A program made the position numbers and the translations under genes. Shown here piece after piece: positions 1 through 64,000 of a stretch of 64,000 nt of DNA. The stretch is from Microbispora sp. H11081. Lineage in GTDB: Bacteria > Actinomycetota > Actinomycetes > Streptosporangiales > Streptosporangiaceae. The notes below the pieces were generated by a model. That model was given only the letters and a program-made list of their open reading frames with translations, did no database searches and was not told the origin of the DNA. Every line of letters starts with the position of its first letter. The first letter of the stretch is position 1. Location of the stretch: assembly GCF_012999535.1 (NCBI RefSeq), contig NZ_JABBWV010000005.1, positions 124,001-188,000 of the forward strand, in the 5' to 3' direction.

Positions 1-386
1 TAGCGCGGGCACGGCGACAGGGGCGGAACCCCGTCGTTGCCGTCCAGGGGCGTGCCGCACGCGAGGAGCCCCAGCCCCGCGCTCGCGGCGGCCCCGGTGG
101 CCGCGCACCGCAACGCGAGCAGATCGCCGTGCAGGTCCGCCAGGCTGACGTGCACGGTGCTGTTGCTTTCCAGTTGGAACTGCGTCAGTTCGAACACCAG
201 CCGGTCCGCCCCCGGCCCTGCCGCCCGCTCGCGGACCTCCCGCGCCGCCGGGACGACCCGTCCGGTTCGCGGGTCGGCGAGCAGGAACTCCTCCTCGACC
301 CCGAGCGTGAGCGTCGCTGGACGTACGGCTGGCTGCGTGACGACGTGCAGGGTGTCGAACCGGACCTCCCTTGTCACGTCCGCCAT
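1..386 (-). CDS. Carboxylate-amine ligase, GCS2/YbdK family (N-terminal part, cut by window edge)
   Basis: Only the first 128 codons lie in the window; the gene runs off the left edge. The family makes gamma-glutamyl-type amide bonds with ATP, and YbdK members have weak glutamate-cysteine ligase activity. The family signature is visible: LTLGVEEEFLLADPRTGRVV near residues 27-46, then FELTQFQLESNS around residue 75. The ATG at 384-386 has a purine-rich stretch (AGAGAAGA) about 6-13 bases upstream. The true substrate cannot be told from this fragment. In actinomycetes such genes are usually annotated glutamate-cysteine ligase-like, although these bacteria use mycothiol rather than glutathione. 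Confidence 0.85.
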   Translation of the reverse strand, partial: MADVTREVRFDTLHVVTQPAVRPATLTLGVEEEFLLADPRTGRVVPAAREVRERAAGPGADRLVFELTQFQLESNSTVHVSLADLHGDLLALRCAATGAAASAGLGLLACGTPLDGNDGVPPLSPCPR

Positions 387-576
387 GAGCGATCTTCTCT
401 GAGGAGGGGTCCAGTCGGTCAGTCCACCCGTCCCCTAAACCATGGGGCGAAAAACCATATATGGCGTTTCTTGGCGTAGGGGCATCTCAGGGGGTCGTAC
501 ACCCCGGCTACGCGGCGTCACTGCCCTAGACTGGCGGCTGGCCGGAGCCCCGGCCGCGTTGTAGCGTCCGCCCGAG
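387..576. promoter_or_regulatory. Divergent intergenic region with palindrome CCATATATGG
   Basis: This 190-bp gap separates the leftward ligase gene from the rightward anti-sigma antagonist, so it should hold promoters for both. A perfect 10-bp palindrome, CCATATATGG, lies at 455-464 inside an AT-rich patch (about 447-470) that stands out from the GC-rich surroundings. I cannot assign a regulator or a confident -35/-10 pair. Confidence 0.35.
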
Positions 577-960
577 GTGTCTCCCGTGACCGCCGCCGTC
601 GTACTGACCCCCGTGTCCGTCCCCGTCGCCGACCACGTGCTGGTCGCCGCGCTCGACGGCGCCCTGGACTACACGAACGCCGAACGGCTGCGCCTGGACG
701 TCGAGACGGCCCTCGGCGAGGATCGGGGCGAGCTCGTCCTCGACCTGAGCCTGCTGAGCTTCTGCGACTCCACGGGCATCCGCGTCCTGCTGTCGATGCG
801 CAAGCTGCTGGCGGAGCGGAACGGCGCCGTGACGCTGGCGGGCATGAACCCGCGGCTCACGAGGATCTTCAGAACCACCGGGCTGATCAACGCCTTCGCG
901 GTCGCTCCCGGCCTCCCTGAGGCCCTCGAGATGGTCGGCGCCCGGACCACCCCCAGGTGA
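577..960 (+). CDS. STAS-domain anti-sigma factor antagonist (RsbV/SpoIIAA type)
   Basis: A 127-residue single STAS-domain protein. The central motif CDSTGIRVLL (about residues 64-73) carries the serine that partner kinases phosphorylate in this family; unphosphorylated antagonist binds the anti-sigma kinase and frees the sigma factor. The start is GTG at 577, with another GTG three codons on. It is followed after 83 bp by a serine-kinase-type ATPase on the same strand, the expected partner. No sigma factor gene adjoins the pair, so the target sigma is unknown. Confidence 0.88.
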   Translation: MSPVTAAVVLTPVSVPVADHVLVAALDGALDYTNAERLRLDVETALGEDRGELVLDLSLLSFCDSTGIRVLLSMRKLLAERNGAVTLAGMNPRLTRIFRTTGLINAFAVAPGLPEALEMVGARTTPR

Positions 961-1043
961 AGGCATCGGACGGGCAACAAGACGGTAGCCTCGGAGGCAT
1001 CGGGCGGCAGCCCCAGCCGGGAAGGCAGCGGCGAGGAGGACAG

Positions 1044-1475
1044 GTGGCGGATCACCGCCGGCAGTGGCCGATAACGGATGATCTCGCGGCGCTGCGCGAG
1101 AACATCCAGCGGTACGCCGTGCAGGCAGGCCTCACCGGCCCCCGGCTGGACGACCTCGTCATCGCCGCCAACGAGGCCGCCATCAACGTGCTGGAGCACG
1201 GTGGAGGCACCGGCACGCTCGCGATCTCCTGCGACGGCGGCGTGGTCGCCGTCGACGTCGCCGACCGTGTCGGCGTGCTGCGGCCGGGTTCGGTGCCGGG
1301 CGAGCGGCCCGGCGGTCGCACCGACCGCGGCTTCGGACTGTGGCTCATGGGCGAACTGTGCGACTCGGTGACCATCGACCATGTCCCCGGTCAGTCGACC
1401 GTCAGGCTGTCCATGCGGGTGGACGACGATCCGGCCGCGGGCGCCACCTCCCTGCGTGGCGCCCACTCGGGCTGA
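1044..1475 (+). CDS. Anti-sigma factor serine kinase, HATPase_c (RsbW/SpoIIAB-like)
   Basis: The frame is open from 957, but the start is placed at GTG 1044 because GAGGAGGA lies just upstream (1033-1040) and the extra N-terminus is low-complexity. This gives 143 residues. It is a GHKL ATPase: the N-box reads VIAANEAAINVLEHG and the G-box RTDRGFGLWLM, both intact. In this family the protein binds a sigma factor and phosphorylates its STAS antagonist, here very probably the product of 577-960. The short tail after the G-box has no extra domain. Confidence 0.86.
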   Translation: MADHRRQWPITDDLAALRENIQRYAVQAGLTGPRLDDLVIAANEAAINVLEHGGGTGTLAISCDGGVVAVDVADRVGVLRPGSVPGERPGGRTDRGFGLWLMGELCDSVTIDHVPGQSTVRLSMRVDDDPAAGATSLRGAHSG

Positions 1476-1527
1476 GCGGGCGGCGCGGACCCAGGAAACC
1501 ATCCCGGCCTGCCCTTGGTTGACCCCG

Positions 1528-1544
1528 GGGATCGTCCCGATCCC
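1528..1544. terminator. Possible hairpin terminator after the anti-sigma pair
   Basis: GGGATCG-TCC-CGATCCC forms a perfect 7-bp stem with a 3-base loop, 53 bp after the kinase stop codon. There is no T-run, which is usual for actinomycete terminators, but the stem is short, so the call is tentative. Confidence 0.35.
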
Positions 1545-1620
1545 GTAAACCTGGTCTCCAGGGCTCTCCGGCCGTCTTAACCTGGGTCCGCGACCACCTT
1601 TCCTCAAGGCTGCTGGACGG

Positions 1621-1809
1621 CTACCTGAGGTATGCCCATGACGCGGCGGCAACCGCGATCAGGGCGCAGAGGCGGATGGTCCGGGGTGTGCTGTCAACCA
1701 CGTCCCGGACCGCTCTGGCCACCTCGGCGATCCACGAGCCGAATTCCGGGTCGTGAATGCGCCCTTCGATACGGCGTCCCGCGCTCGCGCGGGGCCTGAT
1801 AGCAGTCAT
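1621..1809 (-). CDS. Small protein with C-terminal membrane segment, function unknown
   Basis: A 62-residue ORF starting at ATG 1809 with a strong purine-rich ribosome site (GGGAGGGGG) about 5 bases upstream. The N-terminal half is basic and hydrophilic. Residues about 43-60 (TIRLCALIAVAAASWAYL) form one hydrophobic segment close to the C-terminus, as in tail-anchored small membrane proteins. I do not recognise a family. The good ribosome site and high third-position GC argue for a real gene; its short length argues for caution. Confidence 0.5.
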   Translation of the reverse strand: MTAIRPRASAGRRIEGRIHDPEFGSWIAEVARAVRDVVDSTPRTIRLCALIAVAAASWAYLR

Positions 1810-2313
1810 CGGGGCCCCCTCCCCATGTGCGCTGTCCGGGAACGACTCCCGGACGTCTCGATCGGCCCGATCAGGAATCCGTTCCCAGCCGGTACGGAGC
1901 GCTCCATGGGCGGAATCCCCGCCGCCGCAGCGCCGCCGACCCGGTTGGAGGGATTCCGGACCTTTCCCCGATGTTCACAGGTGAGCCGCCGTGCACGCAA
2001 CGAATGCGAGCGACATTCGGGGTTCCGTACGAAGAGTGACGATCAGATAACAGCTTGCGATAGCTTTTGGTCCTGATATGTCCTGCAACGCGTAGTTAGC
2101 TGTCCGATTTGTCCGTCGCCCTTTCCGGAATTTTGGGTCAGCGCGCGACACGCCGTCATTTGTCTCAGAGGACGGCATCGGGCGGCATATCCGGGCGATC
2201 GGATGGGGGCACCGGAGGCAATGTTACCGAACGTGACGCCACGGTCACGCCATGCGGAGCGGGCGGCGCGGCCGGACGGCCTCCCGGCGGGCGCCGCGAC
2301 CAGCCCGCCCGCG
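1810..2313. other. 504-bp intergenic region, no convincing gene
   Basis: The region contains short ORFs on both strands, but none has actinomycete-like third-position GC together with a ribosome site. The stretch 2000-2170 is distinctly AT-richer than its neighbours. It presumably carries the promoter of the small membrane protein gene that starts at 1809. I see no RNA gene. Confidence 0.4.
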
Positions 2314-3360
2314 TTACGGACGCGTGCCCGTGCCCGTCGTGACCTCCTTGAGCCGATTCCGGCCCGAGTCGGGCGCGAGCGGCGGGGTCTCCATGCCGGC
2401 GCCGCCCCGCATGCCCTCGATCACCGTGCGCAGCGCCTCCACGGCGTCGTGCCCCGGCCGCCAGCCCAGTTCCTCACGGGCGCGGGTGGTGTCCATGATC
2501 GGAATCTGCAGGACCATCTCCACCATGCCGGGCGAGGCGGGGATCAGCCGCAGGTGCCAGCCCGCCGACACCGCCGTGCGCACCACGGCGGCCGGGACGG
2601 GCACCCGCCGCGCCCCGAGCAGGTCCGCCAGCACGGCGGGGTCGATCACCGGATCGGCGGCCAGGTTGAACGCCCCCCGCACGTCGCGGGTGAGCGCCAG
2701 CCGGAACGCCTCGCCCGCGTCCCGCGAGTGCAGCGCCTGGAACCGCAGGCGCGGCAGGTCCGGCACGAACGGGAGCAACTCCGGGCGCACCAGGCGCCGC
2801 GGCAGGAACGGCCCGGCGAACAGCCGCCGCTGCTCGGTCGCCGCCTCCTCCTTGAAGATGAACCCCGGCCGCATCCGCACCACGCGGATTTCCGGGTGGT
2901 CGCGCTCGAAGATGTCGAGCACGCGCTCGACGTAGGCCTTCTCCCGGCCGTACGCGGCGTTCGGCCAGCCGTGGGTCGGCCAGGACTCGTCGACCGGCGG
3001 GCTCTTGGGCCCGGGGGAGTACGCCCCGACCGACGAGGAGTGCACGAGCACCGAGACCCCGGCGCGCGCCGCGGCGTCGAAGACGCGCGTGCTCCCGATC
3101 ACGTTGGACCTCCACGTGGCGACCGGGTCGTGCGTGGGCTGGAAGAGCCAGGCCAGGTGCACGACCGCGTCGGCGCCCGCGAAGATCGGGTCGAGGTCGT
3201 CCCGGTAGACGTCGGCCGTACGCCATTCGGTCTTCGCCGGGCGCCAGTCCGGCATCCGCCTGGCCACCCCGACGATCGAGGTCACGCCGGCCTCCGACTC
3301 GAGGGAGGTGAGCACGCTCGTGCCGACGTTCCCGCTCGCGCCAACCACGACAACTCGCAT
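2314..3360 (-). CDS. NAD-dependent epimerase/dehydratase family protein (extended SDR)
   Basis: A 348-residue extended short-chain dehydrogenase. The Rossmann motif GASGNVG is at residues 7-13 and the catalytic Tyr-x3-Lys appears as YGREK near residue 140, after VHSSSVGAYSP, which supplies the serine. Length and motifs fit sugar-nucleotide epimerases and related NAD(P)-dependent enzymes; the C-terminal substrate domain does not let me name the substrate. It starts at ATG 3360, divergent from the NERD-pseudokinase gene, and ends in a poorly conserved tail rich in T and G. Confidence 0.82.
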   Translation of the reverse strand: MRVVVVGASGNVGTSVLTSLESEAGVTSIVGVARRMPDWRPAKTEWRTADVYRDDLDPIFAGADAVVHLAWLFQPTHDPVATWRSNVIGSTRVFDAAARAGVSVLVHSSSVGAYSPGPKSPPVDESWPTHGWPNAAYGREKAYVERVLDIFERDHPEIRVVRMRPGFIFKEEAATEQRRLFAGPFLPRRLVRPELLPFVPDLPRLRFQALHSRDAGEAFRLALTRDVRGAFNLAADPVIDPAVLADLLGARRVPVPAAVVRTAVSAGWHLRLIPASPGMVEMVLQIPIMDTTRAREELGWRPGHDAVEALRTVIEGMRGGAGMETPPLAPDSGRNRLKEVTTGTGTRP

Positions 3361-3510
3361 GAAATACTCCGTTTCCGGACACTCGCCGACACAAACCCGC
3401 TTACCGGCCTCACTCGGTCACTCCCCGGCACGACGGCGATCATGCGACCCGGCGCGCCGGGCGCCAGATGTGGGAACTCCAGATTTCCCCTGGGACAATG
3501 CGGGGGAATC

Positions 3511-3533
3511 AGCGGTAGTGCGGGAATACCGCT
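3511..3533. promoter_or_regulatory. Inverted repeat upstream of the NERD-pseudokinase gene
   Basis: AGCGGTA-N9-TACCGCT is a perfect 7-bp inverted repeat about 50 bp before the ATG at 3584. Its size and place suit a dimeric repressor site or a leader hairpin. It also supports the downstream start, since it would otherwise be inside the coding region. Confidence 0.4.
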
Positions 3534-3583
3534 ATCTAGGAGGATCAAGTTCTCAATCTGGTCAGAGAGGCGGAGTAGCGGAG

Positions 3584-4987
3584 ATGGCTCAGATCGTCGG
3601 TGGCGGACGCCCCGTCAATGACGCCGAGCGAAGGGTCATCGCGCACCTGCGGGACAACGCCCCTGACGACTGGCTGCTGCTGCACAACATCGAGGTGCCG
3701 CGCGGCGCCGACCTGTTCGAGGTGGACGTGGTCGTGCTCACCGGCCACTCCCTCGTGGTGATCGACGTGAAGGGGGCCAGGGGCCGGTTCGAGGTGTCGG
3801 GCACCCGGTGGTTCCCCCAGCACCGGGAGGCGTTCGGCTCACCCGTGGCCAAGCTGCGCGGCACCGCCCGGGCGCTGAAGGGCCTGCTGATCGAGGAGCA
3901 CCGCGAACTGGAACGGCTGTACGTCGACAACGTGGTGGTGCTGACCGCCCCTGGAGCCGTCCTCGTCGACCCCAGCGGCCGCGACGCCCGCCACGTCACC
4001 ACCATCGCCGGGCTCATCCCCATGCTCAGCGACGCGTCCCGGGTCAGGCACGGATGCAGCAGGGACGCCGGGCCGTACCGGACCGCGATCATCGAGGCGC
4101 TGAACGGCACCGTGCGCCGCTCGACCGCGCCGCCGCGCTTCGGCAACTGGGAGGTGGAGGAGCAACTCGGCGGCGACAGCCGGGTCACCGAGTATCGCGC
4201 GGTCAACGCGACCGCCCCCACCAGTGGAACCGTGCTGCTGCGGGTCTACCGCGCCGACCCGCTGGCCGAGCAGCGGCGGCGGGTCGCCGAGCAGCGCAGG
4301 ATCGCCAACGCCTACCAGTCGCTCGCCAAGATCCCGCCGCACCCCTGCGTCGTACGCTCGCGGGACTTCTTCGCCATCGACGACGAGAGCCGGTTCGTGC
4401 TCGTGCTCGACGACGTGCACGGGCAGGCGCTGCACCTGCATCTGACCGGGCGGAAGCTGGGCATCGACGCCAAGCTCGGCGTGATGGAGGACATGCTGGA
4501 CGGCCTCGCCCACGTCCACGCCAACAACGTCATCCACCGCTCGCTGACCCCCGCCTGCGTGCTCGTCACCGACGACGGCAACGCGCTGCTGACCGGTTTC
4601 GACTACGCCAAGCCCGGCGCGCGCAAGCACACCGTGGCCAACGAGCTGCCGAACATCCTCGACGTCCACTACGTCGCCCCCGAGTGCCGGGCCAGGCCCG
4701 ACCGGATGACCCCCGCCGCCGACGTGTACTCGGCCGGGGTGATCGCCTTCCAGCTCCTGACCGGCGAGCTGCCCGTGCCGGGCGTGGACGCCGAGCCGGA
4801 CGCCGGCGGCGTCGCCCCCGAGGTCATGGACCTCGTGCGGCGGATGCGCGACCCCACGCCGGCCAAGCGCCCGGACGCGGCCACGGCCCTCGCCGAGTTG
4901 CGGGTGGCCCGCGACGCGCAGCCCCGGCGGCGCGCCCCGCTGGGCGGCAGGCTCAGGAACGCCCTGCGCCGCCTGTCCCGCCACTGA
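3584..4987 (+). CDS. NERD nuclease-like domain fused to a degenerate protein kinase (pseudokinase)
   Basis: 467 residues from ATG 3584; the frame stays open further upstream, but that part overlaps the divergent epimerase. Residues about 10-75 are a NERD domain: VDVVV with D48, and VIDVKGARG with D61-x-K63, match the PD-(D/E)xK nuclease core. Residues about 185-445 have a Ser/Thr kinase fold, but every catalytic motif is altered: no GxGxxG loop (LGGDSR), VLLRV in place of VAIK, HRSLTPACVL in place of HRDLKPxNVL (Ser320 for the catalytic Asp), and GFDYAK in place of DFGxAK (Gly338). The APE-like motif APECRARP remains. The family occurs in phage-defence proteins such as PglW, but no defence neighbours are seen here. 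Confidence 0.85.
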   Translation: MAQIVGGGRPVNDAERRVIAHLRDNAPDDWLLLHNIEVPRGADLFEVDVVVLTGHSLVVIDVKGARGRFEVSGTRWFPQHREAFGSPVAKLRGTARALKGLLIEEHRELERLYVDNVVVLTAPGAVLVDPSGRDARHVTTIAGLIPMLSDASRVRHGCSRDAGPYRTAIIEALNGTVRRSTAPPRFGNWEVEEQLGGDSRVTEYRAVNATAPTSGTVLLRVYRADPLAEQRRRVAEQRRIANAYQSLAKIPPHPCVVRSRDFFAIDDESRFVLVLDDVHGQALHLHLTGRKLGIDAKLGVMEDMLDGLAHVHANNVIHRSLTPACVLVTDDGNALLTGFDYAKPGARKHTVANELPNILDVHYVAPECRARPDRMTPAADVYSAGVIAFQLLTGELPVPGVDAEPDAGGVAPEVMDLVRRMRDPTPAKRPDAATALAELRVARDAQPRRRAPLGGRLRNALRRLSRH

Positions 4988-5111
4988 CTCACCGATCGGT
5001 CGTTTCCGGGGCCTCCCGGCCTCCCGGCCCGTCGCCGGGAGGCCGATCGACGTCGAGAACGGGACCTTCGTCCCTAACCCGCCCGCCTGTCGATCCCGCA
5101 GGCTTGCAGAC

Positions 5112-5519
5112 ATGAAGCTCGACTCGGCCGGCCTGGAGATCCTCAGCGGAGGAGAATGTCTGGACCTGCTGGCCTCCGCCCCCATCGGCAGGATCGTCTT
5201 CACCGATCGTGCCCTCCCCGCCGTCCAGCCGGTCAACTTCTGCCTGCTCGACGGGAACATCATCATCCGCACCGCCGCGGGTTCCAAGCTGGCCGCCGCC
5301 GCGCGCAACGCCATCGTCGCCTTCGAGGCCGACGACTTCGACGCGTCGTGCCGTACGGGGTGGTCGGTGACCGCGGTGGGCCCGGCCCGCGCGGTCTCGG
5401 AGCCGGAGGAGATCGCCCGCCTGTCGCGGCTGCCGCTCACCCCGTGGGTGCCCGGGAACCGTGACCACTTCATCGTCATGGCTCCCGAGCAGATCTCCGG
5501 CCGCCGGCTCAGCGCGTGA
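5112..5519 (+). CDS. Pyridoxamine 5'-phosphate oxidase-like flavin-binding protein
   Basis: A 135-residue protein of the split-barrel PNPOx-like superfamily. The N-terminal LASAPIGRIVFTDRALPAVQ followed by PVNFCLLDGNIIIRTAAGSKL is typical of this fold in actinomycetes, where members bind FMN, F420 or haem. Family members are often called PPOx class or nitroimidazole-reductase-like proteins. Its 3' end overlaps the convergent cydB gene by 11 bp (5509-5519). The substrate is unknown. Confidence 0.78.
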   Translation: MKLDSAGLEILSGGECLDLLASAPIGRIVFTDRALPAVQPVNFCLLDGNIIIRTAAGSKLAAAARNAIVAFEADDFDASCRTGWSVTAVGPARAVSEPEEIARLSRLPLTPWVPGNRDHFIVMAPEQISGRRLSA

Positions 5520-6483
5520 CCGTCAGACGCCGGCGGAACACCCAGTAGGTCCACGCCTGGTAGGCGAGGACCACCGGCGTGAAGATCGCCGCGACCCACG
5601 TCATGACGCCCAGCGTGTACGGCGTGGACGCGGCGTTCTGCACGGTCAGGCTGTTGGCGGGGTCGAGCGCGGGCATGACGTCCGGCCACAGTCCGCCGAA
5701 CAGCGTGACCGTGACCGCGACGATCGCGGCGGCGTTGGCGGCGAAGGCCCAGCCGTCACTGCCGCGCAGCGTCGCGACGAGCGCCCCGGCGATGCCCGCC
5801 GCGGCGACCGCCACGCTCGCCCAGGTGCCCGCGGTGCCGGTCATGAGCTGGGTGATCAGCAGGAACGTCCCGCCCAGGACGAGGGCGGCCAGGCCGGTCC
5901 ACCTGGCGGCCGTCCTCGCCCTGTCGCGCAGCTCACCGGTCGTCTTCAACGCGGTGAACACGGCGCCGTGCAGGGTGAAGAGCGCCAGCGTGGCCAGGCC
6001 GCCCAGCAGCGCGTACGGGTTCAGCAGGGTGAGCAGCCCGCCGGTGTACTCGTGGTCGGCGTCCAGCGGGACGCCCCGCACGATGTTGGCGAAGGCCACG
6101 CCCCACAGGAAGGCCGGGCCGAGCGAGCCCCAGAAGAACGCCCGGTCCCAGCCCCGGGTGCTGTCGCTCTTCGACCGGTACTCCAGGGCGACCCCGCGCA
6201 CGATCAGGGCCAGCAGGATCAGGAAGAGCGGCAGGTAGAAGCCGCTGAACAGGGTGGCGTACCACTCGGGGAAGGCGGCGAACGTCGCACCCCCCGCGAC
6301 CAGCAGCCACACCTCGTTGCCGTCCCAGACCGGGCCGATGGAGCGCACGAGCGTGCCGCGCTCGGCCTCGTCGCGGCCCAGCACCGGCAGCAGGATGCCG
6401 ACGCCGAAGTCGAACCCCTCCAGCACGAAGTAGCCCGTCCAGAGGACGGCGATGAGCAGGAACCAGACGGTGGTGAGTTCCAT
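5509..6483 (-). CDS. cydB: Cytochrome bd ubiquinol/menaquinol oxidase subunit II
   Basis: A 324-residue integral membrane protein with about eight to nine hydrophobic segments. It begins MELTTVWFLLIAVLWTGYFV and continues LEGFDFGVGILLP, the hallmark N-terminus of CydB; RSIGPVWDGNEVWLLVAGGA follows near residue 48. It pairs with CydA to form the oxygen-reducing bd oxidase of the cytoplasmic membrane. It lies 12 bp downstream of cydA on the same strand. No cydDC exporter genes follow within the window. Confidence 0.95.
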   Translation of the reverse strand: MELTTVWFLLIAVLWTGYFVLEGFDFGVGILLPVLGRDEAERGTLVRSIGPVWDGNEVWLLVAGGATFAAFPEWYATLFSGFYLPLFLILLALIVRGVALEYRSKSDSTRGWDRAFFWGSLGPAFLWGVAFANIVRGVPLDADHEYTGGLLTLLNPYALLGGLATLALFTLHGAVFTALKTTGELRDRARTAARWTGLAALVLGGTFLLITQLMTGTAGTWASVAVAAAGIAGALVATLRGSDGWAFAANAAAIVAVTVTLFGGLWPDVMPALDPANSLTVQNAASTPYTLGVMTWVAAIFTPVVLAYQAWTYWVFRRRLTVTR

Positions 6484-6495
6484 GACGGCGGTCCT

Positions 6496-7884
6496 TCAGT
6501 AGGAGAGTGCGGGGAGAGCGGGCACGTCCTCGCCGGCCGCGTCCTCGGGCTCGGGCCCCTTGCGGATGAACTTCAGCAGCAGGCGGACCTCGATGACCGC
6601 GAGCACGGCGTAGACCAGCGTGAAGCCGACCAGGGTGATGGCGACCTCGACGACGTCGGAGCCGGGGGAGACGGCGGACGCGGTCCGCATGATGCCGAAC
6701 ACGGTCCACGGCTGGCGGCCCATCTCGGTGAAGATCCACCCGAGCGTGTTGGCCAGGAAGGGAAGGCCGATGCCGAACACGGCGGCCCGGTACACCCAGG
6801 GGTTGGCCGGCATCCGTCCGCGCCTGGTCAGCCACAGCCCGGCCAGCGCGAGCAGCCCGGCCAGCGCGCCGAAGCCGATCATCAGCCGGAACGACCAGTA
6901 CGCGAGGCCGACGACGGGCCGGTAGTCGCCGGGGCCGTACATCGCCTCATACCTGGCCTGGATGTCGTTGATGCCCTCGACCTTGCCGTCCAGGGTGTTG
7001 GTGGACAGCAGGCTCAGGCCGTAGGGGATCTGGACGTTGATGTGGTTGCGGCCGTTCTCCACGTCGCCGACCGCGAAGATGGAGAAGCCCGCGGAGGTCT
7101 CGTCCTCCCACAGGGCCTCGGCGGCGGCCATCTTCATGGGCTGCTGCTCCGTCATGATCTGCGCCTGCCAGTGGCCGCTCAGCATCACGCCCGCGGACGC
7201 GACCAGCGTGACCGCCAGGGCGGTGCGGGCGGACTTCCGGAACAGGTCCTTCTCGCGCCCGCGCGCGAGTTGCCAGGCGCTCACGCCGATGACGAACGCC
7301 CCCGCCGACACGAACGCGCCGAAGATGACGTGGGGAAACGCCGCGAGGGTGGTCGAGTTGGTCAGCACGGCCCAGATGTCGGTGAGCTCGGCGCGCCCGG
7401 TGACGGGGTTGAGCCGGTAGCCGACCGGGTGCTGCATCCACGAGTTCGCCGCGAGGATGAAGTACGCCGAGAGGTTGGTGCCGATCGCGGCCAGCCAGAT
7501 CGTGGCGAGATGGACCCTCTTCGGCAGCTTGTCCCAGCCGAATATCCACAGGCCGAGGAAGGTGGACTCCAGGAAGAAGGCCATCAGTCCCTCCATCGCC
7601 AGCGGCGCGCCGAACACGTCCCCGACGAACCGCGAGTAGGCGCTCCAGTTCATCCCGAACTGGAACTCCTGGACGATGCCCGTGACGACGCCCATCGCGA
7701 AGTTGATCAGGAAGAGCCTGCCCCAGAACTTCGTCATCCGCAGATACGCCGCGTTCCCCGTACGGTGCCAGGCCGTTTGGAAACCGGCCACCAGGACCGA
7801 CAATCCGATGGTCAGAGGCACGAACAGGAAGTGGTAGACGGTCGTGATGCCGAACTGCCACCGAGACAGGTCAAGGACGTCCAT
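6496..7884 (-). CDS. cydA: Cytochrome bd ubiquinol/menaquinol oxidase subunit I
   Basis: The start is set at ATG 7884, with GGAG upstream, giving 462 residues beginning MDVLDLSRWQFGITTVYHFL. An upstream in-frame extension to 7980 lacks family similarity. His near residue 18 belongs to the haem ligand region, and GRQPWTVFG (about residues 388-396) is the conserved motif of the quinol-binding side. The Q-loop region is short, as in other Gram-positive CydA proteins. It carries haems b558, b595 and d and oxidises menaquinol under low oxygen. First gene of cydAB. Confidence 0.95.
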   Translation of the reverse strand: MDVLDLSRWQFGITTVYHFLFVPLTIGLSVLVAGFQTAWHRTGNAAYLRMTKFWGRLFLINFAMGVVTGIVQEFQFGMNWSAYSRFVGDVFGAPLAMEGLMAFFLESTFLGLWIFGWDKLPKRVHLATIWLAAIGTNLSAYFILAANSWMQHPVGYRLNPVTGRAELTDIWAVLTNSTTLAAFPHVIFGAFVSAGAFVIGVSAWQLARGREKDLFRKSARTALAVTLVASAGVMLSGHWQAQIMTEQQPMKMAAAEALWEDETSAGFSIFAVGDVENGRNHINVQIPYGLSLLSTNTLDGKVEGINDIQARYEAMYGPGDYRPVVGLAYWSFRLMIGFGALAGLLALAGLWLTRRGRMPANPWVYRAAVFGIGLPFLANTLGWIFTEMGRQPWTVFGIMRTASAVSPGSDVVEVAITLVGFTLVYAVLAVIEVRLLLKFIRKGPEPEDAAGEDVPALPALSY

Positions 7885-7940
7885 GGGGGCTCCACAGTCA
7901 TGAGGGACGTCTGAAGCCTGGCCGAGACGCGTTCTCTCCC

Positions 7941-7960
7941 CCAGGGCTACCGGACCCTGG
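7941..7960. promoter_or_regulatory. Inverted repeat upstream of cydA
   Basis: CCAGGG-N8-CCCTGG lies 57-76 bp before the cydA start in the divergent gap with the kinase-like gene at 8026. It does not resemble the TGTGA-N6-TCACA half-sites of Rex or Crp-type regulators that often control cyd genes, so no regulator is assigned. Confidence 0.3.
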
Positions 7961-8025
7961 CAGGAGGGGACCTTCGTCACGAGCCACTAGGGACTGTTGG
8001 CGATGATTGGGGCAATGATTGAGGG

Positions 8026-8652
8026 GTGCGTGCCCGTCCCGTCGCCCCGTCCCTGCTCGTGGAGGAACTCGCCGACCTGATCGCCGGCCGGCCGCGCGAC
8101 GCGTGGGTGCGCGTCGCCGTCGACGGCGCTCCCCCCGCCGAGCCCGGACGGCTGGCCGACGACCTGGTGGAGCCGCTGCGCCTGCGCGGCCGGGACGTCC
8201 TGCGGGTGCCCGCGGCGGGGTTCCTGCGCCCGGCCTCGCTGCGACTGGAGTTCGGCAGGACCGACCCCGACGCGTTCCACGACGAGTGGCTGGACGTGGG
8301 CGGCCTGCGCCGTGAGGTGCTCGGACCGCTGGAGAAGGGCCGTACGGGCCGGGTGCTGCCCTCGCTGTGGGACAGCGTGCGCGACCGGGCCACCCGCGCC
8401 GGCTACGTGACGCTGCGACCGGGCGGTGTGGTGCTGCTCGACGGCGCGCTGCTGCTCGGGCGCGGCCTGCCGTTCGACCTGACCGTCCACCTGTCCATGT
8501 CGGCCGCCGCGCTGGCCCGCCGCACGCCGCCCGAGGAGCGGTGGACGCTGCCCGCCTACGAACGGTACGAGCGCGAGACGGGCCCGGCGCGGGCCGCGGA
8601 CGTGACCGTCCGCGTCGAGGACCCGCGCCACCCCGCGATCATCAGTCTCTAG
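8026..8652 (+). CDS. Uridine kinase-like P-loop NTPase homolog with degenerate Walker A
   Basis: 208 residues from GTG 8026; a stop codon lies two codons upstream in frame and there is no ribosome site, so the transcript may be nearly leaderless. The fold resembles uridine kinase: a central strand VRVAVDG, then DFLRPASLRLEFG-like and VVLLDGALLLG segments. Where the family has GxxGxGKT, this protein has GAPPAEPGRL: both the lysine and the Ser/Thr that bind nucleotide phosphates are gone. FHDEWLDVGGLRREVLGPL matches the actinobacterial uridine-kinase-like family. Catalysis as a kinase is therefore doubtful. Confidence 0.72.
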   Translation: MRARPVAPSLLVEELADLIAGRPRDAWVRVAVDGAPPAEPGRLADDLVEPLRLRGRDVLRVPAAGFLRPASLRLEFGRTDPDAFHDEWLDVGGLRREVLGPLEKGRTGRVLPSLWDSVRDRATRAGYVTLRPGGVVLLDGALLLGRGLPFDLTVHLSMSAAALARRTPPEERWTLPAYERYERETGPARAADVTVRVEDPRHPAIISL

Positions 8653-8710
8653 AGGCCGTGCTCTCTAGAGGCCGTGCTCTCTAGAGGCCGTGCTCTCTAG
8701 AGGCCGTACG
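8647..8710. repeat. Tandem repeat, 16-bp unit x 4, at the convergent gene ends
   Basis: CTCTAGAGGCCGTGCT is repeated exactly at 8647, 8663 and 8679, with a fourth copy at 8695 that ends differently. Each unit carries the palindrome CTCTAGAG, so CTAG gives a TAG stop on both strands. The first copy holds the stop of the rightward gene (8652) and the last that of the leftward gene (8697). The unit is not a multiple of three. Confidence 0.95.
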
Positions 8711-10118
8711 CCTCCAGCAGGCGCAGCCACACCTCGCTGACGGTGGGATACGAGGGCACGGCGTGCCACAGGTCGTCGAGGGTCACCCCCGCCGTGACCG
8801 CGATCGTCGCGGCGTGCAGCAGTTCGGCCGCCCCGGGAGCAACGAAGGTGACGCCGAGCAGCACCCGGCGGCGCTCGTCGACCACCGCCTTGGCCCTGCC
8901 GCGATAGCCGTCGCCGAGCAGGTAGCCGCCCGCCACCTGCTCCATGTCGTACTCCACGGTCCGCACGTCGAAGCCATCCGCGCGGGCCTGCGCCTCCGTG
9001 CGGCCCACCGCGCACACCTGCGGGTCGGTGAAGACCACCTGCGGGGCCCCGGCGCGGTCCGCGCGGTCGCGCATCCCCGGCCGGTCGTCCGCCTCGCCGC
9101 GGGCGCGGGCGGCGACCACGTCCGCGGCCACCCGCGCCTGGTACTTGCCCATGTGCGTGAGGAGCGCGAGGCCGTTGACGTCCCCGATCGCGTAGAGCCA
9201 GCCGTCCGCCACGCCGGTGGCCCGCATGCTCTCGTCCACCTCGATCGGGCCCGTCTCCGGCAGCCCGGCCGTGGCCAGGCCGATGCCGTCGGTGGCGGAC
9301 CGGCGGCCGGCCGCGACCAGGATCTCGTCGGCCGTGATCGTCGCGCCGCTCGCGAGCCGCACCGTGACCTCGCCTCCGGGCTCGGGCCGTTCGACCTTCT
9401 CCGCGCTCTCGTGCAGGCGGACGTCGATCCCCTGCTCGGCCAGCGACCGCTTGACCATCTCCCCCGCGAAGGGCTCCACCCGCCCGAGCAGCTCGCCGCC
9501 CCGGACGAGCATCGTGACCTCGCGGGCGCCGAGCCCGCGCATGGCCTGGGCCATCTCGCACGCGACCACGCCGCCGCCGATCACCACGAGCCGGTCGGGT
9601 ACGGCACGCACACCGGTGACCTCGCGGTTCGTCCACGGCTCCGCCGCGGCGAGACCGGCCACGGGCGGGATCACCGGACGGCTTCCCGTGGCGAGCATGA
9701 CGGCGTGGTTCGCGAGGAGTGTGCGGGTGCCGCCGTCGGCCGTCGCGACCTCCACCCTTCGGGGGCCGGCGAGCCGCCCGGTGCCCCGCACGAGCGTCAC
9801 GCCCGCGGAGTCGAGCCAGCTCGCCTGCCCGGCGTCGTCGTAGTTCGACACCACGGCGTCACGCCGTGCGAGCACCGCGGCGGCGTCGATCGGCCCGCCG
9901 AGCCGCAGCCCGGGGACCCGGCCCACCTCGCCCGCGAGGTCCACCGGCCGCAGGAGCGCCTTGCTCGGCATGCACGCCCAGTAGGAGCACTCCCCTCCCG
10001 CCAGCTCGCTCTCCACGATGGCGGTGCTCAGGCCGGACGCGGCCACCCGCCCCGCGGCGACCTCGCCCGTCGAACCCGCGCCTACCACGATCACATCGAA
10101 AACGTCCACGGGCTCCAC
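8697..10118 (-). CDS. FAD-dependent pyridine nucleotide-disulfide oxidoreductase (LPD/mercuric-reductase-like)
   Basis: 473 residues from GTG 10118, chosen because AGGGGTG lies just upstream and the preceding gene stops 4 bp before; further extension would overlap it. The FAD site VIVVGAGSTGEVAAGR is at the N-terminus, the redox-active disulfide CSYWAC in GGECSYWACMPSKALL (Cys-x4-Cys), and the NAD(P) site VVIGGGVVACEMA. The C-terminal dimer motif reads HAVPSYPTVSE, as in many actinobacterial group I flavoproteins. It may reduce a low-molecular-weight disulfide; the substrate is unproven. It follows the response regulator gene and may be cotranscribed with it. Confidence 0.85.
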   Translation of the reverse strand: MEPVDVFDVIVVGAGSTGEVAAGRVAASGLSTAIVESELAGGECSYWACMPSKALLRPVDLAGEVGRVPGLRLGGPIDAAAVLARRDAVVSNYDDAGQASWLDSAGVTLVRGTGRLAGPRRVEVATADGGTRTLLANHAVMLATGSRPVIPPVAGLAAAEPWTNREVTGVRAVPDRLVVIGGGVVACEMAQAMRGLGAREVTMLVRGGELLGRVEPFAGEMVKRSLAEQGIDVRLHESAEKVERPEPGGEVTVRLASGATITADEILVAAGRRSATDGIGLATAGLPETGPIEVDESMRATGVADGWLYAIGDVNGLALLTHMGKYQARVAADVVAARARGEADDRPGMRDRADRAGAPQVVFTDPQVCAVGRTEAQARADGFDVRTVEYDMEQVAGGYLLGDGYRGRAKAVVDERRRVLLGVTFVAPGAAELLHAATIAVTAGVTLDDLWHAVPSYPTVSEVWLRLLEAYGL

Positions 10119-10122
10119 ACTG

Positions 10123-10860
10123 TCACCCCTGCGGCCGTGAGGTGGAGACCAGGCCGCCCTCATAGGCGGCGATGACCAGCTGTGCCCGATCGCGTGCGCC
10201 GAGTTTGGCGAGCACGTGGCCGATGTGGGTCTTCACGGTGGCCGTGCTGACGTGCAGGTTCGCGGCGATCTCCAGGTTGGACAGGCCGCGCGCGACGAGC
10301 GTGAGCACCTCCCGCTCGCGGCCGGTCAGCCCGTCCAGCGCTCCCGTGGCGCGGTCGGGGCTCGTGGCCGGGTCACGGGCGAACTGTGCCGACCGGGCAA
10401 ACTGTGTCGACCGGGCGAACTGTGTCGACTGGGCAAACTGGGCGATCAGCCGCCGCGTCACGCTCGGCGCCAGCAGACCCTCCCCCTCGGCTATGACGCG
10501 GATCGCGGCCAGCAGGTCGGCGGGCGGGGTGTTCTTCAGCATGAACCCGCTCGCCCCGGCCCGCAGCCCCGCGTAGACGTACTCGTCGAGGTCGAACGTG
10601 GTGAGGATCAGCACCCTGACGCCGAGGGGTTCCGCGCAGATGCGCCGGGTCGCCTCGATGCCGTCCATGCCCGGCATCCGCACGTCCATCAGCACGACGT
10701 CGGGGCGCTCGGCGCGGGCCAGTTCGACGGCCCGCGCCCCGGTGCCCGCCTCGCCGACCGCCACCAGTCCCGGCGTGCTGTCGACCAGCAGGCGCAGGCT
10801 GCCGCGCAGCAGTTCCTGGTCGTCGGCGAGCAACACCCGGATCGGAGCCGGATCGTTCAC
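10123..10860 (-). CDS. NarL/FixJ-type response regulator with repeat-expanded linker
   Basis: 245 residues. The receiver domain (about 8-125) has the acidic pair DD, the phospho-acceptor Asp in VVLMDVRMPGMDG, and the conserved Lys in FMLKNTPP. A LuxR-type helix-turn-helix follows at about 175-235 (LTGREREVLTLVARGLSNLEIA). Between them sits an unusual run of six-residue repeats, QFARST-like, four copies. GTG 10860 overlaps the stop of the sensor kinase gene by 4 bp, so the two are translationally coupled. Likely targets are the divergent ABC transporter genes. Confidence 0.93.
   Translation of the reverse strand: MNDPAPIRVLLADDQELLRGSLRLLVDSTPGLVAVGEAGTGARAVELARAERPDVVLMDVRMPGMDGIEATRRICAEPLGVRVLILTTFDLDEYVYAGLRAGASGFMLKNTPPADLLAAIRVIAEGEGLLAPSVTRRLIAQFAQSTQFARSTQFARSAQFARDPATSPDRATGALDGLTGREREVLTLVARGLSNLEIAANLHVSTATVKTHIGHVLAKLGARDRAQLVIAAYEGGLVSTSRPQG
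10377..10446. repeat. In-frame tandem repeat, 18-bp unit x about 4, in the response regulator gene
   Basis: Units start at 10377, 10395 and 10413, with a diverging fourth at 10431; each reads GGGC(G/A)AACTGTG(C/T)CGAC(C/T). On the coding strand they encode repeated QFARS(T/A) hexapeptides in the linker between receiver and DNA-binding domain. The unit keeps the reading frame. Confidence 0.93.
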
Positions 10861-12077
10861 ATCCCCTCCCCTCGCAGCGGCAGGAGTGCGCGCACCCGGA
10901 ACCCGCCGCCGGGCAGCGGGCCGGCCGCGAAGTCCCCGCCGTACGCCGTGACGCGCTCGCGCATGCCGATCAGGCCGTGTCCGATCACGCCCTGCCCGTT
11001 CCCCCCGTGCCCGTTCCCCCCGTGCCCGTTCACCCCGTGCCCGGCTGGGCCGGGGGGCAGGACCCGGCGCCCCGGTCCGTCATCGGTCACCTCGACGCAC
11101 AACCGTCCCCCCTCGTCGTCCACCCGGACCCGGCAGCGGGCCGGGGCGGCGTGCCTGACCACGTTCGTGACGGCCTCCTGGACGATCCGGTAGACCGCGA
11201 GTTCCAGCACCTCGGGCAGGCCGTCCGCCACCCGCAGGTCCAGCTCCACCCGCACGCCCGCGGACGCGGCCCGCTCGGCGACGTACGGCAGCGCCGCGAG
11301 GCCCGGCACGGGAGACAGTCCCTCCGGCTCAGCGCCGGGAGCGGTGCGCAGGACGCCGAGCAGATGCCGCATCTCGGTCAGCGCCTGCCTGCTCGTGCTC
11401 TCGATGACCCGCAACGCCTCCAGCGCCTCCTCCGGCCGCCGGTCGGCCACGTGCGCCGCGACCCCGGCCTTCACCCCGATGAGGCTGAGCGTGTGGGAGA
11501 CCACGTCGTGCATCTCCCTCGCGATGCGCAGCCGCTCCTCGGTGACGGCGTGCTGGGCGGCCTGCTCGGCCCGGCGGGCCGCGTACGCCCGGCGCTCCCG
11601 CACCGCCCTGCCGATCGTCCAGGCGCCGCCCAGCGCGAGCGCGGCCAGCACGGCGGTCTCCGTGATGCGCCTGACCTCGGTCTCGGCCGACACCCCGCCG
11701 ACCGCCGCGAACAGCAGTGCCCCCGCGGTCAGCACGCCGATCACCCCCGTCGGTTCCCACCGGCGCCGCCGCGTCGAGAGCGCGACCGGATACAGCGCGT
11801 ACGCCGCGGCGGCCAGCGGCTCCCGCGTGACGCCGAGCATCATGGCCGCCACGGACGCGGCCATGACGACGCAGAACACCGGCAGCGGCCACCGCCGCCT
11901 CGCCGCGAGCGGCAGCGTCATCGCGGCGACGAGGGCCAGGCCCACCGGGCCGTACCTGCCCGCGGGACCGACGACCAGCACGAACGCGTAGCCCAGCCCG
12001 GCCAGCGCGTCGAGCGCGACCAGTTCCCGGGTGCGCAGCGGCCGGGGGAACAACGGCCGCACGTCCGGATCGTCCAC
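10857..12077 (-). CDS. Sensor histidine kinase (HisKA_3 type) with Gly/His/Asn repeat insert in the ATP lid
   Basis: 406 residues from GTG 12077. Residues about 20-165 contain several membrane segments. The phosphorylated His is in AREMHDVVSHTL, followed by the HisKA_3 helix and the HATPase domain with N-box VQEAVTNVVRHA and D-box VTDDGPG. Between the D-box and GHGLIGMRERV, the normal lid is lengthened by GHGGNGHGGNG-type repeats. It is the NarL-type partner of the gene at 10123-10860 and lies divergently from an ABC transporter, an arrangement common for drug- or lipid-responsive systems. Confidence 0.92.
   Translation of the reverse strand: MDDPDVRPLFPRPLRTRELVALDALAGLGYAFVLVVGPAGRYGPVGLALVAAMTLPLAARRRWPLPVFCVVMAASVAAMMLGVTREPLAAAAYALYPVALSTRRRRWEPTGVIGVLTAGALLFAAVGGVSAETEVRRITETAVLAALALGGAWTIGRAVRERRAYAARRAEQAAQHAVTEERLRIAREMHDVVSHTLSLIGVKAGVAAHVADRRPEEALEALRVIESTSRQALTEMRHLLGVLRTAPGAEPEGLSPVPGLAALPYVAERAASAGVRVELDLRVADGLPEVLELAVYRIVQEAVTNVVRHAAPARCRVRVDDEGGRLCVEVTDDGPGRRVLPPGPAGHGVNGHGGNGHGGNGQGVIGHGLIGMRERVTAYGGDFAAGPLPGGGFRVRALLPLRGEGM
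10995..11039. repeat. In-frame tandem repeat, 15-bp unit x 3, in the sensor kinase gene
   Basis: CCCGTTCCCCCCGTG occurs at 10995 and 11010 and, with one change, at 11025; degenerate copies flank it. On the coding strand the units encode N-G-H-G-G pentapeptides inside the ATP-lid loop of the kinase domain. Confidence 0.93.
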
Positions 12078-12208
12078 GCCCTCACGCTAGCCGTACGCGT
12101 GCGTGCTCACCTCCTTCCCCGGTCTGTCATGCCATGGTCTGAGACACGGCCCGCGGATCGCCCGCCGCTCCGACGCGGGAGGCGGGGGTTCCGCGAGACC
12201 GTCGGTGC

Positions 12209-13093
12209 ATGATCGAAGTCAGAGAGCTGACCAAGCGCTTCGGGCGCACGGTCGCCGTGGACGGGCTGACGTTCCACGTGAAACCAGGCCGGGTCACCGG
12301 GTTTCTCGGGCCGAACGGCGCGGGCAAGTCCACGACCCTGCGGATGATCCTGGGCCTGGACCGCCCGGCGAGCGGCGAGGCGCTGGTGGGCGGCCGCCGC
12401 TACGACCGCCTCCGGCATCCGATGCGGGAGGTGGGGGTGCTCCTGGACGCCGGCGCCGTCCAGGGCGGCCGCACGCCCCTGGGGCACCTGAGCTGGATGG
12501 CCCGCGCCGGCGGCGTCGGCAGGGACCGGGTCGTGACCGTCATCGAGCAGGTGGGCCTGGCCGGGGTGGCGCGCAAGCGGATCCGCGGCTTCTCGCTCGG
12601 CATGCGTCAGCGCCTGGGGATCGCCGCCGCGCTGCTCGGCGACCCCGGGGTGCTGCTGCTGGACGAGCCGGTCAACGGCCTCGACCCGGACGGCGTGCGC
12701 TGGATCCGCGAACTGCTCCGCGAGTTCGCCGCGGAGGGGCATACGGTGCTCCTGTCGAGCCACCTGATGAGCGAGATGGAGCTCACCGCCGACCATCTGG
12801 TCGTCATCGGACGCGGGCGCCTGATCACGGACGCCTCCATGCGGGAGCTGACCGCCGTGCGGGACGTTTTCGTCCGCAGCAGCCGCGCCGCCGACCTCGC
12901 CACGGCGCTGTCGGCCGCGGGCGGGACCGTCGCGGCGGAGGACGGCGGCGGCCTGTCCGTGCGCGGCCTCGACCCGGCGGAGATCGGCGACCTCGCCGCC
13001 CGGCAGGCGATCCCGCTCCACGAGGTCACCCCGCGCGGCGCCTCCCTGGAGGAGACCTACCTGCGGCTCACGGCGCGGGAGGCGGACCGGTGA
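12209..13093 (+). CDS. ABC transporter ATP-binding protein (DrrA/CcmA-like exporter)
   Basis: 294 residues from ATG 12209. The nucleotide-binding domain is complete: Walker A GPNGAGKSTT near residue 33, signature FSLGMRQRLGIAAALL near 130, Walker B VLLLDEP with GLDPDG, and H-loop LLSSHLMSEME. The C-terminal 80 residues form the extension seen in drug and lantibiotic exporters. GTG of the next gene overlaps its stop by 4 bp. The divergent two-component system 130 bp away probably regulates it. Confidence 0.93.
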   Translation: MIEVRELTKRFGRTVAVDGLTFHVKPGRVTGFLGPNGAGKSTTLRMILGLDRPASGEALVGGRRYDRLRHPMREVGVLLDAGAVQGGRTPLGHLSWMARAGGVGRDRVVTVIEQVGLAGVARKRIRGFSLGMRQRLGIAAALLGDPGVLLLDEPVNGLDPDGVRWIRELLREFAAEGHTVLLSSHLMSEMELTADHLVVIGRGRLITDASMRELTAVRDVFVRSSRAADLATALSAAGGTVAAEDGGGLSVRGLDPAEIGDLAARQAIPLHEVTPRGASLEETYLRLTAREADR

Positions 13094-13872
13094 TCGACGC
13101 TCTCGCCGCCGAATGGCTCAAGCTCCGCACTCTCCGGTCCACCTCCGTGGTCCTCGCCGTCGTCGCCGTCGTCGTCGCTCTCATGGCCTTGCTGGCCTGG
13201 TGGAGCGCCAACCTGTGGGACGGCCTGTCGCCCGGCGATCGCGACCACCTCGTGGTGTCACCGCTGCCCGACGTGACGCACATGCTCGCCTCGCTGTGCC
13301 TGGCCGTGCTGGGCGTCCTCGCCTTCTCCGGTGAACAGGGCACCGGCATGATCCGCACGACCTTCACCGTGCTGCCGTCGCGTGGACGGGTGCTCGCCGC
13401 GAAGGCGGGCGTCGTCGCGGCCGTCGCCGCCTGCACGGGGCTCACGGCCGTGCTCGCGACGTACGCCGCCGGGCGGCTCCTCATCGGCGACCGGCCCATC
13501 CGCGGGCAGTCGGCCGAGGTGCTGAGCCGGCAACTCCCGCACTTCCTGGCGATGAGCCTGTCCATCACGATGTTCGCGCTCCTCGGGCTGTGCCTGGCCG
13601 TGATCACACGGTCCGCCGTCGCCGCCATCGCCACCCTGGTGGCGGTCTGGTACGTGCTCCCGATCGTCGGCTACAACCTTCCGGCGCCCTGGGGCGACCG
13701 CGTCGGCTCGATCCTGCCCGGCGCCCTGGCGGACCAGCTGGCCGGCACCGGCAACCCCGATGCGGTCACCGTCGCTTTGCTGCCGCCGCTCGCCGCACTC
13801 GCGGTCATGGCCGCGTACGTGGCCGTGCCGTACGGGGTGGCGGCCGTCCTGCTGGCCCGCAGAGACCCCTGA
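13090..13872 (+). CDS. ABC-2 type transporter permease
   Basis: The start is GTG 13090, overlapping the ATPase stop (GTGA) with GGAGG upstream; this gives 260 residues. The sequence begins VIDALAAEWLKLRTLRSTSV, a typical ABC-2 permease N-terminus, followed by about six hydrophobic segments. AFSGEQGTGMIRTTFTVLPS is the conserved loop of exporters that act with DrrA-type ATPases. It should form the membrane part of a homodimeric or heterodimeric exporter with the preceding gene; the substrate is unknown. Confidence 0.9.
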   Translation: MIDALAAEWLKLRTLRSTSVVLAVVAVVVALMALLAWWSANLWDGLSPGDRDHLVVSPLPDVTHMLASLCLAVLGVLAFSGEQGTGMIRTTFTVLPSRGRVLAAKAGVVAAVAACTGLTAVLATYAAGRLLIGDRPIRGQSAEVLSRQLPHFLAMSLSITMFALLGLCLAVITRSAVAAIATLVAVWYVLPIVGYNLPAPWGDRVGSILPGALADQLAGTGNPDAVTVALLPPLAALAVMAAYVAVPYGVAAVLLARRDP

Positions 13873-13876
13873 CGAC

Positions 13877-14857
13877 TCAGGTCGTGACCCGCGACGCGCA
13901 GGCCGTGTCGCCGGCCGCGGCCACCGGGGCCGCGGCGGGCGCGGCCTCCGGCTTCCCGTCCAGGGCCACCTTGGCCGTGAGCGAGAGGGTCAGGGGCAGG
14001 GTGAGAGCGGGTGCGCAGGTGGAAGCGGGAGCGCACGCCGCGGGCGCCACGACGGGCTTCACGACGGGCTGCACGACGGGCTGCACGGCCGCCTTCACGA
14101 CGGGCTTGACGACCGGCGCGGCCGCGGGCTTCACGACCGGCTGCACAGCCGTCTTCACCACCGGCTGCGGTGCCGTCTTGACGACCGGCTTCGCCACCGG
14201 CTGCACGGCCGCCTTCACGACCGGCTGCGCCGCCGCGGCCGTGGTCGGCGCCGGCGCGGCGGAGGGCTGCTGGACGGGCGCCGCCTGGACCACCTGGGGC
14301 CTGGGCTCGGGCGCTGCGTCCGGCTTCTTCTCCTCCGCCTTCTTCTCTTCCGGCTTCTTCTCTTCCCGCTTCTTCTTGAGGTCCGCGTCGAGGTCGAGGT
14401 CGCGCTTCGTCACCCGGGGCGCCACCTGCGTCGCGCTGTCCGTCTCCGGCCCCGCGTCGAGGATCTCGACCGACTCGGGCTGGTTGTGCGCCTGGCCCAG
14501 CGACTGCTGCTCGCCGTACGTCACCGCGGCCGTGCCGTCGTTCTGCCAGTTGTACGGCAGCGCGACCGACTGCGACTCGTCCTTCTGGAACGGGGTGAGG
14601 ATCAGCGTGAGGTCACGCATCAGGAACTGCTTCTGGCGCTGCCCCTGCCGCAGCTTCTGCCAGTGCTTGTTCCGGTTCTTCTGGTGGTTTCGCTGGTGCC
14701 CGCGAGCGTGATGACCCGCCCGCGCCGACCCATGGTTGTCCGACCTCGCGACGGCCGCCGCCGGTGACGCGACGAGAGGAGCGCTCACGATCACGGCGCC
14801 CCCGGCGAGGACGGCGCCAATCGCGAGCATTCCGGCGACGCTCGTGTTTTTTGCCAT
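13877..14857 (-). CDS. Secreted protein with PVVK-type repeat stalk, function unknown
   Basis: 326 residues from ATG 14857, with GGGGGAGAA upstream. Residues about 7-38 are an export signal (hydrophobic VAGMLAIGAVLAGGAVIVSA, then AxA sites). A basic stretch rich in H, Q, N and K follows, then a globular-looking segment around LTLILTPFQKDESQSVALPY. Next come a charged EEKKPEEKK region and about 65 residues of repeats of the form (A/P)VQPVVK(P/T/A) near residues 207-271. The end has three Cys (CAPASTC and TACAS). I recognise no family. The repeats suggest an extended wall-spanning stalk. It lies 4 bp from the convergent permease gene. Confidence 0.75.
   Translation of the reverse strand: MAKNTSVAGMLAIGAVLAGGAVIVSAPLVASPAAAVARSDNHGSARAGHHARGHQRNHQKNRNKHWQKLRQGQRQKQFLMRDLTLILTPFQKDESQSVALPYNWQNDGTAAVTYGEQQSLGQAHNQPESVEILDAGPETDSATQVAPRVTKRDLDLDADLKKKREEKKPEEKKAEEKKPDAAPEPRPQVVQAAPVQQPSAAPAPTTAAAAQPVVKAAVQPVAKPVVKTAPQPVVKTAVQPVVKPAAAPVVKPVVKAAVQPVVQPVVKPVVAPAACAPASTCAPALTLPLTLSLTAKVALDGKPEAAPAAAPVAAAGDTACASRVTT
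14040..14235. repeat. Degenerate coding repeats of the PVVK stalk
   Basis: About ten imperfect copies of a roughly 18-27-bp element coding for (V/A)QPVVK and PVVKxA heptad-like units, for example around CTTCACGACCGG and CTTCACGACGGG. Spacing varies but stays in frame. Confidence 0.8.
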
Positions 14858-15068
14858 TTCGTTCTCCCCCTGCAGAAATCGCAGAACAACCACCTTGCTT
14901 TCCGATCTCGGGGTTTCCGCGCCGATCACCCAACAAACGGACTAAGGCCGTTTTTTCCCTTCCCCTGCGCTTTGTTGGGACCGTAACGCGTTTATATGTC
15001 CGCTTTCTGCGTGAAATGTCACCTCATCGCCCACGTGAGGCCTGGACCCCTCCGGGTACGGCTCAGGC

Positions 15069-15785
15069 ATGACCTCTGCGCGTGACGAACTGGCGGGGCT
15101 CGACCCCTTCGACATCTTCGACACCGAGGCGGCACGGCTGGACCGCTTCTTCTCCTCCCTCGACGACGACGGCTGGAACCGCCCGTCCCGGTGCGACGGC
15201 TGGACCGTGCGCGACGTGCTCGCGCACCTGGCCGGCGAGGAGTCGTACAACCACGCGTGCCTGGACGACGACATCGACGGGTTCTTCGAACTGCTCGAAC
15301 ACGAGGGCGTGCGCGGCGGCTTCGACGGCTTCAACGAATGGTGCGTGCGCAAGAGGCACGGCCTGCCGGTGGATCGGGTGCTCGACGAGTGGCGGACCAA
15401 GAACGCGGAGACCCGCGCGCGGATGCGCGCGCTCGGCCGCGACGGCACGCTCCACACGTCGGCCGGTCCCTACCCGGCGGGTCTGCAGGCCTTCCACTAC
15501 GACTCGGAGTACGCCACGCACGCCGACGACGTCGGGGCGCCGGTGACACGGGAGGAGACCGGCGACCGCCTCGACTGGCGGGCCCGCGTCGGCCTGTTCG
15601 CGCTGGAGGAGCAGGGGACCACGGTGCGGGTCGACCGCGCCTGCGGTCAGTTCCAGGCCCAGTTGGACGACGGCCTCACCGCCGGCCTCTCCCCCGAGGA
15701 CTTCGTCACGGCGACCGTCGGCAGGCTGCCCGCCGGGCATCCTCTCGACGCCCGCGTCCGCTCCGCCCTGCGCTGCCTCGCCTGA
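15069..15785 (+). CDS. Maleylpyruvate isomerase-family mycothiol-dependent enzyme (MDMPI/DinB-like)
   Basis: 238 residues from ATG 15069. The N-terminal half has the family pattern: WNRPSRCDGWTVRDVLAHLAG near residues 37-57, typical of the MDMPI_N four-helix DinB-like domain, with a histidine that helps bind metal. A second His-containing segment, LQAFHYDSEYATHADD, is near residue 145. Members use mycothiol to isomerise or conjugate substrates; the substrate here is unknown. A strong hairpin terminator lies 28 bp downstream. Confidence 0.82.
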   Translation: MTSARDELAGLDPFDIFDTEAARLDRFFSSLDDDGWNRPSRCDGWTVRDVLAHLAGEESYNHACLDDDIDGFFELLEHEGVRGGFDGFNEWCVRKRHGLPVDRVLDEWRTKNAETRARMRALGRDGTLHTSAGPYPAGLQAFHYDSEYATHADDVGAPVTREETGDRLDWRARVGLFALEEQGTTVRVDRACGQFQAQLDDGLTAGLSPEDFVTATVGRLPAGHPLDARVRSALRCLA

Positions 15786-15813
15786 ACGCCGCCTGGCCCT
15801 CCACACGCGAAAC

Positions 15814-15843
15814 ACGCCGGGCTCCCTCGCGGGAGCCCGGCGT
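15814..15843. terminator. Strong hairpin terminator
   Basis: ACGCCGGGCTCCC-TCGC-GGGAGCCCGGCGT forms a perfect 13-bp stem with a 4-base loop just after the MDMPI gene. There is no T-tract, as is common in actinomycetes. Confidence 0.85.
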
Positions 15844-16328
15844 GCGGATCATAAGGGGTCGGAACGTGCCTTGGGCACCGGTGGTAATAAGACCTTCGTC
15901 TCCCGCCGCGGCGGCACGGCCGCCCGCGACGGGACGCGCCAGGAGGCGGGCCGTACGGGCCGGGTCGTGCGGACGGTGACGACGGCGACAACGGTGACAA
16001 CGGCGACGGCGGCCGGTGCGGCGCGGTGCCGGACACTCGTCCCGCCGGAAACCCGGCACCGGTACGACGGACTGACCGGGCGGCGACGGCCGGGCGGCCG
16101 GGTGGACCCCCCGGGCCGGCGGTGGACAGCGGCGCGCCGGCGCGCCGGATATGGAATGCGTGTCGATAAACGCCTCATGCGAATTCCCCGAAAGAAAATG
16201 CGGCCAGGACAGGCCGGTTTGCCCGGGGGGATCCAGACGTGCGGCGGCCCGTCAACGATGCACCGGGATCGGGCCCAAATCAATCAGGCGCGCCAGAGAG
16301 AACGCATTCCGCCCGATTAGACAGGAGA
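15844..16328. other. 485-bp region without a convincing gene
   Basis: Several ORFs cross the region on both strands, but none has coherent codon bias or recognisable motifs. It contains a low-complexity GACGGCGACAACGGTGACA-like stretch (15972-16010) and tandem GGCGCGCC palindromes near 16131-16146. I see no RNA gene. Confidence 0.4.
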
Positions 16329-17114
16329 TCAGGGCAGCCAGGAGACACGGCCGCGCAGCAGGCCGTACCCGACGAAGGCGACCACGTCGATCAGCGTGTG
16401 CGCGGCGATCAGCGGCATGGTCCGCCCCCAGCGCTGGTAGAGCCGGCCGAAGACCACGCCCATCGCGACGTTGCCGACGAAGCCGCCGAAGCCCTGGTAG
16501 AGGTGGTAGGACCCCCGCAGGACGGCCGACGCCCCGACCGCGCGCCACGGCGACCAGCCGAGTTGCCCGAGCCGGTGCAGCAGATAGCCGGCGACGAGCA
16601 CCTCCTCCAGCACGCCGTTCTGGGCGGCCTCGGCGACGAGGACCGGGACCCGCCACCAGGTGTCCGGCAGGCTGTCGGGCACGACGTTCAGGTTGATCCC
16701 CGAGCGGAAGGCGAACACGTAGAACACCAGGCCGGTGCCGCCGATCGCCGCCGCCAGCACGGCGCCGCGCAGCGTGTCGCGGCCCGGCTCGCGCCAGTCG
16801 GCCCCGATCGTGCGCATTGACTCGCCCGATCGGGCCAGCAGATAGGCGACGAGCCCCACCGGCGCCACGTTCACCGCGATCCCCGCGAGGTGCAGCGTGA
16901 GATCCAGCCACGGGCGGCCGGGGGCCAGCGAGCCGACGAGCACCGCGTGCTGGTCGCCCAGCTCCCTCGGCGCGGTCAGTGCGCCGACGAGACGGATGAG
17001 CGACAGCAACGCGCTCGCGCCGAGCGATACCGCGAAGACCGCGATGATCTCCGGGCCGATGAGCCGCGGTGTGAGACCGCGCAGATCCCTGGCGTCGGCG
17101 GTGACGTCGTCCAT
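16329..17114 (-). CDS. CPBP family intramembrane glutamic endopeptidase
   Basis: 261 residues from ATG 17114, strongly hydrophobic with about seven to eight membrane segments. The Abi/CAAX-protease signature is present: paired glutamates in LEEVLVAGYLLHRL (about residues 167-180), a histidine in SYHLYQGFGGF, and the third motif AAHTLIDVVAF. The arginine of the classical EExxxR motif is not seen; this variant is frequent in actinobacteria. Family members cleave membrane peptides or take part in bacteriocin immunity. It ends 13 bp after a purine-rich spacer with no neighbour in operon order. Confidence 0.82.
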   Translation of the reverse strand: MDDVTADARDLRGLTPRLIGPEIIAVFAVSLGASALLSLIRLVGALTAPRELGDQHAVLVGSLAPGRPWLDLTLHLAGIAVNVAPVGLVAYLLARSGESMRTIGADWREPGRDTLRGAVLAAAIGGTGLVFYVFAFRSGINLNVVPDSLPDTWWRVPVLVAEAAQNGVLEEVLVAGYLLHRLGQLGWSPWRAVGASAVLRGSYHLYQGFGGFVGNVAMGVVFGRLYQRWGRTMPLIAAHTLIDVVAFVGYGLLRGRVSWLP

Positions 17115-17161
17115 GCTGGCAGGGTAGCCGCCCCCGCGGTCTCATCCGTCCCACCGGTACG

Positions 17162-18217
17162 TCAGTACGGCAGCGCACGGGACGTGAACGCCGGTGCCAC
17201 GAACGCCGCCTTGAACTTCGGGAAGGCCACCGTGTTGGGGTTGCCGTCCGAGGTGTAGCGGTCGGTCGGGTTGGCCTTGAGCCAGTCGAGCCACGCCATC
17301 GAGCAGAACTGCTTGCAGTCGCCGACCTTCTCCTTCGACCTGATCCGCGGGATGCCCACCGGGTCGAAGTCCTTGGTGAACGGCGACGGCGACGGGGTGT
17401 AGCCGGCGAGGAACACGCCCTTGTAGTCGTAGCGCGTGCCGCCGGACTCCCCGCGCAGCGCCCACTTCTTCTCGTGCGGCTGGTTGCCGTACGGCAGGGC
17501 GAGCGTGACCGGAGGCGTCTTGACCAGCGAGGTGATCAGCGACTGCCCCGCCGCGACCTGCTTCTCCACGTCGGCCTTCGGCTTGCCGAGCAGGTTGAGG
17601 TGGTCGCGGGTGTGGTTGCCGATGTCGAAGTTGTGGTCTTTGAGCCACTGCAGGACCTGGATCTGCTCCTCCTGGCGGGCCTTGCCGAACAGGTCCTTGA
17701 TCACGTACATGGTCGCCACGGGCCGGAAGCCCGGGTGCTTCTTCGCGACGTCCATCAGGATGCCGACCGCGCAGTCCGGCGCCGGATTGCCCATGCCGTC
17801 GAGGGTGAGCTGGGATGGCGAGGAGTCGTCGAAGGTCAGCACCACCGGGTGCTTGCCCGCCGGAATGTCGATCTTCCCGGTGACGTACTCGGCCGCGGTG
17901 ACCGGCACGTAGTCCTCCGCCGCCAGCCGCTCCAGCTCGTCGCGGAAGTCCTTCGGGCTGCGGTCGTCGCCCGGCGGCGGGTTCTTGACGATCCGGTGAT
18001 ACATGAGCACCGGGACCTGTCCCAGCTCGTTGGCCTTCACCTGGGCGGCGGCGGCCGCCTCGGACTTGCGCTGCGGCGCGTCGGCGGCCGCCCTGTTGTG
18101 CTGGTGAGCGGACGGGCTCGCCTGTGTGGCGTGCTTGCCCCCGCCGGCCGCGCACGCGGAGAGCGCGACCGCCCCCAACGACACCGCGGCGAAGCCGGCA
18201 ACCCTGAAGCGCCCCAT
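17162..18217 (-). CDS. Lipoprotein polysaccharide deacetylase (CE4)
   Basis: 351 residues from ATG 18217. The N-terminus is a lipoprotein signal with lipobox LSAC at Cys 22, then a low-complexity linker. The CE4 fold begins VPVLMYHRIVK. The metal/catalytic motif TFDDSSPSQ gives the conserved Asp pair, and GNHTRDHLNL gives the His-x3-His metal site. It should act outside the membrane on N-acetylated wall or extracellular polymer. Several Cys near the C-terminus (KVGDCKQFC) may form a disulfide. Two direct repeats lie in its upstream region. Confidence 0.88.
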   Translation of the reverse strand: MGRFRVAGFAAVSLGAVALSACAAGGGKHATQASPSAHQHNRAAADAPQRKSEAAAAAQVKANELGQVPVLMYHRIVKNPPPGDDRSPKDFRDELERLAAEDYVPVTAAEYVTGKIDIPAGKHPVVLTFDDSSPSQLTLDGMGNPAPDCAVGILMDVAKKHPGFRPVATMYVIKDLFGKARQEEQIQVLQWLKDHNFDIGNHTRDHLNLLGKPKADVEKQVAAGQSLITSLVKTPPVTLALPYGNQPHEKKWALRGESGGTRYDYKGVFLAGYTPSPSPFTKDFDPVGIPRIRSKEKVGDCKQFCSMAWLDWLKANPTDRYTSDGNPNTVAFPKFKAAFVAPAFTSRALPY

Positions 18218-18279
18218 GGATCCCCCTCGTCGGGCCGCGCTTTACGATGAGGGGCTCCTACCCGCCCGGCGTGTTCACC

Positions 18280-18311
18280 TCACGCTGAGTAGGACAAACA
18301 TCACGCTAAGT
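18280..18311. promoter_or_regulatory. Direct repeat pair upstream of the deacetylase gene
   Basis: TCACGCTGAGT (18280-18290) and TCACGCTAAGT (18301-18311) differ at one base and have a 21-bp period, two helical turns. They lie 63-94 bp before the deacetylase start and just after the manA stop. The arrangement fits a regulator that binds side-by-side sites on one DNA face. Confidence 0.45.
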
Positions 18312-18314
18312 GCG

Positions 18315-19424
18315 TCACATCTGAGGCTCGGCGCAGAAGGCGACGCCGTCGCCGCCGATCTCGGCCGGGCCCTCGGACGCGGCGGCGAACACCGACTCTC
18401 CGGACCGGAGCTTGACCTCCGAACCGGAGGCCGTGCGCACGCTGACGACGCCCTCGGTGCACAGCACGATCCGGGGAAGGCCCCCGGCGAGGGTCTCCCC
18501 CGCGCCTGGCCCGACCCTGCGGAGCAGGAACTCGGGGATGGGCGGCAGGTACGCGCCGCCGACCGGCTCCACCGCCAGGGGCTGCGCGGCGGCGTCGGTG
18601 ATCCGCAGCAGCTCCTCCACGTCGATGTGCTTGCCGGTCAGGCCCGCCCGCAGCACGTTGTCGGAGCAGGCCATGATCTCCACGGCGACGCCGCCCAGGT
18701 AGCAGTGCAGCACCCCGGCCCCGAGGAACAGCGCCTCGCCGGGGGCCAGCGTGTGGCGGCGCATGAGCAGCGGCGCCAGCACGGCCGGGTCCTCCGGATA
18801 GCGCCGGGCCAGCCGCACCACCAGCGCGTAGTCGGGCGTGTGGACCGCGGAGGCCGCCCACACCACCGACTCGACCAGCTCCCGCCGAGAGCCCGGCCAC
18901 TCCAGCAGCGCCCGCAGCGCGCCGAGCACGTCGCCGTCGCGCAGCGCCGCCACCACCTGCCTCAGCGCGTTCACGTGCAGCCGCTCGACCAGCATCGCCG
19001 CCTGCTCCGGCGGCCGGAACCCGGCCAGCCCGGTGAACGGCGTGAGCGCGCAGACCAGCTCGGGCTTGTGCCACGGGTCGGTGTAGTTCGCGTCGCCCCT
19101 GGCGTGGCCGTCCGCGGCCTGGCCGGCGTCGGGGTGGACCTGCAGCGACAGCGGCGCGTCCACCGCGATCACCTTCATCAGGTAGGGCAGCCGCCCCCCG
19201 AACCGCCCGGCGACCGCCTCGCCGAGCGCCGCCACCGGGTCGGCGGCGACCGCGTCCACGAGCGTGGTCTCCGCCCCGCCCCTGGTCAGCCGGGAGGGCG
19301 CGGCCGGGTGGGCGCCCAGCCACATCTCGGCCTCCGGCCCCGAGGCGGGCCGCCCGGTGAGCTCGGCGATGGCCGTACGGGAGCCCCACGGGTAGTCCTT
19401 TATGGGGTTGGTGAGCAGGTCCAC
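18315..19424 (-). CDS. manA: Mannose-6-phosphate isomerase, class I
   Basis: 369 residues from GTG 19424, chosen for the AAGGA ribosome site; the frame stays open far upstream inside the mannosidase gene. The N-terminus NPIKDYPWGSRTAIAELTG is typical. The zinc-site region LSLQVHPD and WHKPELVCALTPF are present, as is the C-terminal VEIMACSDNVLRAGLTGKHID motif. It interconverts mannose-6-phosphate and fructose-6-phosphate. It follows the beta-mannosidase gene by 35 bp, so it should feed released mannose into glycolysis, though manA also supplies GDP-mannose for glycans. Confidence 0.94.
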   Translation of the reverse strand: MDLLTNPIKDYPWGSRTAIAELTGRPASGPEAEMWLGAHPAAPSRLTRGGAETTLVDAVAADPVAALGEAVAGRFGGRLPYLMKVIAVDAPLSLQVHPDAGQAADGHARGDANYTDPWHKPELVCALTPFTGLAGFRPPEQAAMLVERLHVNALRQVVAALRDGDVLGALRALLEWPGSRRELVESVVWAASAVHTPDYALVVRLARRYPEDPAVLAPLLMRRHTLAPGEALFLGAGVLHCYLGGVAVEIMACSDNVLRAGLTGKHIDVEELLRITDAAAQPLAVEPVGGAYLPPIPEFLLRRVGPGAGETLAGGLPRIVLCTEGVVSVRTASGSEVKLRSGESVFAAASEGPAEIGGDGVAFCAEPQM

Positions 19425-19459
19425 GTGCGTCCTTAGGGCATCGAGGAGGGGTTCCGAGA

Positions 19460-21844
19460 CTAACGGGATTCGTTGACGCAGCGGAGCACGGGATGACGTA
19501 CGAGCGCGCCGGGGTCGGGGCTGCCTCCGGTCACGTGGAAGACCGCGGTCTCCCCCGGCAGCAGCGTGACGAGCTGGTCGTCCACGGTCGCGCGGGGGTC
19601 GAGCCGGTCGGGGAAGATCGCCAGCTCGCGCACGATCGTCCGCGCGGTCACACGCACCCGCAGCCCACCCTCGAACTCCTCGACATCCGTGTCCATCTCC
19701 GCGGGAGGGTAGTCCATGGCCGGGTCCTCGCGGGGGAACCGCAGCGCTCGGGCGTCGCCGAGCGTCGCGACCAGCACCTCGCCCGCCGGGTCCCCGGCCC
19801 GCGTCACCCGCTCCGGCAGCGCCACGGACACCGTGCCGCGCGCCGGGACCACCACGTCGAAGCGCTCCTTGGCCAGGATGTCCCCCGGCAGGCCGAGCCG
19901 GTCCACCGCCAGCTCGCCCCGCCACGGCTCGTCGGTGTCGTTCACCACGGCCACCGCGTCGCCCTGGAACGTCAGCAACCGGTCGGCGTACGCCCGGCGC
20001 AGCGCGTACCACAGCGGCTTGCGCCGCCCGCCGCCGTCGACCGCCGCCCAGGAGGTGACCGGCCAGCAGTCGTTCAGCTGCCACGTGATCGTGCCCATGC
20101 AGTGCGGCGCGAGCGCCCGGAACCGTTCGACGCCGAACGCCACCGCCCTGGCCTGGTTGAGCTGGGTGAGGTAGTGCCAGTCGTCGAACCCGTCCGGCCG
20201 CGGCAGATGCTCGCCGAGGCCGCGCAGCAGCTTGAGCGCGCCGTCGGCCGCCTTCTGGTGGTGCGCCACGCCCGGGGAGGACGGCGTCATCGGGTCGTCG
20301 GAGACCGCCGCCCGCAGCGTGGCGTACGTCGGCGGGCCCTGGAAGCCGAACTCGGCCACGAACCTCGGCGTGTAGGTCGCGTAATGGGAGTAATCGTGGG
20401 TGTTCCAGACCGTCCAGATGTGGACGGTGCCCTTGGACGGGTCGTTCGGCGGCAGGTCGGGCGCCCCCGAGTAGGGGCTGCCCGGCCAGTAGGGCCGGGT
20501 CGGGTCGAGCTCGGCGACGACCCTCGGCAGCACGTCGTAGTAGAAGCCGGCGCCCCAGCTACGGCCGTCCAGGGTCTCCCGCCAGCCCCAGTCGGCGTGG
20601 CCCTCGATGTTCTCGTTGTTGCCGCACCACAGGGCTAGGCTGGCGTGGCGGGCCAGCCGGGCGACGTGCTCGCGGGCCTCCGCCTCGACCTCCTCCGCGA
20701 GACCGCCCTCCTCCGGGTAGGCCGCGCACGCGAACGGGAAGTCCTGCCAGACGAGCAGGCCCATCTCGTCGGCGAGGTCGTAGAAGTCCTCGCTCTCGTA
20801 CCTCCCGCCGCCCCACACCCGCAGGCAGTTGGCGCCCGCGCCGGCCGCCTGGGCGAGCCGCTCGGCGAGCCGGTCCCGGGTCACACGTGAGGGGAAGCAG
20901 TCGTCGGGGATCCAGTTGAAGCCCTTGACGAAGACCGGCGTGCCGTTGACGACGAACGTGAACGCGTCGTCCGTGCGGTCGAGTTCGACGGAGCGAAAGC
21001 CGATCCGGCCGGTCCATTCGTCATCTTCGAGCCGGACGGTCAGGTCGTACAACGGCTGCTCGCCGTACCCTCGCGGCCACCACAGCTCCGGGTCGGGCAC
21101 GGTCAGCGTGACGACGGCCCTGCGCCGCCCCGCGCCGACGGTGACGGTTTCAGTCACGCCTCCCACCGAGGCCATGAGCGTGAGCGGCCGTTCGGCGGCA
21201 CGCTCCACCGTTACGTGCACCTCGACCCTGCCGTCTTCGTGGACAAGCGGACGCACCTCGGCCAGGCGAGCCGTGCTCCAGGTCTCGATGCCGATCGGCC
21301 GCCAGATCCCGGCCGTGACCAGGGTCGGCCCCCAGTCCCAGCCGAAGTTGCAGGCCATCTTCCTGATGAACTGGTACGGCTCCGCGTACGCGCCTGGGCG
21401 GTCGCCGAGGGCCGCCCGCCGCGCCTCCGCGTACGCGTACGGCGGGTCGAACAGGATCTTCAGCGTGTTCTCGCCCGCGCGCAGCAGGTGCCGCACCGGG
21501 AAGCGGTACGACCGGTGCATGTTGGCCGTCGTGCCGATCTCGACGCCGTTGAGCACGACCGTCGCGGCCGTGTCGAGCCCCGCGCACACAAGATCGGCCC
21601 TATCGTGCTCTCCCGGCTCCCACATGAAGGTGGTCTCGTACGCCCAGGCCGTGCGGCCGATCCAGGCCACCCGGTGCTCGTTGTCGGCCAGGTACGGGTC
21701 CTCGATCAGCCCGGCGGCCAGCAGGTCGGTGTGGACGCAGCCGGGAACGGTCGCGGGCACGCCCGCGACCACCGGCCTGAGCTGCCCGGTCGACGACACG
21801 GCGGTGACGGTCCACCCGTCGTGCAGGGGACGGTACGAACTCAC
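19460..21844 (-). CDS. Beta-mannosidase, glycoside hydrolase family 2
   Basis: 794 residues from GTG/ATG at 21844, 6 bp after the solute-binding protein gene. The N-terminal jelly-roll has TVPGCVHTDLLAAGLIEDPY, diagnostic of beta-mannosidases. The TIM barrel carries acid/base Glu in WCGNNENIEG (about residue 430) and nucleophile Glu in RFVAEFGFQG (about residue 520). It removes beta-linked mannose from non-reducing ends. There is no signal peptide, so it acts in the cytoplasm on imported oligosaccharides. It sits between a sugar/peptide-type binding protein and manA. Confidence 0.94.
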   Translation of the reverse strand: MSSYRPLHDGWTVTAVSSTGQLRPVVAGVPATVPGCVHTDLLAAGLIEDPYLADNEHRVAWIGRTAWAYETTFMWEPGEHDRADLVCAGLDTAATVVLNGVEIGTTANMHRSYRFPVRHLLRAGENTLKILFDPPYAYAEARRAALGDRPGAYAEPYQFIRKMACNFGWDWGPTLVTAGIWRPIGIETWSTARLAEVRPLVHEDGRVEVHVTVERAAERPLTLMASVGGVTETVTVGAGRRRAVVTLTVPDPELWWPRGYGEQPLYDLTVRLEDDEWTGRIGFRSVELDRTDDAFTFVVNGTPVFVKGFNWIPDDCFPSRVTRDRLAERLAQAAGAGANCLRVWGGGRYESEDFYDLADEMGLLVWQDFPFACAAYPEEGGLAEEVEAEAREHVARLARHASLALWCGNNENIEGHADWGWRETLDGRSWGAGFYYDVLPRVVAELDPTRPYWPGSPYSGAPDLPPNDPSKGTVHIWTVWNTHDYSHYATYTPRFVAEFGFQGPPTYATLRAAVSDDPMTPSSPGVAHHQKAADGALKLLRGLGEHLPRPDGFDDWHYLTQLNQARAVAFGVERFRALAPHCMGTITWQLNDCWPVTSWAAVDGGGRRKPLWYALRRAYADRLLTFQGDAVAVVNDTDEPWRGELAVDRLGLPGDILAKERFDVVVPARGTVSVALPERVTRAGDPAGEVLVATLGDARALRFPREDPAMDYPPAEMDTDVEEFEGGLRVRVTARTIVRELAIFPDRLDPRATVDDQLVTLLPGETAVFHVTGGSPDPGALVRHPVLRCVNESR

Positions 21845-21850
21845 TCCTGA

Positions 21851-23602
21851 TCAGCCTCCGGAGACCGGCTGGAGTTCCGTGAGCATGAGCGTGCCGCCCA
21901 TCTCCAGCCAGTTGCGCCACATCGCCGGCGGATACTTCGGGCCGTTCGGCGCGCTGGTGGGCCAGTTCTTCCACACCCCGTCAGTGGTCTGGGACCACAG
22001 GCCGTTGTACCAGAGGGGCACGACCGGCATGTCCTCCAGCTGGATCTTCTGCAGCTCCGAGGTGATCTTCTTCATGCCCTCGAGGTCCTCGGGCTTGACC
22101 CGGTCGAGCCGCTGCGTGAGCTCCCACGCCCGCGCGTTCGCGTACCTGCCGAAGTTCGTCGTGCTCTGCAGCTTCTGCACCGGCAGCCGGAACAGGTAGT
22201 CGTAGTACAGCCAGGGGGTGTTCGCGAGCTGTTTGTCGTTGTTGAGCACGAGGTCGAACTTGCCCTGGTTGCGCATGTCGACGAGGTCGTTGTAGTCGGG
22301 GAAGCTCGCCTCGATGTCGATGCCGGCGGCCTTCGCGCTGGTGCTGATGACCCGGGCCGCCTCCATCCAGTCGGTCCACCCGCCGGGCACGATCAGCTTC
22401 AGCGAGATCTTGTCGCCGGCCGGCGACTCCACCAGCCCGTCGCCGTCGCGGTCCTTGTAGCCGGCGTCGGCCAGCAGCCGCTTTGCCTTGTCCGGGTCGT
22501 AGGAGAACCCGAGCCTGGAGACGACGCGCTTGTCGACGTACTTGTCCCACTGCGGCAGCAGGCCGGTCGGGTCGGACTCCTTGACGAGGTTGCCGTAGAC
22601 GCCCTCGACGATCCTCCTGGTGTCGATCGCGTAGGCGACCGCCTTGCGGAACTCCCTGTCGTCCATCGGCTTCCGCGTCGTGTTGAACCACATCCAGGCG
22701 GTGTTCGCCGGCAGCATGTACGGCGGCCTGTCGTAGTAGGTCCGGATGCCGAGGCCGCCCTTGACCAGGTTCCCGATGCCCGGCAGGAAGTTGTTGCTGA
22801 GGTCGAGGCCGTTCTGCAGCAGCAGGCCCATCGCGACCTCGTTGCTGGAGTTGACGATGTCGACGATGTACTTGGGCTTGACGGTCTTCTTCAGCGCCTT
22901 CGTCGCCCACCAGTCGTCGCGCCTGACCCAGACCATGCGCTCTTGGTCGTGGGACCGGTAGGCGTACGGGCCGGTGCCGACGGGCTTCGCGTTGACGCCG
23001 TTCATCACCTCGTCCTCCGGCCGCCCCTCCCACAGGTGCTTGGGGACGATGGGCAGGCTGTAGAGGTAGTGGGCCCACTCCTGATGGTTCGCCGTGCCGA
23101 AGCGGAACACGATCGTGTGGTCGTCGATCTTGGCGGCGCTCTTCATCCACGACCACAGCGGGTGGTAGGGGACGGTCTCCATCTTGCCGAGCTCGAACGT
23201 GAAGATCGCGTCGTCGGCCGTGAACGGCGTGCCGTCCGACCAGGTGACGCCCTTGCGCAGCCTGAGGGTGTACTCCAGATCTCCGGTCCAGTCGCCGCCC
23301 TCGGCCAGCCAGGGCGAGAACCTGTCGGTGTTCGGGTCGTAGATGAACAGCGTCTCGTAGACCAGGCCCTTGGTTCCGGTGGCGAAGTCCCAGTCGCGCA
23401 TGGGGTTCCAGTTCGCGGGCGGGCCCCACTGGGTGCCGCTGGTGTAGAGGGTCTCGCTGCGGGGGAACTCCCCGCCGCCTCCCACCGCACCCGTGCTCGC
23501 CTCGGTGGCGGCCGGCGTGGACGACCCGCCGCCTCCCGAACAGGCCGCGCTCAACAGGCCGGCCGCCAGCACCGGTACCAGAAACCGTGCTCGGTTTCCC
23601 AT
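21851..23602 (-). CDS. ABC transporter substrate-binding lipoprotein, family 5
   Basis: 583 residues from ATG 23602, with AAGGAGAG upstream. The lipoprotein signal ends LLSAAC with lipid Cys 21. The family 5 (DppA/OppA) features are clear: LRLRKGVTWSDGTPFTADDA and later blocks such as FRKAVAYAIDTRRIVEGVYG. Family 5 proteins bind peptides but also oligosaccharides. Its place as first gene before beta-mannosidase and manA suggests mannooligosaccharides. No permease or ATPase genes follow, so it must borrow membrane components encoded elsewhere. Confidence 0.9.
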   Translation of the reverse strand: MGNRARFLVPVLAAGLLSAACSGGGGSSTPAATEASTGAVGGGGEFPRSETLYTSGTQWGPPANWNPMRDWDFATGTKGLVYETLFIYDPNTDRFSPWLAEGGDWTGDLEYTLRLRKGVTWSDGTPFTADDAIFTFELGKMETVPYHPLWSWMKSAAKIDDHTIVFRFGTANHQEWAHYLYSLPIVPKHLWEGRPEDEVMNGVNAKPVGTGPYAYRSHDQERMVWVRRDDWWATKALKKTVKPKYIVDIVNSSNEVAMGLLLQNGLDLSNNFLPGIGNLVKGGLGIRTYYDRPPYMLPANTAWMWFNTTRKPMDDREFRKAVAYAIDTRRIVEGVYGNLVKESDPTGLLPQWDKYVDKRVVSRLGFSYDPDKAKRLLADAGYKDRDGDGLVESPAGDKISLKLIVPGGWTDWMEAARVISTSAKAAGIDIEASFPDYNDLVDMRNQGKFDLVLNNDKQLANTPWLYYDYLFRLPVQKLQSTTNFGRYANARAWELTQRLDRVKPEDLEGMKKITSELQKIQLEDMPVVPLWYNGLWSQTTDGVWKNWPTSAPNGPKYPPAMWRNWLEMGGTLMLTELQPVSGG

Positions 23603-23681
23603 GGTGACTCTCCTTCCCCCGCGCGACGATGCGCGGGGTCCGCACTACCGCAGGCCCCCGATGATGTTCGGCTCACCGTTG

Positions 23682-23694
23682 CTGAACCGGATAA
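23682..23694. promoter_or_regulatory. Probable LacI-family operator 1
   Basis: CTGAACCGGATAA lies 80 bp upstream of the solute-binding protein gene. It matches the reverse complement of the second site (CTGAACCGGTTTA) at 11 of 13 positions. The AACCGG core is typical of LacI-family operators, which are CG-centred palindromes. Confidence 0.55.
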
Positions 23695-23778
23695 GTACGT
23701 GAGACCGTAAAATCCCGACCTCTCCGGTGTCAATAGGAGAAGATGTAGGCAAAGTAACGGTAGTAGGGTGGAGTTCAC

Positions 23779-23791
23779 TAAACCGGTTCAG
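23779..23791. promoter_or_regulatory. Probable LacI-family operator 2 (autoregulatory)
   Basis: TAAACCGGTTCAG holds the palindrome AACCGGTT and lies 13 bp before the LacI start codon at 23804, so it probably allows autorepression. With the site at 23682 it brackets the divergent promoters, and the two could act together by looping. Confidence 0.6.
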
Positions 23792-23803
23792 TCAAGGGGA
23801 TAC

Positions 23804-24817
23804 GTGAGAAGACCGACCATCGCGGACATCGCACGGCAGGCGGGGGTCTCCAAGGGCGCGGTCTCGTACGCCCTGAACGGCCAGCCGGGGGTGTCGGAAG
23901 CGACCAGGGCCCGCATCCTGGCGATCGCGAACGAGATCGGCTGGCGGCCCAACATCGCCGCCCGGGCGCTGAACGGCGCCCGCGCGCACGCCGTGGGCCT
24001 CGCCCTGTGCCGTCCCGCCCGCTTCCTCGGGGTCGAGCCGTTCTTCATGGAGCTGATCAGCGGCATCGAGGCGGAGTTGTCCGCCCGCTCGTACGCCCTG
24101 CTGCTCCAGGTGGTCGGCGACCACGAGGCCGAGATGGGCGTCTACCGCCGCTGGTGGGGAGAGGGCCGGGTGGACGGCGCGATCCTCGTCGACCTCCACC
24201 TCGACGACCCCCGCGTGCCGCAGGTGGAGGAGATGGGCATGCCCGTCGTCGTCCTCGGCCATCCCTCGGCCGCCGGTTCGCTCGTGCCGGTCTGGGCCGA
24301 CGACAGCGCGGCCGTGCGCGAGACGGTGGAGTATCTCGTCGCGCTCGGGCACCGGCGGATCGCCCGCGTCGCGGGACTGCCCCGGCTGTCGCACACCGCG
24401 ATCCGCGACCGCGCGTTCGCCGACGTCTGCGCCGGTCTCGGGCTTGAGGCCGGCCCCATCGTGCACACGGACTACACCGGCGAGGAGGGCGCGCGGGCCA
24501 CGCGGCGGCTGCTCAGCTCGCCCGGGCGGCCCACGGCGATCGTCTTCGACAACGACATCATGGCCGTGGCCGGCCTTTCGGTCGCCCAGGAGATGCGGCT
24601 GGACGTGCCTGCCGACCTGTCCGTCGTCGCCTGGGACGACTCCCCGCTCTGCCAGGTCGTCCGTCCGCCGCTGACCGTGCTCACCCGCGACATCCCCGCG
24701 TACGGCGCGCACGCGGCGCAGCGGCTGCTCGCGCTGATCGACGGCGTGGAGTCGAGATCGCTCGAGGTCCGTGCCTCGCGCCTCACCACCCGCGGCAGCA
24801 CCGCGCCCCCTGCATAG
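23804..24817 (+). CDS. LacI family transcriptional regulator of the mannoside locus
   Basis: 337 residues from GTG 23804, with AGGGGA upstream; a longer frame to 23768 would place the operator inside the coding region. The DNA-binding domain MRRPTIADIARQAGVSKGAV is canonical, with the hinge helix near ALNGARAHAVGL. The periplasmic-binding-like domain follows (VDGAILVDL, GHRRIARVAG, FDNDIMAVAGL). It is divergent from the solute-binding protein/beta-mannosidase/manA genes, which it most likely represses until a mannoside inducer appears. Its stop codon lies inside a tandem 14-bp repeat. Confidence 0.92.
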   Translation: MRRPTIADIARQAGVSKGAVSYALNGQPGVSEATRARILAIANEIGWRPNIAARALNGARAHAVGLALCRPARFLGVEPFFMELISGIEAELSARSYALLLQVVGDHEAEMGVYRRWWGEGRVDGAILVDLHLDDPRVPQVEEMGMPVVVLGHPSAAGSLVPVWADDSAAVRETVEYLVALGHRRIARVAGLPRLSHTAIRDRAFADVCAGLGLEAGPIVHTDYTGEEGARATRRLLSSPGRPTAIVFDNDIMAVAGLSVAQEMRLDVPADLSVVAWDDSPLCQVVRPPLTVLTRDIPAYGAHAAQRLLALIDGVESRSLEVRASRLTTRGSTAPPA

Positions 24818-24840
24818 CGCCCCCCGCATAGCGCCCCCGG
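24803..24840. repeat. Tandem repeat, 14-bp unit x 2.7, over the lacI-type stop codon
   Basis: GCGCCCCCTGCATA (24803-24816), GCGCCCCCCGCATA (24817-24830) and a partial GCGCCCCCGG (24831-24840). The TAG stop at 24815-24817 spans the first unit junction and is duplicated 14 bp on. Confidence 0.9.
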
Positions 24841-24961
24841 TTCCCGTGTTACCCGGATTGAAAGGTGACGTTCAGGAGAGATCGCTACACTTGCCCCGTT
24901 TGCCGCTACTGCCCTGCGACCTGGCGAGAAATGCCTGGTCCGACCCCTCAGGAGCACGACA

Positions 24962-26374
24962 GTGGGTCACGTCGACGTCCGCCCCGCACCCCCGGCGGAG
25001 GACATCCCGGCGCCACCGCCCAGGACCCCGCCCAAATGGCGGGCGTGGCTGTGGGTCACGCTGTCGGCGGCCCTGGGCGTGCTCACGGGCGCCGCGACCT
25101 TCGCCATCGGCGGCTACGTCAAGCTGACCGGAAACGTCAGGCACGAGACGGTCACCACGCAGGATCTCGGTGAGGCGCGCCCGCAGAAGATCAGCAAGGC
25201 GCTCAATGTGCTGATCGTCGGCTCCGACCAGCGCAACGGCGCGAACGCGAAGTACGGCAGGTTTCCCGGCGAGCGCACCGACACGATCATCCTGGCCCAC
25301 ATCTCGCCCAACCGGGACGGCGCGGTGCTGATCAGCTTCCCGCGCGACTCGCTCGTACGGCTCCCCGCCTGCCCCGCGAAGGGCACCCTGCCCGGCCAGC
25401 GGCCGCACATCGGGATGATCAACGAGTCGTTCAACTCCGGCGGCATCGGCTGCACCTGGAAGACGATCGAGGGCCTCACCGACATCCACATCGACCACTT
25501 CGTGAAGGTCGACTTCACCGGCTTCAAGGCGATGGTGAACGCGCTGGGCGGCGTGCAGGTCTGCCTGCCGCAGGCCGTCCACGACAAGAAGGCGCTGCTC
25601 GACCTCCCCGCCGGCCGGCAGATGCTCAAGGGGGAGCAGGCGCTCGGCTACGTCCGCGCGCGCTACAGCTTCGGCGACGGCTCCGACATCGGCAGGATCC
25701 AGCGCCAGCAGATGTTCCTCGCATCGATGGCGAAGAAGGCCATGAGCGGTGAGACGCTGACCAACCCCGCGACGCTGTTCGGCTTCCTCGACGCCGCGAC
25801 CAAGTCGATCACCACGGACCCCGACCTCACGATCGGCGTGATGAAGGACCTGGCGACGAGCGCGCAGGGCCTGACCGCCGGGCAGATCCGTTTCGTCACC
25901 ACCCCCTGGCGCTACTCCGTCACCAACCCCGGACGCGTCGAGTGGGTGCAGCCGCAGGCCCAGCGGCTCTTCAGGATGGTCGCCGCCGACCAGATCGCCA
26001 AGAACGTCAAGAGCGGCGAGCAGAAGATCCCCAAGTCGCAGATCCAGATCCTGGTCCGCAACGGCAGCGGACGGCAGGGGCTCGGCACCCAGGTGGCCGC
26101 GGAACTGGAGCAGCGCGGCTACCACATCGTCAAGGTCGAGCAGGCGCCCCAGCCGTACGCCAAGACCGTCGTGGCGTACTCGAAGAACGGCGAGAGCCGG
26201 GCGTCCCGGCTGTATCGCGAACTCAAGAAGTCGCGCGCCCGCCTGGTGCCCACGGCCACCACGCAGACCCTCGTGCTGGGGATCGGGGCCGACTGGACGG
26301 GCATGAAGCCCCCCAAGACGCTCGACGACGTGGAGGGCTTCGACGCCACGCAGGACAGTTGCACGGCCTCCTAG
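24962..26374 (+). CDS. LCP (LytR-CpsA-Psr) family phosphotransferase with LytR_C domain
   Basis: 470 residues from GTG 24962, with AGGAG 8 bases upstream. A proline-rich cytoplasmic N-terminus precedes one membrane segment (about 27-50). The catalytic LCP domain shows LNVLIVGSDQR, GERTDTIILAHI and SFPRDSLVRLP (Arg and Asp of the active site), and later YVRARYSFGDGSDIGRIQRQQ. A C-terminal LytR_C domain (about 360-445) begins QIQILVRNGSG. Such enzymes attach undecaprenyl-linked glycopolymers to peptidoglycan outside the membrane. It stands alone, with the acidic membrane protein convergent. Confidence 0.94.
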   Translation: MGHVDVRPAPPAEDIPAPPPRTPPKWRAWLWVTLSAALGVLTGAATFAIGGYVKLTGNVRHETVTTQDLGEARPQKISKALNVLIVGSDQRNGANAKYGRFPGERTDTIILAHISPNRDGAVLISFPRDSLVRLPACPAKGTLPGQRPHIGMINESFNSGGIGCTWKTIEGLTDIHIDHFVKVDFTGFKAMVNALGGVQVCLPQAVHDKKALLDLPAGRQMLKGEQALGYVRARYSFGDGSDIGRIQRQQMFLASMAKKAMSGETLTNPATLFGFLDAATKSITTDPDLTIGVMKDLATSAQGLTAGQIRFVTTPWRYSVTNPGRVEWVQPQAQRLFRMVAADQIAKNVKSGEQKIPKSQIQILVRNGSGRQGLGTQVAAELEQRGYHIVKVEQAPQPYAKTVVAYSKNGESRASRLYRELKKSRARLVPTATTQTLVLGIGADWTGMKPPKTLDDVEGFDATQDSCTAS

Positions 26375-26428
26375 CCGAAGAGCGCTAGAAGAGGGCTAGA
26401 AGAGGGCTAGAAGAGGGCTAGAAGAGCC
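26371..26428. repeat. Tandem repeat, 11-bp unit x 4, at the convergent gene ends
   Basis: CTAGAAGAGGG at 26385, 26396 and 26407, then CTAGAAGAGCC at 26418, preceded by a degenerate copy at 26371. CTAG supplies TAG stops on both strands; the first copy holds the LCP stop and the last holds the stop of the leftward gene. Unit length is not a multiple of three. Confidence 0.95.
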
Positions 26429-27395
26429 AGTCGAGCAGTCCGCCGCCGTGGTGCGACTCCTCCTTGGTGGGGGCGGGCGCGGCGGTCGGCTGTTGCGTGG
26501 CCGGCTCGGCAGTGGGAGCCGTGGCCGCCTGCTCCTCGGCCTCGGCCGAGCCCGCGTCCGCGCCACCGGCCCGGTCGTCCCCCGCCTCGACGGACACCCG
26601 CGAGGAGTGCGGGGACGCGGTCGACCGGGAGTCCGGCTCCTGCGCATGGGACCGCTCGCCGCGCGACGGCGCGGGCGAGGCGTGCCGGGTCTGTTCCGGC
26701 TGCGCGCCGCGGGGTTGGCTGGGCGCCCGGCTCGGCGCCTCGGACGGCAGGCCGGACGGCGCCTCGGAGGGCGCCTCGGTGGGCTCTCCTGTCGCGTCGT
26801 CCCCGGCCTCGTCTCCGTCCCCGGCTCCGTCCCCTGCTCCGTCCCCGGCTTGGTCCTGGTCTCCGGCGGCCGGTGAGGCCGGCGCCGTCACGGCAGGGCC
26901 TCCCCCCGCCGCGCAGGACGCGCCATCCGCGCAGTCCGCTCCGGACGGCTGCCCGACCCACAGCGCCAGCGCCCAGATCGCGCCCAGGACGCCGGCGGCG
27001 ATCAGGCCGGTACGCAGCAGCAGCCCGCCTCGCCTCGACCCCTCCTCCTCGTCGGGGTCGGGGGTGTTGCGCCAGCCCGAGCCGAGGAAGCCGCGCGGAT
27101 CGGTGTCGCCGTCACTCACGGGGTATTCGCTGACCGGGTAGTCGCTGACCGGGTAGTCGCTCACCAGGTATTCGGACCGGGGATCCGGCGCTTGCCCGGG
27201 CTCTTCCGGCTGCCAGTCCTCTGTCTGCCTGTCCTCTGACCGCCAGCCCTCCGACAGCACGTCGCCGTGGTCGCCCCGCGGGGTGTCGCGGGCCGGTTCG
27301 TCCTGCTGGACGCCGTACTGACCTTGGTTGCTGATGTACGGCCGGAGGAACGAGCCGTCTTCCTCGTAGGCGTCCTCGGTCACCGGGTCGCGCAT
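26418..27395 (-). CDS. Acidic single-pass membrane protein with low-complexity tails, function unknown
   Basis: 325 residues from ATG 27395. The cytoplasmic-side N-terminus (about 1-125) is acidic and has four YPVSD-type pentapeptide repeats near residues 74-92. A single membrane segment (about 130-148, LIAAGVLGAIWALALWVGQ) follows basic residues, predicting the C-terminus outside. The outside part has a Cys pair (ADCADGASCAAG), an AGDG-rich tract and then A/P/S/E-rich low complexity. It ends with EESHHGGGLLDWLF, a possible short docking motif. I recognise no family; it may be a surface or division-associated protein. Confidence 0.7.
   Translation of the reverse strand: MRDPVTEDAYEEDGSFLRPYISNQGQYGVQQDEPARDTPRGDHGDVLSEGWRSEDRQTEDWQPEEPGQAPDPRSEYLVSDYPVSDYPVSEYPVSDGDTDPRGFLGSGWRNTPDPDEEEGSRRGGLLLRTGLIAAGVLGAIWALALWVGQPSGADCADGASCAAGGGPAVTAPASPAAGDQDQAGDGAGDGAGDGDEAGDDATGEPTEAPSEAPSGLPSEAPSRAPSQPRGAQPEQTRHASPAPSRGERSHAQEPDSRSTASPHSSRVSVEAGDDRAGGADAGSAEAEEQAATAPTAEPATQQPTAAPAPTKEESHHGGGLLDWLF
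27121..27175. repeat. In-frame tandem repeat, 15-bp unit x about 4 (YPVSD)
   Basis: GGGTA(T/G)TCGCT(G/C)ACC units start at 27121, 27136 and 27151, with a degenerate copy at 27166. On the coding strand they encode YPVSD/YPVSE/YLVSD pentapeptides. Confidence 0.9.
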
Positions 27396-27556
27396 GAAGG
27401 TCCTTCCTCAGTGTGCTTTGGGTCATGTGCTTTTGGGTCATGTCCCAATAGCGTCCGTTCCTAGCACTGGTCGACACGCCCTGTCTGGAAATTTCACAAC
27501 ATCGATGCAAGTCACACCTTGCCGACTCCCAGAACAACCCTCTAAACCCATCTGTC

Positions 27557-27610
27557 TTGACGGGATTCCTGGAACGGTTTTAATATCTACTAAACCGACT
27601 GACTTGGTAG
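27557..27610 (+). promoter_or_regulatory. Promoter and candidate Rrf2-type operator of the sulfate transport operon
   Basis: TTGACG (27557-27562), an 18-bp spacer and TAATAT (27581-27586) make a good vegetative-type promoter. Immediately downstream, over the expected start point, lies an imperfect 24-bp palindrome (27587-27610) with outer arms CTAC and GTAG and 7 of 12 matching arm bases. A repressor there would block transcription; the operon-encoded Rrf2 protein is the obvious candidate. Confidence 0.55.
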
Positions 27611-27634
27611 GAATCTCGGAATAGAGGACTCGAT

Positions 27635-28651
27635 ATGAGAGTGCGCAGGCTCGGGGCCATCGCGGCAGCCGTCGTGGCGACGACCACCCTGGTCACCGCC
27701 TGCGGGGGGAACGACAACGCCGGCGGGGGCGACGGCGGAGGCAAGGTCAAGCTGGCACTGGTTGCCTACTCCACCCCCCAGGCGGCCTTCGGAGAGATCA
27801 TCAAGGCGTACCAGAAGACGCCCGAAGGCAAGAACATCACCTTCACCCAGTCGTACGGCGCGTCCGGCGACCAGAGCCGTGCCGTGGCGAACGGCCTCCA
27901 GGCGGACATCGTCGAGTTCTCCCTGGAGACCGACATCACCCGGCTCGTGAAGGCCGGCATCGTCGCGGAGGACTGGAACTCCGGCCCCACCAAGGGAATG
28001 CTCACCCAGTCCGTCGTCGTCATCGGCACCCGCAAGGGCAACCCGAAGGGCCTCAAGACCTGGGACGACCTCGTCAAGCCCGGGGTCGAGGTCCTCACCC
28101 CCAACCCCTTCACCTCCGGCGCGGCCCGCTGGAACCTCCTCGCGGGCTACGGCGCGAAGTCGAACAACGGCGCCGACCAGGCAGCCGGAATCGCCTACCT
28201 CGACGCGCTGCTCAAGAACGTGCCCGTTCAGGACGACAGCGGCCGCAAGGCCCTGCAGACCTTCACCGGCGGCAAGGGCGACGCCCTTCTCACGTACGAG
28301 AACGAGGCCATCTTCGCCCAGCAGAACGGCCAGGAACTCGACTACACGATTCCCGACTGGACGCTCCTCATCGAGAACCCGGTTGCCGTGACGAAGAACA
28401 GCGCCCACCCCAAGGAAGCCGCGGACTTCCTGAAGTACCTCTACTCCACGGAAGCGCAGACGATCTTCGCGAAGAACGGCTACCGCCCGGTCGTCGAAGG
28501 CATCACCGGCTTCAACTGGCCCACCCCGCCGCAGCTGTTCACGATCCAGGATCTCGGCGGCTGGGACAAGATCACGAGTGAGTTCTTCGACCCGAAGACG
28601 GGCAAGGTCGCCGAGATCGAGCGCAAGCTCGGTGTCGCGACCGAGAAGTGA
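27635..28651 (+). CDS. Sulfate ABC transporter substrate-binding lipoprotein
   Basis: 338 residues from ATG 27635. The lipoprotein signal ends LVTAC with lipid Cys 23. The body matches the sulfate-binding family (Sbp/CysP): FTQSYGASGDQSRAVANGLQADIVEFSLETD near residue 70 and PNPFTSGAARWNLLAGYG near 153. It captures sulfate or thiosulfate outside the membrane for the CysTWA transporter encoded directly downstream. Its stop codon lies in a duplicated 12-bp element and overlaps the possible start of cysT. Confidence 0.93.
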   Translation: MRVRRLGAIAAAVVATTTLVTACGGNDNAGGGDGGGKVKLALVAYSTPQAAFGEIIKAYQKTPEGKNITFTQSYGASGDQSRAVANGLQADIVEFSLETDITRLVKAGIVAEDWNSGPTKGMLTQSVVVIGTRKGNPKGLKTWDDLVKPGVEVLTPNPFTSGAARWNLLAGYGAKSNNGADQAAGIAYLDALLKNVPVQDDSGRKALQTFTGGKGDALLTYENEAIFAQQNGQELDYTIPDWTLLIENPVAVTKNSAHPKEAADFLKYLYSTEAQTIFAKNGYRPVVEGITGFNWPTPPQLFTIQDLGGWDKITSEFFDPKTGKVAEIERKLGVATEK

Positions 28652-28677
28652 CGCGAGAAGTGACGCGAGACGTGGCC
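28642..28677. repeat. Tandem repeat, 12-bp unit x 2-3, over the stop codon of the sulfate-binding protein gene
   Basis: CGAGAAGTGACG at 28642-28653 and again at 28654-28665, followed by a degenerate copy (9 of 12) at 28666. The TGA stop (28649-28651) and an overlapping GTG are both duplicated, which creates two alternative GTG starts for cysT 12 bp apart. Confidence 0.88.
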
Positions 28678-29484
28678 GCGATCACCGTACGACCGGCCTC
28701 GCGCATGGCCGGCGGCACCGCCGCCGGCCTCGGCGTGGTCGTCATGTACCTGAGCCTGATCGTGCTGATCCCGCTGGCCGCCGTGGTCTGGCGCTCGATG
28801 GACGACGGCCCCGGGTATTTCTGGCGCTCGATCACCGCTCCCGACGCCTGGGCCGCGCTGAGCCTGACCATCGGCGCGTCGGCGCTCGTCGCCCTGCTCA
28901 ACCTTGTCATGGGCACGATCATCGCCTGGGTGCTGGTCCGCGACCGTTTCCCCGGCCGCGCGGTGCTCGAAACGATCATCGACCTGCCGTTCGCGCTGCC
29001 GACCATCGTGGCCGGCCTCGTCCTGCTCGCGTTGTACGGCCCGCAGTCCCCGCTCGGGGTCAACCTGGCCTACAGCAGAGTCGGCGTCGTGCTGGCGCTG
29101 ATGTTCGTCACGCTGCCGTTCGTCGTCCGCACGGTGCAGCCGGTCCTGCTGGAACTCGACAAGGAGATGGAACAGGCGGCGGCCTCGCTCGGCGCCGGGC
29201 CGTTCCAGACCTTCCGCCGGATCATCCTGCCGAACCTGCTCCCGGCGATGCTGTCCGGCACCGCCCTCGCCTTCACCCGGGCGATCGCCGAATTCGGCTC
29301 GACCGTGCTCATCTCGGGCAACCTGCCGTTCAAGACGCAGGTCGCGGCCGTGAACATCTTCAGCCAGATCGAGGGCGACAACACGACGGGCGCGGCCGCG
29401 ATCTCGACGGTCCTGCTCGTGGTGGCCCTGGTCGCACTCGTCACTCTCGACCTCCTGCAGCGATGGGGGAAGCGCCGTGGCTAA
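28648..29484 (+). CDS. cysT: Sulfate ABC transporter permease CysT
   Basis: 278 residues if GTG 28648 is used, where GTGA overlaps the previous stop; GTG 28660 or 28672 are alternatives created by the local repeat. It has six membrane segments of the CysT/CysU type. Typical blocks are IIDLPFALPTIVAGLVLLAL, YSRVGVVLALMFVTLPFVVR and the EAA cytoplasmic loop QAAASLGAGPFQTFRRIILP, which contacts the ATPase. It pairs with CysW to form the channel. The stop overlaps cysW by 8 bp. Confidence 0.93.
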   Translation: MTREVTRDVAAITVRPASRMAGGTAAGLGVVVMYLSLIVLIPLAAVVWRSMDDGPGYFWRSITAPDAWAALSLTIGASALVALLNLVMGTIIAWVLVRDRFPGRAVLETIIDLPFALPTIVAGLVLLALYGPQSPLGVNLAYSRVGVVLALMFVTLPFVVRTVQPVLLELDKEMEQAAASLGAGPFQTFRRIILPNLLPAMLSGTALAFTRAIAEFGSTVLISGNLPFKTQVAAVNIFSQIEGDNTTGAAAISTVLLVVALVALVTLDLLQRWGKRRG

Positions 29485-30274
29485 GCACGTACTGCGCCTG
29501 ATCGCCGTCGCCTACGTCATGTTCCTGCTGGTCCTGCCCGTGGGACTGATCATCTGGCAGACCTTCGGCGACGGGCTGGGACCGTTCTTCGAGTCCCTGA
29601 CCTCTCCGTCCGCGCTGCACGCCTTCAAGGTGACGCTGACCGTCGCCGGCCTGGCCGTCGTGGCCAACACGATCTTCGGTGTCGGCGTCGCGATCCTCCT
29701 CGTCCGGCACGAGTTCCCCGGCAAACGACTGCTGGGGGCGTTCGTCGACCTGCCGATGGCCGTCTCGCCGGTCGTCGTCGGACTCGCGCTCATCCTCGTG
29801 TACGGCCGCTTCTCCCCGGTCGGCGGACTGCTGGAGAGCTGGGGCATCCAGGTGATCTTCTCCACCCCCGGCATGGTGATCGCCACCGTGTTCGTCGCGA
29901 TGCCACTCGTCGCCCGGTCCATCATCCCGGTCCTGGAGGAGCTCGGCGACGAGCAGGAACAGGCCGCGCACACCCTGGGCGCGAGCCGGCTCCAGACGTT
30001 CCTCCGCATCACGCTGCCCGGCATCCGCTGGGCGCTCGGCTACGGCCTCGTGCTCTGCCTGGCCCGCTCGCTCGGCGAGTACGGCGCGGTCGCGGTGGTC
30101 TCCGGCCGTCTCGTGGACCAGACCCAGACGCTCACGCTGCTCGTCGAGGAGCGTTTCCAGAACTACGACCAGCAGGGCGCGTTCGCCGCCGCCACGACCC
30201 TCGCCCTGATCGCCGTGGTCACCCTGCTGCTCACCAAGCTCCTGCGCCCGAAGGATCGGTCCGATGGCAATTGA
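29477..30274 (+). CDS. cysW: Sulfate ABC transporter permease CysW
   Basis: 265 residues from GTG 29477. It has six membrane segments and the CysW blocks [20 protein letters not shown] and [20 protein letters not shown]. The EAA loop reads [20 protein letters not shown]. It forms the membrane channel with CysT. It overlaps both neighbours (8 bp with cysT, 11 bp with cysA), showing tight translational coupling in the order binding protein-T-W-A-Rrf2. Confidence 0.94.
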
Positions 30275-31226
30275 GGTACGCGACGTCAACAAGTCGTTCG
30301 GGGCCACGCCGGTCCTGCGCGATGTGTCGCTGGACGTCGCCGCGGGGTCGCTCACCGCCCTGCTCGGCCCCAGCGGCGGAGGAAAGTCGACGCTGCTGCG
30401 CGTGATCGCCGGGCTGGAACAGCCCGACACCGGCACCGTGCGCATCTCCGGCGTCGACGCCACCCGGCTGGCCCCGCAGCGGCGGGGCGTCGGCTTCGTG
30501 TTCCAGCACTACGCCGCGTTCAAGCACCTCACGGTCTTCCGCAACGTGGCCTTCGGCCTGGAGGTCCGCAAGCGGCCCAAGGACGAGATCCGCAAGCGCG
30601 TCATGGAGTTGCTCGAACTGGTCCACCTGGAGAAACTGGCCGACCGCTACCCGTCCCAGCTGTCGGGCGGCCAGCGGCAGCGCATGGCCCTGGCCAGGGC
30701 CCTCGCGGTGGAACCCCAGGTGCTGCTCCTCGACGAGCCGTTCGGCGCCCTGGACGCGCAGGTGCGCAAGGAACTGCGCACGTGGCTGCGCCGGCTGCAC
30801 GACGAGGTCCACGTGACCACCGTGTTCGTCACCCACGACCAGGAGGAGGCCATCGAGGTCGCCGACACGATCGTGCTGCTCGCCGGGGGCGAGGTGGTGC
30901 AGTCGGGCAGCCCCGGCGAGGTGTACGACAACCCGGCCAACCCGTTCGTGATGCGCTTCCTGGGCCCGGTCACCGAACTTGATGGCAACCTGGTCCGCCC
31001 GCACGACGTCGAGATCAGCCAGGACCCCGTCGAGGGCGGCTCGTCCGCCCTGGTCTCCCGCGTCGTCAAGCTCGGCTTCGAGGTGCGCGTCGAAGTGGAG
31101 GTCGGCGGGCACGAGGCGTGGGTGCAGGTGACGCGTGAGCAGGCCGACCGGCTGGACCTCAAGCCTGGCGACACCGTGCATCTACGGCCCGTGCCCGGCG
31201 CCCGATCCCTGGTCCTCGCAGTGTGA
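30264..31226 (+). CDS. cysA: Sulfate ABC transporter ATP-binding protein CysA
   Basis: 320 residues from ATG 30264. Walker [11 protein letters not shown] is near residue 35, signature [15 protein letters not shown] near 133, Walker [14 protein letters not shown] and the switch [11 protein letters not shown] near 195. The C-terminal about 80 residues (VRPHDVEI onward) are a regulatory TOBE-like domain. It energises sulfate/thiosulfate uptake by CysTW. Slightly shorter than enterobacterial CysA (about 365). The Rrf2 gene starts 4 bp after its stop. Confidence 0.94.
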
Positions 31227-31230
31227 GCAG

Positions 31231-31623
31231 ATGCGGCTCTCCGTAAGGACCCAGTACGCCCTGCGCGCCGCCGTGGAACTCGCCGCGGCGGCGCCGGGGC
31301 CGGTCCCGGCCGAGCGGATCGCGGCGGCGCAGCGGATCCCGCGCCGGTTCCTCGACAACATCCTGCTGCAGATGCGGCGGGCCGGCCTCATCAACAGCCA
31401 GCGCGGGCCCGACGGCGGCTACTGGCTCGCCCGGCCCGCCGACCAGATCACGCTCGCCGACGTCGTCCTCATCATGGAGGGGGCGCCGCAGGACAGCGAG
31501 GACTTCCACGGCGTCGCGGAGCCGCTCGGCGACGTCTGGACGGCGCTGCGCCACCACGAGCAGGCGACCCTCACCGAAGTCACACTCGCCCACATCGCAA
31601 CCGGTTCACTTCCGCCCCTCTAA
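31231..31623 (+). CDS. Rrf2 family transcriptional regulator without cysteines
   Basis: 130 residues from ATG 31231. The winged-helix domain MRLSVRTQYALRAAVELAAA with RIPRRFLDNILLQMRRAGLI and the wing SQRGPDGGYWLARPADQITL is typical Rrf2. IscR/NsrR-type members have three Cys for an iron-sulfur cluster; this one has no Cys at all, so it resembles the CymR branch that senses cysteine status through a partner enzyme. As last gene of the sulfate operon it probably controls it, perhaps through the palindrome at 27587-27610. Confidence 0.9.
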   Translation: MRLSVRTQYALRAAVELAAAAPGPVPAERIAAAQRIPRRFLDNILLQMRRAGLINSQRGPDGGYWLARPADQITLADVVLIMEGAPQDSEDFHGVAEPLGDVWTALRHHEQATLTEVTLAHIATGSLPPL

Positions 31624-31682
31624 TCCCGGTTTGTGCAAGACTCCGCTTTCAAGTGAATCGTGCGGGCGTAGAGGCAGGCGTG

Positions 31683-33137
31683 ATGGGTGCTGCTGGGCAG
31701 CTCATCGTCGGGCGATACCGGCTGGTCCGCGCGCTCGGCCACGGCCGCGCCGGGCTGGTGTGGGAGGGCCGCGACACGCTGCTCGACCGGCCCGTCGCGA
31801 TCCGCGAGGTCCTGCTGCCCCCCGACCTGGGCGAAACCGCGCGGCTGCGGCTCGTCCAGCGGATCTCCCGCGAGGTCCGCCAGGCCGGACGGCTGCGCCA
31901 CCCGCACATCGCCGCCGTCCACGACGTCGCCGAAGAGGACGACACGCCGTACGTCGTGACGGAACTCGTTCCCTCGCGATCGCTCGACGGCGTCGTCTCC
32001 GGTGACGGGCCCCTGCCTCCTGCCGAGGCCGCCCGGATCGCCCGCGCGGTGCTGTCCGCGCTCATCCACGCCCACAACGCAGGCGTACGGCACGGCGACG
32101 TCCGGCCCGCCAACGTGCTCATCGCCCACGACGGGCGGGTGTTGCTCACCGACTTCGGCATGTCGATCCCGGCCGCCGACCCGGCGTTCTCCAACGCTCC
32201 TGAGGCGGGCGACCGCGGGCCCCGGGCGTACGCCGCCCCCGAACGGGCCGCAGGCGGCCCGCGCACGGTCGCCGCCGACCTGTGGTCGCTCGGCGCCACC
32301 CTCCACCTGGCCGCCACCGGGCGGCCGCCGTCCACGCCTCCCGGGTCGTTCGAGGACGCGCCCGGCGAACTCCGCGCGGTGCTCGCCGGGCTGCTGGCCC
32401 GCGAGCCCAGGCGGCGGATGGACGCGGAGACCGCCGACCGCCTGCTCGCCCAGGTGGAGCCGCCCGCCCCCGCCCGGCCCGTACGGCAGGGCTCCGGCCG
32501 GGCCCGGCTCCTCACCGGCCTGGCGGCGGGCCTGCTGGTCGCGTGCGCCGTGGGCGGCTGGGCGGTGCTGCGGCCCGGGGCCGACGAGAGCCGGGCCGGC
32601 ACCGGCGTGGTCGCCGCCCCTGGACCTTCGGCCTCCGCCTCTCCGTCGGCATCGGTCTCCCCAGCCGCGTCCGCCGGGCGGCTGAAGCTGAAGTGGCACA
32701 CGGCCGAGGCCGGATGGCGGGCCGGCGTGCCCCGCGGCTGGACCCGCGAGGACGGCCAGTACTCGACCTCGTGGCGCGCCCGGGACGGCGGGGCGGCCTT
32801 CACGATCGAGGTGACCGCGCAGCGCGGCACCGACCCGCTGGCCGCGCTCGGCGAGGCCGAGGAGATCCTCCGCCCGGAGGCGAAGGCCTATCACCGGCTC
32901 CGCCTCAAGGCCGTGACCGGCGAGTACGGCCCCGCCGCCGACTGGGAGTTCACCTGGACCCCGCGCAGAACGTCCACGCGGGACCATCTGACCAAGGGAG
33001 TGGAGTATCACCAGTACCGCCGGGTGATCTCCACAGACACCACGACGAGCGTGCTCACCTGGACCACCTCCGCTGACAGCTGGGACGCCCTGCGGCCCAC
33101 GCTCGTCCGGGTGCTCTCGCTGTTCCGCCCCGCCTGA
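31683..33137 (+). CDS. Membrane-anchored Ser/Thr protein kinase with atypical ATP-site residue
   Basis: 484 residues from ATG 31683 (GTG 31680 and 31653 are alternatives). Kinase domain about 5-255: glycine loop LGHGRAGLVWEG, HGDVRPANVLI (catalytic Asp kept, Arg of HRD replaced), DFGMS and the APE region YAAPERAAGG. The VAIK lysine is replaced by arginine (RPVAIREV), so ATP handling may be altered. One membrane segment follows (about 280-302), then an S/A/P linker and an external domain (about 335-484) of unknown family rich in W and T. Stand-alone gene. Confidence 0.87.
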   Translation: MGAAGQLIVGRYRLVRALGHGRAGLVWEGRDTLLDRPVAIREVLLPPDLGETARLRLVQRISREVRQAGRLRHPHIAAVHDVAEEDDTPYVVTELVPSRSLDGVVSGDGPLPPAEAARIARAVLSALIHAHNAGVRHGDVRPANVLIAHDGRVLLTDFGMSIPAADPAFSNAPEAGDRGPRAYAAPERAAGGPRTVAADLWSLGATLHLAATGRPPSTPPGSFEDAPGELRAVLAGLLAREPRRRMDAETADRLLAQVEPPAPARPVRQGSGRARLLTGLAAGLLVACAVGGWAVLRPGADESRAGTGVVAAPGPSASASPSASVSPAASAGRLKLKWHTAEAGWRAGVPRGWTREDGQYSTSWRARDGGAAFTIEVTAQRGTDPLAALGEAEEILRPEAKAYHRLRLKAVTGEYGPAADWEFTWTPRRTSTRDHLTKGVEYHQYRRVISTDTTTSVLTWTTSADSWDALRPTLVRVLSLFRPA

Positions 33138-33187
33138 AATCCGCCCACGCCGTCCACCCGTGTGCCATGATGACGCACGAGTGAAAG

Positions 33188-33202
33188 TGACAACGGTTTT
33201 CA
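33188..33202. promoter_or_regulatory. Zur-like box
   Basis: TGACAACGGTTTTCA is a 7-1-7 inverted repeat with a single mismatched pair. It resembles the TGAAAAnnnTTTTCA-type boxes bound by the zinc-sensing Fur-family repressor Zur in actinobacteria. It lies 35 bp before the start of the P-loop ATPase gene, a suitable repressor position. A TGAAA/TTTCA pair (33182-33202) encloses it. Assignment rests on pattern likeness only. Confidence 0.45.
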
Positions 33203-33236
33203 TTTCGGCGGGTTCATTTTCGGCTTGGGGGGCCGC

Positions 33237-34193
33237 ATGCGAGTGGCGTTCGTCGGCAAGGGCGGAAGCGGCAAGACCACGCTGTCGTCGCTGTTCGCGA
33301 GGTACGCGACGCGACGGGGGCCGGTCGTCGCCATCGACGCCGACATCAACCAGCACCTCGGCCTGGCCTTGGGCCTGCCGGCCCGCACGAAGTCGGAAGC
33401 GGCCGGAGGCCCGCCGCCGCTCGGCGGGATGCTGACCGAGATCAAGGACTACCTGCGCGGCGACAACCCGCTGATCCGCGACGCCGCCTCCATGGTCAAG
33501 ACGACACCGCCGGGGCGCGGCTCCCGGCTGATCCGGCTGGACGACCCGTTCTTCCCCTCTTGCCGTGTCGAGGGCGTCTCGCTCATGGTCACCGGCCCGT
33601 TCGAGGAGGACGACCTCGGCGTCGCCTGCTACCACTCCAAGCTCGGCGCGGTCGAGCTCTACCTCAACCATCTGGTCGACGGCGCCGGTGAGTACGTCGT
33701 GGTGGACATGACCGCCGGGGCGGACTCCTTCGCCTCAGGGCTGTTCACCCGGTTCGACCTCACGGTCCTGGTCGCCGAGCCGACCCGTCAGGGCGTCGGC
33801 GTCTACCGGCAGTATCGCGACCACGCCGCCGGTTTCGACGTCGCGATCGCCGTGGTGGGCAACAAGGTCCACTCCCCGGACGACGTCGCCTTCCTCCGCG
33901 AGCACGTCGGCGACGACCTGCTGACCTGGTTCGGGCACTCCCCCGCCATCCGTGGCATGGAGCAGGGCAGGCCCTTCACGCTCGACGACCTCGAACCCGC
34001 CGCCCACCAGGCCCTCGCCACCCTGCTCGACCGGCTCGACGCGCAGCCCAAGGACTGGCCGAAGTTCGGCAGGCAGGCGGCCGAGTTCCACACCAGGAAC
34101 GCCCGCGCGTGGGCCAACCAGGCCACCGGACAGGACCTGGTCGCACAGATCGACCCCGGCTTCGTGTTCGGCCCCGCCGTCGCCACTCCGTGA
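33237..34193 (+). CDS. MinD/ParA/CooC-type P-loop ATPase
   Basis: 318 residues from ATG 33237. The N-terminus MRVAFVGKGGSGKTTLSSLF is a deviant Walker A (KGGxGKT) as in MinD, ArsA and CooC. DADINQHLGLALGL follows as the Walker A' Asp region; VVVDMTAGADSF and VLVAEPT match the later switch motifs. An insert of about 50 residues lies after the first helix. CooC relatives insert nickel into enzymes. With a Zur-like box upstream, a role in metal handling is possible but unproven. A 128-residue gene follows 110 bp downstream. Confidence 0.8.
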   Translation: MRVAFVGKGGSGKTTLSSLFARYATRRGPVVAIDADINQHLGLALGLPARTKSEAAGGPPPLGGMLTEIKDYLRGDNPLIRDAASMVKTTPPGRGSRLIRLDDPFFPSCRVEGVSLMVTGPFEEDDLGVACYHSKLGAVELYLNHLVDGAGEYVVVDMTAGADSFASGLFTRFDLTVLVAEPTRQGVGVYRQYRDHAAGFDVAIAVVGNKVHSPDDVAFLREHVGDDLLTWFGHSPAIRGMEQGRPFTLDDLEPAAHQALATLLDRLDAQPKDWPKFGRQAAEFHTRNARAWANQATGQDLVAQIDPGFVFGPAVATP

Positions 34194-34303
34194 CCGCGTC
34201 TTCATGAACGTGTCGCCTCCGCGCCACATGGAGACCCGCCTCATTCGATCTAGCGTCAACTGCGTCCCCGCTCTCTGAGCAGACGCCGAGAGGAGAACAG
34301 CCC

Positions 34304-34690
34304 ATGTCGCTGTCCGTGCCCAACGACCTGCTCGACCAGGCACACGCCGGTGAGGTGGACGACACGGCCTTCGTGGCCTGCGTCCGCGACTCACTGCCGT
34401 ACGCCTGGGCGACGATCACCGCACTGGTCGAGCAGCGAGACCGGTCCGGCGCCGACTTCGCCGACAACCAGGTGCCGCCGCCCGACGAGGCCGCCCGCGG
34501 GCAGTTGCTGCGCTGCCTGGCCAGCGACGCGATGCGCGGCGCTCTGGAAAGGCACTTCCGTGTCCGGCTGGCCTTCCAGAACTGTCACCGCGTCGCGGTC
34601 TTCCGGCCGGAGGCCACCGAGGCGTACCGCGAGTTCGTCACGCCCCGGGCGCAGATCCTGAACCAGAGCCCGGAACTGGTCGACTGCTGA
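34304..34690 (+). CDS. Conserved-looking hypothetical protein of unknown function
   Basis: 128 residues from ATG 34304, with AGAGGAGAA upstream. Mostly helical, acidic at the N-terminus (LDQAHAGEVDDTAFVACVRDSLPYAW), with a compact centre RHFRVRLAFQNCHRVAVFRP and three Cys besides the C-terminal one (VDC at the end). I do not recognise the family. It lies after the P-loop ATPase gene and may belong with it. Its stop directly adjoins a 10-bp tandem repeat. Confidence 0.75.
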   Translation: MSLSVPNDLLDQAHAGEVDDTAFVACVRDSLPYAWATITALVEQRDRSGADFADNQVPPPDEAARGQLLRCLASDAMRGALERHFRVRLAFQNCHRVAVFRPEATEAYREFVTPRAQILNQSPELVDC

Positions 34691-34720
34691 CCTGATCTCA
34701 CCTGATCTCACCTGATCTCA
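34691..34720. repeat. Tandem repeat, 10-bp unit x 3, directly after a stop codon
   Basis: CCTGATCTCA is repeated exactly three times from the base after the TGA stop at 34688-34690. Each unit contains TGA on the top strand and TCA (a TGA on the bottom strand), so it carries stop triplets for both strands between two convergent genes. Confidence 0.95.
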
Positions 34721-34784
34721 CCGGTCTCCCGGGCCGGGGGTGGCGCACCGGTTCACGCCACCCCCGGGCTGGGGAACCACCGGG

Positions 34785-35798
34785 TCAGGAGAGCAGCCGC
34801 ACCGCCGGAAGCACCTCGGCGCCGAGGCGGGCGATGTTCTCCAGCGTCCGCACCCGGTCCCCGGCGCCCTCGACCATCAAGATGAGGTGCCGCAGCCCGG
34901 TGCGCGCCGCTGTCGTGGCGATCTTCTCCACGCAGTGCTCCGCCGAACCCACCGGATGGATCCGGCACAGGTGGTCCACGTACCCCGGAATGTCGCGCTG
35001 CGGCGGCGGCCTGCCGTCCACCGGGACATACCCCGCCAGCCCCGGCCCGAGCCAGCGCGGCAACGACTCCCGCATCTCCCGTACGGCCTGCTCTGTCGTG
35101 TCCGCGACATAACCGAGCGCGGCTCCAACGTGAGCAACACCGTCTGTGTGCGTCGGGTCGGGGGTGGCGTTCGCGGCGTGTCTGGCGTAGGCGGCGACCA
35201 TCTCCGCCCTCTCCTCGTCGCCGATGTGCATACCGAGCAGCATCGGCAGCCCCCGTTCCGCGGCGAGCCGGATCGTGCCGTCCGACGTGCAGGCGACGAC
35301 CGGCGTCATCTGGGCCTGCGGGACCATCGAGACCTCCCTGAACCGGAAGAACTCGCCGTCCGCCGCCACCGGGCCGCCGTTCAGTGCCGTGCACAGCAGG
35401 TCGAGCGATTCCGGGAAACCCCGCTCGAACCTCGCCGTACCGGTCCCGAAGACCTCCAGCTCAAGCCATGGGCCCCCGCGCCCGACACCGAGCCGGAACC
35501 TGCCATCCGACACGTGGTGGAGGATCGCCGCCTGCTCCGCCAGAGCCACCGGATGCTGGGCCGACAGCACGCTGACGGCCGTCCCCACCGTGATGCGCGA
35601 GGTCCGGCCCAGCGCCACCGCCGCCAGCGTCAGCGCGGACGGGCACACGCCGTACGACATGAAGTGGTGCTCGGCGATCCAGGCGTCGTCGAACCCGGCC
35701 CTTTCCGCGGCCTCGATCGCCTCCACTGTGCCGCGCAGCACGTCCCCGGGCTCCCTGCCCGGAAAGCCGGCCGCGACGAGGAAGACCCCGACCCTCAT
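34785..35798 (-). CDS. LLM class flavin-dependent oxidoreductase
   Basis: 337 residues from ATG 35798. A luciferase-like TIM barrel: DDAWIAEHHFMSYGVCPSAL near residues 37-56 is the hallmark of the alkanal-monooxygenase-like branch, followed by RITVGTAVSVLSAQHPVALA and GRFRLGVGRGGPW. Such enzymes use FMN or F420. The gene follows an SDR gene on the same strand by 15 bp, so both may act in one oxidative pathway. The substrate cannot be named. Confidence 0.87.
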   Translation of the reverse strand: MRVGVFLVAAGFPGREPGDVLRGTVEAIEAAERAGFDDAWIAEHHFMSYGVCPSALTLAAVALGRTSRITVGTAVSVLSAQHPVALAEQAAILHHVSDGRFRLGVGRGGPWLELEVFGTGTARFERGFPESLDLLCTALNGGPVAADGEFFRFREVSMVPQAQMTPVVACTSDGTIRLAAERGLPMLLGMHIGDEERAEMVAAYARHAANATPDPTHTDGVAHVGAALGYVADTTEQAVREMRESLPRWLGPGLAGYVPVDGRPPPQRDIPGYVDHLCRIHPVGSAEHCVEKIATTAARTGLRHLILMVEGAGDRVRTLENIARLGAEVLPAVRLLS

Positions 35799-35813
35799 GC
35801 CTACGGCCGCGCC

Positions 35814-36572
35814 CTATCGCGGACCGCCGTTGACGTAGAGCGTCTGGCCCGTGACGTACGACGCGTCGTCCGAGGCGAAGAACGCCACCACCGACGCGAT
35901 CTCGGTCGGCTGGCCGACCCGCCGCAACGGCACCCCCTGCGCGACCGCGGCCTGATGCTCCTCCGGCGTCGCCCCAAGCCGCACGGCCGTCGCCTCGGTC
36001 ATCGGCGTCGCGACGTACCCCGGCGCGACCGCGTTCACCCGGACGCCGAACGGGCCAAGCTCGATCGCCATGGTCGCGGTCAGCCCCTGGATGCCCGCCT
36101 TGGCCGCGGAATAGTTGGCCTGCCCCCGGTTCCCCAGCGCGGAGCGGCTCGACAGGTTGACGATCGCACCCGACCGCTGCTCCACCATGTGCTTCTGGAC
36201 GGCCCGGCTCATGAGGAACACACTCTTGAGATTCACGTCGACGACCTTGTCCCAGTCGTCCTCCGACATACGGAACAGCAGGTTGTCGCGGGTCAGCCCG
36301 GCGTTGTTCACCAGCACGTCGATCCGCCCGAACTCGGCCACCACCCCCGGCACCAGCGCCTCGACCTGAGCCCCGTCGGAGACGTCACAACCGAACGCGA
36401 CCGCCCTGCCCCCGGTCACCGTGATCTCGTCCACGATCGACCCACACCGGTCCGCGGTGAGGTCCACGCAGGCCACCGCCGCGCCTTCCGCCGCCAGCCG
36501 ACGCGCGATCGCCGCACCGATCCCCCGCGCCGCACCGGTGACCACCGCGAACTTCCCGATGAACCGTGACAT
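35814..36572 (-). CDS. SDR family oxidoreductase, 3-oxoacyl-ACP reductase-like (FabG type)
   Basis: 252 residues from ATG 36572, with GAGGAGG upstream. The classical SDR pattern is complete: TGAARGIGAAIA at the NADP site, VNNAG near residue 90, catalytic Ser in NLSSRSALGNRG, Tyr and Lys in YSAAKAG, and the C-terminal GYVATPMTEA and YVTGQTLYVNGGPR. This is closest to FabG-like ketoacyl reductases, but many such genes serve secondary pathways. It is upstream of and probably cotranscribed with the flavin oxidoreductase gene. Confidence 0.9.
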   Translation of the reverse strand: MSRFIGKFAVVTGAARGIGAAIARRLAAEGAAVACVDLTADRCGSIVDEITVTGGRAVAFGCDVSDGAQVEALVPGVVAEFGRIDVLVNNAGLTRDNLLFRMSEDDWDKVVDVNLKSVFLMSRAVQKHMVEQRSGAIVNLSSRSALGNRGQANYSAAKAGIQGLTATMAIELGPFGVRVNAVAPGYVATPMTEATAVRLGATPEEHQAAVAQGVPLRRVGQPTEIASVVAFFASDDASYVTGQTLYVNGGPR

Positions 36573-36696
36573 CGCCAGCCTCCTCGCCAGGATCCGATCA
36601 CAGCAACCTACTCCGAGTCATGCTCCCGGCCACGCCACCCGCCGACTCATCCTCGTGTCCACGCCGGCTCCCGCCGGCTCGGGTCCGGGTGGGTCG

Positions 36697-36755
36697 GTCA
36701 TGGTGCTTGGCCCGGTCGTCATGGTGCTTGGCCAGGTTGGTCATGGTGCTTGGCC
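36697..36755. repeat. Minisatellite, 21-22-bp unit x 3
   Basis: The 16-bp core GTCATGGTGCTTGGCC recurs exactly at 36697, 36718 and 36740 in the gap between the SDR gene and the HNH nuclease gene. No coding role is evident. Confidence 0.92.
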
Positions 36756-36851
36756 AAGTCGGTCACTGCGCCAGAAGGAACCTCCGGTCCTCGCGAAGCC
36801 CGCTCCGCTGGGCCTTCGCTGCGGTCCTCGCTCCCTTCCGCTCCGCTCCCT

Positions 36852-36930
36852 CCAGCCCGGGAACCCCTCCAGCCTGGGAACCCCTCCAGCCAGGCGAATC
36901 CCGCCAGCCCGGCGAATTCCACCAGCCTGG
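36852..36930. repeat. Minisatellite, 17-18-bp unit x 4.5
   Basis: Units beginning CCAGCC at 36852, 36869, 36886, 36904 and 36922 (CCAGCCCGGGAACCCCT and variants CCAGCCCGGCGAATTCCA). It lies just beyond the stop codon side of the HNH nuclease gene (stop at 36976). Mixed 17- and 18-bp periods argue against a coding function. Confidence 0.9.
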
Positions 36931-36975
36931 ATGTGCGCCCCGCGCCCCTAGCCAGTTCCGCATCGGCCGGTCCCG

Positions 36976-39492
36976 CTATACCTGCATCCGCTTGGTGCGG
37001 CCGTGGTAGGTGAAGGCCCAGCGGTCTTTGCCGGTTCGGCGTCGGGTGTAGCGGTAGGGGTGTTGGTAGCGGTCGCGGTTGTGGAACTGGCAGGCGGGGC
37101 CGAGGAGTTTGAGGTCGGTGAGGCCGCCGGTGCTCCAGTTGTCGGCGTGGTCGATCTGGCACATGGTTGCGGGGAGCGGGCAGCCGTCGATCCAGCAGGT
37201 GGCGTAGCGGGCGAAGATCGCTCGTCGCTGGGCGGGGGTGGCCAGGCGGACTTTGCGGCCCATGTCGAGGACCTGGCCGTCGGCGTCCATGACGATGCGC
37301 ATGAGGGTGGAGGTGCGGGCCAGCCGGTGCACGCTGGTGACGGGCAGGACCTGTCCGGTGGCCAGCAACAACCCCGGCACCATCCCCAACCCAACACCCA
37401 ACCCCATACCCGGCCCTGCACCCAACCGCGCACCCGGCCCTGCCCCCGGTGGCGCTTCCCATGACGTCCCCGATGCTGCTCCCGGCGAGCCGGACGGCGG
37501 CTCCGCTCCCGGCTGCTCTGCTCCCGGCGTCCCTCCTGCCTCTCGTGCCGCTCCTCCCTGCCGCCCTGCTGGTCCTCCTGCTCCTGCCGCCTGTCCCGAC
37601 GTGTGTGGTGCCTCCGGTGCGGTCGGCGCGCCCGGTGTCTGCTCGCCGCGCGGGGTCTGACCGCTGACCTGCTCACCACTGCTCTGCTGACTGCTGCTCT
37701 GCTGACTGCTGCTCTGCGCATGCGGGACCTCCTTCGTAGGCCGGGGCCCGGCGTGGGTGTGGTGGGCATGGCTATCCCCCGGAGGATCGGGCGAGCGCCA
37801 CTCACCCCACCGCGACTCCGACGATCTCCCCTCTTGCCGACGCCGCGCTGCGCCCTCCTGCGGCTCCTCCTGCTTGGGCCAACCCGGCTGCGGCGAGCGC
37901 GGCGAGTCCTGCTGCGCCTCGTCCTGCTCCCGCTTGCTGCGCTCCTGGTCGCTCTGCTGTGGCTCCCGCCGCGACTCGCTCCGCTGCCCGGTCCTCGCCT
38001 GCGCGCGGCCGGTCACGTCACCGCCGGACTCCCCGCCACGTAGGTCGACCGAGCCGCCAGTCGCAGTGTTACCCGCTCCGCCAACCCCACTGCCAACCGC
38101 GCCGCCGACCGTGCTGGGGCCTGTGGTGTCGGCGTCGGTCGTGCCGTACTCGTCGGGAGCGCTGGTGTCCTCGCTGTCCCCGCTGACCGGCGCGGCCTCG
38201 GCCTCCCCGGCCTGCCTGGCCTGCCACGCCTCGCGGACAGTCTCGGACTGCCAGGCGTCCTCGGTGTCGTCGCTGCTGTCCTTGTTGTCCTGAGTGTCTT
38301 CGGGGGTCCCGGCCTGCTCGGGGGCTTGGGCGGTCTCCGTCGCCGGGTCGGCCGCAGGGCCGGTGGTGGGCTCGGGGTCGGGGTCGGTGGGGAGGGACTC
38401 GGCGTTGACCAGGACCAGGAGCTCGGTGGTGATCTGCTGCTCCAGCAGAGCGATGAACGCGTCCGCCTGACGCTCTGCCAGTGACCGGTCATCGCCCTCC
38501 GCCCGTGGCCGGGCGTAGGCGTCCAGCAGCGCCCGCAACCGGGCCGCCGCCTCACGCGGGAGGTAGAACTCCCCCTCCAGCCCACCCCCCTTACCCGGGC
38601 GCACCCGCAACGACCGCCGCGCGTAGTCGGCCCGCTCGTCGCACTCCTCACCGTCGGGGTCCAGCACCGCCCGCAGATACCGCCCCGCCTTGGCCACCTC
38701 CGCCGCGCCCGCCCGCCCCGCCAACTCCACCAGGATCGGCTCGGCCAGCCCCGCCTGCTCATCCGAGAGCCCGGCAACGGCGGCGCAGATCGCCTCCACC
38801 ACCCCCGCCGCCAACCCTCCGGTGGCGAACATCCCCCGCACGGTGGGCAGCCGCGCCAGTTCGATGCCCAGGGTGAGCAGGCGGCCCGCACCCCCGACGG
38901 TCATGCCTCCGGCGGTGCGCAGCCAACTGCGGGTGGAGGCGTGCCCATGCTGTCTGGCCTGCCCCGCCCGATGCACCCGCCCGACGCGTTCGGCCAGCGC
39001 GCACGTGATCCGATCGCGGGCGAACAGCAGATCCTCGGCCTCGGCCAGGCAGATCTCCGGTGTATCGGGGACCGGCGCCAAGGCCAGCGCCTGCGCCGAC
39101 TCCCGCAACGACCCCACCAGCACCCACGACGAACGAACCCGTCGACCCTCACCACCGGCACCCGCCGCAGTAGAACCAGCGGCACCCGTCTCACGACCAC
39201 CGGCACCGGCCTCACCACCACCGGCCTCCGCACCGGCAGGACCGGCATCGTCCGGTGCGGCAGATCCGGCGGCCCCAGCGCCCGCAGCCCCGCCGCCAGG
39301 AACTCCGCTGTCACGAAACCCGCTGGTGATGGCCTCGCCGGCCGCGACCTCGGCGTTGTCCACAGGCTTGTCGCGGGCGAGCGAACCGTCCGTCGACCAC
39401 AAAGGAGAATCGGCGATCAGCCGATCCCACCAGCCGTCGTCATCGCTATTCGAACGATGGTGGCGCTCAGGATCGAGGTCGGACAGATCCAT
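36976..39492 (-). CDS. DUF222/13E12-type HNH endonuclease with a very long disordered insert
   Basis: 838 residues from ATG 39492, with GGGAGG upstream. Residues about 100-365 are the DUF222 region (for example RSSWVLVGSLRESAQALALA and ARSWLRTAGGMTVGGAGRLL-like text). A C-terminal HNH motif lies at about 766-805: CWIDGC, CQIDHADNWSTGG, then CQFHNRDRYQH, with Cys pairs that should bind a structural zinc. Between them, about residues 367-705 are low-complexity (T/P/E/Q/S/G), including a 15-bp tandem repeat. Typical 13E12 proteins are about 400-550 residues, so this is greatly enlarged. Its role is unknown; relatives are multicopy in actinobacteria. Confidence 0.88.
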   Translation of the reverse strand: MDLSDLDPERHHRSNSDDDGWWDRLIADSPLWSTDGSLARDKPVDNAEVAAGEAITSGFRDSGVPGGGAAGAGAAGSAAPDDAGPAGAEAGGGEAGAGGRETGAAGSTAAGAGGEGRRVRSSWVLVGSLRESAQALALAPVPDTPEICLAEAEDLLFARDRITCALAERVGRVHRAGQARQHGHASTRSWLRTAGGMTVGGAGRLLTLGIELARLPTVRGMFATGGLAAGVVEAICAAVAGLSDEQAGLAEPILVELAGRAGAAEVAKAGRYLRAVLDPDGEECDERADYARRSLRVRPGKGGGLEGEFYLPREAAARLRALLDAYARPRAEGDDRSLAERQADAFIALLEQQITTELLVLVNAESLPTDPDPEPTTGPAADPATETAQAPEQAGTPEDTQDNKDSSDDTEDAWQSETVREAWQARQAGEAEAAPVSGDSEDTSAPDEYGTTDADTTGPSTVGGAVGSGVGGAGNTATGGSVDLRGGESGGDVTGRAQARTGQRSESRREPQQSDQERSKREQDEAQQDSPRSPQPGWPKQEEPQEGAARRRQEGRSSESRWGEWRSPDPPGDSHAHHTHAGPRPTKEVPHAQSSSQQSSSQQSSGEQVSGQTPRGEQTPGAPTAPEAPHTSGQAAGAGGPAGRQGGAAREAGGTPGAEQPGAEPPSGSPGAASGTSWEAPPGAGPGARLGAGPGMGLGVGLGMVPGLLLATGQVLPVTSVHRLARTSTLMRIVMDADGQVLDMGRKVRLATPAQRRAIFARYATCWIDGCPLPATMCQIDHADNWSTGGLTDLKLLGPACQFHNRDRYQHPYRYTRRRTGKDRWAFTYHGRTKRMQV
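37680..37719. repeat. In-frame tandem repeat, 15-bp unit x 2.7, in the HNH nuclease gene
   Basis: TGCTCTGCTGACTGC at 37680 and 37695, with a partial third copy at 37710. On the coding strand it encodes Gln/Ser pentapeptides (QQSSS) within the disordered insert. Confidence 0.9.
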
Positions 39493-40132
39493 GGCGCCTC
39501 CCAACACGATTCGAACTCTTGTATGAATTATTTCACCCCTGCGCCATGCCGAACAACCGCGAGAAGCGAATAGTTGGGGCGACAGGTCGGCCTGAATTGC
39601 GGCCCGTAATAGAGAGCAACCGGCGGCGATGCGGCAGGGGGACCAGCCGGGACCCACCCAGTGCTCATGGCTTGCCCTGCAGGCATGAAGAGGGCGAGCA
39701 GGAGCACACGAGCCGGACCAGACGTCCGGCAGGTGGCGAGCGGGCAGTGCGGGCGGGCAGTGCGGGCGGGCAGTGCGGGCGGGTGGTGGGGCGCGCGTCT
39801 TCCCCCGATTCGGGGACCGCCGCCGAGCTCAGCTCCAGGCGGCGTGAACCTCGACTGACGGCTCATTCCGGCACGCTTCTCGGGGCTCTCGGAAGGGCTC
39901 GTCACCCAGGTCCGGACCCGGGCGGCGACCATCCGCGACCGCCCGCCGCAGCCGCCTGCGGGGGCGGCCGGGCACTTGGCCAAATCTTTACCCTCGCCGA
40001 CCGTCGCAGGAGCCCCTGATCACCCCTCTGACCTGCTGTTCCTTAACCATCCATCCCTCTTAACCGGACCCCCGCCAAGATGTCTCGTGTCATTTGGTAT
40101 CAGGGGTGTGCGGTAGCCCTCATCATGTGCTC
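39493..40132. other. 640-bp intergenic region with a minisatellite
   Basis: No convincing gene is seen between the divergent nuclease and acetyltransferase genes. A 13-bp unit, CGGGCAGTGCGGG, is repeated exactly three times at 39742-39780. The stretch 39985-40110 is AT-richer and probably contains the acetyltransferase promoter. Confidence 0.6.
39742..39780. repeat. Minisatellite, 13-bp unit x 3
   Basis: CGGGCAGTGCGGG at 39742-39754, 39755-39767 and 39768-39780, exact copies, followed by a broken fourth copy beginning CGGGTGG. Confidence 0.93.
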
Positions 40133-40789
40133 ATGCCCGCTTTTGTCACCCTGTCCGGGCGCTCCGTGCGCCTGGAACCGCTCAGCCTCGCGGTGGTCGA
40201 CGACCTCGTCGCCGCGGCGAGTGAAGACCGTTCTACGTACGCCTTCACTCGCGTTCCCGCCAGCCGGGAAGAGATGGTCTCCTATGTGGAGGCCTCCATG
40301 GCTGGGCAGGCGGAGGGCCGCACGCTGCCCTTCGCCATCCGGTGGCTGCACACCGACCGTGTGGTCGGTGCCACCCGTCTGATGAACCTGGAGTACTGGC
40401 AGGGCCCGATGCCCTGGCCGCCGGGGACGAAGGGCGCGGTGGGCGAGGTCCCGTCCGTCGCGGACATCGGGTACACCTGGCTCGCCGCGTCGGCCCAGGG
40501 CACCGGTGTCAACAGGGAGAGCAAGTATCTGCTGCTCTCCCTGGCCTTCGAGACCTGGCAGGTTCACCGGATCACCCTCAAGGCAGACGTACGCAACACC
40601 CGATCCCGGGTCGCCATCGAGGCCCTCGGCGCACATCTCGACGGTGTGCGACGGGCGGACAGCCGAGGCGCCGACGACACGGTCCGAGATACCGCGTACT
40701 ACTCGATCCTGAGTCCTGAGTGGCCCGCCGTACGCGAACGTCTTCGCGCGAGGCTGGGCTTCGTGGAACCGGCGTCGGAAGCAGCGTGA
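40133..40789 (+). CDS. GNAT family acetyltransferase, RimJ/RimL-like
   Basis: 218 residues from ATG 40133; an in-frame start at 40094 is possible, and neither has a clear ribosome site. The family opening LSGRSVRLEPLSLAVVDDLV and the block WLAASAQGTGVNRESKYLLL, which replaces the usual R/QGxGxx acetyl-CoA loop, then RITLKADVRNTRSRVAIEAL, define a RimL-like N-acetyltransferase. Substrate unknown: candidates are protein N-termini or small amines. A strong bidirectional hairpin follows 17 bp after the stop. Confidence 0.83.
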   Translation: MPAFVTLSGRSVRLEPLSLAVVDDLVAAASEDRSTYAFTRVPASREEMVSYVEASMAGQAEGRTLPFAIRWLHTDRVVGATRLMNLEYWQGPMPWPPGTKGAVGEVPSVADIGYTWLAASAQGTGVNRESKYLLLSLAFETWQVHRITLKADVRNTRSRVAIEALGAHLDGVRRADSRGADDTVRDTAYYSILSPEWPAVRERLRARLGFVEPASEAA

Positions 40790-40806
40790 CCAGCCCATAG
40801 AAAACA

Positions 40807-40834
40807 GCGGCCCGTCCCGGGAGGGACGGGCCGC
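40807..40834. terminator. Bidirectional hairpin terminator
   Basis: GCGGCCCGTCCC-GGGA-GGGACGGGCCGC, a perfect 12-bp stem with a 4-base loop, lies between the convergent acetyltransferase and secreted-protein genes and can serve both. Confidence 0.85.
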
Positions 40835-40865
40835 GTCATGCGGGGGCGCCGACGGGGGACGATCG

Positions 40866-41408
40866 TCAGGCGTCGTAGCCGTACTCGTCGTCGTAGGCGT
40901 TGTAGATGTCGCGCCAGTAGCCGCACTTGACGGGCTGGTTGCTGTACAGGCCGATCTGGCAGACCTTCGCCTGGACCTGGGCGACGTCGGAGCGCCAGAA
41001 GTTGATGGTCTTGTAGCCGCCGGCGCCGCAGTACTTGTACGACTTGTAGCTGGAGGACCAGTCGTCCTCGCCGTCGTCCCAGGACGACACCCGGAACTTG
41101 ATGTACGCGCACTTGCCGCCGTGCCGGTAGGTGCGGCGGTCGTTGTCGTACAGCTTGCCGGTGATGCGGACCCGGTTCGACTCCTCGTCGTAGTACTTCA
41201 CGTCGACGTAGCCCTTGGCCTTGGCGAGACGGTTGGAGGACCAGTAGGTGCCCCACCAGCCGTCGTAGTCCCAGTCGTTGTGGTGGGGGGAAGCGGAGGC
41301 GGCGGCGGTGGAGGTGGGGGCGGCGTTCGCGGCCGTCGCGAGGGCCGGCAGCCCGAGGCCGGCGACAGCGGTGGCGGCGGCGAGACCGAGGGTGATGGAG
41401 CGTCGCAT
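40866..41408 (-). CDS. Secreted Tyr/Asp-rich four-cysteine protein, function unknown
   Basis: 180 residues from ATG 41408, with AGGAGAA upstream. A Sec signal peptide (MRRSITLGLAAATAVAGLGL, cleaved near ATAANAAP) leads to a mature part of about 150 residues. It is rich in Tyr, Asp, Trp and Ser with four Cys (KCAYIK, KYCGAG, KVCQIG, VKCGYW), enough for two disulfides. The block YVDVKYYDEESNRVRITGKL suggests a beta-sandwich. No catalytic motif is seen and I do not recognise the family. A direct-repeat pair in its upstream region is shared with the divergent AfsR-like regulator gene. Confidence 0.78.
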   Translation of the reverse strand: MRRSITLGLAAATAVAGLGLPALATAANAAPTSTAAASASPHHNDWDYDGWWGTYWSSNRLAKAKGYVDVKYYDEESNRVRITGKLYDNDRRTYRHGGKCAYIKFRVSSWDDGEDDWSSSYKSYKYCGAGGYKTINFWRSDVAQVQAKVCQIGLYSNQPVKCGYWRDIYNAYDDEYGYDA

Positions 41409-41486
41409 TTCGGTTCTCCTGTTCGAGGACGATCCCCCGAGTCGGGGTGCGCTCGGGGTTGCACCTCAGTGATAGGCCCGCCCGCC

Positions 41487-41534
41487 TGCAATTCGCTTTC
41501 AACGCCCATGCCGTCGTTTGCAGGTCGCTTTCAA
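41487..41534. promoter_or_regulatory. 16-bp direct repeat pair between the secreted-protein and SARP genes
   Basis: TGCAATTCGCTTTCAA (41487-41502) and TGCAGGTCGCTTTCAA (41519-41534) match at 14 of 16 bases, with a 32-bp period, about three helical turns. SARP regulators bind direct repeats, so the divergent AfsR-like protein could act here. Read on the bottom strand each unit begins TTGAAA, a -35-like hexamer. Confidence 0.5.
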
Positions 41535-41633
41535 GTACCTGTACACAAATTGAACGACGCGCCCGGTCCTACTGCAGCCGCCCGGCACGATCTATCATTT
41601 GGTCGGAAATCTTGCCATTGGGAGACAGGTCAC

Positions 41634-44618
41634 ATGCCTGATCACGCCGCCGCGGACGGCCTGCGCTTCGCCGTGCTGGGCCCTGTCCTGGCCTGGCGTG
41701 ACAGCGCGGAGCTCGATCTCGGCACGCCGTTGCAACGCTCCATCCTCGCCATGCTGCTGCTGCGGGAGGGACACGCGGTCACGCCGGACGAGATGATCGA
41801 CGGCGTTTGGGGGGAGGAGGCGCCGCCGCGCGCGCTCGGCGCGCTGCGCACCTACGTGTCCCGCCTGCGCACCATCCTGGAGCCGGACCGGTCGCCGAGG
41901 ACGCCGCCGCGGCTGCTGACCTCGGTGGGCCGGGGGTACGCGCTGCGGCTCGAACCCGCCCGGTTCGACCTCGCCGTCTTCGAGCGCGAGTGCGCCGCCG
42001 CCGATTCCGACCGCCGTACGGGCCAAGCGGAGGAGGCCGCCCAGCGGCTGCGTACCGCCCTGCGCCTGTGGTCGGGCGAACCACTGGCCGGCGCGGTCGG
42101 CCCGTACGCCGAGCACCAGCGCGGCCGGCTGGCCGAGCGCCGGATGAGCGCGGTCGAGACGCTCATCGAGCTCGACCTGGAGCTGGGCAGGCACGCGGAG
42201 ATCATCTCCGAGCTGCTCGCGCTCGCCGCGCAACACCCGCTGCGCGAGCGGTTACGCGCCCAGCTCATGCTCGCCTACTACCGCTGCGGCAGGCAGGCAG
42301 AGGCGCTGTCGGTCTTCACCGAGACCAGGCAGGCGCTGGTGGAGGAGCTCGGCATCGAGCCCGGAGCCGAGCTGACCGGCCTGCACCGGCGGATCCTCGC
42401 CGCCGACCCCTCCCTCATCCACACACCCCCTCCCGTACGGCTCTCGCACCCGGACGGCCACGATGACGCCGCGGCGGCCGGGGCCACTCCCGCGATCGAG
42501 ATGCCGAGACCGGCGCAGCTGCCCGCGGCGGTCTCCGACTTCACCGGACGCACCCGCCTGGTGCACCGGCTGCTCGCGCTGCTCCGCGGAGAAGGGTCGG
42601 GGGAGGGCGTGCCGATCGCCGCGATGTCGGGCATCGGCGGCGTGGGCAAGACCACCCTGGCCGTCCATGTGGCCCATCTCGCCGGGGACCTGTTCCCCGA
42701 CGGACAGCTCTACGCCGACCTCCGCGGATATGGCGCCGAGCCGACCGCGCCCGAGACGGCGCTGGTCGCGTTCCTGCGCGCGCTGGGCATCCCGATGGAC
42801 GTGATCCCCGACGGCCTGGCCGAGCGCTCCGCGCTGTTCCGTTCGCTGCTCGCCGAGCGCAGGATGCTGGTGCTGCTCGACAACGCCCGCGACGCCGAGC
42901 AGGTCGAGCACCTGCTGCCCGGCTCACCCGGCTGCGCGGCGATCATCACCAGCCGCGGCAAGCTTGCCGACCTGCCCGCGGCCCGGCTCGTCGACCTCGA
43001 CGTGATGGAGCCGGAGGAGGCGCTGTCGCTGCTCGCGGCGGTCGCGGGCCCCGACAGGGTGGCGGCGGAACGGGCCGCCGCCATGGACGTGGTCGCCGCC
43101 TGCGGTTTCCTGCCGCTGGCCGTGCGCATCGTCGCCGCGAGGCTCGCCTCCCGCCCGTCGTGGACGGTGGCCTCACTGGTCCCCAGGCTCGCGGACGAGC
43201 GCCGCCGCCTGGACGAGATGAAGATCGGCAACCTGGCGGTCTCTGCGACGTTCGCGCTCGGTTACGGCCAGTTGGACGCCCGGCAGGCGCGGGCGTTCCG
43301 GCTGCTCTCGCTGCCCGCGGGCTCGGACATCTCGGCCCTGGCGGCGGCGGCCGTGCTCGGCCTCACCCCGGCGGAGGCCGAGGACGTGATCGAGTCGCTG
43401 GTCGACGCCAGCCTGCTGGAGGCTCCCGCGCGGGGCCGCTACCGTTTCCACGACCTGCTCAAACTGTTCGCCCGGCGTCAGGCGGAGGACGCGGAGGAGC
43501 CGGAGTCGCGCGCGCTCGCCCTGCGGCGGCTGCTCGGTTTCTACCTGGCCTCGGCGGGCGCGGCCCACCGGCTGGCCTACGAGGGCAGCGCGATCGCCGA
43601 GGCCCTCACGGACCTGGGCGTGCTCGGCCATTCCTTCTCCTCCGCCGACGAGGCCGTGGCCTGGATGTCGGCGGAGGCCGAGGACATCTTCGGAGCCGTG
43701 GCCCAGGCGTACGAGTCGGGCGGCAACCTGCTCGCGGCGGCCGACCTGCTGCTTGCGCTCGAGCCGCTGCTGGAGGCGGGCACCAGCCAGCGCGAGTTCG
43801 AGCAGCGCACCTCCGCGCTGCTCACAGCGGCCCATCGGGCCGGCGAGCGGCGCGGCGAGATGCGCTGCCGCTACGTCCTCGGGCGGGCGCTTTTCGGGGC
43901 GAACCGGCTGGCCGAGGCCGAGTCGCACTTCCTCGCCGCGCGGGCGCTCGGCGAGGAGACCGGCGACCACATCGTGCTGGGTGAGACCTGCAACGCGCTG
44001 GCGGTCGTCGCGGGCCGGCGCCGGCGCCACACCGAGGCGCTCGAATGGTTCGACCGGGCAACGGCGGTCTACCGAGAGGTGGGCAACCCCGCGGGAGAGG
44101 CGCTGGCGTCGTGCTACTCGGCCCGCGACCACCTGGGCCTCGGGCGGCCCGACGAGGCCATCGCCGCGGCCGAGCGCGGGCTCGCGGTCTTCTCCGAGAT
44201 CGGCAGCGGCGCGGGAACGGCGCGGGCCCGCTACCACCTGGGCAACGTGCTGTCGCATGTCGGGCGGCTCAACGAGGCCGTCGTCCACCACGCCGAGTGC
44301 CTGACCTTCTTCCGGGCGAGCAACCAGAGGGTCTGGGAGCAGCGGGTCTGCTACCGGCTGGCCGCCACGTTCATCGCCGCCGGGCGGTTCGCGGAGGCCG
44401 CCAGGCACGCCGAGCAGGCGCTGACCGTGAGCCGCGAGATCACCCACCCGTACGGCGAGGCGCAGTCACTGGCCGCCCTCGGCAAGGCCCTGGCGAGCCT
44501 CGGGGAGACCGGCAGGGGCAGGCAGGCCCTGGTCAAGGCCCTCGACATCTTCACCAGGCTCGGTTCCCCCGAGGCCGACGACATCGGCGCGCTGCTGGCC
44601 GAACAGGTCGAGACCTGA
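41634..44618 (+). CDS. AfsR/SARP-family regulator with BTAD, NB-ARC and TPR domains
   Basis: 994 residues from ATG 41634, with GGGAGACAGG upstream; the open frame extends further but overlaps the divergent gene. Order: OmpR-type winged helix about 8-95 (LRFAVLGPVLAWRDSAELDL), BTAD about 100-245, NB-ARC about 300-545 with Walker A GIGGVGKTTLA near 333 and Walker B MLVLLDNARD near 412, then TPR-like helices to the end (AGRFAEAARHAEQALTVSRE). Such proteins activate secondary-metabolite or developmental genes. No biosynthetic cluster adjoins it; the nearest target is the secreted-protein gene. Confidence 0.93.
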   Translation: MPDHAAADGLRFAVLGPVLAWRDSAELDLGTPLQRSILAMLLLREGHAVTPDEMIDGVWGEEAPPRALGALRTYVSRLRTILEPDRSPRTPPRLLTSVGRGYALRLEPARFDLAVFERECAAADSDRRTGQAEEAAQRLRTALRLWSGEPLAGAVGPYAEHQRGRLAERRMSAVETLIELDLELGRHAEIISELLALAAQHPLRERLRAQLMLAYYRCGRQAEALSVFTETRQALVEELGIEPGAELTGLHRRILAADPSLIHTPPPVRLSHPDGHDDAAAAGATPAIEMPRPAQLPAAVSDFTGRTRLVHRLLALLRGEGSGEGVPIAAMSGIGGVGKTTLAVHVAHLAGDLFPDGQLYADLRGYGAEPTAPETALVAFLRALGIPMDVIPDGLAERSALFRSLLAERRMLVLLDNARDAEQVEHLLPGSPGCAAIITSRGKLADLPAARLVDLDVMEPEEALSLLAAVAGPDRVAAERAAAMDVVAACGFLPLAVRIVAARLASRPSWTVASLVPRLADERRRLDEMKIGNLAVSATFALGYGQLDARQARAFRLLSLPAGSDISALAAAAVLGLTPAEAEDVIESLVDASLLEAPARGRYRFHDLLKLFARRQAEDAEEPESRALALRRLLGFYLASAGAAHRLAYEGSAIAEALTDLGVLGHSFSSADEAVAWMSAEAEDIFGAVAQAYESGGNLLAAADLLLALEPLLEAGTSQREFEQRTSALLTAAHRAGERRGEMRCRYVLGRALFGANRLAEAESHFLAARALGEETGDHIVLGETCNALAVVAGRRRRHTEALEWFDRATAVYREVGNPAGEALASCYSARDHLGLGRPDEAIAAAERGLAVFSEIGSGAGTARARYHLGNVLSHVGRLNEAVVHHAECLTFFRASNQRVWEQRVCYRLAATFIAAGRFAEAARHAEQALTVSREITHPYGEAQSLAALGKALASLGETGRGRQALVKALDIFTRLGSPEADDIGALLAEQVET

Positions 44619-44877
44619 GCCGAGCCGCGGGTCGTCGTCGAGCCTGCTCATCCGAACATGGTTGATCACAGCGAATACCCGTCTTCGTCTCTGGGCCGGT
44701 AATCGCCCGGCCGGCCGCCCGTCGTCACTGGGACGCGCAGGGGGCCCGGATCCTTACCGGTGCGCCCCGTGACGACTCGCCGCCTCACGTCGGCGACCGG
44801 CCGGGCTTCCCGAGCGGGCTCCGAACCCCCCCGAAGTCCGCTCAGGACCACTGTCCACCCGGCCGTTCAAACTCCGA
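44619..44877. other. 259-bp intergenic gap between convergent genes
   Basis: I find no gene, clear hairpin or repeat here. The GC content is slightly lower around 44640-44710. Confidence 0.3.
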
Positions 44878-46347
44878 TCAACGTGGGCTTGCAACGTCGA
44901 GGAAGCCCTCGGCGATCAGCGGGCGCAGCGCGGCGGGAGCCCGCCCGATCACGTCGCCGGGGTCCTCTCCGGTCAGCTCGGCGATGGCGGCGAGCAGCGG
45001 CCGCGTGGGCAGGTCGCCGTCGCACACGCCGGCCAGGGCCGCCTCCACCGTCCCCACGGTGACCGTACGACGCGCGCCCCTGGTCTGCCGCAGGACGATA
45101 CGGGAGGGGTCGTCGGCGCCGGGCGGGCCGACGCGCTCCTCCACCACTCCCTCCGCCGGCTTCAGGCGCGCGTCGAGCAGGTCCTCGTCGGACAGTTCGT
45201 GGGCGGTGCGCGCCGCGCGCAGGACCGCCTCGACCAGCGCGCCGGAGGGCGGCTCGACCGGCTGCCTCATCTCCTCCACCCGCACGAGCGGGCTCACCGA
45301 CCCGGAGTCGTGCAGGGCGATCCAGCCGAAGCCGACGCCGGTCACGTCCATCGACTCGAACCAGGCGAGCCACTCGTCGTAGCGCTCGCGGTAGGCCGAC
45401 GTGCCGTGCTCCGCGGAGTCGCGCAGCCACAGCTCGACGTACTCGGCCGGGTCCTGCACGTCGCGCTGCACGGCCCAGCCGTCGCAGCCGGTCTCCGTGA
45501 GCCAGCCGCCCACCCTGTCCTGCCAGTCCTCGCCCTTCACGTGCAGCCAGTTGGCGAGGAAGCGCGCCCGGCCGCCCTGGGCGAGGTGCCGGGGGGTGCG
45601 GTGCACGAGGTCGCGGCAGAACTCGTCGCCCCGCCCGCCGGCCTCTCGGTAGGTGTATCTGGCCTCGGGCGCGATGACGAACGGGGGGTTGGACACCACG
45701 AGGTCGAACCGCTCGCCGTCCACGGGCTCGTACATCGAGCCCTCGCGCGCCTCGACGCCGGTCACGCCGGACAGGCCCCAGCTGAGGCGGGCCAGCCGCA
45801 GCGCCCTGCGGTTCACGTCGGTCGCGACGATGCGCTCCGCCCTGCTCGCCAGGTGCAGCGCCTGCACGCCGCAGCCGGTGCCGAGGTCGAGCGCCCGCTC
45901 GACCGGCGCGGTCCAGCCGAGCTGGGCGAGGTTGGCCGAGGCGCCGCCCGCTCCCACCACGTGGTCGGGCCGCAGTGAGGGGTCACCGGGCCGCACCTTC
46001 CTGTCGGACACCACGTACGCCGTGTCGCCGGTGCCGGTGTCCCACGGCTGCAGGTGCACGGTGGCCTGTACGGAGTCGCCCAGGCGCACCAGCAGCCCGG
46101 TCTCGATGAGGTCCTGCAGCGGGAGGTCGGCGGCGGCCATGCTCACCGGGGCGCCGAGCCACCACAGGCGGATCAGCGCGGCGAGGGGGTCGGCGTCCCT
46201 GGTTGCGCGCAGCGCGGGCACGATCTCCTCGCGGGCCAAGGCGGAGGCGGCCATGTCGCCCAGCCGCTCACGCACGCCGTCGATCGTGTAACCGGTTTCC
46301 ACGAACCTCTCACGAAGCCGCCGGACCAGGTCGGAAGGGGCGTCCAC
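44878..46347 (-). CDS. Class I SAM-dependent methyltransferase, HemK/PrmC-like
   Basis: 489 residues from GTG 46347, 9 bp after the TetR stop. The central Rossmann domain has the SAM motif ALDLGTGCGVQALHLAS near residue 152 and the catalytic motif VVSNPPFVIAP near 217, the NPPF/Y signature of N-methyltransferases acting on glutamine or adenine. An N-terminal winged-helix-like region and a C-terminal domain of about 170 residues make it much longer than PrmC, matching a large actinobacterial group annotated as methyltransferase or transferase. The substrate is unknown. Confidence 0.85.
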   Translation of the reverse strand: MDAPSDLVRRLRERFVETGYTIDGVRERLGDMAASALAREEIVPALRATRDADPLAALIRLWWLGAPVSMAAADLPLQDLIETGLLVRLGDSVQATVHLQPWDTGTGDTAYVVSDRKVRPGDPSLRPDHVVGAGGASANLAQLGWTAPVERALDLGTGCGVQALHLASRAERIVATDVNRRALRLARLSWGLSGVTGVEAREGSMYEPVDGERFDLVVSNPPFVIAPEARYTYREAGGRGDEFCRDLVHRTPRHLAQGGRARFLANWLHVKGEDWQDRVGGWLTETGCDGWAVQRDVQDPAEYVELWLRDSAEHGTSAYRERYDEWLAWFESMDVTGVGFGWIALHDSGSVSPLVRVEEMRQPVEPPSGALVEAVLRAARTAHELSDEDLLDARLKPAEGVVEERVGPPGADDPSRIVLRQTRGARRTVTVGTVEAALAGVCDGDLPTRPLLAAIAELTGEDPGDVIGRAPAALRPLIAEGFLDVASPR

Positions 46348-46356
46348 AGATCGAAT

Positions 46357-46947
46357 CTACGGCATCTTGAGGCTGTTCCAGGCGGCCTCGCCCATGTCGG
46401 CGATCTCCTCCCGCGTGGGCTGGTGCGCGCCGCTGAACCACAGGCGGCACATCTCCTGCGCGGGGCCGAGCCACAGCACGTAGCACATCGTGGCGGGGAC
46501 GGGACGGAGCACGCCGTCCTTCATGTGCGGCCGCCACCACTCGGCGACCTGCCGGAAGAAGTCGCGCCGCGACTCCGCGACCTCCGGGCCGCCCGGCTCG
46601 TTGCGCCGGGGCGGCCGCTCGCTGATCAGCAGGCGGGCCCGTTCCGGATGCTCGCCGCACCACGCCATGTGCATCGCGACGATCGCCTCGATGCCGGCGC
46701 GGGCGTCCTCGTGGCGGACGAGTTCGCCGACGAACGCGGCCTGGTACATGTCGAGGATCTCGGCGTAGAGCACGCCGAAGACGTGCTCCTTGCTCGTGAA
46801 GTGGTGATAGAAGCTGCCCACGCTGACGCCGCTCTCCTGCCGGAGGCTGGCCAGGGTGGTGGCCGAGACGCCGCTCTGGCTGAACCTGCGCAGGGCGCCC
46901 TCGATGATCCTGGCCCTGCCGTCCCGCGCGCTTTTCGCGTTCTTCAC
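46357..46947 (-). CDS. TetR family transcriptional regulator
   Basis: 196 residues from GTG 46947, which overlaps the stop of the acetyltransferase gene in a GTGA junction and so supports this start. The N-terminal helix-turn-helix is clear: ARIIEGALRRFSQSGVSATT then LRQESGVSVGSFYHHFTSKE. The C-terminal domain (about 70-196) has a C-terminal Trp/Met-rich ligand pocket. It forms an operon with GNAT and methyltransferase genes. No clean operator is visible outside coding DNA. Confidence 0.9.
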   Translation of the reverse strand: MKNAKSARDGRARIIEGALRRFSQSGVSATTLASLRQESGVSVGSFYHHFTSKEHVFGVLYAEILDMYQAAFVGELVRHEDARAGIEAIVAMHMAWCGEHPERARLLISERPPRRNEPGGPEVAESRRDFFRQVAEWWRPHMKDGVLRPVPATMCYVLWLGPAQEMCRLWFSGAHQPTREEIADMGEAAWNSLKMP

Positions 46948-47474
46948 ATAGTCAATGGTGAACCAACAGAACCTTGTTCTGCAAACGCGAGGCGGGCTTT
47001 GATCTCGACGGACGTGCCGAGAGTGTCGATTGTGGCAGAGGGCCACATCCTCCGCACCATTTCCAGCACTCGCCTGTTCTGGGCCATGACGTCCATGCCG
47101 ACCACGACAGCGCCGCGTACGGACGCCCGGCGCAGGAGGGTGCGCACGAGCCCGGAACCCACGCCGAGGCCCTGCCAGCGGTCGTCCACCACGAGCGCGA
47201 TCTCCACCTCGACTCCGCCGGCGCCGTCGGACAGGTGGCTCATGGCGTGCCCGATGACGGCGTCGCCGCGCAGCGCGAGCAGCGCGTCCCGCCGCTCGTC
47301 GCCTGCGACCATGGCGCGCACCAGGCTCGCGCTCGGCCTGCCGGGGCCCAGGAAGAAGCGGTTCGTCAGCGTCGCCCCCGACAGTCCCTCCAGGAAGAGC
47401 CGCACCCGCTCCTCGTCCTCGCCGGGGCGTGCCGCGCGGATGTCCACGGCGGGTCTCACCTGAGTTCCAAGCAT
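46944..47474 (-). CDS. GNAT family N-acetyltransferase
   Basis: 176 residues from ATG 47474; an upstream TTG at 47510 is less likely because it lies in the probable HxlR operator. The acetyl-CoA-binding motif is DDRWQGLGVGSGLVRTLL near residue 110, preceded by VEVEIALVV, as in the GNAT core. The N-terminal DIRAARPGEDERV-like opening is usual for this superfamily. Substrate unknown. It is first in a three-gene operon with TetR and methyltransferase genes. Confidence 0.85.
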   Translation of the reverse strand: MLGTQVRPAVDIRAARPGEDEERVRLFLEGLSGATLTNRFFLGPGRPSASLVRAMVAGDERRDALLALRGDAVIGHAMSHLSDGAGGVEVEIALVVDDRWQGLGVGSGLVRTLLRRASVRGAVVVGMDVMAQNRRVLEMVRRMWPSATIDTLGTSVEIKARLAFAEQGSVGSPLTM

Positions 47475-47497
47475 GGACTCAGGGTTCCGTACGATAG

Positions 47498-47520
47498 CTG
47501 AGTCTGTCAACTAGACTTAG
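47498..47520. promoter_or_regulatory. Inverted repeat, probable operator of the HxlR regulator
   Basis: CTGAGTCT-N7-AGACTTAG is an 8-bp inverted repeat with one mismatch. It lies between the divergent acetyltransferase and HxlR-type genes, 26 bp before the latter's start. Size and position suit a dimeric winged-helix regulator controlling both directions. Confidence 0.55.
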
Positions 47521-47545
47521 ATGTCGGCGGGAGGTTGCGGTTACG

Positions 47546-48022
47546 ATGCGCGACATGCGGCGTTATCGGGTGGACAACTGCTCCATCGAGCGAACCCTCG
47601 CCGTGGTGGGCGAGAAGTGGACGTTCCTCGTCCTCCGTGAGGCGTTCAACGGCATCCGGCGTTTCGCCGACCTGCAGACGCGCACCGGCGCCCCCCGGCA
47701 GGTGCTCAGCGCGCGGCTGTCGCGGCTCGTCGACGAGGGACTGCTGCGCAAGGTGCCCTACCAGGAGCCCGGCCAGCGCCAGCGCGACGAGTACCGGCTC
47801 ACGCAGAAGGGCCTCGACCTCTACCCGATCATGATCGCGCTCATGCACTGGGGCGACCGCTACCTGGCCGATCCCGAGGGCCCGCCGGTCGTGGTGAGCC
47901 ACCGCGACTGCGGCGCGCCCATCGCGCTGCACCTCGTGTGCGAGGACGGCCACGAGATCGGCGGCCCGCGCGAGGTCACTCCCCATCCGGGTCCCGGCGC
48001 CCGGCTGAGCACCCCCGCCTGA
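47546..48022 (+). CDS. HxlR family winged-helix regulator
   Basis: 158 residues from ATG 47546, with GGGAGG upstream. The family hallmark is clear: Cys-containing NCSIERTLAVVGEKWTFLVL, then REAFNGIRRFADLQTRTGAP and LSARLSRLVDEGLL, ending LTQKGLDLYPIMIALMHWGD. The N-terminal Cys may sense electrophiles or disulfide stress as in HypR/QorR-like members. C-terminal Cys and His (SHRDCGAPI, HLVCEDGHE) could bind metal. Its stop codon lies in a 12-bp tandem repeat. Confidence 0.9.
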   Translation: MRDMRRYRVDNCSIERTLAVVGEKWTFLVLREAFNGIRRFADLQTRTGAPRQVLSARLSRLVDEGLLRKVPYQEPGQRQRDEYRLTQKGLDLYPIMIALMHWGDRYLADPEGPPVVVSHRDCGAPIALHLVCEDGHEIGGPREVTPHPGPGARLSTPA

Positions 48023-48048
48023 GACACCGCCTGAGACACCGCCTGAGA
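48016..48048. repeat. Tandem repeat, 12-bp unit x 2.7, over the hxlR-type stop codon
   Basis: CGCCTGAGACAC at 48016-48027 and 48028-48039, then CGCCTGAGA (48040-48048). The first copy contains the TGA stop at 48020-48022, so TGA recurs at 12-bp steps. Confidence 0.93.
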
Positions 48049-48083
48049 GCAGGACCACTCGTGGCGCTGCCTAGGCTGGTGGC

Positions 48084-48869
48084 GTGTACCGGTTCCTCCT
48101 CACGCGCCGCTGGGTCGGGCTGCATCTGCTCGTGCTCGCGCTGATCCCCGCCTTCTTCTTCCTGGGGACCTGGCAGTGGGGGCGGTTCGAGGAACGGTCG
48201 GCCTCCAGCGCCAGGATCACCGCCAACCTCGCCGCCGCTCCCGTGCCCATCGAGCGGCTGGACCGGCCAGGCGCCGCCGTGCCGGAGAAGGACAGGTACC
48301 GCCTCGTCACCGTCACCGGCCGCTACGACACCGCCCACGAGTTCGTGGTGCGCAGGCGCACCCTCAACACCCGGGTCGGTTTCCACGTGGTCACCCCCCT
48401 CGTCACGCCGCAGGGCGCCGTGCTGGTGAACCGTGGCTGGGTCCCCGCCGGGGCCACCGCCGACGCGCATCCGCAGGTGCCCGCGCCGCCCCCGGGGGAG
48501 GTGACCGTCACGGGACGGCTCCGCCCCGGCGAGACCAGGGAGAACACCGGCATCAGGAACCGGTCCGGGCTGCCCACCGGCCAGATCCTGCTGATCGACA
48601 CGCCCGCCCTCGCCAAGGGCCTGCCGTACGAGGTCTTCGGGGGGTTCGTCGAACTGACCGCCCAGACGCCCGCGGCGGCCGACGCGCCGGAACTGCTTCC
48701 TCCGCCGGACGTCGGCGGCGGAGGCGGCCTCAACCTGGCGTACGCCGTGCAGTGGTGGCTGTTCATCGGCATCGCGGTGGGCGGCTGGGTGCTGCTGATC
48801 CGCCGCGAGGCCCGCGATCTCCGGGCGGAGCGGGAGTCACAGGAAGTGACCGTACGCGCCGCAAGGTGA
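48084..48869 (+). CDS. SURF1 family cytochrome oxidase biogenesis protein
   Basis: 261 residues from GTG 48084. Two membrane segments flank an extracytoplasmic domain: about 12-30 (LHLLVLALIPAFFFLGTWQW) and about 222-244 (AVQWWLFIGIAVGGWVLLIR). The SURF1 signature is present: FFLGTWQWGRFEE, then VLVNRGWVP near residue 116 and NLAYAVQWWLF. It helps haem a insertion and assembly of cytochrome c oxidase. No oxidase genes adjoin. Confidence 0.9.
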   Translation: MYRFLLTRRWVGLHLLVLALIPAFFFLGTWQWGRFEERSASSARITANLAAAPVPIERLDRPGAAVPEKDRYRLVTVTGRYDTAHEFVVRRRTLNTRVGFHVVTPLVTPQGAVLVNRGWVPAGATADAHPQVPAPPPGEVTVTGRLRPGETRENTGIRNRSGLPTGQILLIDTPALAKGLPYEVFGGFVELTAQTPAAADAPELLPPPDVGGGGGLNLAYAVQWWLFIGIAVGGWVLLIRREARDLRAERESQEVTVRAAR

Positions 48870-48900
48870 GCGAACGGATACCAACCGGAGACCTCGCAGC

Positions 48901-48930
48901 TTGTACGGTGTTATCCCTTGGCCCTACCGT
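48901..48930 (+). promoter_or_regulatory. Promoter suggesting a leaderless amidohydrolase mRNA
   Basis: TTGTAC (48901-48906), an 18-bp spacer and TACCGT (48925-48930) place the transcription start near 48937, only a few bases before GTG 48939/ATG 48942. No ribosome site is present, consistent with a leaderless transcript. Confidence 0.4.
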
Positions 48931-48941
48931 TTACTACCGTG

Positions 48942-50135
48942 ATGACGCCGCTGCATACCGACCCGGAGCCGAGGCGGCGGGACTTCGTGATCATCTCGGT
49001 CGATGATCACCTGATCGAGCCGGCCGATCTCTTCGAGGACCGCCTTCCCGAGAAGTACAAGGATCTCGCGCCCAAGGTCGTGGAGACCGACGCGGGCCAC
49101 CAGGTCTGGCGGTACGGCGGCGCCACCTACCCCTGTGCGGGGCTGGACGTGGGCGCGGGCCTGCCCAAGGAACAGTGGACGCTCGATCCCGTCCGCTTCG
49201 AGGACATGCGTCCGGGCTGCTACGACATCGAGGCCCGCGTCGGCGACATGGACCGTGCCGGGATCTGGGCGGCCCTGTGCTTCCCGGGCATGCTCGCGAG
49301 CCAGGCGGGGATCACGTTCGGCCGCACCCGCGACCAGGACCTCGGGCTCGCGCTCGTACGGGCCTGGAACGACTGGCACGTCGACGTGTGGGCGGGCACC
49401 TACCCCGAGCGGATGATCGCGCTCCAGCTGCCCTGGCTCCCCGATCCCGAGATCGCGGCGAAGGAGATCAGGGCCAACGCCGCGCGCGGGTTCAAGGCCG
49501 TCGTGTTCCCCGAGTTCCCGACCCGGCTGCGGCTTCCGTCGATCCACAGCCGCCACTGGGACCCGTTCTTCGCCGCCTGCGAGGAGACTGGGACGGTCGT
49601 GTGCCTGCACACCGGCGCGTCGTCCTGGGCGCCGGTGCCGTCGCCCGACACGCCGGTCGAGGCGATCACCACGCTGATCCCGGCGAGCGCGATGTTCGCC
49701 TGCGCCGACTGGCTGTGGTCGGGGGTGGCGCTGCGCTTCCCCAAGCTGCGCGTCCTCATCGTGGAGGGCGGCGTCGGGTGGCTGCCGATGCTGGCCGAGC
49801 GGGCCGACTACGCGCTCGACCACCCGGTCGACGGCGACCCGACCTGGGAGGGCGGCCTGAAGCCCAGCGAGGTGCTGCGCCGCAACTTCTTCTTCGGCAC
49901 GCTCGACGACAGCGCGCTGAGCTCGGTGCGGCTCGCCGTCGGCATGGAGCGGGTGATGCTGGAGAGCGGCTACCCGCGCGCGGAGTCCTCCTGGCCCGAC
50001 ACCCAGCGCACGGTGGCCCGCAACCTCGGCAGCCTGCCCCCCGCCGACATCGCCAGAGTCTCGTACGGCAACGCCGCCCGGCTGTTCGGCCACCCCCTGC
50101 CCTCGCGGGCCTGGCTGCGGCAGGAACAGCTCTAG
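48942..50135 (+). CDS. Metal-dependent hydrolase of the amidohydrolase-2 (ACMSD-like) family
   Basis: 397 residues from ATG 48942 (GTG 48939 or TTG 48918 are alternatives; none has a ribosome site). The fold is a TIM barrel. ISVDDHLIEPADLFEDRLP carries the first metal motif (Asp-x-His), CLHTGASSWAPVP gives the next metal His, and the conserved acidic residue is in LESGYPRAESSWPDT. Members hydrolyse or decarboxylate aromatic or amide substrates. The CTAG at 50132-50135 ends this gene and the convergent YkvA gene at once. Substrate unknown. Confidence 0.87.
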   Translation: MTPLHTDPEPRRRDFVIISVDDHLIEPADLFEDRLPEKYKDLAPKVVETDAGHQVWRYGGATYPCAGLDVGAGLPKEQWTLDPVRFEDMRPGCYDIEARVGDMDRAGIWAALCFPGMLASQAGITFGRTRDQDLGLALVRAWNDWHVDVWAGTYPERMIALQLPWLPDPEIAAKEIRANAARGFKAVVFPEFPTRLRLPSIHSRHWDPFFAACEETGTVVCLHTGASSWAPVPSPDTPVEAITTLIPASAMFACADWLWSGVALRFPKLRVLIVEGGVGWLPMLAERADYALDHPVDGDPTWEGGLKPSEVLRRNFFFGTLDDSALSSVRLAVGMERVMLESGYPRAESSWPDTQRTVARNLGSLPPADIARVSYGNAARLFGHPLPSRAWLRQEQL

Positions 50136-50491
50136 GGAGCGGGAGTGCCGGGCACGACCCGGTGCCGGCGGTCGCGGTCGTGCTCCCACTCGACGAACTG
50201 GCCGCTCTCGCCGAGCAGCGCGGTCGCCAGCCAGAGGAACACGCCGAAGTCGTCGACGACCCCGATGCCCAGGAGGAATTCGGGGACGACGTCGATCGGC
50301 GACACGATGTACGCCACGGCCATGCCGAGCATGGCGATCTTGCCCTTGGTCAGGCCTGGGTAGTCGCCCCGCAGCGCGGCCTTGAGCATCCGGGGCACGG
50401 CCCGGAGGCGGGACCCGAGCCGCGGCGCGCCCGGCTTGGAGACCTCGCGGTAGGCGCGCCAGGTGGCCGCCGCACGTCCTGCCTTCACCAT
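50132..50491 (-). CDS. YkvA (DUF1232) family small membrane protein
   Basis: 119 residues from ATG 50491, with GGAGG upstream. The DUF1232 motif is complete: LTKGKIAMLGMAVAYIVSPI then DVVPEFLLGIGVVDDFGVFL (about residues 48-87), two hydrophobic hairpin segments joined by the conserved SPIDVVPE turn. The function is unknown in all bacteria. It is convergent with the amidohydrolase gene and overlaps its stop codon by 4 bp. Confidence 0.88.
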   Translation of the reverse strand: MVKAGRAAATWRAYREVSKPGAPRLGSRLRAVPRMLKAALRGDYPGLTKGKIAMLGMAVAYIVSPIDVVPEFLLGIGVVDDFGVFLWLATALLGESGQFVEWEHDRDRRHRVVPGTPAP

Positions 50492-50565
50492 GAGGACACC
50501 TCCAGGGGGACACCTCTGCCCGCATTGCCGTCCCGTTAACGTCCGGCGGCGCTCCCCCGGTTCCT

Positions 50566-51522
50566 TCAGCCCGCCGGCGCCAGCGCCCGTACGGTGTCGG
50601 CGAGCGGCAGGTCGCCTCCGGCCAGCGGGGCGAGCACGGGTGTGTCCAGCCCGGCGGCCACGTACTCCCTGACGCGGGCGCGGCACGCCGCCGCGTCGCC
50701 GTGCACGACGAGATCGTCGACGACCTCGTCGGGGATCTCCTTCAGCGCGGTCTTCCTGTCGCCGGCGGCCCACGCCACCCGCATGGGCCGCAGCAGCTCC
50801 CCACGGCCCAGCCACTCGTGGAAGGCCGCGTACACCGGCACGGTGAGATAGGCGGCCAGCAGCCGGCGGCCGATCTCCCTGGCCTTCGCGGCGTCCTCCG
50901 TCACGACGACGAACAGCCGCGCGGTCAGCTCGGTCTCCGCCCCCAGCTCGGCCCGGACCTTCCGCACGTCCTCGGGCGAGACCCAGTTGGTGATCGCGCC
51001 GTCGGCCTCGCGCGCGGCCAGGCGGAGCATGCCGGGGCGCAGCGCGGCCAGCGCGATCCTCGGCGGCGTCGCGGGGGCCTTCTCCAGCCGGAATCCCTTC
51101 ACCGCGAAGGTCTCGTAGCTTTCCGTGACCTTCTCCCCCGCGAGCGCCGCCCGCAGGAAGCGCAGCGTGTCGCGGACCCGCGCGTACGGCTTGTCGAACT
51201 CGCCGGCGTTCCAGTTGCCCACGATGACCGGGGACGACGCGCCGATGCCCAGCACGAACCTGCCGGGGGCGAGCCCGGCCAGCGTGGCGGCCGACATCGC
51301 CAGCAGGGCGGGGCCGCGCGTGTAGACGGGGATGATCGCGGTGCCCAGGCGCAGGGACGGCGCCCATTCTGCCGCCAGGGCCAGCGGGACGAACCCGTCC
51401 GTGCCGCCCACCTCGGCCGACCACGCGTCGGTGTAGCCCAGCGCGGGTAACTCGGCCACGAGCTCCCTCGACTCGAACGGCGTCTGCCCGAAGAACGGAA
51501 TCGTCATGCCCCAGCGGTCCAC
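50566..51522 (-). CDS. LLM class F420-dependent oxidoreductase
   Basis: 318 residues if GTG 51522 is used, which has GGAAGGGG upstream; ATG 51555 or ATG 51507 are alternatives. The TIM-barrel opening RWGMTIPFFGQTPFESRELV and later LRLGTAIIPVYTRGPALLA, GRFVLGIGASSPVIVGNWNA and GAITNWVSPEDV match the actinobacterial F420 family. It probably transfers hydride to or from F420 on an unknown substrate. A TetR gene lies upstream on the same strand and a perfect palindrome sits at its 5' end. Confidence 0.87.
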   Translation of the reverse strand: MDRWGMTIPFFGQTPFESRELVAELPALGYTDAWSAEVGGTDGFVPLALAAEWAPSLRLGTAIIPVYTRGPALLAMSAATLAGLAPGRFVLGIGASSPVIVGNWNAGEFDKPYARVRDTLRFLRAALAGEKVTESYETFAVKGFRLEKAPATPPRIALAALRPGMLRLAAREADGAITNWVSPEDVRKVRAELGAETELTARLFVVVTEDAAKAREIGRRLLAAYLTVPVYAAFHEWLGRGELLRPMRVAWAAGDRKTALKEIPDEVVDDLVVHGDAAACRARVREYVAAGLDTPVLAPLAGGDLPLADTVRALAPAG

Positions 51523-51551
51523 GGCCACCCCTTCCAAGGTCTCGACCTTGA

Positions 51552-51573
51552 CCATACCAACCGGACGGTATGG
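51552..51573. promoter_or_regulatory. TetR-type operator
   Basis: CCATACC-N8-GGTATGG, perfect 7-bp arms, between the TetR gene and the F420-oxidoreductase gene. The first possible ATG of the oxidoreductase (51553-51555) is inside the left arm, which favours a downstream start or repression over a leaderless start. The adjacent TetR protein is the natural ligand. Confidence 0.7.
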
Positions 51574-51581
51574 AGCGGCGG

Positions 51582-52238
51582 TCACGCCCGCAGCTCGTGG
51601 ACGACCTCGATGAGCTCCCTGGCCACGCCCTTGATGCCGGGCAGATGCGACAGGCCGACCAGGCGGTCGACGAGCGGGACCACCCGGTCGATCAGCCGGT
51701 AGGTCCGCGCGCACCCCGGCGACTTGTCGTGGACCCAGAAGAGCACGACGCCCATCCACAGCAGCCACAGCAGTTCGGGAAGCTCCTCGCGCAGTTCGTC
51801 GTCCATGCGCCCGGCCGACCCCTCGACCACCTCCCGGTAGAGCGCGACCGCCGACTCGCGCGCGGGCGCCGACTCGGCGCTGAACGGGCTCAGCGGGTTG
51901 CTCGGCTCCGCCGCGTGCTTGAAGAACTTCACCGCGAACTCGTGATAGGGCTCGGAGATCCGCACCCACTCCCGCAGCACTCCCCCGAGCCGCCCCGCGA
52001 ACGACCGCTCCGCGGCGAACACCTCGCGGCACGCCGCCTCGTGCGTCGTCTGCGCTCGGTCGTAGTACGCCTGGATCAACTGCTCCTTGGACCTGAAGTA
52101 GTAGTAGGCGTTGCCCACGGACACGCCCGCCTCCGCGGCGATGGCGCGCATGGTGGTCGCCTCGTACCCCCGCTCCCTGAACAATCGGAGGGCCGTCTCG
52201 ACGATCAGCTCCCGTGTCTTCTCGGCCACGCTGGTCAC
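51582..52238 (-). CDS. TetR family transcriptional regulator
   Basis: 218 residues from GTG 52238. The helix-turn-helix reads ELIVETALRLFRERGYEATT followed by IAAEAGVSVGNAYYYFRSKE, a strong TetR match. The C-terminal part is long and helical with WLLWMGVVLFWVHDKSP, a typical hydrophobic ligand-pocket segment. It stands 27 bp upstream of the oxidoreductase open frame and should bind the palindrome at 51552-51573. Confidence 0.93.
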   Translation of the reverse strand: MTSVAEKTRELIVETALRLFRERGYEATTMRAIAAEAGVSVGNAYYYFRSKEQLIQAYYDRAQTTHEAACREVFAAERSFAGRLGGVLREWVRISEPYHEFAVKFFKHAAEPSNPLSPFSAESAPARESAVALYREVVEGSAGRMDDELREELPELLWLLWMGVVLFWVHDKSPGCARTYRLIDRVVPLVDRLVGLSHLPGIKGVARELIEVVHELRA

Positions 52239-52332
52239 TGTACGGGTCAGGCCCGTGTCCGGTCATGAACCGACAAGATGATCGACGCGTCGCGGCAAAC
52301 CACCTCGTGGCGACGGGCGGACCGGTCGCCGG

Positions 52333-52983
52333 ATGTGGCAAGAGAGATCACAGCCCCCGTCGTCGACCGAGGAAACGAGACTCTTGTACGTCCGCCCGTC
52401 ATGGCGTGGGCTGGCCGGCGTCAGCACCGCCGTCCTGATCTCCCTGCCCATGCAGAACGACAGGGACCCCGCGCCGCCGCCGCTCCAGGCTCCCGCCGTG
52501 GCGGCTCCGCCGCGGGAGGTGACCCTCCCGCCGCTGCTGGCAGGCACGTTCGTCGCCACCGTGCGGGCCTGGGAGGCCGCGGCGGCGCACGCGCGGCTCC
52601 CGCACGAGGACGCGGCGGACCTGCTGCTCGGCGCCGGGGTGCGCAGGAAGTCGAGCGGCGGCTGCGCCGACCGCGACCGGCCCCGCTGCACGTCGCTCCA
52701 GGCGATCAGGTACGGCACGCTGAGGCGCGTCATCGACCTGCGCCGGGCCAGCGGCTGCCCGGTGACGATCACCGGCGGCACCGAGCACGGCCACGCCGCC
52801 GGCCGCTACAGCCACGGCAACGGCTACAAGGTGGATCTCGCCCACAACCCGTGCCTCGACGCGTACGTCACCAGGACCGGCCGTCACTGGCGCGAACGCG
52901 CGGACGGCGCGACGCTGTACCGCGCCGCGCCGTCTGACGTGTGGGCGGACGAGCCCACCCACTGGGACGTGCTGTTCCGCTGA
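52333..52983 (+). CDS. Exported protein with M15/VanY-like metallopeptidase motif
   Basis: 216 residues from ATG 52333; TTG 52384, with GAGGAAA upstream, is an alternative that starts just before the signal segment. A hydrophobic stretch (WRGLAGVSTAVLISLPM) looks like an export signal. The C-terminal half (about 105-200) has GGCADRDRPRC, then TGGTEHGHAAGRYSHGNGYK and VDLAHNPC. SHGNGYKVD fits the SxHxxGxxxD metal motif of M15 D,D-peptidases, and the earlier HGH may add a ligand. Four Cys may form disulfides. Peptidoglycan cleavage is plausible but unproven. Confidence 0.65.
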   Translation: MWQERSQPPSSTEETRLLYVRPSWRGLAGVSTAVLISLPMQNDRDPAPPPLQAPAVAAPPREVTLPPLLAGTFVATVRAWEAAAAHARLPHEDAADLLLGAGVRRKSSGGCADRDRPRCTSLQAIRYGTLRRVIDLRRASGCPVTITGGTEHGHAAGRYSHGNGYKVDLAHNPCLDAYVTRTGRHWRERADGATLYRAAPSDVWADEPTHWDVLFR

Positions 52984-52987
52984 GCGC

Positions 52988-54055
52988 CTACGCGAACTCG
53001 GTCGCGACCAGCGCGGCGATCTCGGCGGTGTTCAGCGCCGCGCCCTTGCGGAGGTTGTCCCCGCACACGAACAGGTCGAGCGTGTTCGGGAAGTCGAGCG
53101 CCTGGCGGATCCGGCCGACGTAGGTCGGGTCGGTGCCGACGACGTCCGCCGGGGTGGGGAACACGCCGTTCGCGGGGTCGTCGAGCACCACGACGGTCGG
53201 CGCGGCCTCCAGGATCGCCCGGGCGCCCTCGACCTCGACGTCCCGCTCGAACGTCGCGTGGACGGCCAGCGAGTGAGTGGTCACCACGGGGACGCGGACG
53301 CAGGTCGCCGAGACCTTCAGGTCCGGGATGCCGAGGATCTTGCGCGACTCGTTGCGGACCTTCAGCTCCTCCGAGGTCCAGCCGCCGTCCTTGAGCGAGC
53401 CCGCCAGCGGCACCACGTTGAGCGCCAGCGGAGCGGGGAACGGCGAGCCGGCCAGGTCGGGCACGGCCTTGCGCACGTCGCCCGCCACGGTGCCCATCGT
53501 CAGGTCGCCGGCCACGGCCTCGATCTCGGCGTAGAGCCGCTCGGGCCCGGCCACGCCCGCGCCGGACACCGCCTGGTAGGAGGACACCACCAGCTCGCGC
53601 AGGCCGTACTCGCGGTGCAGGGCGCCCATCGCGGCCATCATCGACAGCGTGGTGCAGTTGGGGTTCGAGATGATCCCCTTGGGCCGGTTGCGGGCCTGCT
53701 CGGGGTTGCACTCCGGCACCACGAGCGGCACGTCGGGGTCCATCCGGAAGGCGCCGGAGTTGTCCACGGCCACCGCGCCGCGCGCGGCGGCGATCGGCGC
53801 CCACTCGGCGGAGACCTCGTCGGGCACGTCGAACATCGCGATGTCGACGCCGTCGAACGCCTCAGGCGACAGCGCCCGCACGACGACGTCCTCGCCGCGC
53901 ACGCTCAGCACCTTGCCCGCCGAACGCGGCGAGGCGATCAGCCGGATCTCGCCGTACGCGTCGGACAGGTCGCGGCGGTTCGTCAGGATGTCGAGCATGA
54001 CGGTGCCGACGGCCCCGGTCGCGCCGACGACTGCGAGGGTGGGCTTGCGGCTCAT
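52988..54055 (-). CDS. asd: Aspartate-semialdehyde dehydrogenase
   Basis: 355 residues from ATG 54055. The NADP motif [14 protein letters not shown] is at the N-terminus; the catalytic Cys is in [11 protein letters not shown] near residue 133 and the substrate-binding [20 protein letters not shown] holds the catalytic His. It reduces aspartyl phosphate to the semialdehyde, feeding lysine, diaminopimelate, threonine and methionine. ATG overlaps the aspartokinase stop (ATGA), the usual actinomycete ask-asd arrangement. Confidence 0.97.
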
Positions 54056-55326
54056 CGTCCGGTACCTCCGTACACAACAGCTTCAACCTGGTCGGCGTCG
54101 AGGTCGAACGCGCGGTGGGCGGCGGCGACCGCGGTGTCCACCTCGTTCTGTCCCACGACGACGGAGATGCGGATCTCCGAGGTCGAGATCATCTCGATGT
54201 TGACTCCGGCGTCGGCCAGCGCGCCGAAGAACCTGGCGGTGACCCCCGGGTGCGAGCGCATGCCCGCGCCGATCAGGGACACCTTGCCGATCTGGTCGTC
54301 GTACAGCAGCGACTCGAAGGCGACCTGGTTCTGGATCTTCTTCAGTGCCGTCAGGGCCGTCTGGCTGTCGTTGGCCGGCAGCGTGAAGGAGATGTCCGTA
54401 CGGCCGGTGGCCGCGGCCGAGACGTTCTGCACGATCATGTCGATGTTGATCTCGGCGTCGGCCAGCGTGCGGAAGATGGCGGCGGCCTCTCCGACCTTGT
54501 CGGGCACCCCGACCACAGTGATCTTGGCCTCGCTCCGGTCGTGCGCGACCCCGGAGATGATGGGCTGCTCCACTTCGGTTCCTTCGCTGTAGGGGTCGGA
54601 GACGACCCAGGTGCCTTCCCTCGTACTGAACGAGCTTCTGACGTGAATCGGCAGGTCGAACCTGCGGGCGTACTCCACGCAGCGCAGATGCAGGATCTTG
54701 GCGCCGCAGGCCGCCATCTCCATGGCCTCGTCGTAGGAGATCCGCGGGATCTGCCGCGCCGAGCGGACGATGCGGGGATCGGCGGTGTAGATGCCGTCCA
54801 CGTCGGTGTAGATCTCACAGACGTCCGCGCCGAGCGCCGCCGCGAGGGCGACGGCCGTGGTGTCGGAACCACCCCGGCCAAGCGTCGTGATGTCCTTGCT
54901 GTCCTGCGAGACGCCCTGGAACCCGGCCACGATCGCGATCTGACCGGCGTCGACGGCCTCCTGTATGCGGCTGGGCGTCACGTCGATGATGCGCGCCTTG
55001 CCGTGCGTCGAGTCGGTGATGACCCCGGCCTGCGAGCCGGTGAAACTGCGCGCCTCGTGACCGAGGTTGGCGATCGCCATCGCGAGCAGCGCCATCGAGA
55101 TCCGCTCACCCGAGGTGAGCAGCATGTCGAGTTCGCGGCCGGGCGGCAGCGGCGACACCTGCTGGGCCAGGTCGAGCAGTTCGTCGGTGGTGTCGCCCAT
55201 CGCGGACACCACCACGACGACGTCGTTGCCCGCTTTTTTCGTCGCGACGATCCGCTGGGCGACCCGCTTGATGCAGGACGCGTCGGCTACGGAGGAACCA
55301 CCGTACTTTTGCACAACGAGCGCCAC
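54052..55326 (-). CDS. lysC: Aspartate kinase (alpha/beta type)
   Basis: 424 residues from GTG 55326, with GGAG 7 bases upstream. The N-terminal kinase domain begins [20 protein letters not shown] and includes [12 protein letters not shown] and [19 protein letters not shown]. Two C-terminal ACT domains (about 265-424; for example [20 protein letters not shown] and [20 protein letters not shown]) give feedback control by lysine and threonine. In actinomycetes an internal start often yields a separate beta subunit from the ACT part; I cannot confirm one here. It is the first committed step of the aspartate pathway and is coupled to asd. Confidence 0.96.
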
Positions 55327-55412
55327 TGGAATCTCCAACGAATCAGGACGTGGAGCTCACAGTGTACTTGGACGCCCCAAACCAAGACCGACGGAGACCA
55401 GCATGTGGACGG

Positions 55413-55943
55413 TCAGACCGCCGTGCCCTCTTCGACCACGTCGAGCCGAGTGTGCGCGACCAACGCCTGCAGGGCCCGCAACGCCGCGCCGGCGTGGTTG
55501 CCCCAGGTGTTGAAGTAAGAGTACTGCCACCACCACAGCGCCTCGAGCGGACGGCCCGCCCGGTAGTGCCGCAGCCCGTGGATGAGGTCGGCCGCCACCG
55601 CCGTGAGATCGTCAGACAGCCGGTACGGCGTGACCACCGTGTCCTTGTAGGGGTCGAACACCTCGGCGTAGTCGTCCACCGGGCCGAGCCGCGCGGCGAG
55701 AGCCGTACGGAGGGGGTCGATGTCGGGGTCGTCGCTCAGCGCGGGTTCCACGTTGCCCTGCAGGATCACGTCCTGGGCGGCCCCGAGCTGGGTGCCGGCG
55801 AGACTGACCTGGGCCACCTCCACCAGGAGCAGCGGAAGCGTCGCGTCGCCGCCCTCACCGCCGGCCAGGCGGGTGAGGCCGTCGACGAAGTTCTGCGCGT
55901 GTCCTGCGACACGTGCGGCCAGGTCGTTCCACTCGTCAGACAT
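55413..55943 (-). CDS. DUF5063 domain-containing protein
   Basis: 176 residues from ATG 55943, with GGAGG upstream. It contains [20 protein letters not shown] and a Trp/Tyr-rich C-terminal segment, [20 protein letters not shown], typical of this helical family. The function is unknown. Its place between recR (8-bp overlap) and aspartokinase is conserved in actinomycetes by my recollection, which supports the call. Confidence 0.8.
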
Positions 55944-56535
55944 CCAGCAGCCTCCGTCCTTCGAAAGCGCGGCCCAAGGTGACCTCGTCGGCGTACTCGA
56001 GATCACCGCCCACAGGCAGACCGCTGGCCAGTCGGGTCACTTTCAGTTGCAGGGGCTTGACGAGCCTGGCCAGGTAGGTGGCCGTCGCCTCGCCCTCAAG
56101 ATTCGGATCGGTCGCGAGGATCAGCTCGGTCACCCGGCCGTCGGCCAGCCGTGTCATCAGCTCGCGAATCTTCAGGTCGTCAGGGCCTATGCCGTCGATC
56201 GGGCTGATCGCCCCGCCGAGCACGTGGTAGCGACCACGGAACTCGCGGGTCCGCTCGATCGCCACCACGTCCTTCGACTCCTCGACCACGCAGATCACGT
56301 GCGGATCGCGCCGCTGGTCCCGGCAGATCCGGCACTCCTCCTCCTCGGCCACGTTTCCGCAGACGCGGCAGAAGCGCACCTTCTCCTTCACTTCGAGCAG
56401 GGCGTGCGCGAGCCGCTTGACGTCGGCCGGGTCGGCCGCGAGGAGGTGGAACGCGATCCGCTGCGCGCTCTTGGGACCGACGCCGGGCAGCAGCCCGAGC
56501 TCGTCGATCAGGTTCTGGACGACCCCTTCGTACAT
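55936..56535 (-). CDS. recR: Recombination mediator protein RecR
   Basis: 199 residues from ATG 56535. The helix-hairpin-helix [20 protein letters not shown] is at the N-terminus, the C4 zinc finger [16 protein letters not shown] at about residues 56-71 and a Toprim domain with [12 protein letters not shown] and [15 protein letters not shown]. It acts with RecO/RecF in loading RecA on gapped DNA. It follows ybaB by 3 bp. Confidence 0.97.
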
Positions 56536-56538
56536 GGT

Positions 56539-56889
56539 CTAGAACCCCGGCAGCTGGCCGCCGAGGCCGCCCCCCAGTCCCTGCGCGAGCGGGCCCAGCT
56601 TCTCCTGCTGCAGCTCCCCTGCGGCGCGTACGGCGTCCCGCACGGCGGCGAGCACGAGGTCCGCGATCGTCTGCGCGGTCTCCTCCGGGTCGCTCGCGTC
56701 GATGGCCATCGGACTGATCTCGAGCTCGAGCAGCTCGCCGCTGCCGTTCACGGTGGCGACGACGAGGCCGCCCCCCGCGCTGCCCGCCACCTCGGCGTCG
56801 CTGAGCTCCTGCTGCGCGGTGACGAGCTGCTGCTGCATCAGCTGAGCCTGCTCCAGCAACTGCTGGAGGTTGACATCCCCTGGATTCAC
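56539..56889 (-). CDS. YbaB/EbfC family nucleoid-associated protein
   Basis: 116 residues from GTG 56889. The pattern [20 protein letters not shown], then [20 protein letters not shown] and LEISPMAI, with a Gln-rich coiled coil and a C-terminal Gly/Leu tail, is characteristic. It forms a dimer that binds DNA and compacts the nucleoid. It lies between dnaX and recR, the near-universal order. Confidence 0.95.
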
Positions 56890-57077
56890 GATGGTTGCGC
56901 TCCTCAGCGTCCAGCGACATGTTCGTCGCGACCGAGCCTACGGTGTCGCCCCGGTTTCCGCACCGGCGCGGCGTGCGTGTTCCGCGCGGTCGGCGGCCTG
57001 TTCCTGGGCGGACGGACACCGGTTACCCCACCAGTGTCCGTCCATGCGGCTACCGTCCCTCCGGCGGGGGAAGGCGC

Positions 57078-59180
57078 TCAGGCGTGGTCGATCTCCTCGA
57101 TGACGCGGCCGCCCAGCTCACGCTGGATCAGCGCGATGCCGGTCAGCTCGCTCACGTCCACGTCGTCGTCGCGCGGCACCGTCTCAGGCCAGGCCCGACG
57201 GGGGACGGTCCCCGCGGCGGCCACGGCCGCCTGGCGCGCCACGGCCGGGCCGGGAGCCGGCCGCGCGGACGGGGACGGCGCGTCGTATTCGTCTGACGGC
57301 GCGTCCGGCCAGGTCTCGTCGATCGCCGCGGACGCCTTCCGCTCCGGAGCAGGAACGGACGGCGGGGCCGGAGCGGGGGACGGCGGCTGGGGCGCCGGGG
57401 CCGGCTGGGGCGGTTGGGCCGATTGGGGCGCTTGGGGTGACTGCGGCGGCTGCGGCGCGGGAGGGGCCGAGGGTCCGCGCGTGACAGGACCGGCCGGGCC
57501 GGGACCCGAGCCGCCGACTACCACGTCGACCCGCCAGGTGCCCCCCAGCACGTCGCCGAGCGCGGCGGCCACCACCTCGTCGCGCTTGCCCTTGAGGAAA
57601 CCCTGCACGTCGCCGGGCTTCTCGAAGCCCACGGTCACGACGTTGCCCTCGACGCCGAGCAGCCTGCCCTGGGCGTTGAGGATCATCCAGGCCACCCGCT
57701 GCCGGTTCTTGATCGCTTCGAGCACCCGGGGCCAGGCCTGCTGCACCGGCCCGCCGCCCGTCGCGGGCGCCTGGGCCTGCTGCGGCTGTGGCTGAGATTG
57801 TGGCTGTGATTGCGGTTGTGGCTGCGGAGGCTGTGCCGCCGCCCCTGAGCCGGGCCGTACGGGGGTAGGCCAGTCGTCGGCGCTCCGGGCGGCCTGCTGA
57901 GCCTGCGGCGCGGGAGGAGCAGAAGCCGGGGCCGAAGCCGAAGCCGGGGCCGGAGCGGAGGCAGGGGCGGGGACAGAGACAGGGGCTGGGGCTGCGATGG
58001 GGGCGGCGGCGGGGGCGGCGACCACCGCGCCGCGCTCCAGCCGTTCGAGCCGCGTGAGCAGCGCCGCCTCACCCTGGTCGGCCCCGGGCAGCAGCACGCG
58101 GGCGCACATCAGTTCCAGCAGCAGGCGAGGCGAGGTCGCGCCGCGCATCTCGGTCAGCCCGGCGTTGAACACCTCGGCCGCCCTGGTCAGCTCGGCGGGG
58201 CCCATCGACGCCGCCTGCGCCTGGAGGCGCTCCAACTCGTCGGCCGGCCGGTCGAGCAGGCCGCTGCCGGCCGCCTCCGGGACGTTGGACAGGATCACCA
58301 GGTCGCGGAAGCGTTCGAGCAGGTCGGTGGCGAAGCGGCGGGGGTCGTGACCACCCTCGATCACCCGGTGCACGGCGTGGAACACGGCCGCGCCGTCCCG
58401 CTTGGCGAACGCGTCGACCACCTCGTCCAGCAGGTCGCCGTCGGTGTAGCCGAGCAGCGACACCGCCCGCTGATAGGTGATCCCCGAATCGTCGGCGCCC
58501 GCGAGCAACTGGTCGAGTATCGACAGCGTGTCCCTGGCCGATCCCGCGCCCGCCCGTACGACCAGGGGTAACGCGGCCGGCTCGTACGGCACGGACTCGG
58601 ATTCGAGGATCTCCTCCATGAGCCGGCGCAGGGTCGCGGGCGGCATCAGCCGGAAGGGATAGTGGTGGGTGCGGGACTTGATCGTCCCGATGACCTTCTC
58701 CGGCTCGGTGGTGGCGAAGACGAACTTGAGGTGCGGCGGCGGCTCCTCCACCAGTTTCAGCAGCGCGTTGAAGCCCTCACGGGTGACCATGTGGGCCTCG
58801 TCGATGATGTAGATCTTGTAGCGCGCCGAGACGGGGGCGAAGAACGCCCGCTCACGCAGGTCGCGGGCGTCGTCCACACCGCCGTGCGACGCCGCGTCGA
58901 TCTCGATCACGTCGAGGTGGCCGGGACCGGTGGGGGCCAGCGCGACGCAGGACTCGCACTCCCCGCAGGGGTCGGGCGTCGGGCCCTTCTCGCAGTTCAG
59001 CGAGCGGGCGAGGATGCGCGCGCTGGAGGTCTTGCCGCAGCCGCGCGGGCCGCTGAAGAGATACGCGTGGTGGATCCGGCCGCTGCGCAGCGCCTGGCGC
59101 AACGGGTCGGTGACGTGTTCCTGCCCCTTGACCTCGGCGAATGTCCCGGGTCTGTACTTGCGGTACAGCGCAAGACTCAT
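57078..59180 (-). CDS. dnaX: DNA polymerase III subunits gamma and tau
   Basis: 700 residues from ATG 59180, with GAGGAGG upstream. It has YRKYRPGTFAEVKGQEHVTD, Walker A GPRGCGKTSSARILARS, a zinc-binding Cys set (NCEKGPTPDPCGECESC), the Walker B IIDEAHMVTREGFNALLKLV and the sensor FATTEPEKVIGTIKSRTHH. Residues about 395-500 and 565-650 are A/P/Q-rich low-complexity linkers separating a tau domain V-like part. It is the AAA+ clamp-loader motor of the replisome. The SRP RNA gene lies just upstream on the same strand. Confidence 0.96.
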   Translation of the reverse strand: MSLALYRKYRPGTFAEVKGQEHVTDPLRQALRSGRIHHAYLFSGPRGCGKTSSARILARSLNCEKGPTPDPCGECESCVALAPTGPGHLDVIEIDAASHGGVDDARDLRERAFFAPVSARYKIYIIDEAHMVTREGFNALLKLVEEPPPHLKFVFATTEPEKVIGTIKSRTHHYPFRLMPPATLRRLMEEILESESVPYEPAALPLVVRAGAGSARDTLSILDQLLAGADDSGITYQRAVSLLGYTDGDLLDEVVDAFAKRDGAAVFHAVHRVIEGGHDPRRFATDLLERFRDLVILSNVPEAAGSGLLDRPADELERLQAQAASMGPAELTRAAEVFNAGLTEMRGATSPRLLLELMCARVLLPGADQGEAALLTRLERLERGAVVAAPAAAPIAAPAPVSVPAPASAPAPASASAPASAPPAPQAQQAARSADDWPTPVRPGSGAAAQPPQPQPQSQPQSQPQPQQAQAPATGGGPVQQAWPRVLEAIKNRQRVAWMILNAQGRLLGVEGNVVTVGFEKPGDVQGFLKGKRDEVVAAALGDVLGGTWRVDVVVGGSGPGPAGPVTRGPSAPPAPQPPQSPQAPQSAQPPQPAPAPQPPSPAPAPPSVPAPERKASAAIDETWPDAPSDEYDAPSPSARPAPGPAVARQAAVAAAGTVPRRAWPETVPRDDDVDVSELTGIALIQRELGGRVIEEIDHA

Positions 59181-59228
59181 GCCGCCTCCTCAGGGGGCCG
59201 TCCCGGCCGGCGTACCCGCTAACTGAGA

Positions 59229-59315
59229 GACCCCTCGCACACCCGCCAGAGCCCGCTTATCCTTGCTGCCTTCCGGCCCTGGGGAGGTTCACAGGATGAC
59301 GCCGCGCGAGGGGTC
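59229..59315 (-). ncRNA. ffs: Signal recognition particle RNA, small bacterial type
   Basis: Read on the minus strand, the core CAGGGCCGGAAGGCAGCAAG contains the GGAA tetraloop (in CCGGAAGG) and the AGCA internal-loop strand that binds Ffh. The ends pair as GACCCCTCGC with GCGAGGGGTC, giving an 87-nt hairpin RNA. Placement immediately upstream of dnaX is common in actinomycetes. Exact ends may extend a few bases. Confidence 0.92.
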
Positions 59316-59390
59316 CTAGGACAGTCTAGCCACTCGGCGGGTGTGCGCGGGCCGTCGAAAGCACACAGGAATTGAGCTAAGCTGTCCGAC

Positions 59391-59476
59391 GGAGGATTCG
59401 CCTAGTTGGCCTAGGGCGCACGCTTGGAAAGCGTGTTGGGGGCAACCCCTCAGGAGTTCGAATCTCCTATCCTCCG
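59391..59476 (+). tRNA. tRNA-Ser, anticodon GGA
   Basis: 86 nt. Acceptor stem GGAGGAT pairs with ATCCTCC; the anticodon arm CACGC-TTGGAAA-GCGTG has anticodon GGA, reading UCC/UCU. A long variable arm (GTTGGGGGCAACCCCTCA) is diagnostic of tRNA-Ser, and the T-arm has GTTCGAATC. CCA is not encoded. A 15-bp hairpin follows. The convergent DUF899 gene overlaps its 3' end. Confidence 0.97.
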
Positions 59477-60243
59477 CGCTTGGTTGAGCAGCAAGAACGC
59501 GAAAGGCCCGGTCCATCCAACCGGGCCTTTCGCGCGTCCAGGGTCTCGACGCCGGGGCGTGACCATTGCGCGGTGGGGCGGCCGTTGAGACGCCACGGGT
59601 GCCCGGTGACCCGCGGCCAGCCTTCAGGCGAGTTTTCCCAGTTCTCCTGCCGGCCGTACACCGTGAGGTCCAGGGCGTGGTAGGTGGTCATCAACGCCTC
59701 CACGCCCCGCCCGGTGGTCCAGTAGGTCTCGTAGACCTTGTCGCCGTCGCGCAGGTAGCACGCGATGAACCCGAAGTCACGACCGTCGGCCAGAGCCGGG
59801 TCGGAGTCTTTCGCCGAATACCAGGGGAACCTATAGCCCATGAACTCCGCGAACGGGGCGCTTTCGTCGTAGGGACCCTCGCAGAACACGGCGTAGGTGA
59901 CGTCCCGAGCGTGCAGGTAGTCCAGCATCTGCATGTGACAGGTCGAGAAGGTGCACCCCTCACACTGATGCTCGTACGGTTTGCCGTCGTGCCACATGTG
60001 GAAGTAGGCGATGAGCATCCGGCGGCCCTCGAACACCTCCACCAGCGGGGTGTCCCCGCCAGGGCCCCGCACCGTCACCGTCGGCATCAAGGTCATCGGC
60101 AGCTGACGACGAGCGGCTGCGATCGCGTCTCCTTCGCGGGTGTGGGCCTTCTCCCGGACCAGCAGTTCGTCGCGCTCGCGCAGCCAGGTCTCCCGGTCGA
60201 CGACCGGGGGCGCGGCGGCGCTGGACGCGGGGGTTGCCGTCAT
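59467..60243 (-). CDS. DUF899 family thioredoxin-fold protein
   Basis: 258 residues from ATG 60243, with AAGGAGA upstream. The family pattern is VDRETWLRERDELLVREKAH, LIAYFHMWHDGKPYEHQCEG (with CEGCTFSTC), FGFIACYLRDGDKVYETYWT and SPEGWPRVTGHPWRLNGRP. Relatives resemble peroxiredoxin/thioredoxin folds; the Cys-x2-Cys-like set may be redox-active. About 25 C-terminal residues after WSRPG are translated through the tRNA terminator, and the TAG stop is formed by the tRNA acceptor stem, suggesting the original 3' end was lost. Divergent from an ECF sigma gene. Confidence 0.86.
   Translation of the reverse strand: MTATPASSAAAPPVVDRETWLRERDELLVREKAHTREGDAIAAARRQLPMTLMPTVTVRGPGGDTPLVEVFEGRRMLIAYFHMWHDGKPYEHQCEGCTFSTCHMQMLDYLHARDVTYAVFCEGPYDESAPFAEFMGYRFPWYSAKDSDPALADGRDFGFIACYLRDGDKVYETYWTTGRGVEALMTTYHALDLTVYGRQENWENSPEGWPRVTGHPWRLNGRPTAQWSRPGVETLDARKARLDGPGLSRSCCSTKRGG
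59498..59534. terminator. Hairpin terminator after tRNA-Ser
   Basis: CGCGAAAGGCCCGGT-N7-ACCGGGCCTTTCGCG is a perfect 15-bp stem starting 22 bases after the tRNA. It lies inside the 3' coding part of the convergent DUF899 gene. Confidence 0.9.
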
Positions 60244-60301
60244 GGCTGTCTCCTTCGTGGAGTGGGGATCGGTCACAGGTACAGACGACCGAGCCGGCGA
60301 T

Positions 60302-60322
60302 CGTCATCGGTGACCGATGACG
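60302..60322. promoter_or_regulatory. Perfect palindrome between DUF899 and ECF sigma genes
   Basis: CGTCATCGG-TGA-CCGATGACG is a perfect 9-3-9 inverted repeat in the divergent promoter region, 58 bp before the sigma gene and 59 bp before the DUF899 gene. It is likely a dimer-binding site controlling both, though the cognate regulator is not adjacent. Confidence 0.55.
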
Positions 60323-60379
60323 GATGGGTCCGCGGTCGTCAGTACGGTTGTGAGGATCACTCAGCCCCGGGGAGATCAC

Positions 60380-61300
60380 ATGTCCGGCTCGCCTGATGAG
60401 CATGCGGTCTGGCTGCGGCGCGCCTTCGACGAGCACCGGCGTGAGCTACACGTCCACTGCTACCGCCTCGCCGGGAACGTCACCGACGCGGACGACCTGG
60501 TGCAGGAGACCTTCCTCCGTGCCTGGCGGGCTCGGGACCGCTTCGAGGGCCGGGCGTCGGCGCGCACCTGGTTCTACCGGATCGCCACGAACGTCTTCCT
60601 CGACAGCCGCAAGGCGGCCGGTCACCGGACGGTGCCGTACGGTGATCCGCTGGAGTGGTCCACCGAGCTCGGTCCCTATCCCGACGCCCTGCTGGCCGAC
60701 GATCCGCAGACCGGTCTCGCCGCCCGGGAGACCGTCGAGCTGGCCGTGATCGCAGCGCTCATGTACCTGCCGCCGCGGCAGCGGGCGGCCTTCGTGCTGC
60801 GCGACGTCCACGGCTGGACGCCGCAGGAGATCGCCGCCGCGCTCGACACCGCCGTAGCGGCCGTCAACAGCCTCCTCCAGCGGGCCCGCCACACACTCCG
60901 GCGGCGCGCTCCGTCGGACCCGAAGGACTGGCGCCGCCCGCAGCTCACCAGTAAGGACGAAGAGATCCTGCGCCGCTACGCCAACGCGAAGGACCCGGAG
61001 ACGATCCGGGCACTGCTCGCCGAGGACGTACGGATCACGATGCCGCCCGAGCCGCCGGTCGTCGGGATCGACGCGGCCGCGGAGTTCCTCGGCCGACCGC
61101 TCGACTGGCGTACGTTCCCCACCTCGGCCAACGGGCGCCCGGCACTGATCAACTATCTCCGCCGGCCCGGCAGCCCGCACTACGAGGCGTTGGCCGTCGA
61201 CGTACTCCGGATCGAGAACGGGAAGATCGTAGAGAGCAACGCCTTCATCGGTGCCCGTCACGTCGCCGCCTTCGGCATGCCCGCCATGCTCGAGCCCTAG
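60380..61300 (+). CDS. ECF RNA polymerase sigma factor with SnoaL-like C-terminal domain
   Basis: 306 residues from ATG 60380, with GGGGAGA upstream. Region 2: LHVHCYRLAGNVTDADDLVQ and ETFLRAWRARDRFEGRA; region 4: LMYLPPRQRAAFVLRDVHGW then TPQEIAAALDTAVAAVNSLL (helix-turn-helix). Residues about 195-306 form a SnoaL/NTF2-like domain (YANAKDPETIRALLAEDVRI), as in sigma-J/ECF41-like groups where it controls activity in place of an anti-sigma factor. The divergent DUF899 gene is a likely target. Confidence 0.92.
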   Translation: MSGSPDEHAVWLRRAFDEHRRELHVHCYRLAGNVTDADDLVQETFLRAWRARDRFEGRASARTWFYRIATNVFLDSRKAAGHRTVPYGDPLEWSTELGPYPDALLADDPQTGLAARETVELAVIAALMYLPPRQRAAFVLRDVHGWTPQEIAAALDTAVAAVNSLLQRARHTLRRRAPSDPKDWRRPQLTSKDEEILRRYANAKDPETIRALLAEDVRITMPPEPPVVGIDAAAEFLGRPLDWRTFPTSANGRPALINYLRRPGSPHYEALAVDVLRIENGKIVESNAFIGARHVAAFGMPAMLEP

Positions 61301-61325
61301 ACGAGTTGTCGTCAGGGCCCTGGTG

Positions 61326-62051
61326 TCACCAGGGCACCACCCCGGCGTCGTCGAAGAAGCCGCCGGTCGGGCCGTCGTCGGGCAGGGTCGCGAGCCGGAT
61401 CGCGACCACCGCGCCCTGTTCCGGCGTACGCACGCCGCGGAAGCCGTTGAGATCGGTCGCGCAGTAGCCGGGGCAGGCGGCGTTGATCAGGATGTTCGTG
61501 TCGCGCAACTCCTTGGCGTACTGGACCGTGACGGCGTTGAGGAACGTCTTCGACGGCGCGTAGGCGACGGCGATCGGGCCCGTTTCCGCGCCCGGAGTGC
61601 TCTGCCGGGTCAGTGAGCCGACGCCGCTGGACATGTTCACGATCCGCGGCGACGCCGAGCGGCGCAGCAACGGCAGCATCGCGTTGGTGACACGGATGAC
61701 GCCGATCACGTTGGTCTCCACGGCCGTCAGCACCGTCACGGGGTCGACCGTGGTGGGCATCTGGGCCTCGCCGCCGGTGATCCCCGCGTTGTTGACGAGC
61801 ACGTCGAGGCGTCCCGCGCGCTCCTCGATCAGCCCGGCGGCCGCGGTCACGCTCGCGTCGTCCGTCACGTCGAGCGGCACGCCGAACGCGTCGACGCCGG
61901 CCGCGCGCAGTTTCTCCACCGCGGACTCCCGGCGTTCCTCGTCGCGGGCGCCGACGCCGACGCTCCAGCCGAGAGCGCCGAGGCCGGCCGCGATCTCATA
62001 CCCGATCCCCTTGTTCGCGCCGGTGACCAGCGCGATCGTCTGTTCGCTCAT
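61326..62051 (-). CDS. SDR family NAD(P)-dependent oxidoreductase
   Basis: 241 residues from ATG 62051 (ATG 62060 is an alternative). TGANKGIGYEIAAGL is the cofactor site, VNNAG lies near residue 88, the catalytic Ser is in NMSSGVGSLT, and Tyr/Lys appear in YAPSKTFLNAV. The sequence resembles plant-type carbonyl reductases and actinobacterial SDRs of unknown substrate. It is divergent from a LysR gene, with a perfect palindrome between them. Confidence 0.9.
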   Translation of the reverse strand: MSEQTIALVTGANKGIGYEIAAGLGALGWSVGVGARDEERRESAVEKLRAAGVDAFGVPLDVTDDASVTAAAGLIEERAGRLDVLVNNAGITGGEAQMPTTVDPVTVLTAVETNVIGVIRVTNAMLPLLRRSASPRIVNMSSGVGSLTRQSTPGAETGPIAVAYAPSKTFLNAVTVQYAKELRDTNILINAACPGYCATDLNGFRGVRTPEQGAVVAIRLATLPDDGPTGGFFDDAGVVPW

Positions 62052-62107
62052 GCGATTCATCCTGTCCCCGGCCCCGGCGGGATCTCCAACACCGTTTGAG
62101 TGGGCGG

Positions 62108-62126
62108 CGATACCCTCCGGGTATCG
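62108..62126. promoter_or_regulatory. LysR-type operator (T-N11-A within a perfect palindrome)
   Basis: CGATACCC-TCC-GGGTATCG is a perfect 8-3-8 inverted repeat; its inner part ATACCC-N3-GGGTAT contains the T-N11-A signature of LysR regulators. It lies 30 bp before the LysR start and 56 bp before the SDR start, fitting divergent control and autoregulation. Confidence 0.75.
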
Positions 62127-62156
62127 ATTCCCAAATCCCGGCGGTACCGTGGCGGC

Positions 62157-63005
62157 ATGGAGACGCGGGAGCTGCGCTATTTCGTGGCCGTCGCGGAGGA
62201 GCTGCACTTCGGGCGGGCCGCGCAGCGGCTGGGGATCGCGCAGCCGCCCTTGTCCCGGGCGATCCGGCAGCTCGAACGGCGGCTCGGGGTGACGCTGCTG
62301 GAACGCACGAGCCGCTCCGTCCTGCTGACCGAGGCCGGTTCGGTGCTGCTGGCCGAGGGCCGCGCGGCTCTCGACGCGGTCGAGGCCGCCGAGCGCCGTG
62401 CCCGCCGCGCCGCGCTCGCCGCGACCGGCCGGCCCGGCCTGGTCCTCGTCACGAAGGCCGGAGCGTCCGGCGAGCTGCTGCCGAAGCTGCTCGACGCGTA
62501 CGCCGCGGAACCAGGCGCCGTCCCCGTCGACGTGCTCCTGTGCGGCATCGGCGAGCAGGAGCGGCTGCTGCGCGACGGGCGGGCCGACGTGGCGCTGCTG
62601 CACCGGCCGTTCGACTCGGCGAACGGGTTCGACACCGAGGAGCTGTGCACGGAGGGGCAGGTCGCGGTCCTGCCGGCCTGGCACCCCCTCGCCGGCCGGG
62701 CCCACCTGTGCACGGCCGACGTCGCCGCGCTGCCCGGCCTGCCGATGCCGCGCTGGCCCCACCGCGACGGCACCTACCCGCCCGGCCCCGGGCCGCAGGT
62801 GCGGGACCACACGCAGCTTCTCCAGCTGATCGCTCTCGGCCGGGCCTCGGCGATCCTGCCGGAGTCGTGCCGACCCCAGCTTGGCCGCGACCTCGCCGCC
62901 GTACCGGTCCTGGACGCCCCCACGGTCACGACGGTGATCGCGTGGCCGCCGCACAGCCGGTCGCAGGCCCTCGCCGGGCTGGTCAGGGCCGCGACCCGCA
63001 TCTAG
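62157..63005 (+). CDS. LysR family transcriptional regulator
   Basis: 282 residues from ATG 62157; the open frame extends upstream through the operator, which argues for this start. The N-terminal winged helix METRELRYFVAVAEELHFGR then AAQRLGIAQPPLSRAIRQLE is canonical, followed by the linker helix and a substrate-binding-like domain (about 90-280). It is divergent from the SDR gene at 61326-62051 and probably activates it in response to a small ligand. Confidence 0.94.
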   Translation: METRELRYFVAVAEELHFGRAAQRLGIAQPPLSRAIRQLERRLGVTLLERTSRSVLLTEAGSVLLAEGRAALDAVEAAERRARRAALAATGRPGLVLVTKAGASGELLPKLLDAYAAEPGAVPVDVLLCGIGEQERLLRDGRADVALLHRPFDSANGFDTEELCTEGQVAVLPAWHPLAGRAHLCTADVAALPGLPMPRWPHRDGTYPPGPGPQVRDHTQLLQLIALGRASAILPESCRPQLGRDLAAVPVLDAPTVTTVIAWPPHSRSQALAGLVRAATRI

Positions 63006-63028
63006 CCGTCCGGTGCCCCGGACAGCGA

Positions 63029-64000
63029 TCAGATCCAGCCGCGCAGCAGCATGCGGCTCAGCCAGACCTCGTACGGCACGGGCTCGGCGGTGAGCACGGG
63101 CGCCAGCCACCAGAAGTTCACCAGCGCGAGCAGCGTGAACGCGCCCACCAGCGCCGCCGCCGTGGAGCGCCGGGAGCTCGACGCGCCCGGCGGCCCGAGG
63201 ACGAGCCCGCAGGCCAGCACGATCGCCAGGATCATGAACGGCACCGCCGGGAGCGCGTAGAACAGGTACATCGTGCGGTCGTCGGCCAGCGCGAAGTAGA
63301 ACCACGGCAGCCAGCCCGCGGCGTAGGCGAGCACGACGGCGCCCGCGCGCCAGTCGCGGGTCGTCGCGTACCTGACCAGCACCGCGAGCAACGCGAGCAG
63401 TCCGGCGTACCAGATCACCGGGGTGCCGGTCCCGAGGATCGCCTGCGAGCAGGAGGCCGCGCCGCACGTGCCGCGGGGCGCCTGGTAGAAGAACAGCGTC
63501 GGCCGCAGCAGCAGCGGCCAGCTCCAGGGGTCCGACTGGTAGTCGTGGCCCGTGCTGAGGCCCTGGTGGAAGCCGAGCACCTGGCTCTGGTAGTCCACCA
63601 GCGACCGCAGCGAGTCGAAGACGAAGTAGGCCCAGCCGTTGGACGTGGCGCGGTCCCAGGCGCGGCCCCACCCGGCGGCCGAGGCGAACCATCCGGCGAA
63701 CGACGCGACGTACACGGCGACCGGAACGGCCCCGAGCCAGGCGAGGCCGAGCGGCCAGTCGTGCCGGACCGCCTGCCGGTACGGCCTCCGCAGGCCGACC
63801 GCGCGTCTGGCCCCGCAGTCCCAGACGAGCGTCATGATCGCGAACGCCACCGCGAACAGCAGGCCGGTCCACTTGGTCGCGATCGCCGCGCCCAGGCACA
63901 GACCGGCCGCCAGCCGCCAGGGCCGCGGGCCGAGCCGGGGGGCGGGCCCGGTCACGACGGAGGTGCGGTACCACTCCGCCAGGCGGGCGCGTGCCGCGTC
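63029..64000 (-). CDS. Dolichyl-phosphate-mannose-protein mannosyltransferase (C-terminal part, cut by window edge)
   Basis: About 323 C-terminal codons are in the window; the frame runs open through position 64000. It is a polytopic membrane glycosyltransferase: CLGAAIATKWTGLLFAVAFA near the left of the fragment, the extracytoplasmic loop with FHQGLSTGHDYQSDPWSWPL, and four C-terminal membrane segments ending VPYEVWLSRMLLRGWI, which match the PMT_4TMC region of actinobacterial Pmt. It transfers mannose from polyprenyl-phosphate to Ser/Thr of exported proteins, coupled to Sec export. Confidence 0.88.
   Translation of the reverse strand, partial: DAARARLAEWYRTSVVTGPAPRLGPRPWRLAAGLCLGAAIATKWTGLLFAVAFAIMTLVWDCGARRAVGLRRPYRQAVRHDWPLGLAWLGAVPVAVYVASFAGWFASAAGWGRAWDRATSNGWAYFVFDSLRSLVDYQSQVLGFHQGLSTGHDYQSDPWSWPLLLRPTLFFYQAPRGTCGAASCSQAILGTGTPVIWYAGLLALLAVLVRYATTRDWRAGAVVLAYAAGWLPWFYFALADDRTMYLFYALPAVPFMILAIVLACGLVLGPPGASSSRRSTAAALVGAFTLLALVNFWWLAPVLTAEPVPYEVWLSRMLLRGWI

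Follow-up and report, generated by a model that had tools for sequence, protein, structure and literature searches.

The co-occurrence of NERD and pseudokinase domains is credited to Kwon et al. 2019 in the accessible part of PMC9040797. According to the accessible text of a 2026 paper (PMC12839542), PglW and some DndF proteins carry a NERD domain, an inactive kinase domain and an active kinase domain, and the NERD domain of PglW has been proposed to act as a backup or suicidal nuclease; MAD6 is not mentioned in that accessible text. PglW consists of 1400-1600 amino acids, in which the NERD domain is followed by an atypical kinase domain without an ATP site, and the protein also contains a second, active kinase domain, wHTH modules and an inactive STAND domain, as described in the accessible portions of PMC4365076 and PMC12839542. 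The residue K677 of the second kinase is essential (PMC4365076, accessible portion). In the DndF subset, the NERD domain and the inactive kinase domain are accompanied by an active kinase domain and a P-loop nucleotide kinase (PMC12839542, accessible text). A smaller NERD protein is SmdA of Staphylococcus aureus, a conserved chromosomal protein of 302 amino acids encoded by a monocistronic gene, which is a membrane protein with a predicted transmembrane helix and affects cell morphology; the accessible part of PMC9040797 reports no kinase fold for it and states that it is missing several NERD residues that rank among the most conserved. In the open-access literature, no paper was found on the function of the dead kinase domain in PglW, MAD6 and some DndF proteins, nor one describing a NERD-pseudokinase that stands alone as a core gene of the family studied here.

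The window analyzed here is the whole stretch of 64,000 nucleotides from the soil actinomycete Microbispora sp. H11081. On its plus strand, a gene extends from an ATG at position 3584 to a stop codon ending at 4987 and encodes a protein of 467 amino acids, in which Pfam identifies a NERD domain followed by a kinase fold. The NERD match (PF08378, residues 12-121, E 1.8e-17) scores 64.3 bits against a cut-off of 22.1, and the Pkinase match (PF00069, residues 231-435, E 9.4e-21) scores 74.8 bits against a cut-off of 31.7; because both scores are far over the cut-offs, neither match is due to chance. The gene product is a real, conserved NERD-pseudokinase and a shortened, fixed relative of the front half of MAD6 and PglW, whose anatomy and distribution are well supported by the comparisons given below. 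The conservation of single residues was determined in an alignment of 81 sequences, consisting of the best 80 of 95 relatives found by a search of genome contigs and the window's own copy, with members from Microbispora, Sphaerimonospora, Planotetraspora, Microtetraspora, Streptosporangium, Planomonospora, Planobispora, Nonomuraea and Thermocatellispora.

The NERD domain is located at 3617..3946 on the plus strand. Asp48 (3725..3727) and the motif D61-V62-K63 (3764..3772) are invariant in all 81 sequences, as is K90. The preliminary description, which was made from the DNA sequence alone, had named D48 and D61-x-K63 as retained nuclease-type residues, and this assignment is correct; loss of the NERD active site within the family, which would have spoken against a nuclease, was not seen in any of the 81 sequences. 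The AlphaFold2 model of residues 1-175 is confident, with a pLDDT of 86.7. The Foldseek search with this model gave a weak result, where the best E-value was 1.6e-3 and none of the 502 matches reached E ≤ 0.001. Many of the 50 matches listed are nucleases of the PD-(D/E)XK type, among them Bax1, Can2, Holliday junction resolvases, EndoMS and McrBC, and R2 retrotransposon and viral polymerase proteins are listed as well. The NERD domain is under purifying selection, with dN/dS values of 0.035-0.136 (NG86, 11 pairs with the window gene).

The pseudokinase domain comprises residues 186-435 (4139..4888, plus strand), and Foldseek matches the full-length model, which is of moderate quality (pLDDT 70.7), to PknB and other kinases. 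All the kinase motifs are replaced, as had been pointed out from the sequence. The lysine of the VAIK motif is replaced by Arg220 (4241..4243), and arginine occupies this position in 81 of the 81 sequences. The aspartate of the HRD motif is replaced by Ser320 (4541..4543), where 79 of the 81 sequences have alanine and two have serine, and the aspartate of the DFG motif is replaced by Gly338 (4595..4597, within TGFDY), which is invariant. The glycine loop is replaced by GGD at residues 196-198, which is likewise invariant, as are E236 and K343. An alignment of homologs had been proposed as a check on whether these replacements are a property of the family, and they are conserved throughout it; orthologs with intact kinase motifs, which had been named as the result that would speak for a recent decay, did not appear (0/81). 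A recent decay of the kinase is ruled out by the losses shared among all 81 orthologs, and the domain, as judged from its residues, is an established family-wide pseudokinase. With dN/dS values of 0.07-0.39 in the same 11 pairs, the pseudokinase is also under purifying selection.

A variable linker leads from the pseudokinase to a putative basic amphipathic helix at the C-terminus (residues 455-465, 4946..4978, plus strand), which is predicted from its charge and hydrophobic moment and is seen in the full-length model at low confidence. The net charge of the last 20 residues is at least +3 in all 81 aligned sequences, and the hydrophobic moment of the tail ranks within the top 10% of shuffles for only 59 of the 81. 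Conservation is lowest in the tail, with dN/dS values of 0.24-0.63 in the same pairs.

The preliminary description cited PglW as an example of a NERD-kinase fusion, and the domain order is shared with it; among the relatives found, however, MAD6 of the MADS system is the closest. The NCBIfam model NF047741, which represents MAD6, methylation-associated defense system protein kinase, scores the window protein at 503.3 bits against a cut-off of 460, where only positions 1-467 of its 612 positions are covered, and 96 of the 98 short orthologs described below also pass this cut-off. The first ~440 amino acids of actinobacterial MAD6 examples are 52-60% identical to the window protein and contain a NERD domain and a first kinase domain that share with it the arginine in place of lysine, HRA and TGFD. 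The full MAD6 proteins examined, in contrast, have ~1350-1390 amino acids and carry both an intact second kinase and a P-loop ATPase; their genes occur together with MAD2, MAD3, MAD5 and MAD7, whereas the window gene has no such neighbors. The window protein ends at residue 467, its only kinase fold lacks the Lys, the HRD Asp and the DFG Asp, and the C-terminal P-loop ATPase, whose motif is found in 21 of 22 long relatives, is absent. Membership of MAD6 is thus ruled out by the missing live kinase, ATPase and MADS neighbors, and the automatic label of 'defence kinase' is probably wrong for the window protein.

A search of the window's own genome gave no match to the C-terminal ATPase half of MAD6 at E ≤ 1e-5, which rules out a split gene with this half encoded elsewhere, the ATPase half being the part that was searched. 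Across 60 genomes, the same half was matched in two, each time inside an open frame of 1270 amino acids. Of MAD2, MAD3, MAD5 and MAD7, the genome-wide search covered MAD2, which gave no hit over the cut-off in the own genome.

Long relatives are encoded in 10 of 297 genomes of the order, as open frames of 1352-1382 amino acids with 55-61% identity to the window protein. Neighbors were scanned for two of them: MAD2, MAD3, MAD5 and MAD7 lie beside the long gene at locus L095, where MAD5 was scanned on the overlapping locus L085, and MAD2 and MAD7 lie beside the long gene at L096; a long MAD6 within a MADS cluster is also present on a Piscinibacter plasmid (L134). In the 22 aligned long relatives, the first kinase retains neither the Lys (0/22) nor the HRD Asp (0/22), and the DFG Asp is retained in the six most distant ones. 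The second kinase has HxD in 22 of 22 and DF[GN] in 21 of 22, and a simple glycine-loop pattern is found in only some of them; many of the locus copies in which the P-loop was counted end before the end of the protein. The first kinase of the Piscinibacter MAD6 has arginine in place of lysine and HRN, but keeps DFD, which indicates that the degeneration of the first kinase is old and graded. In one locus (L099, 7545-10280), a NERD-kinase-kinase protein of 911 amino acids has no P-loop motif, and its C-terminal part resembles a receiver domain by eye.

The PglW model NF033442 scores the window protein at 109 bits against a cut-off of 990. Membership of PglW is ruled out by this score and the missing second kinase, and no PADLOC match to Pgl or BREX was found among the ten neighbors at 577-12077. 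The window pseudokinase corresponds to the first, dead kinase domain of PglW. The kinase of PglW had been cited as thought to be active, which is right for the second domain and wrong for the atypical one adjacent to NERD (accessible portions of PMC4365076 and PMC12839542). The DndF subset shares the first two modules with the window protein and is set apart from it by description only. In MAD6 and PglW, the dead kinase presumably gates the adjacent live kinase.

The distribution of the short form was surveyed in 297 genomes of the order, which were searched both with the MAD6 model and with the window protein, and the two hand-read lists obtained from these searches agree on the tally. All 98 sampled genomes of 15 genera (15, 43, 16, 5, 4, 4, 2 and 2 genomes in eight genera and one genome in each of the other seven) carry the short form as a single copy; judging from the named relatives in the genome-contig search, these genera would represent the Microbispora-Nonomuraea-Streptosporangium group. 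No stop codon occurs inside the match in any of the 98 copies. The other 199 genomes gave no short-form match at E ≤ 1e-20, and ten of these match at this threshold through a longer protein. The search of 296 genomes of the class found eight matches outside the family, all in long open frames of 1299-1571 amino acids, and that of 246 genomes of the phylum found only the own gene and two of these class-level long matches; the order, class and phylum searches score few candidates per genome, and misses are possible in them. Two phage records gave a match, and in neither does it extend over 80% of the protein. Among plasmid records, this coverage is reached in 3 of the 12 with a match, namely a Nonomuraea replicon of 11.85 Mb (73%), which is labelled a plasmid and looks like a chromosome in size, the Piscinibacter MADS plasmid (44%, the long MAD6) and a Phocaeicola record (23%).

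The short forms constitute a monophyletic clade, with a support of 1.0 in the FastTree tree (81 short and 22 long sequences) and 100/96 in the IQ-TREE tree (28 short and 23 long sequences). Support is weak for a grouping of this clade with the 11 MAD6-type proteins from actinobacteria (0.592 in FastTree, 22.6/75 in IQ-TREE); the trees include one MAD6 from other phyla. Because all the sequences outside the short clade come from longer proteins (at least 911 amino acids), the simplest account is that the C-terminal half was lost, and the short form would have arisen in this manner.

As the preliminary description had stated, the gene stands alone, in the sense that its upstream neighbor is divergently oriented and a gap of 124 bp precedes the next gene on its own strand. 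The neighbors in the window include a divergent NAD-dependent epimerase gene, a pyridoxamine-oxidase-like gene after the 124-bp gap and cytochrome bd oxidase genes. Nine of the ten neighbors at 577-12077 have no PADLOC match at E ≤ 1e-5, and none is a specific defense gene; the remaining one encodes a LuxR-type regulator, whose match to two CARF models is confined to its helix-turn-helix end. In relatives, where neighboring genes were called by an ORF filter, the epimerase gene is the upstream neighbor in 18 loci (L005-L022), and elsewhere only L064 has a copy, which lies ~5 kb away. Gene contexts differ between genera, which rules out a shared functional neighborhood. Several loci of Microbispora and Planotetraspora, but not the window, have a LuxR-type response regulator gene (7475-8113 in L005) directly after the gene. 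In 18 loci of the Nonomuraea group, the upstream gene on the opposite strand is, as we presume, MarR-like. A second NERD protein of 279 amino acids with an apparent membrane segment by eye is encoded in the same genome at L105 (3558-4397), and the gene just after it is presumably dihydroxy-acid dehydratase-like.

The ~75 bp before the ATG (3508..3583, plus strand) are conserved across Microbispora, Sphaerimonospora and Planotetraspora in an alignment of 19 upstream regions. They contain AGGAGGAT, which starts 46-49 bp before the ATG, is present upstream in 16 of 17 relatives and is too far from the ATG to be the ribosome site of the gene itself. An upstream inverted repeat had been reported for this gene; it exists at 3511..3533, with arms of 7 bp at 3511-3517 and 3527-3533 and a gap of 9 bp, but it is not conserved. 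None of 17 close relatives has exact 7-bp arms with a 9-bp gap within 100 bp before the gene, and an operator common to the family is ruled out on this basis. In the upstream regions of seven Nonomuraea loci (L045, L046, L049, L055, L062, L070 and L082), palindromes similar to TGACAACATnnTGTCA lie less than 100 bp upstream of the gene. Scans of the locus for sigma-70 promoters, terminators and Rfam families gave no hits.

The best explanation, to which we assign an even chance of being correct, is that the front half of a former MAD6/PglW-like defense protein has been fixed as a core gene, in which the non-catalytic kinase fold controls the NERD domain. The large ancestors would have been tandem-kinase defense proteins composed of NERD, a dead kinase, a live kinase and then P-loop or sensor domains. 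The halves with the live kinase and the ATPase would have been lost once, at or before the base of the 15 genera of the family, and the remaining front half would have become a fixed chromosomal gene. The NERD domain, with its metal-binding and catalytic residues, may cut or bind nucleic acid, and the pseudokinase, which would transfer no phosphate, may act as an allosteric or partner-docking module that restrains NERD for as long as no partner or ligand is bound. Through its basic terminal helix, the protein may be tethered to DNA or a membrane, and its role would be one other than phage defense. A pseudokinase-controlled nuclease is plausible; the more specific proposal that the sensor-effector half of the phage-defense protein MAD6 was domesticated once as a housekeeping regulator of the clade, where the dead kinase gates the NERD nuclease alone, is possible and rather doubtful.

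Core status does not preclude an immune function. The protein may serve as a constitutive one-gene defense nuclease throughout the clade, in which NERD is released once the pseudokinase detects a phage protein or nucleotide; its nearest relatives, MAD6 and PglW, are defense proteins, and the backup or suicidal role proposed for NERD in PglW (PMC12839542, accessible text) agrees with such a function. Defense genes are usually patchy in distribution. The short form occurs in 98 of 98 genomes, whereas the full MAD6 is sporadic in the same sample (10 of 297 genomes at 55-61% identity), the ten neighbors include no specific defense gene, and both domains are under purifying selection, so that we consider this function unlikely. 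The single-copy core status and the lack of a specific defense neighbor also argue against the mobile one-gene switch that had been suggested for this gene. If NERD were non-catalytic in the cell, the protein could be a scaffold, perhaps in the coordination of cell division or the envelope, like the monocistronic membrane protein SmdA with its effect on cell morphology (PMC9040797, accessible part), and the basic amphipathic tail could bind the membrane. However, the NERD residues missing from SmdA according to the same part of PMC9040797 stand against D48, D61, K63 and K90 in all 81 sequences here, which makes a scaffold distinctly unlikely.

An action in trans, as a decoy, inhibitor or immunity partner of full-length MAD6- or PglW-type proteins through the shared NERD-pseudokinase half, would be compatible with the 52-60% identity to the corresponding half of MAD6 and with the presence of both forms in two genomes (G087 and G168). 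These two are, however, the only ones of the 98 short-form genomes in which a long protein of the MAD6 type was matched at E ≤ 1e-20, no MAD2 exceeds the cut-off in the own genome, and some other reason is required for fixation in the remaining 96, although some of the 96 do hold more distant long NERD-kinase proteins; we regard an action in trans as very improbable. The absence of all three catalytic kinase residues could also be expected of a decayed kinase gene on its way out. The losses are nevertheless common to the 81 orthologs, those of the Lys and the HRD Asp extend to the first kinase of all 22 long relatives, dN/dS is less than 1 and no copy among the 98 has an internal stop, and there is hardly any likelihood that the gene is decaying.

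The NF047741 label is obtained by a core protein without kinase motifs or the surrounding system, and it would inflate the counts of MADS in these genera. The protein of 467 amino acids, which consists only of NERD and a dead kinase and is kept throughout the 98 sampled genomes of the 15 genera, offers a small system for a direct test of what the dead kinase does. If the front half of a defense protein was indeed domesticated as a core gene, this family would provide a natural minimal module for testing the role of the conserved pseudokinase of the large defense proteins.
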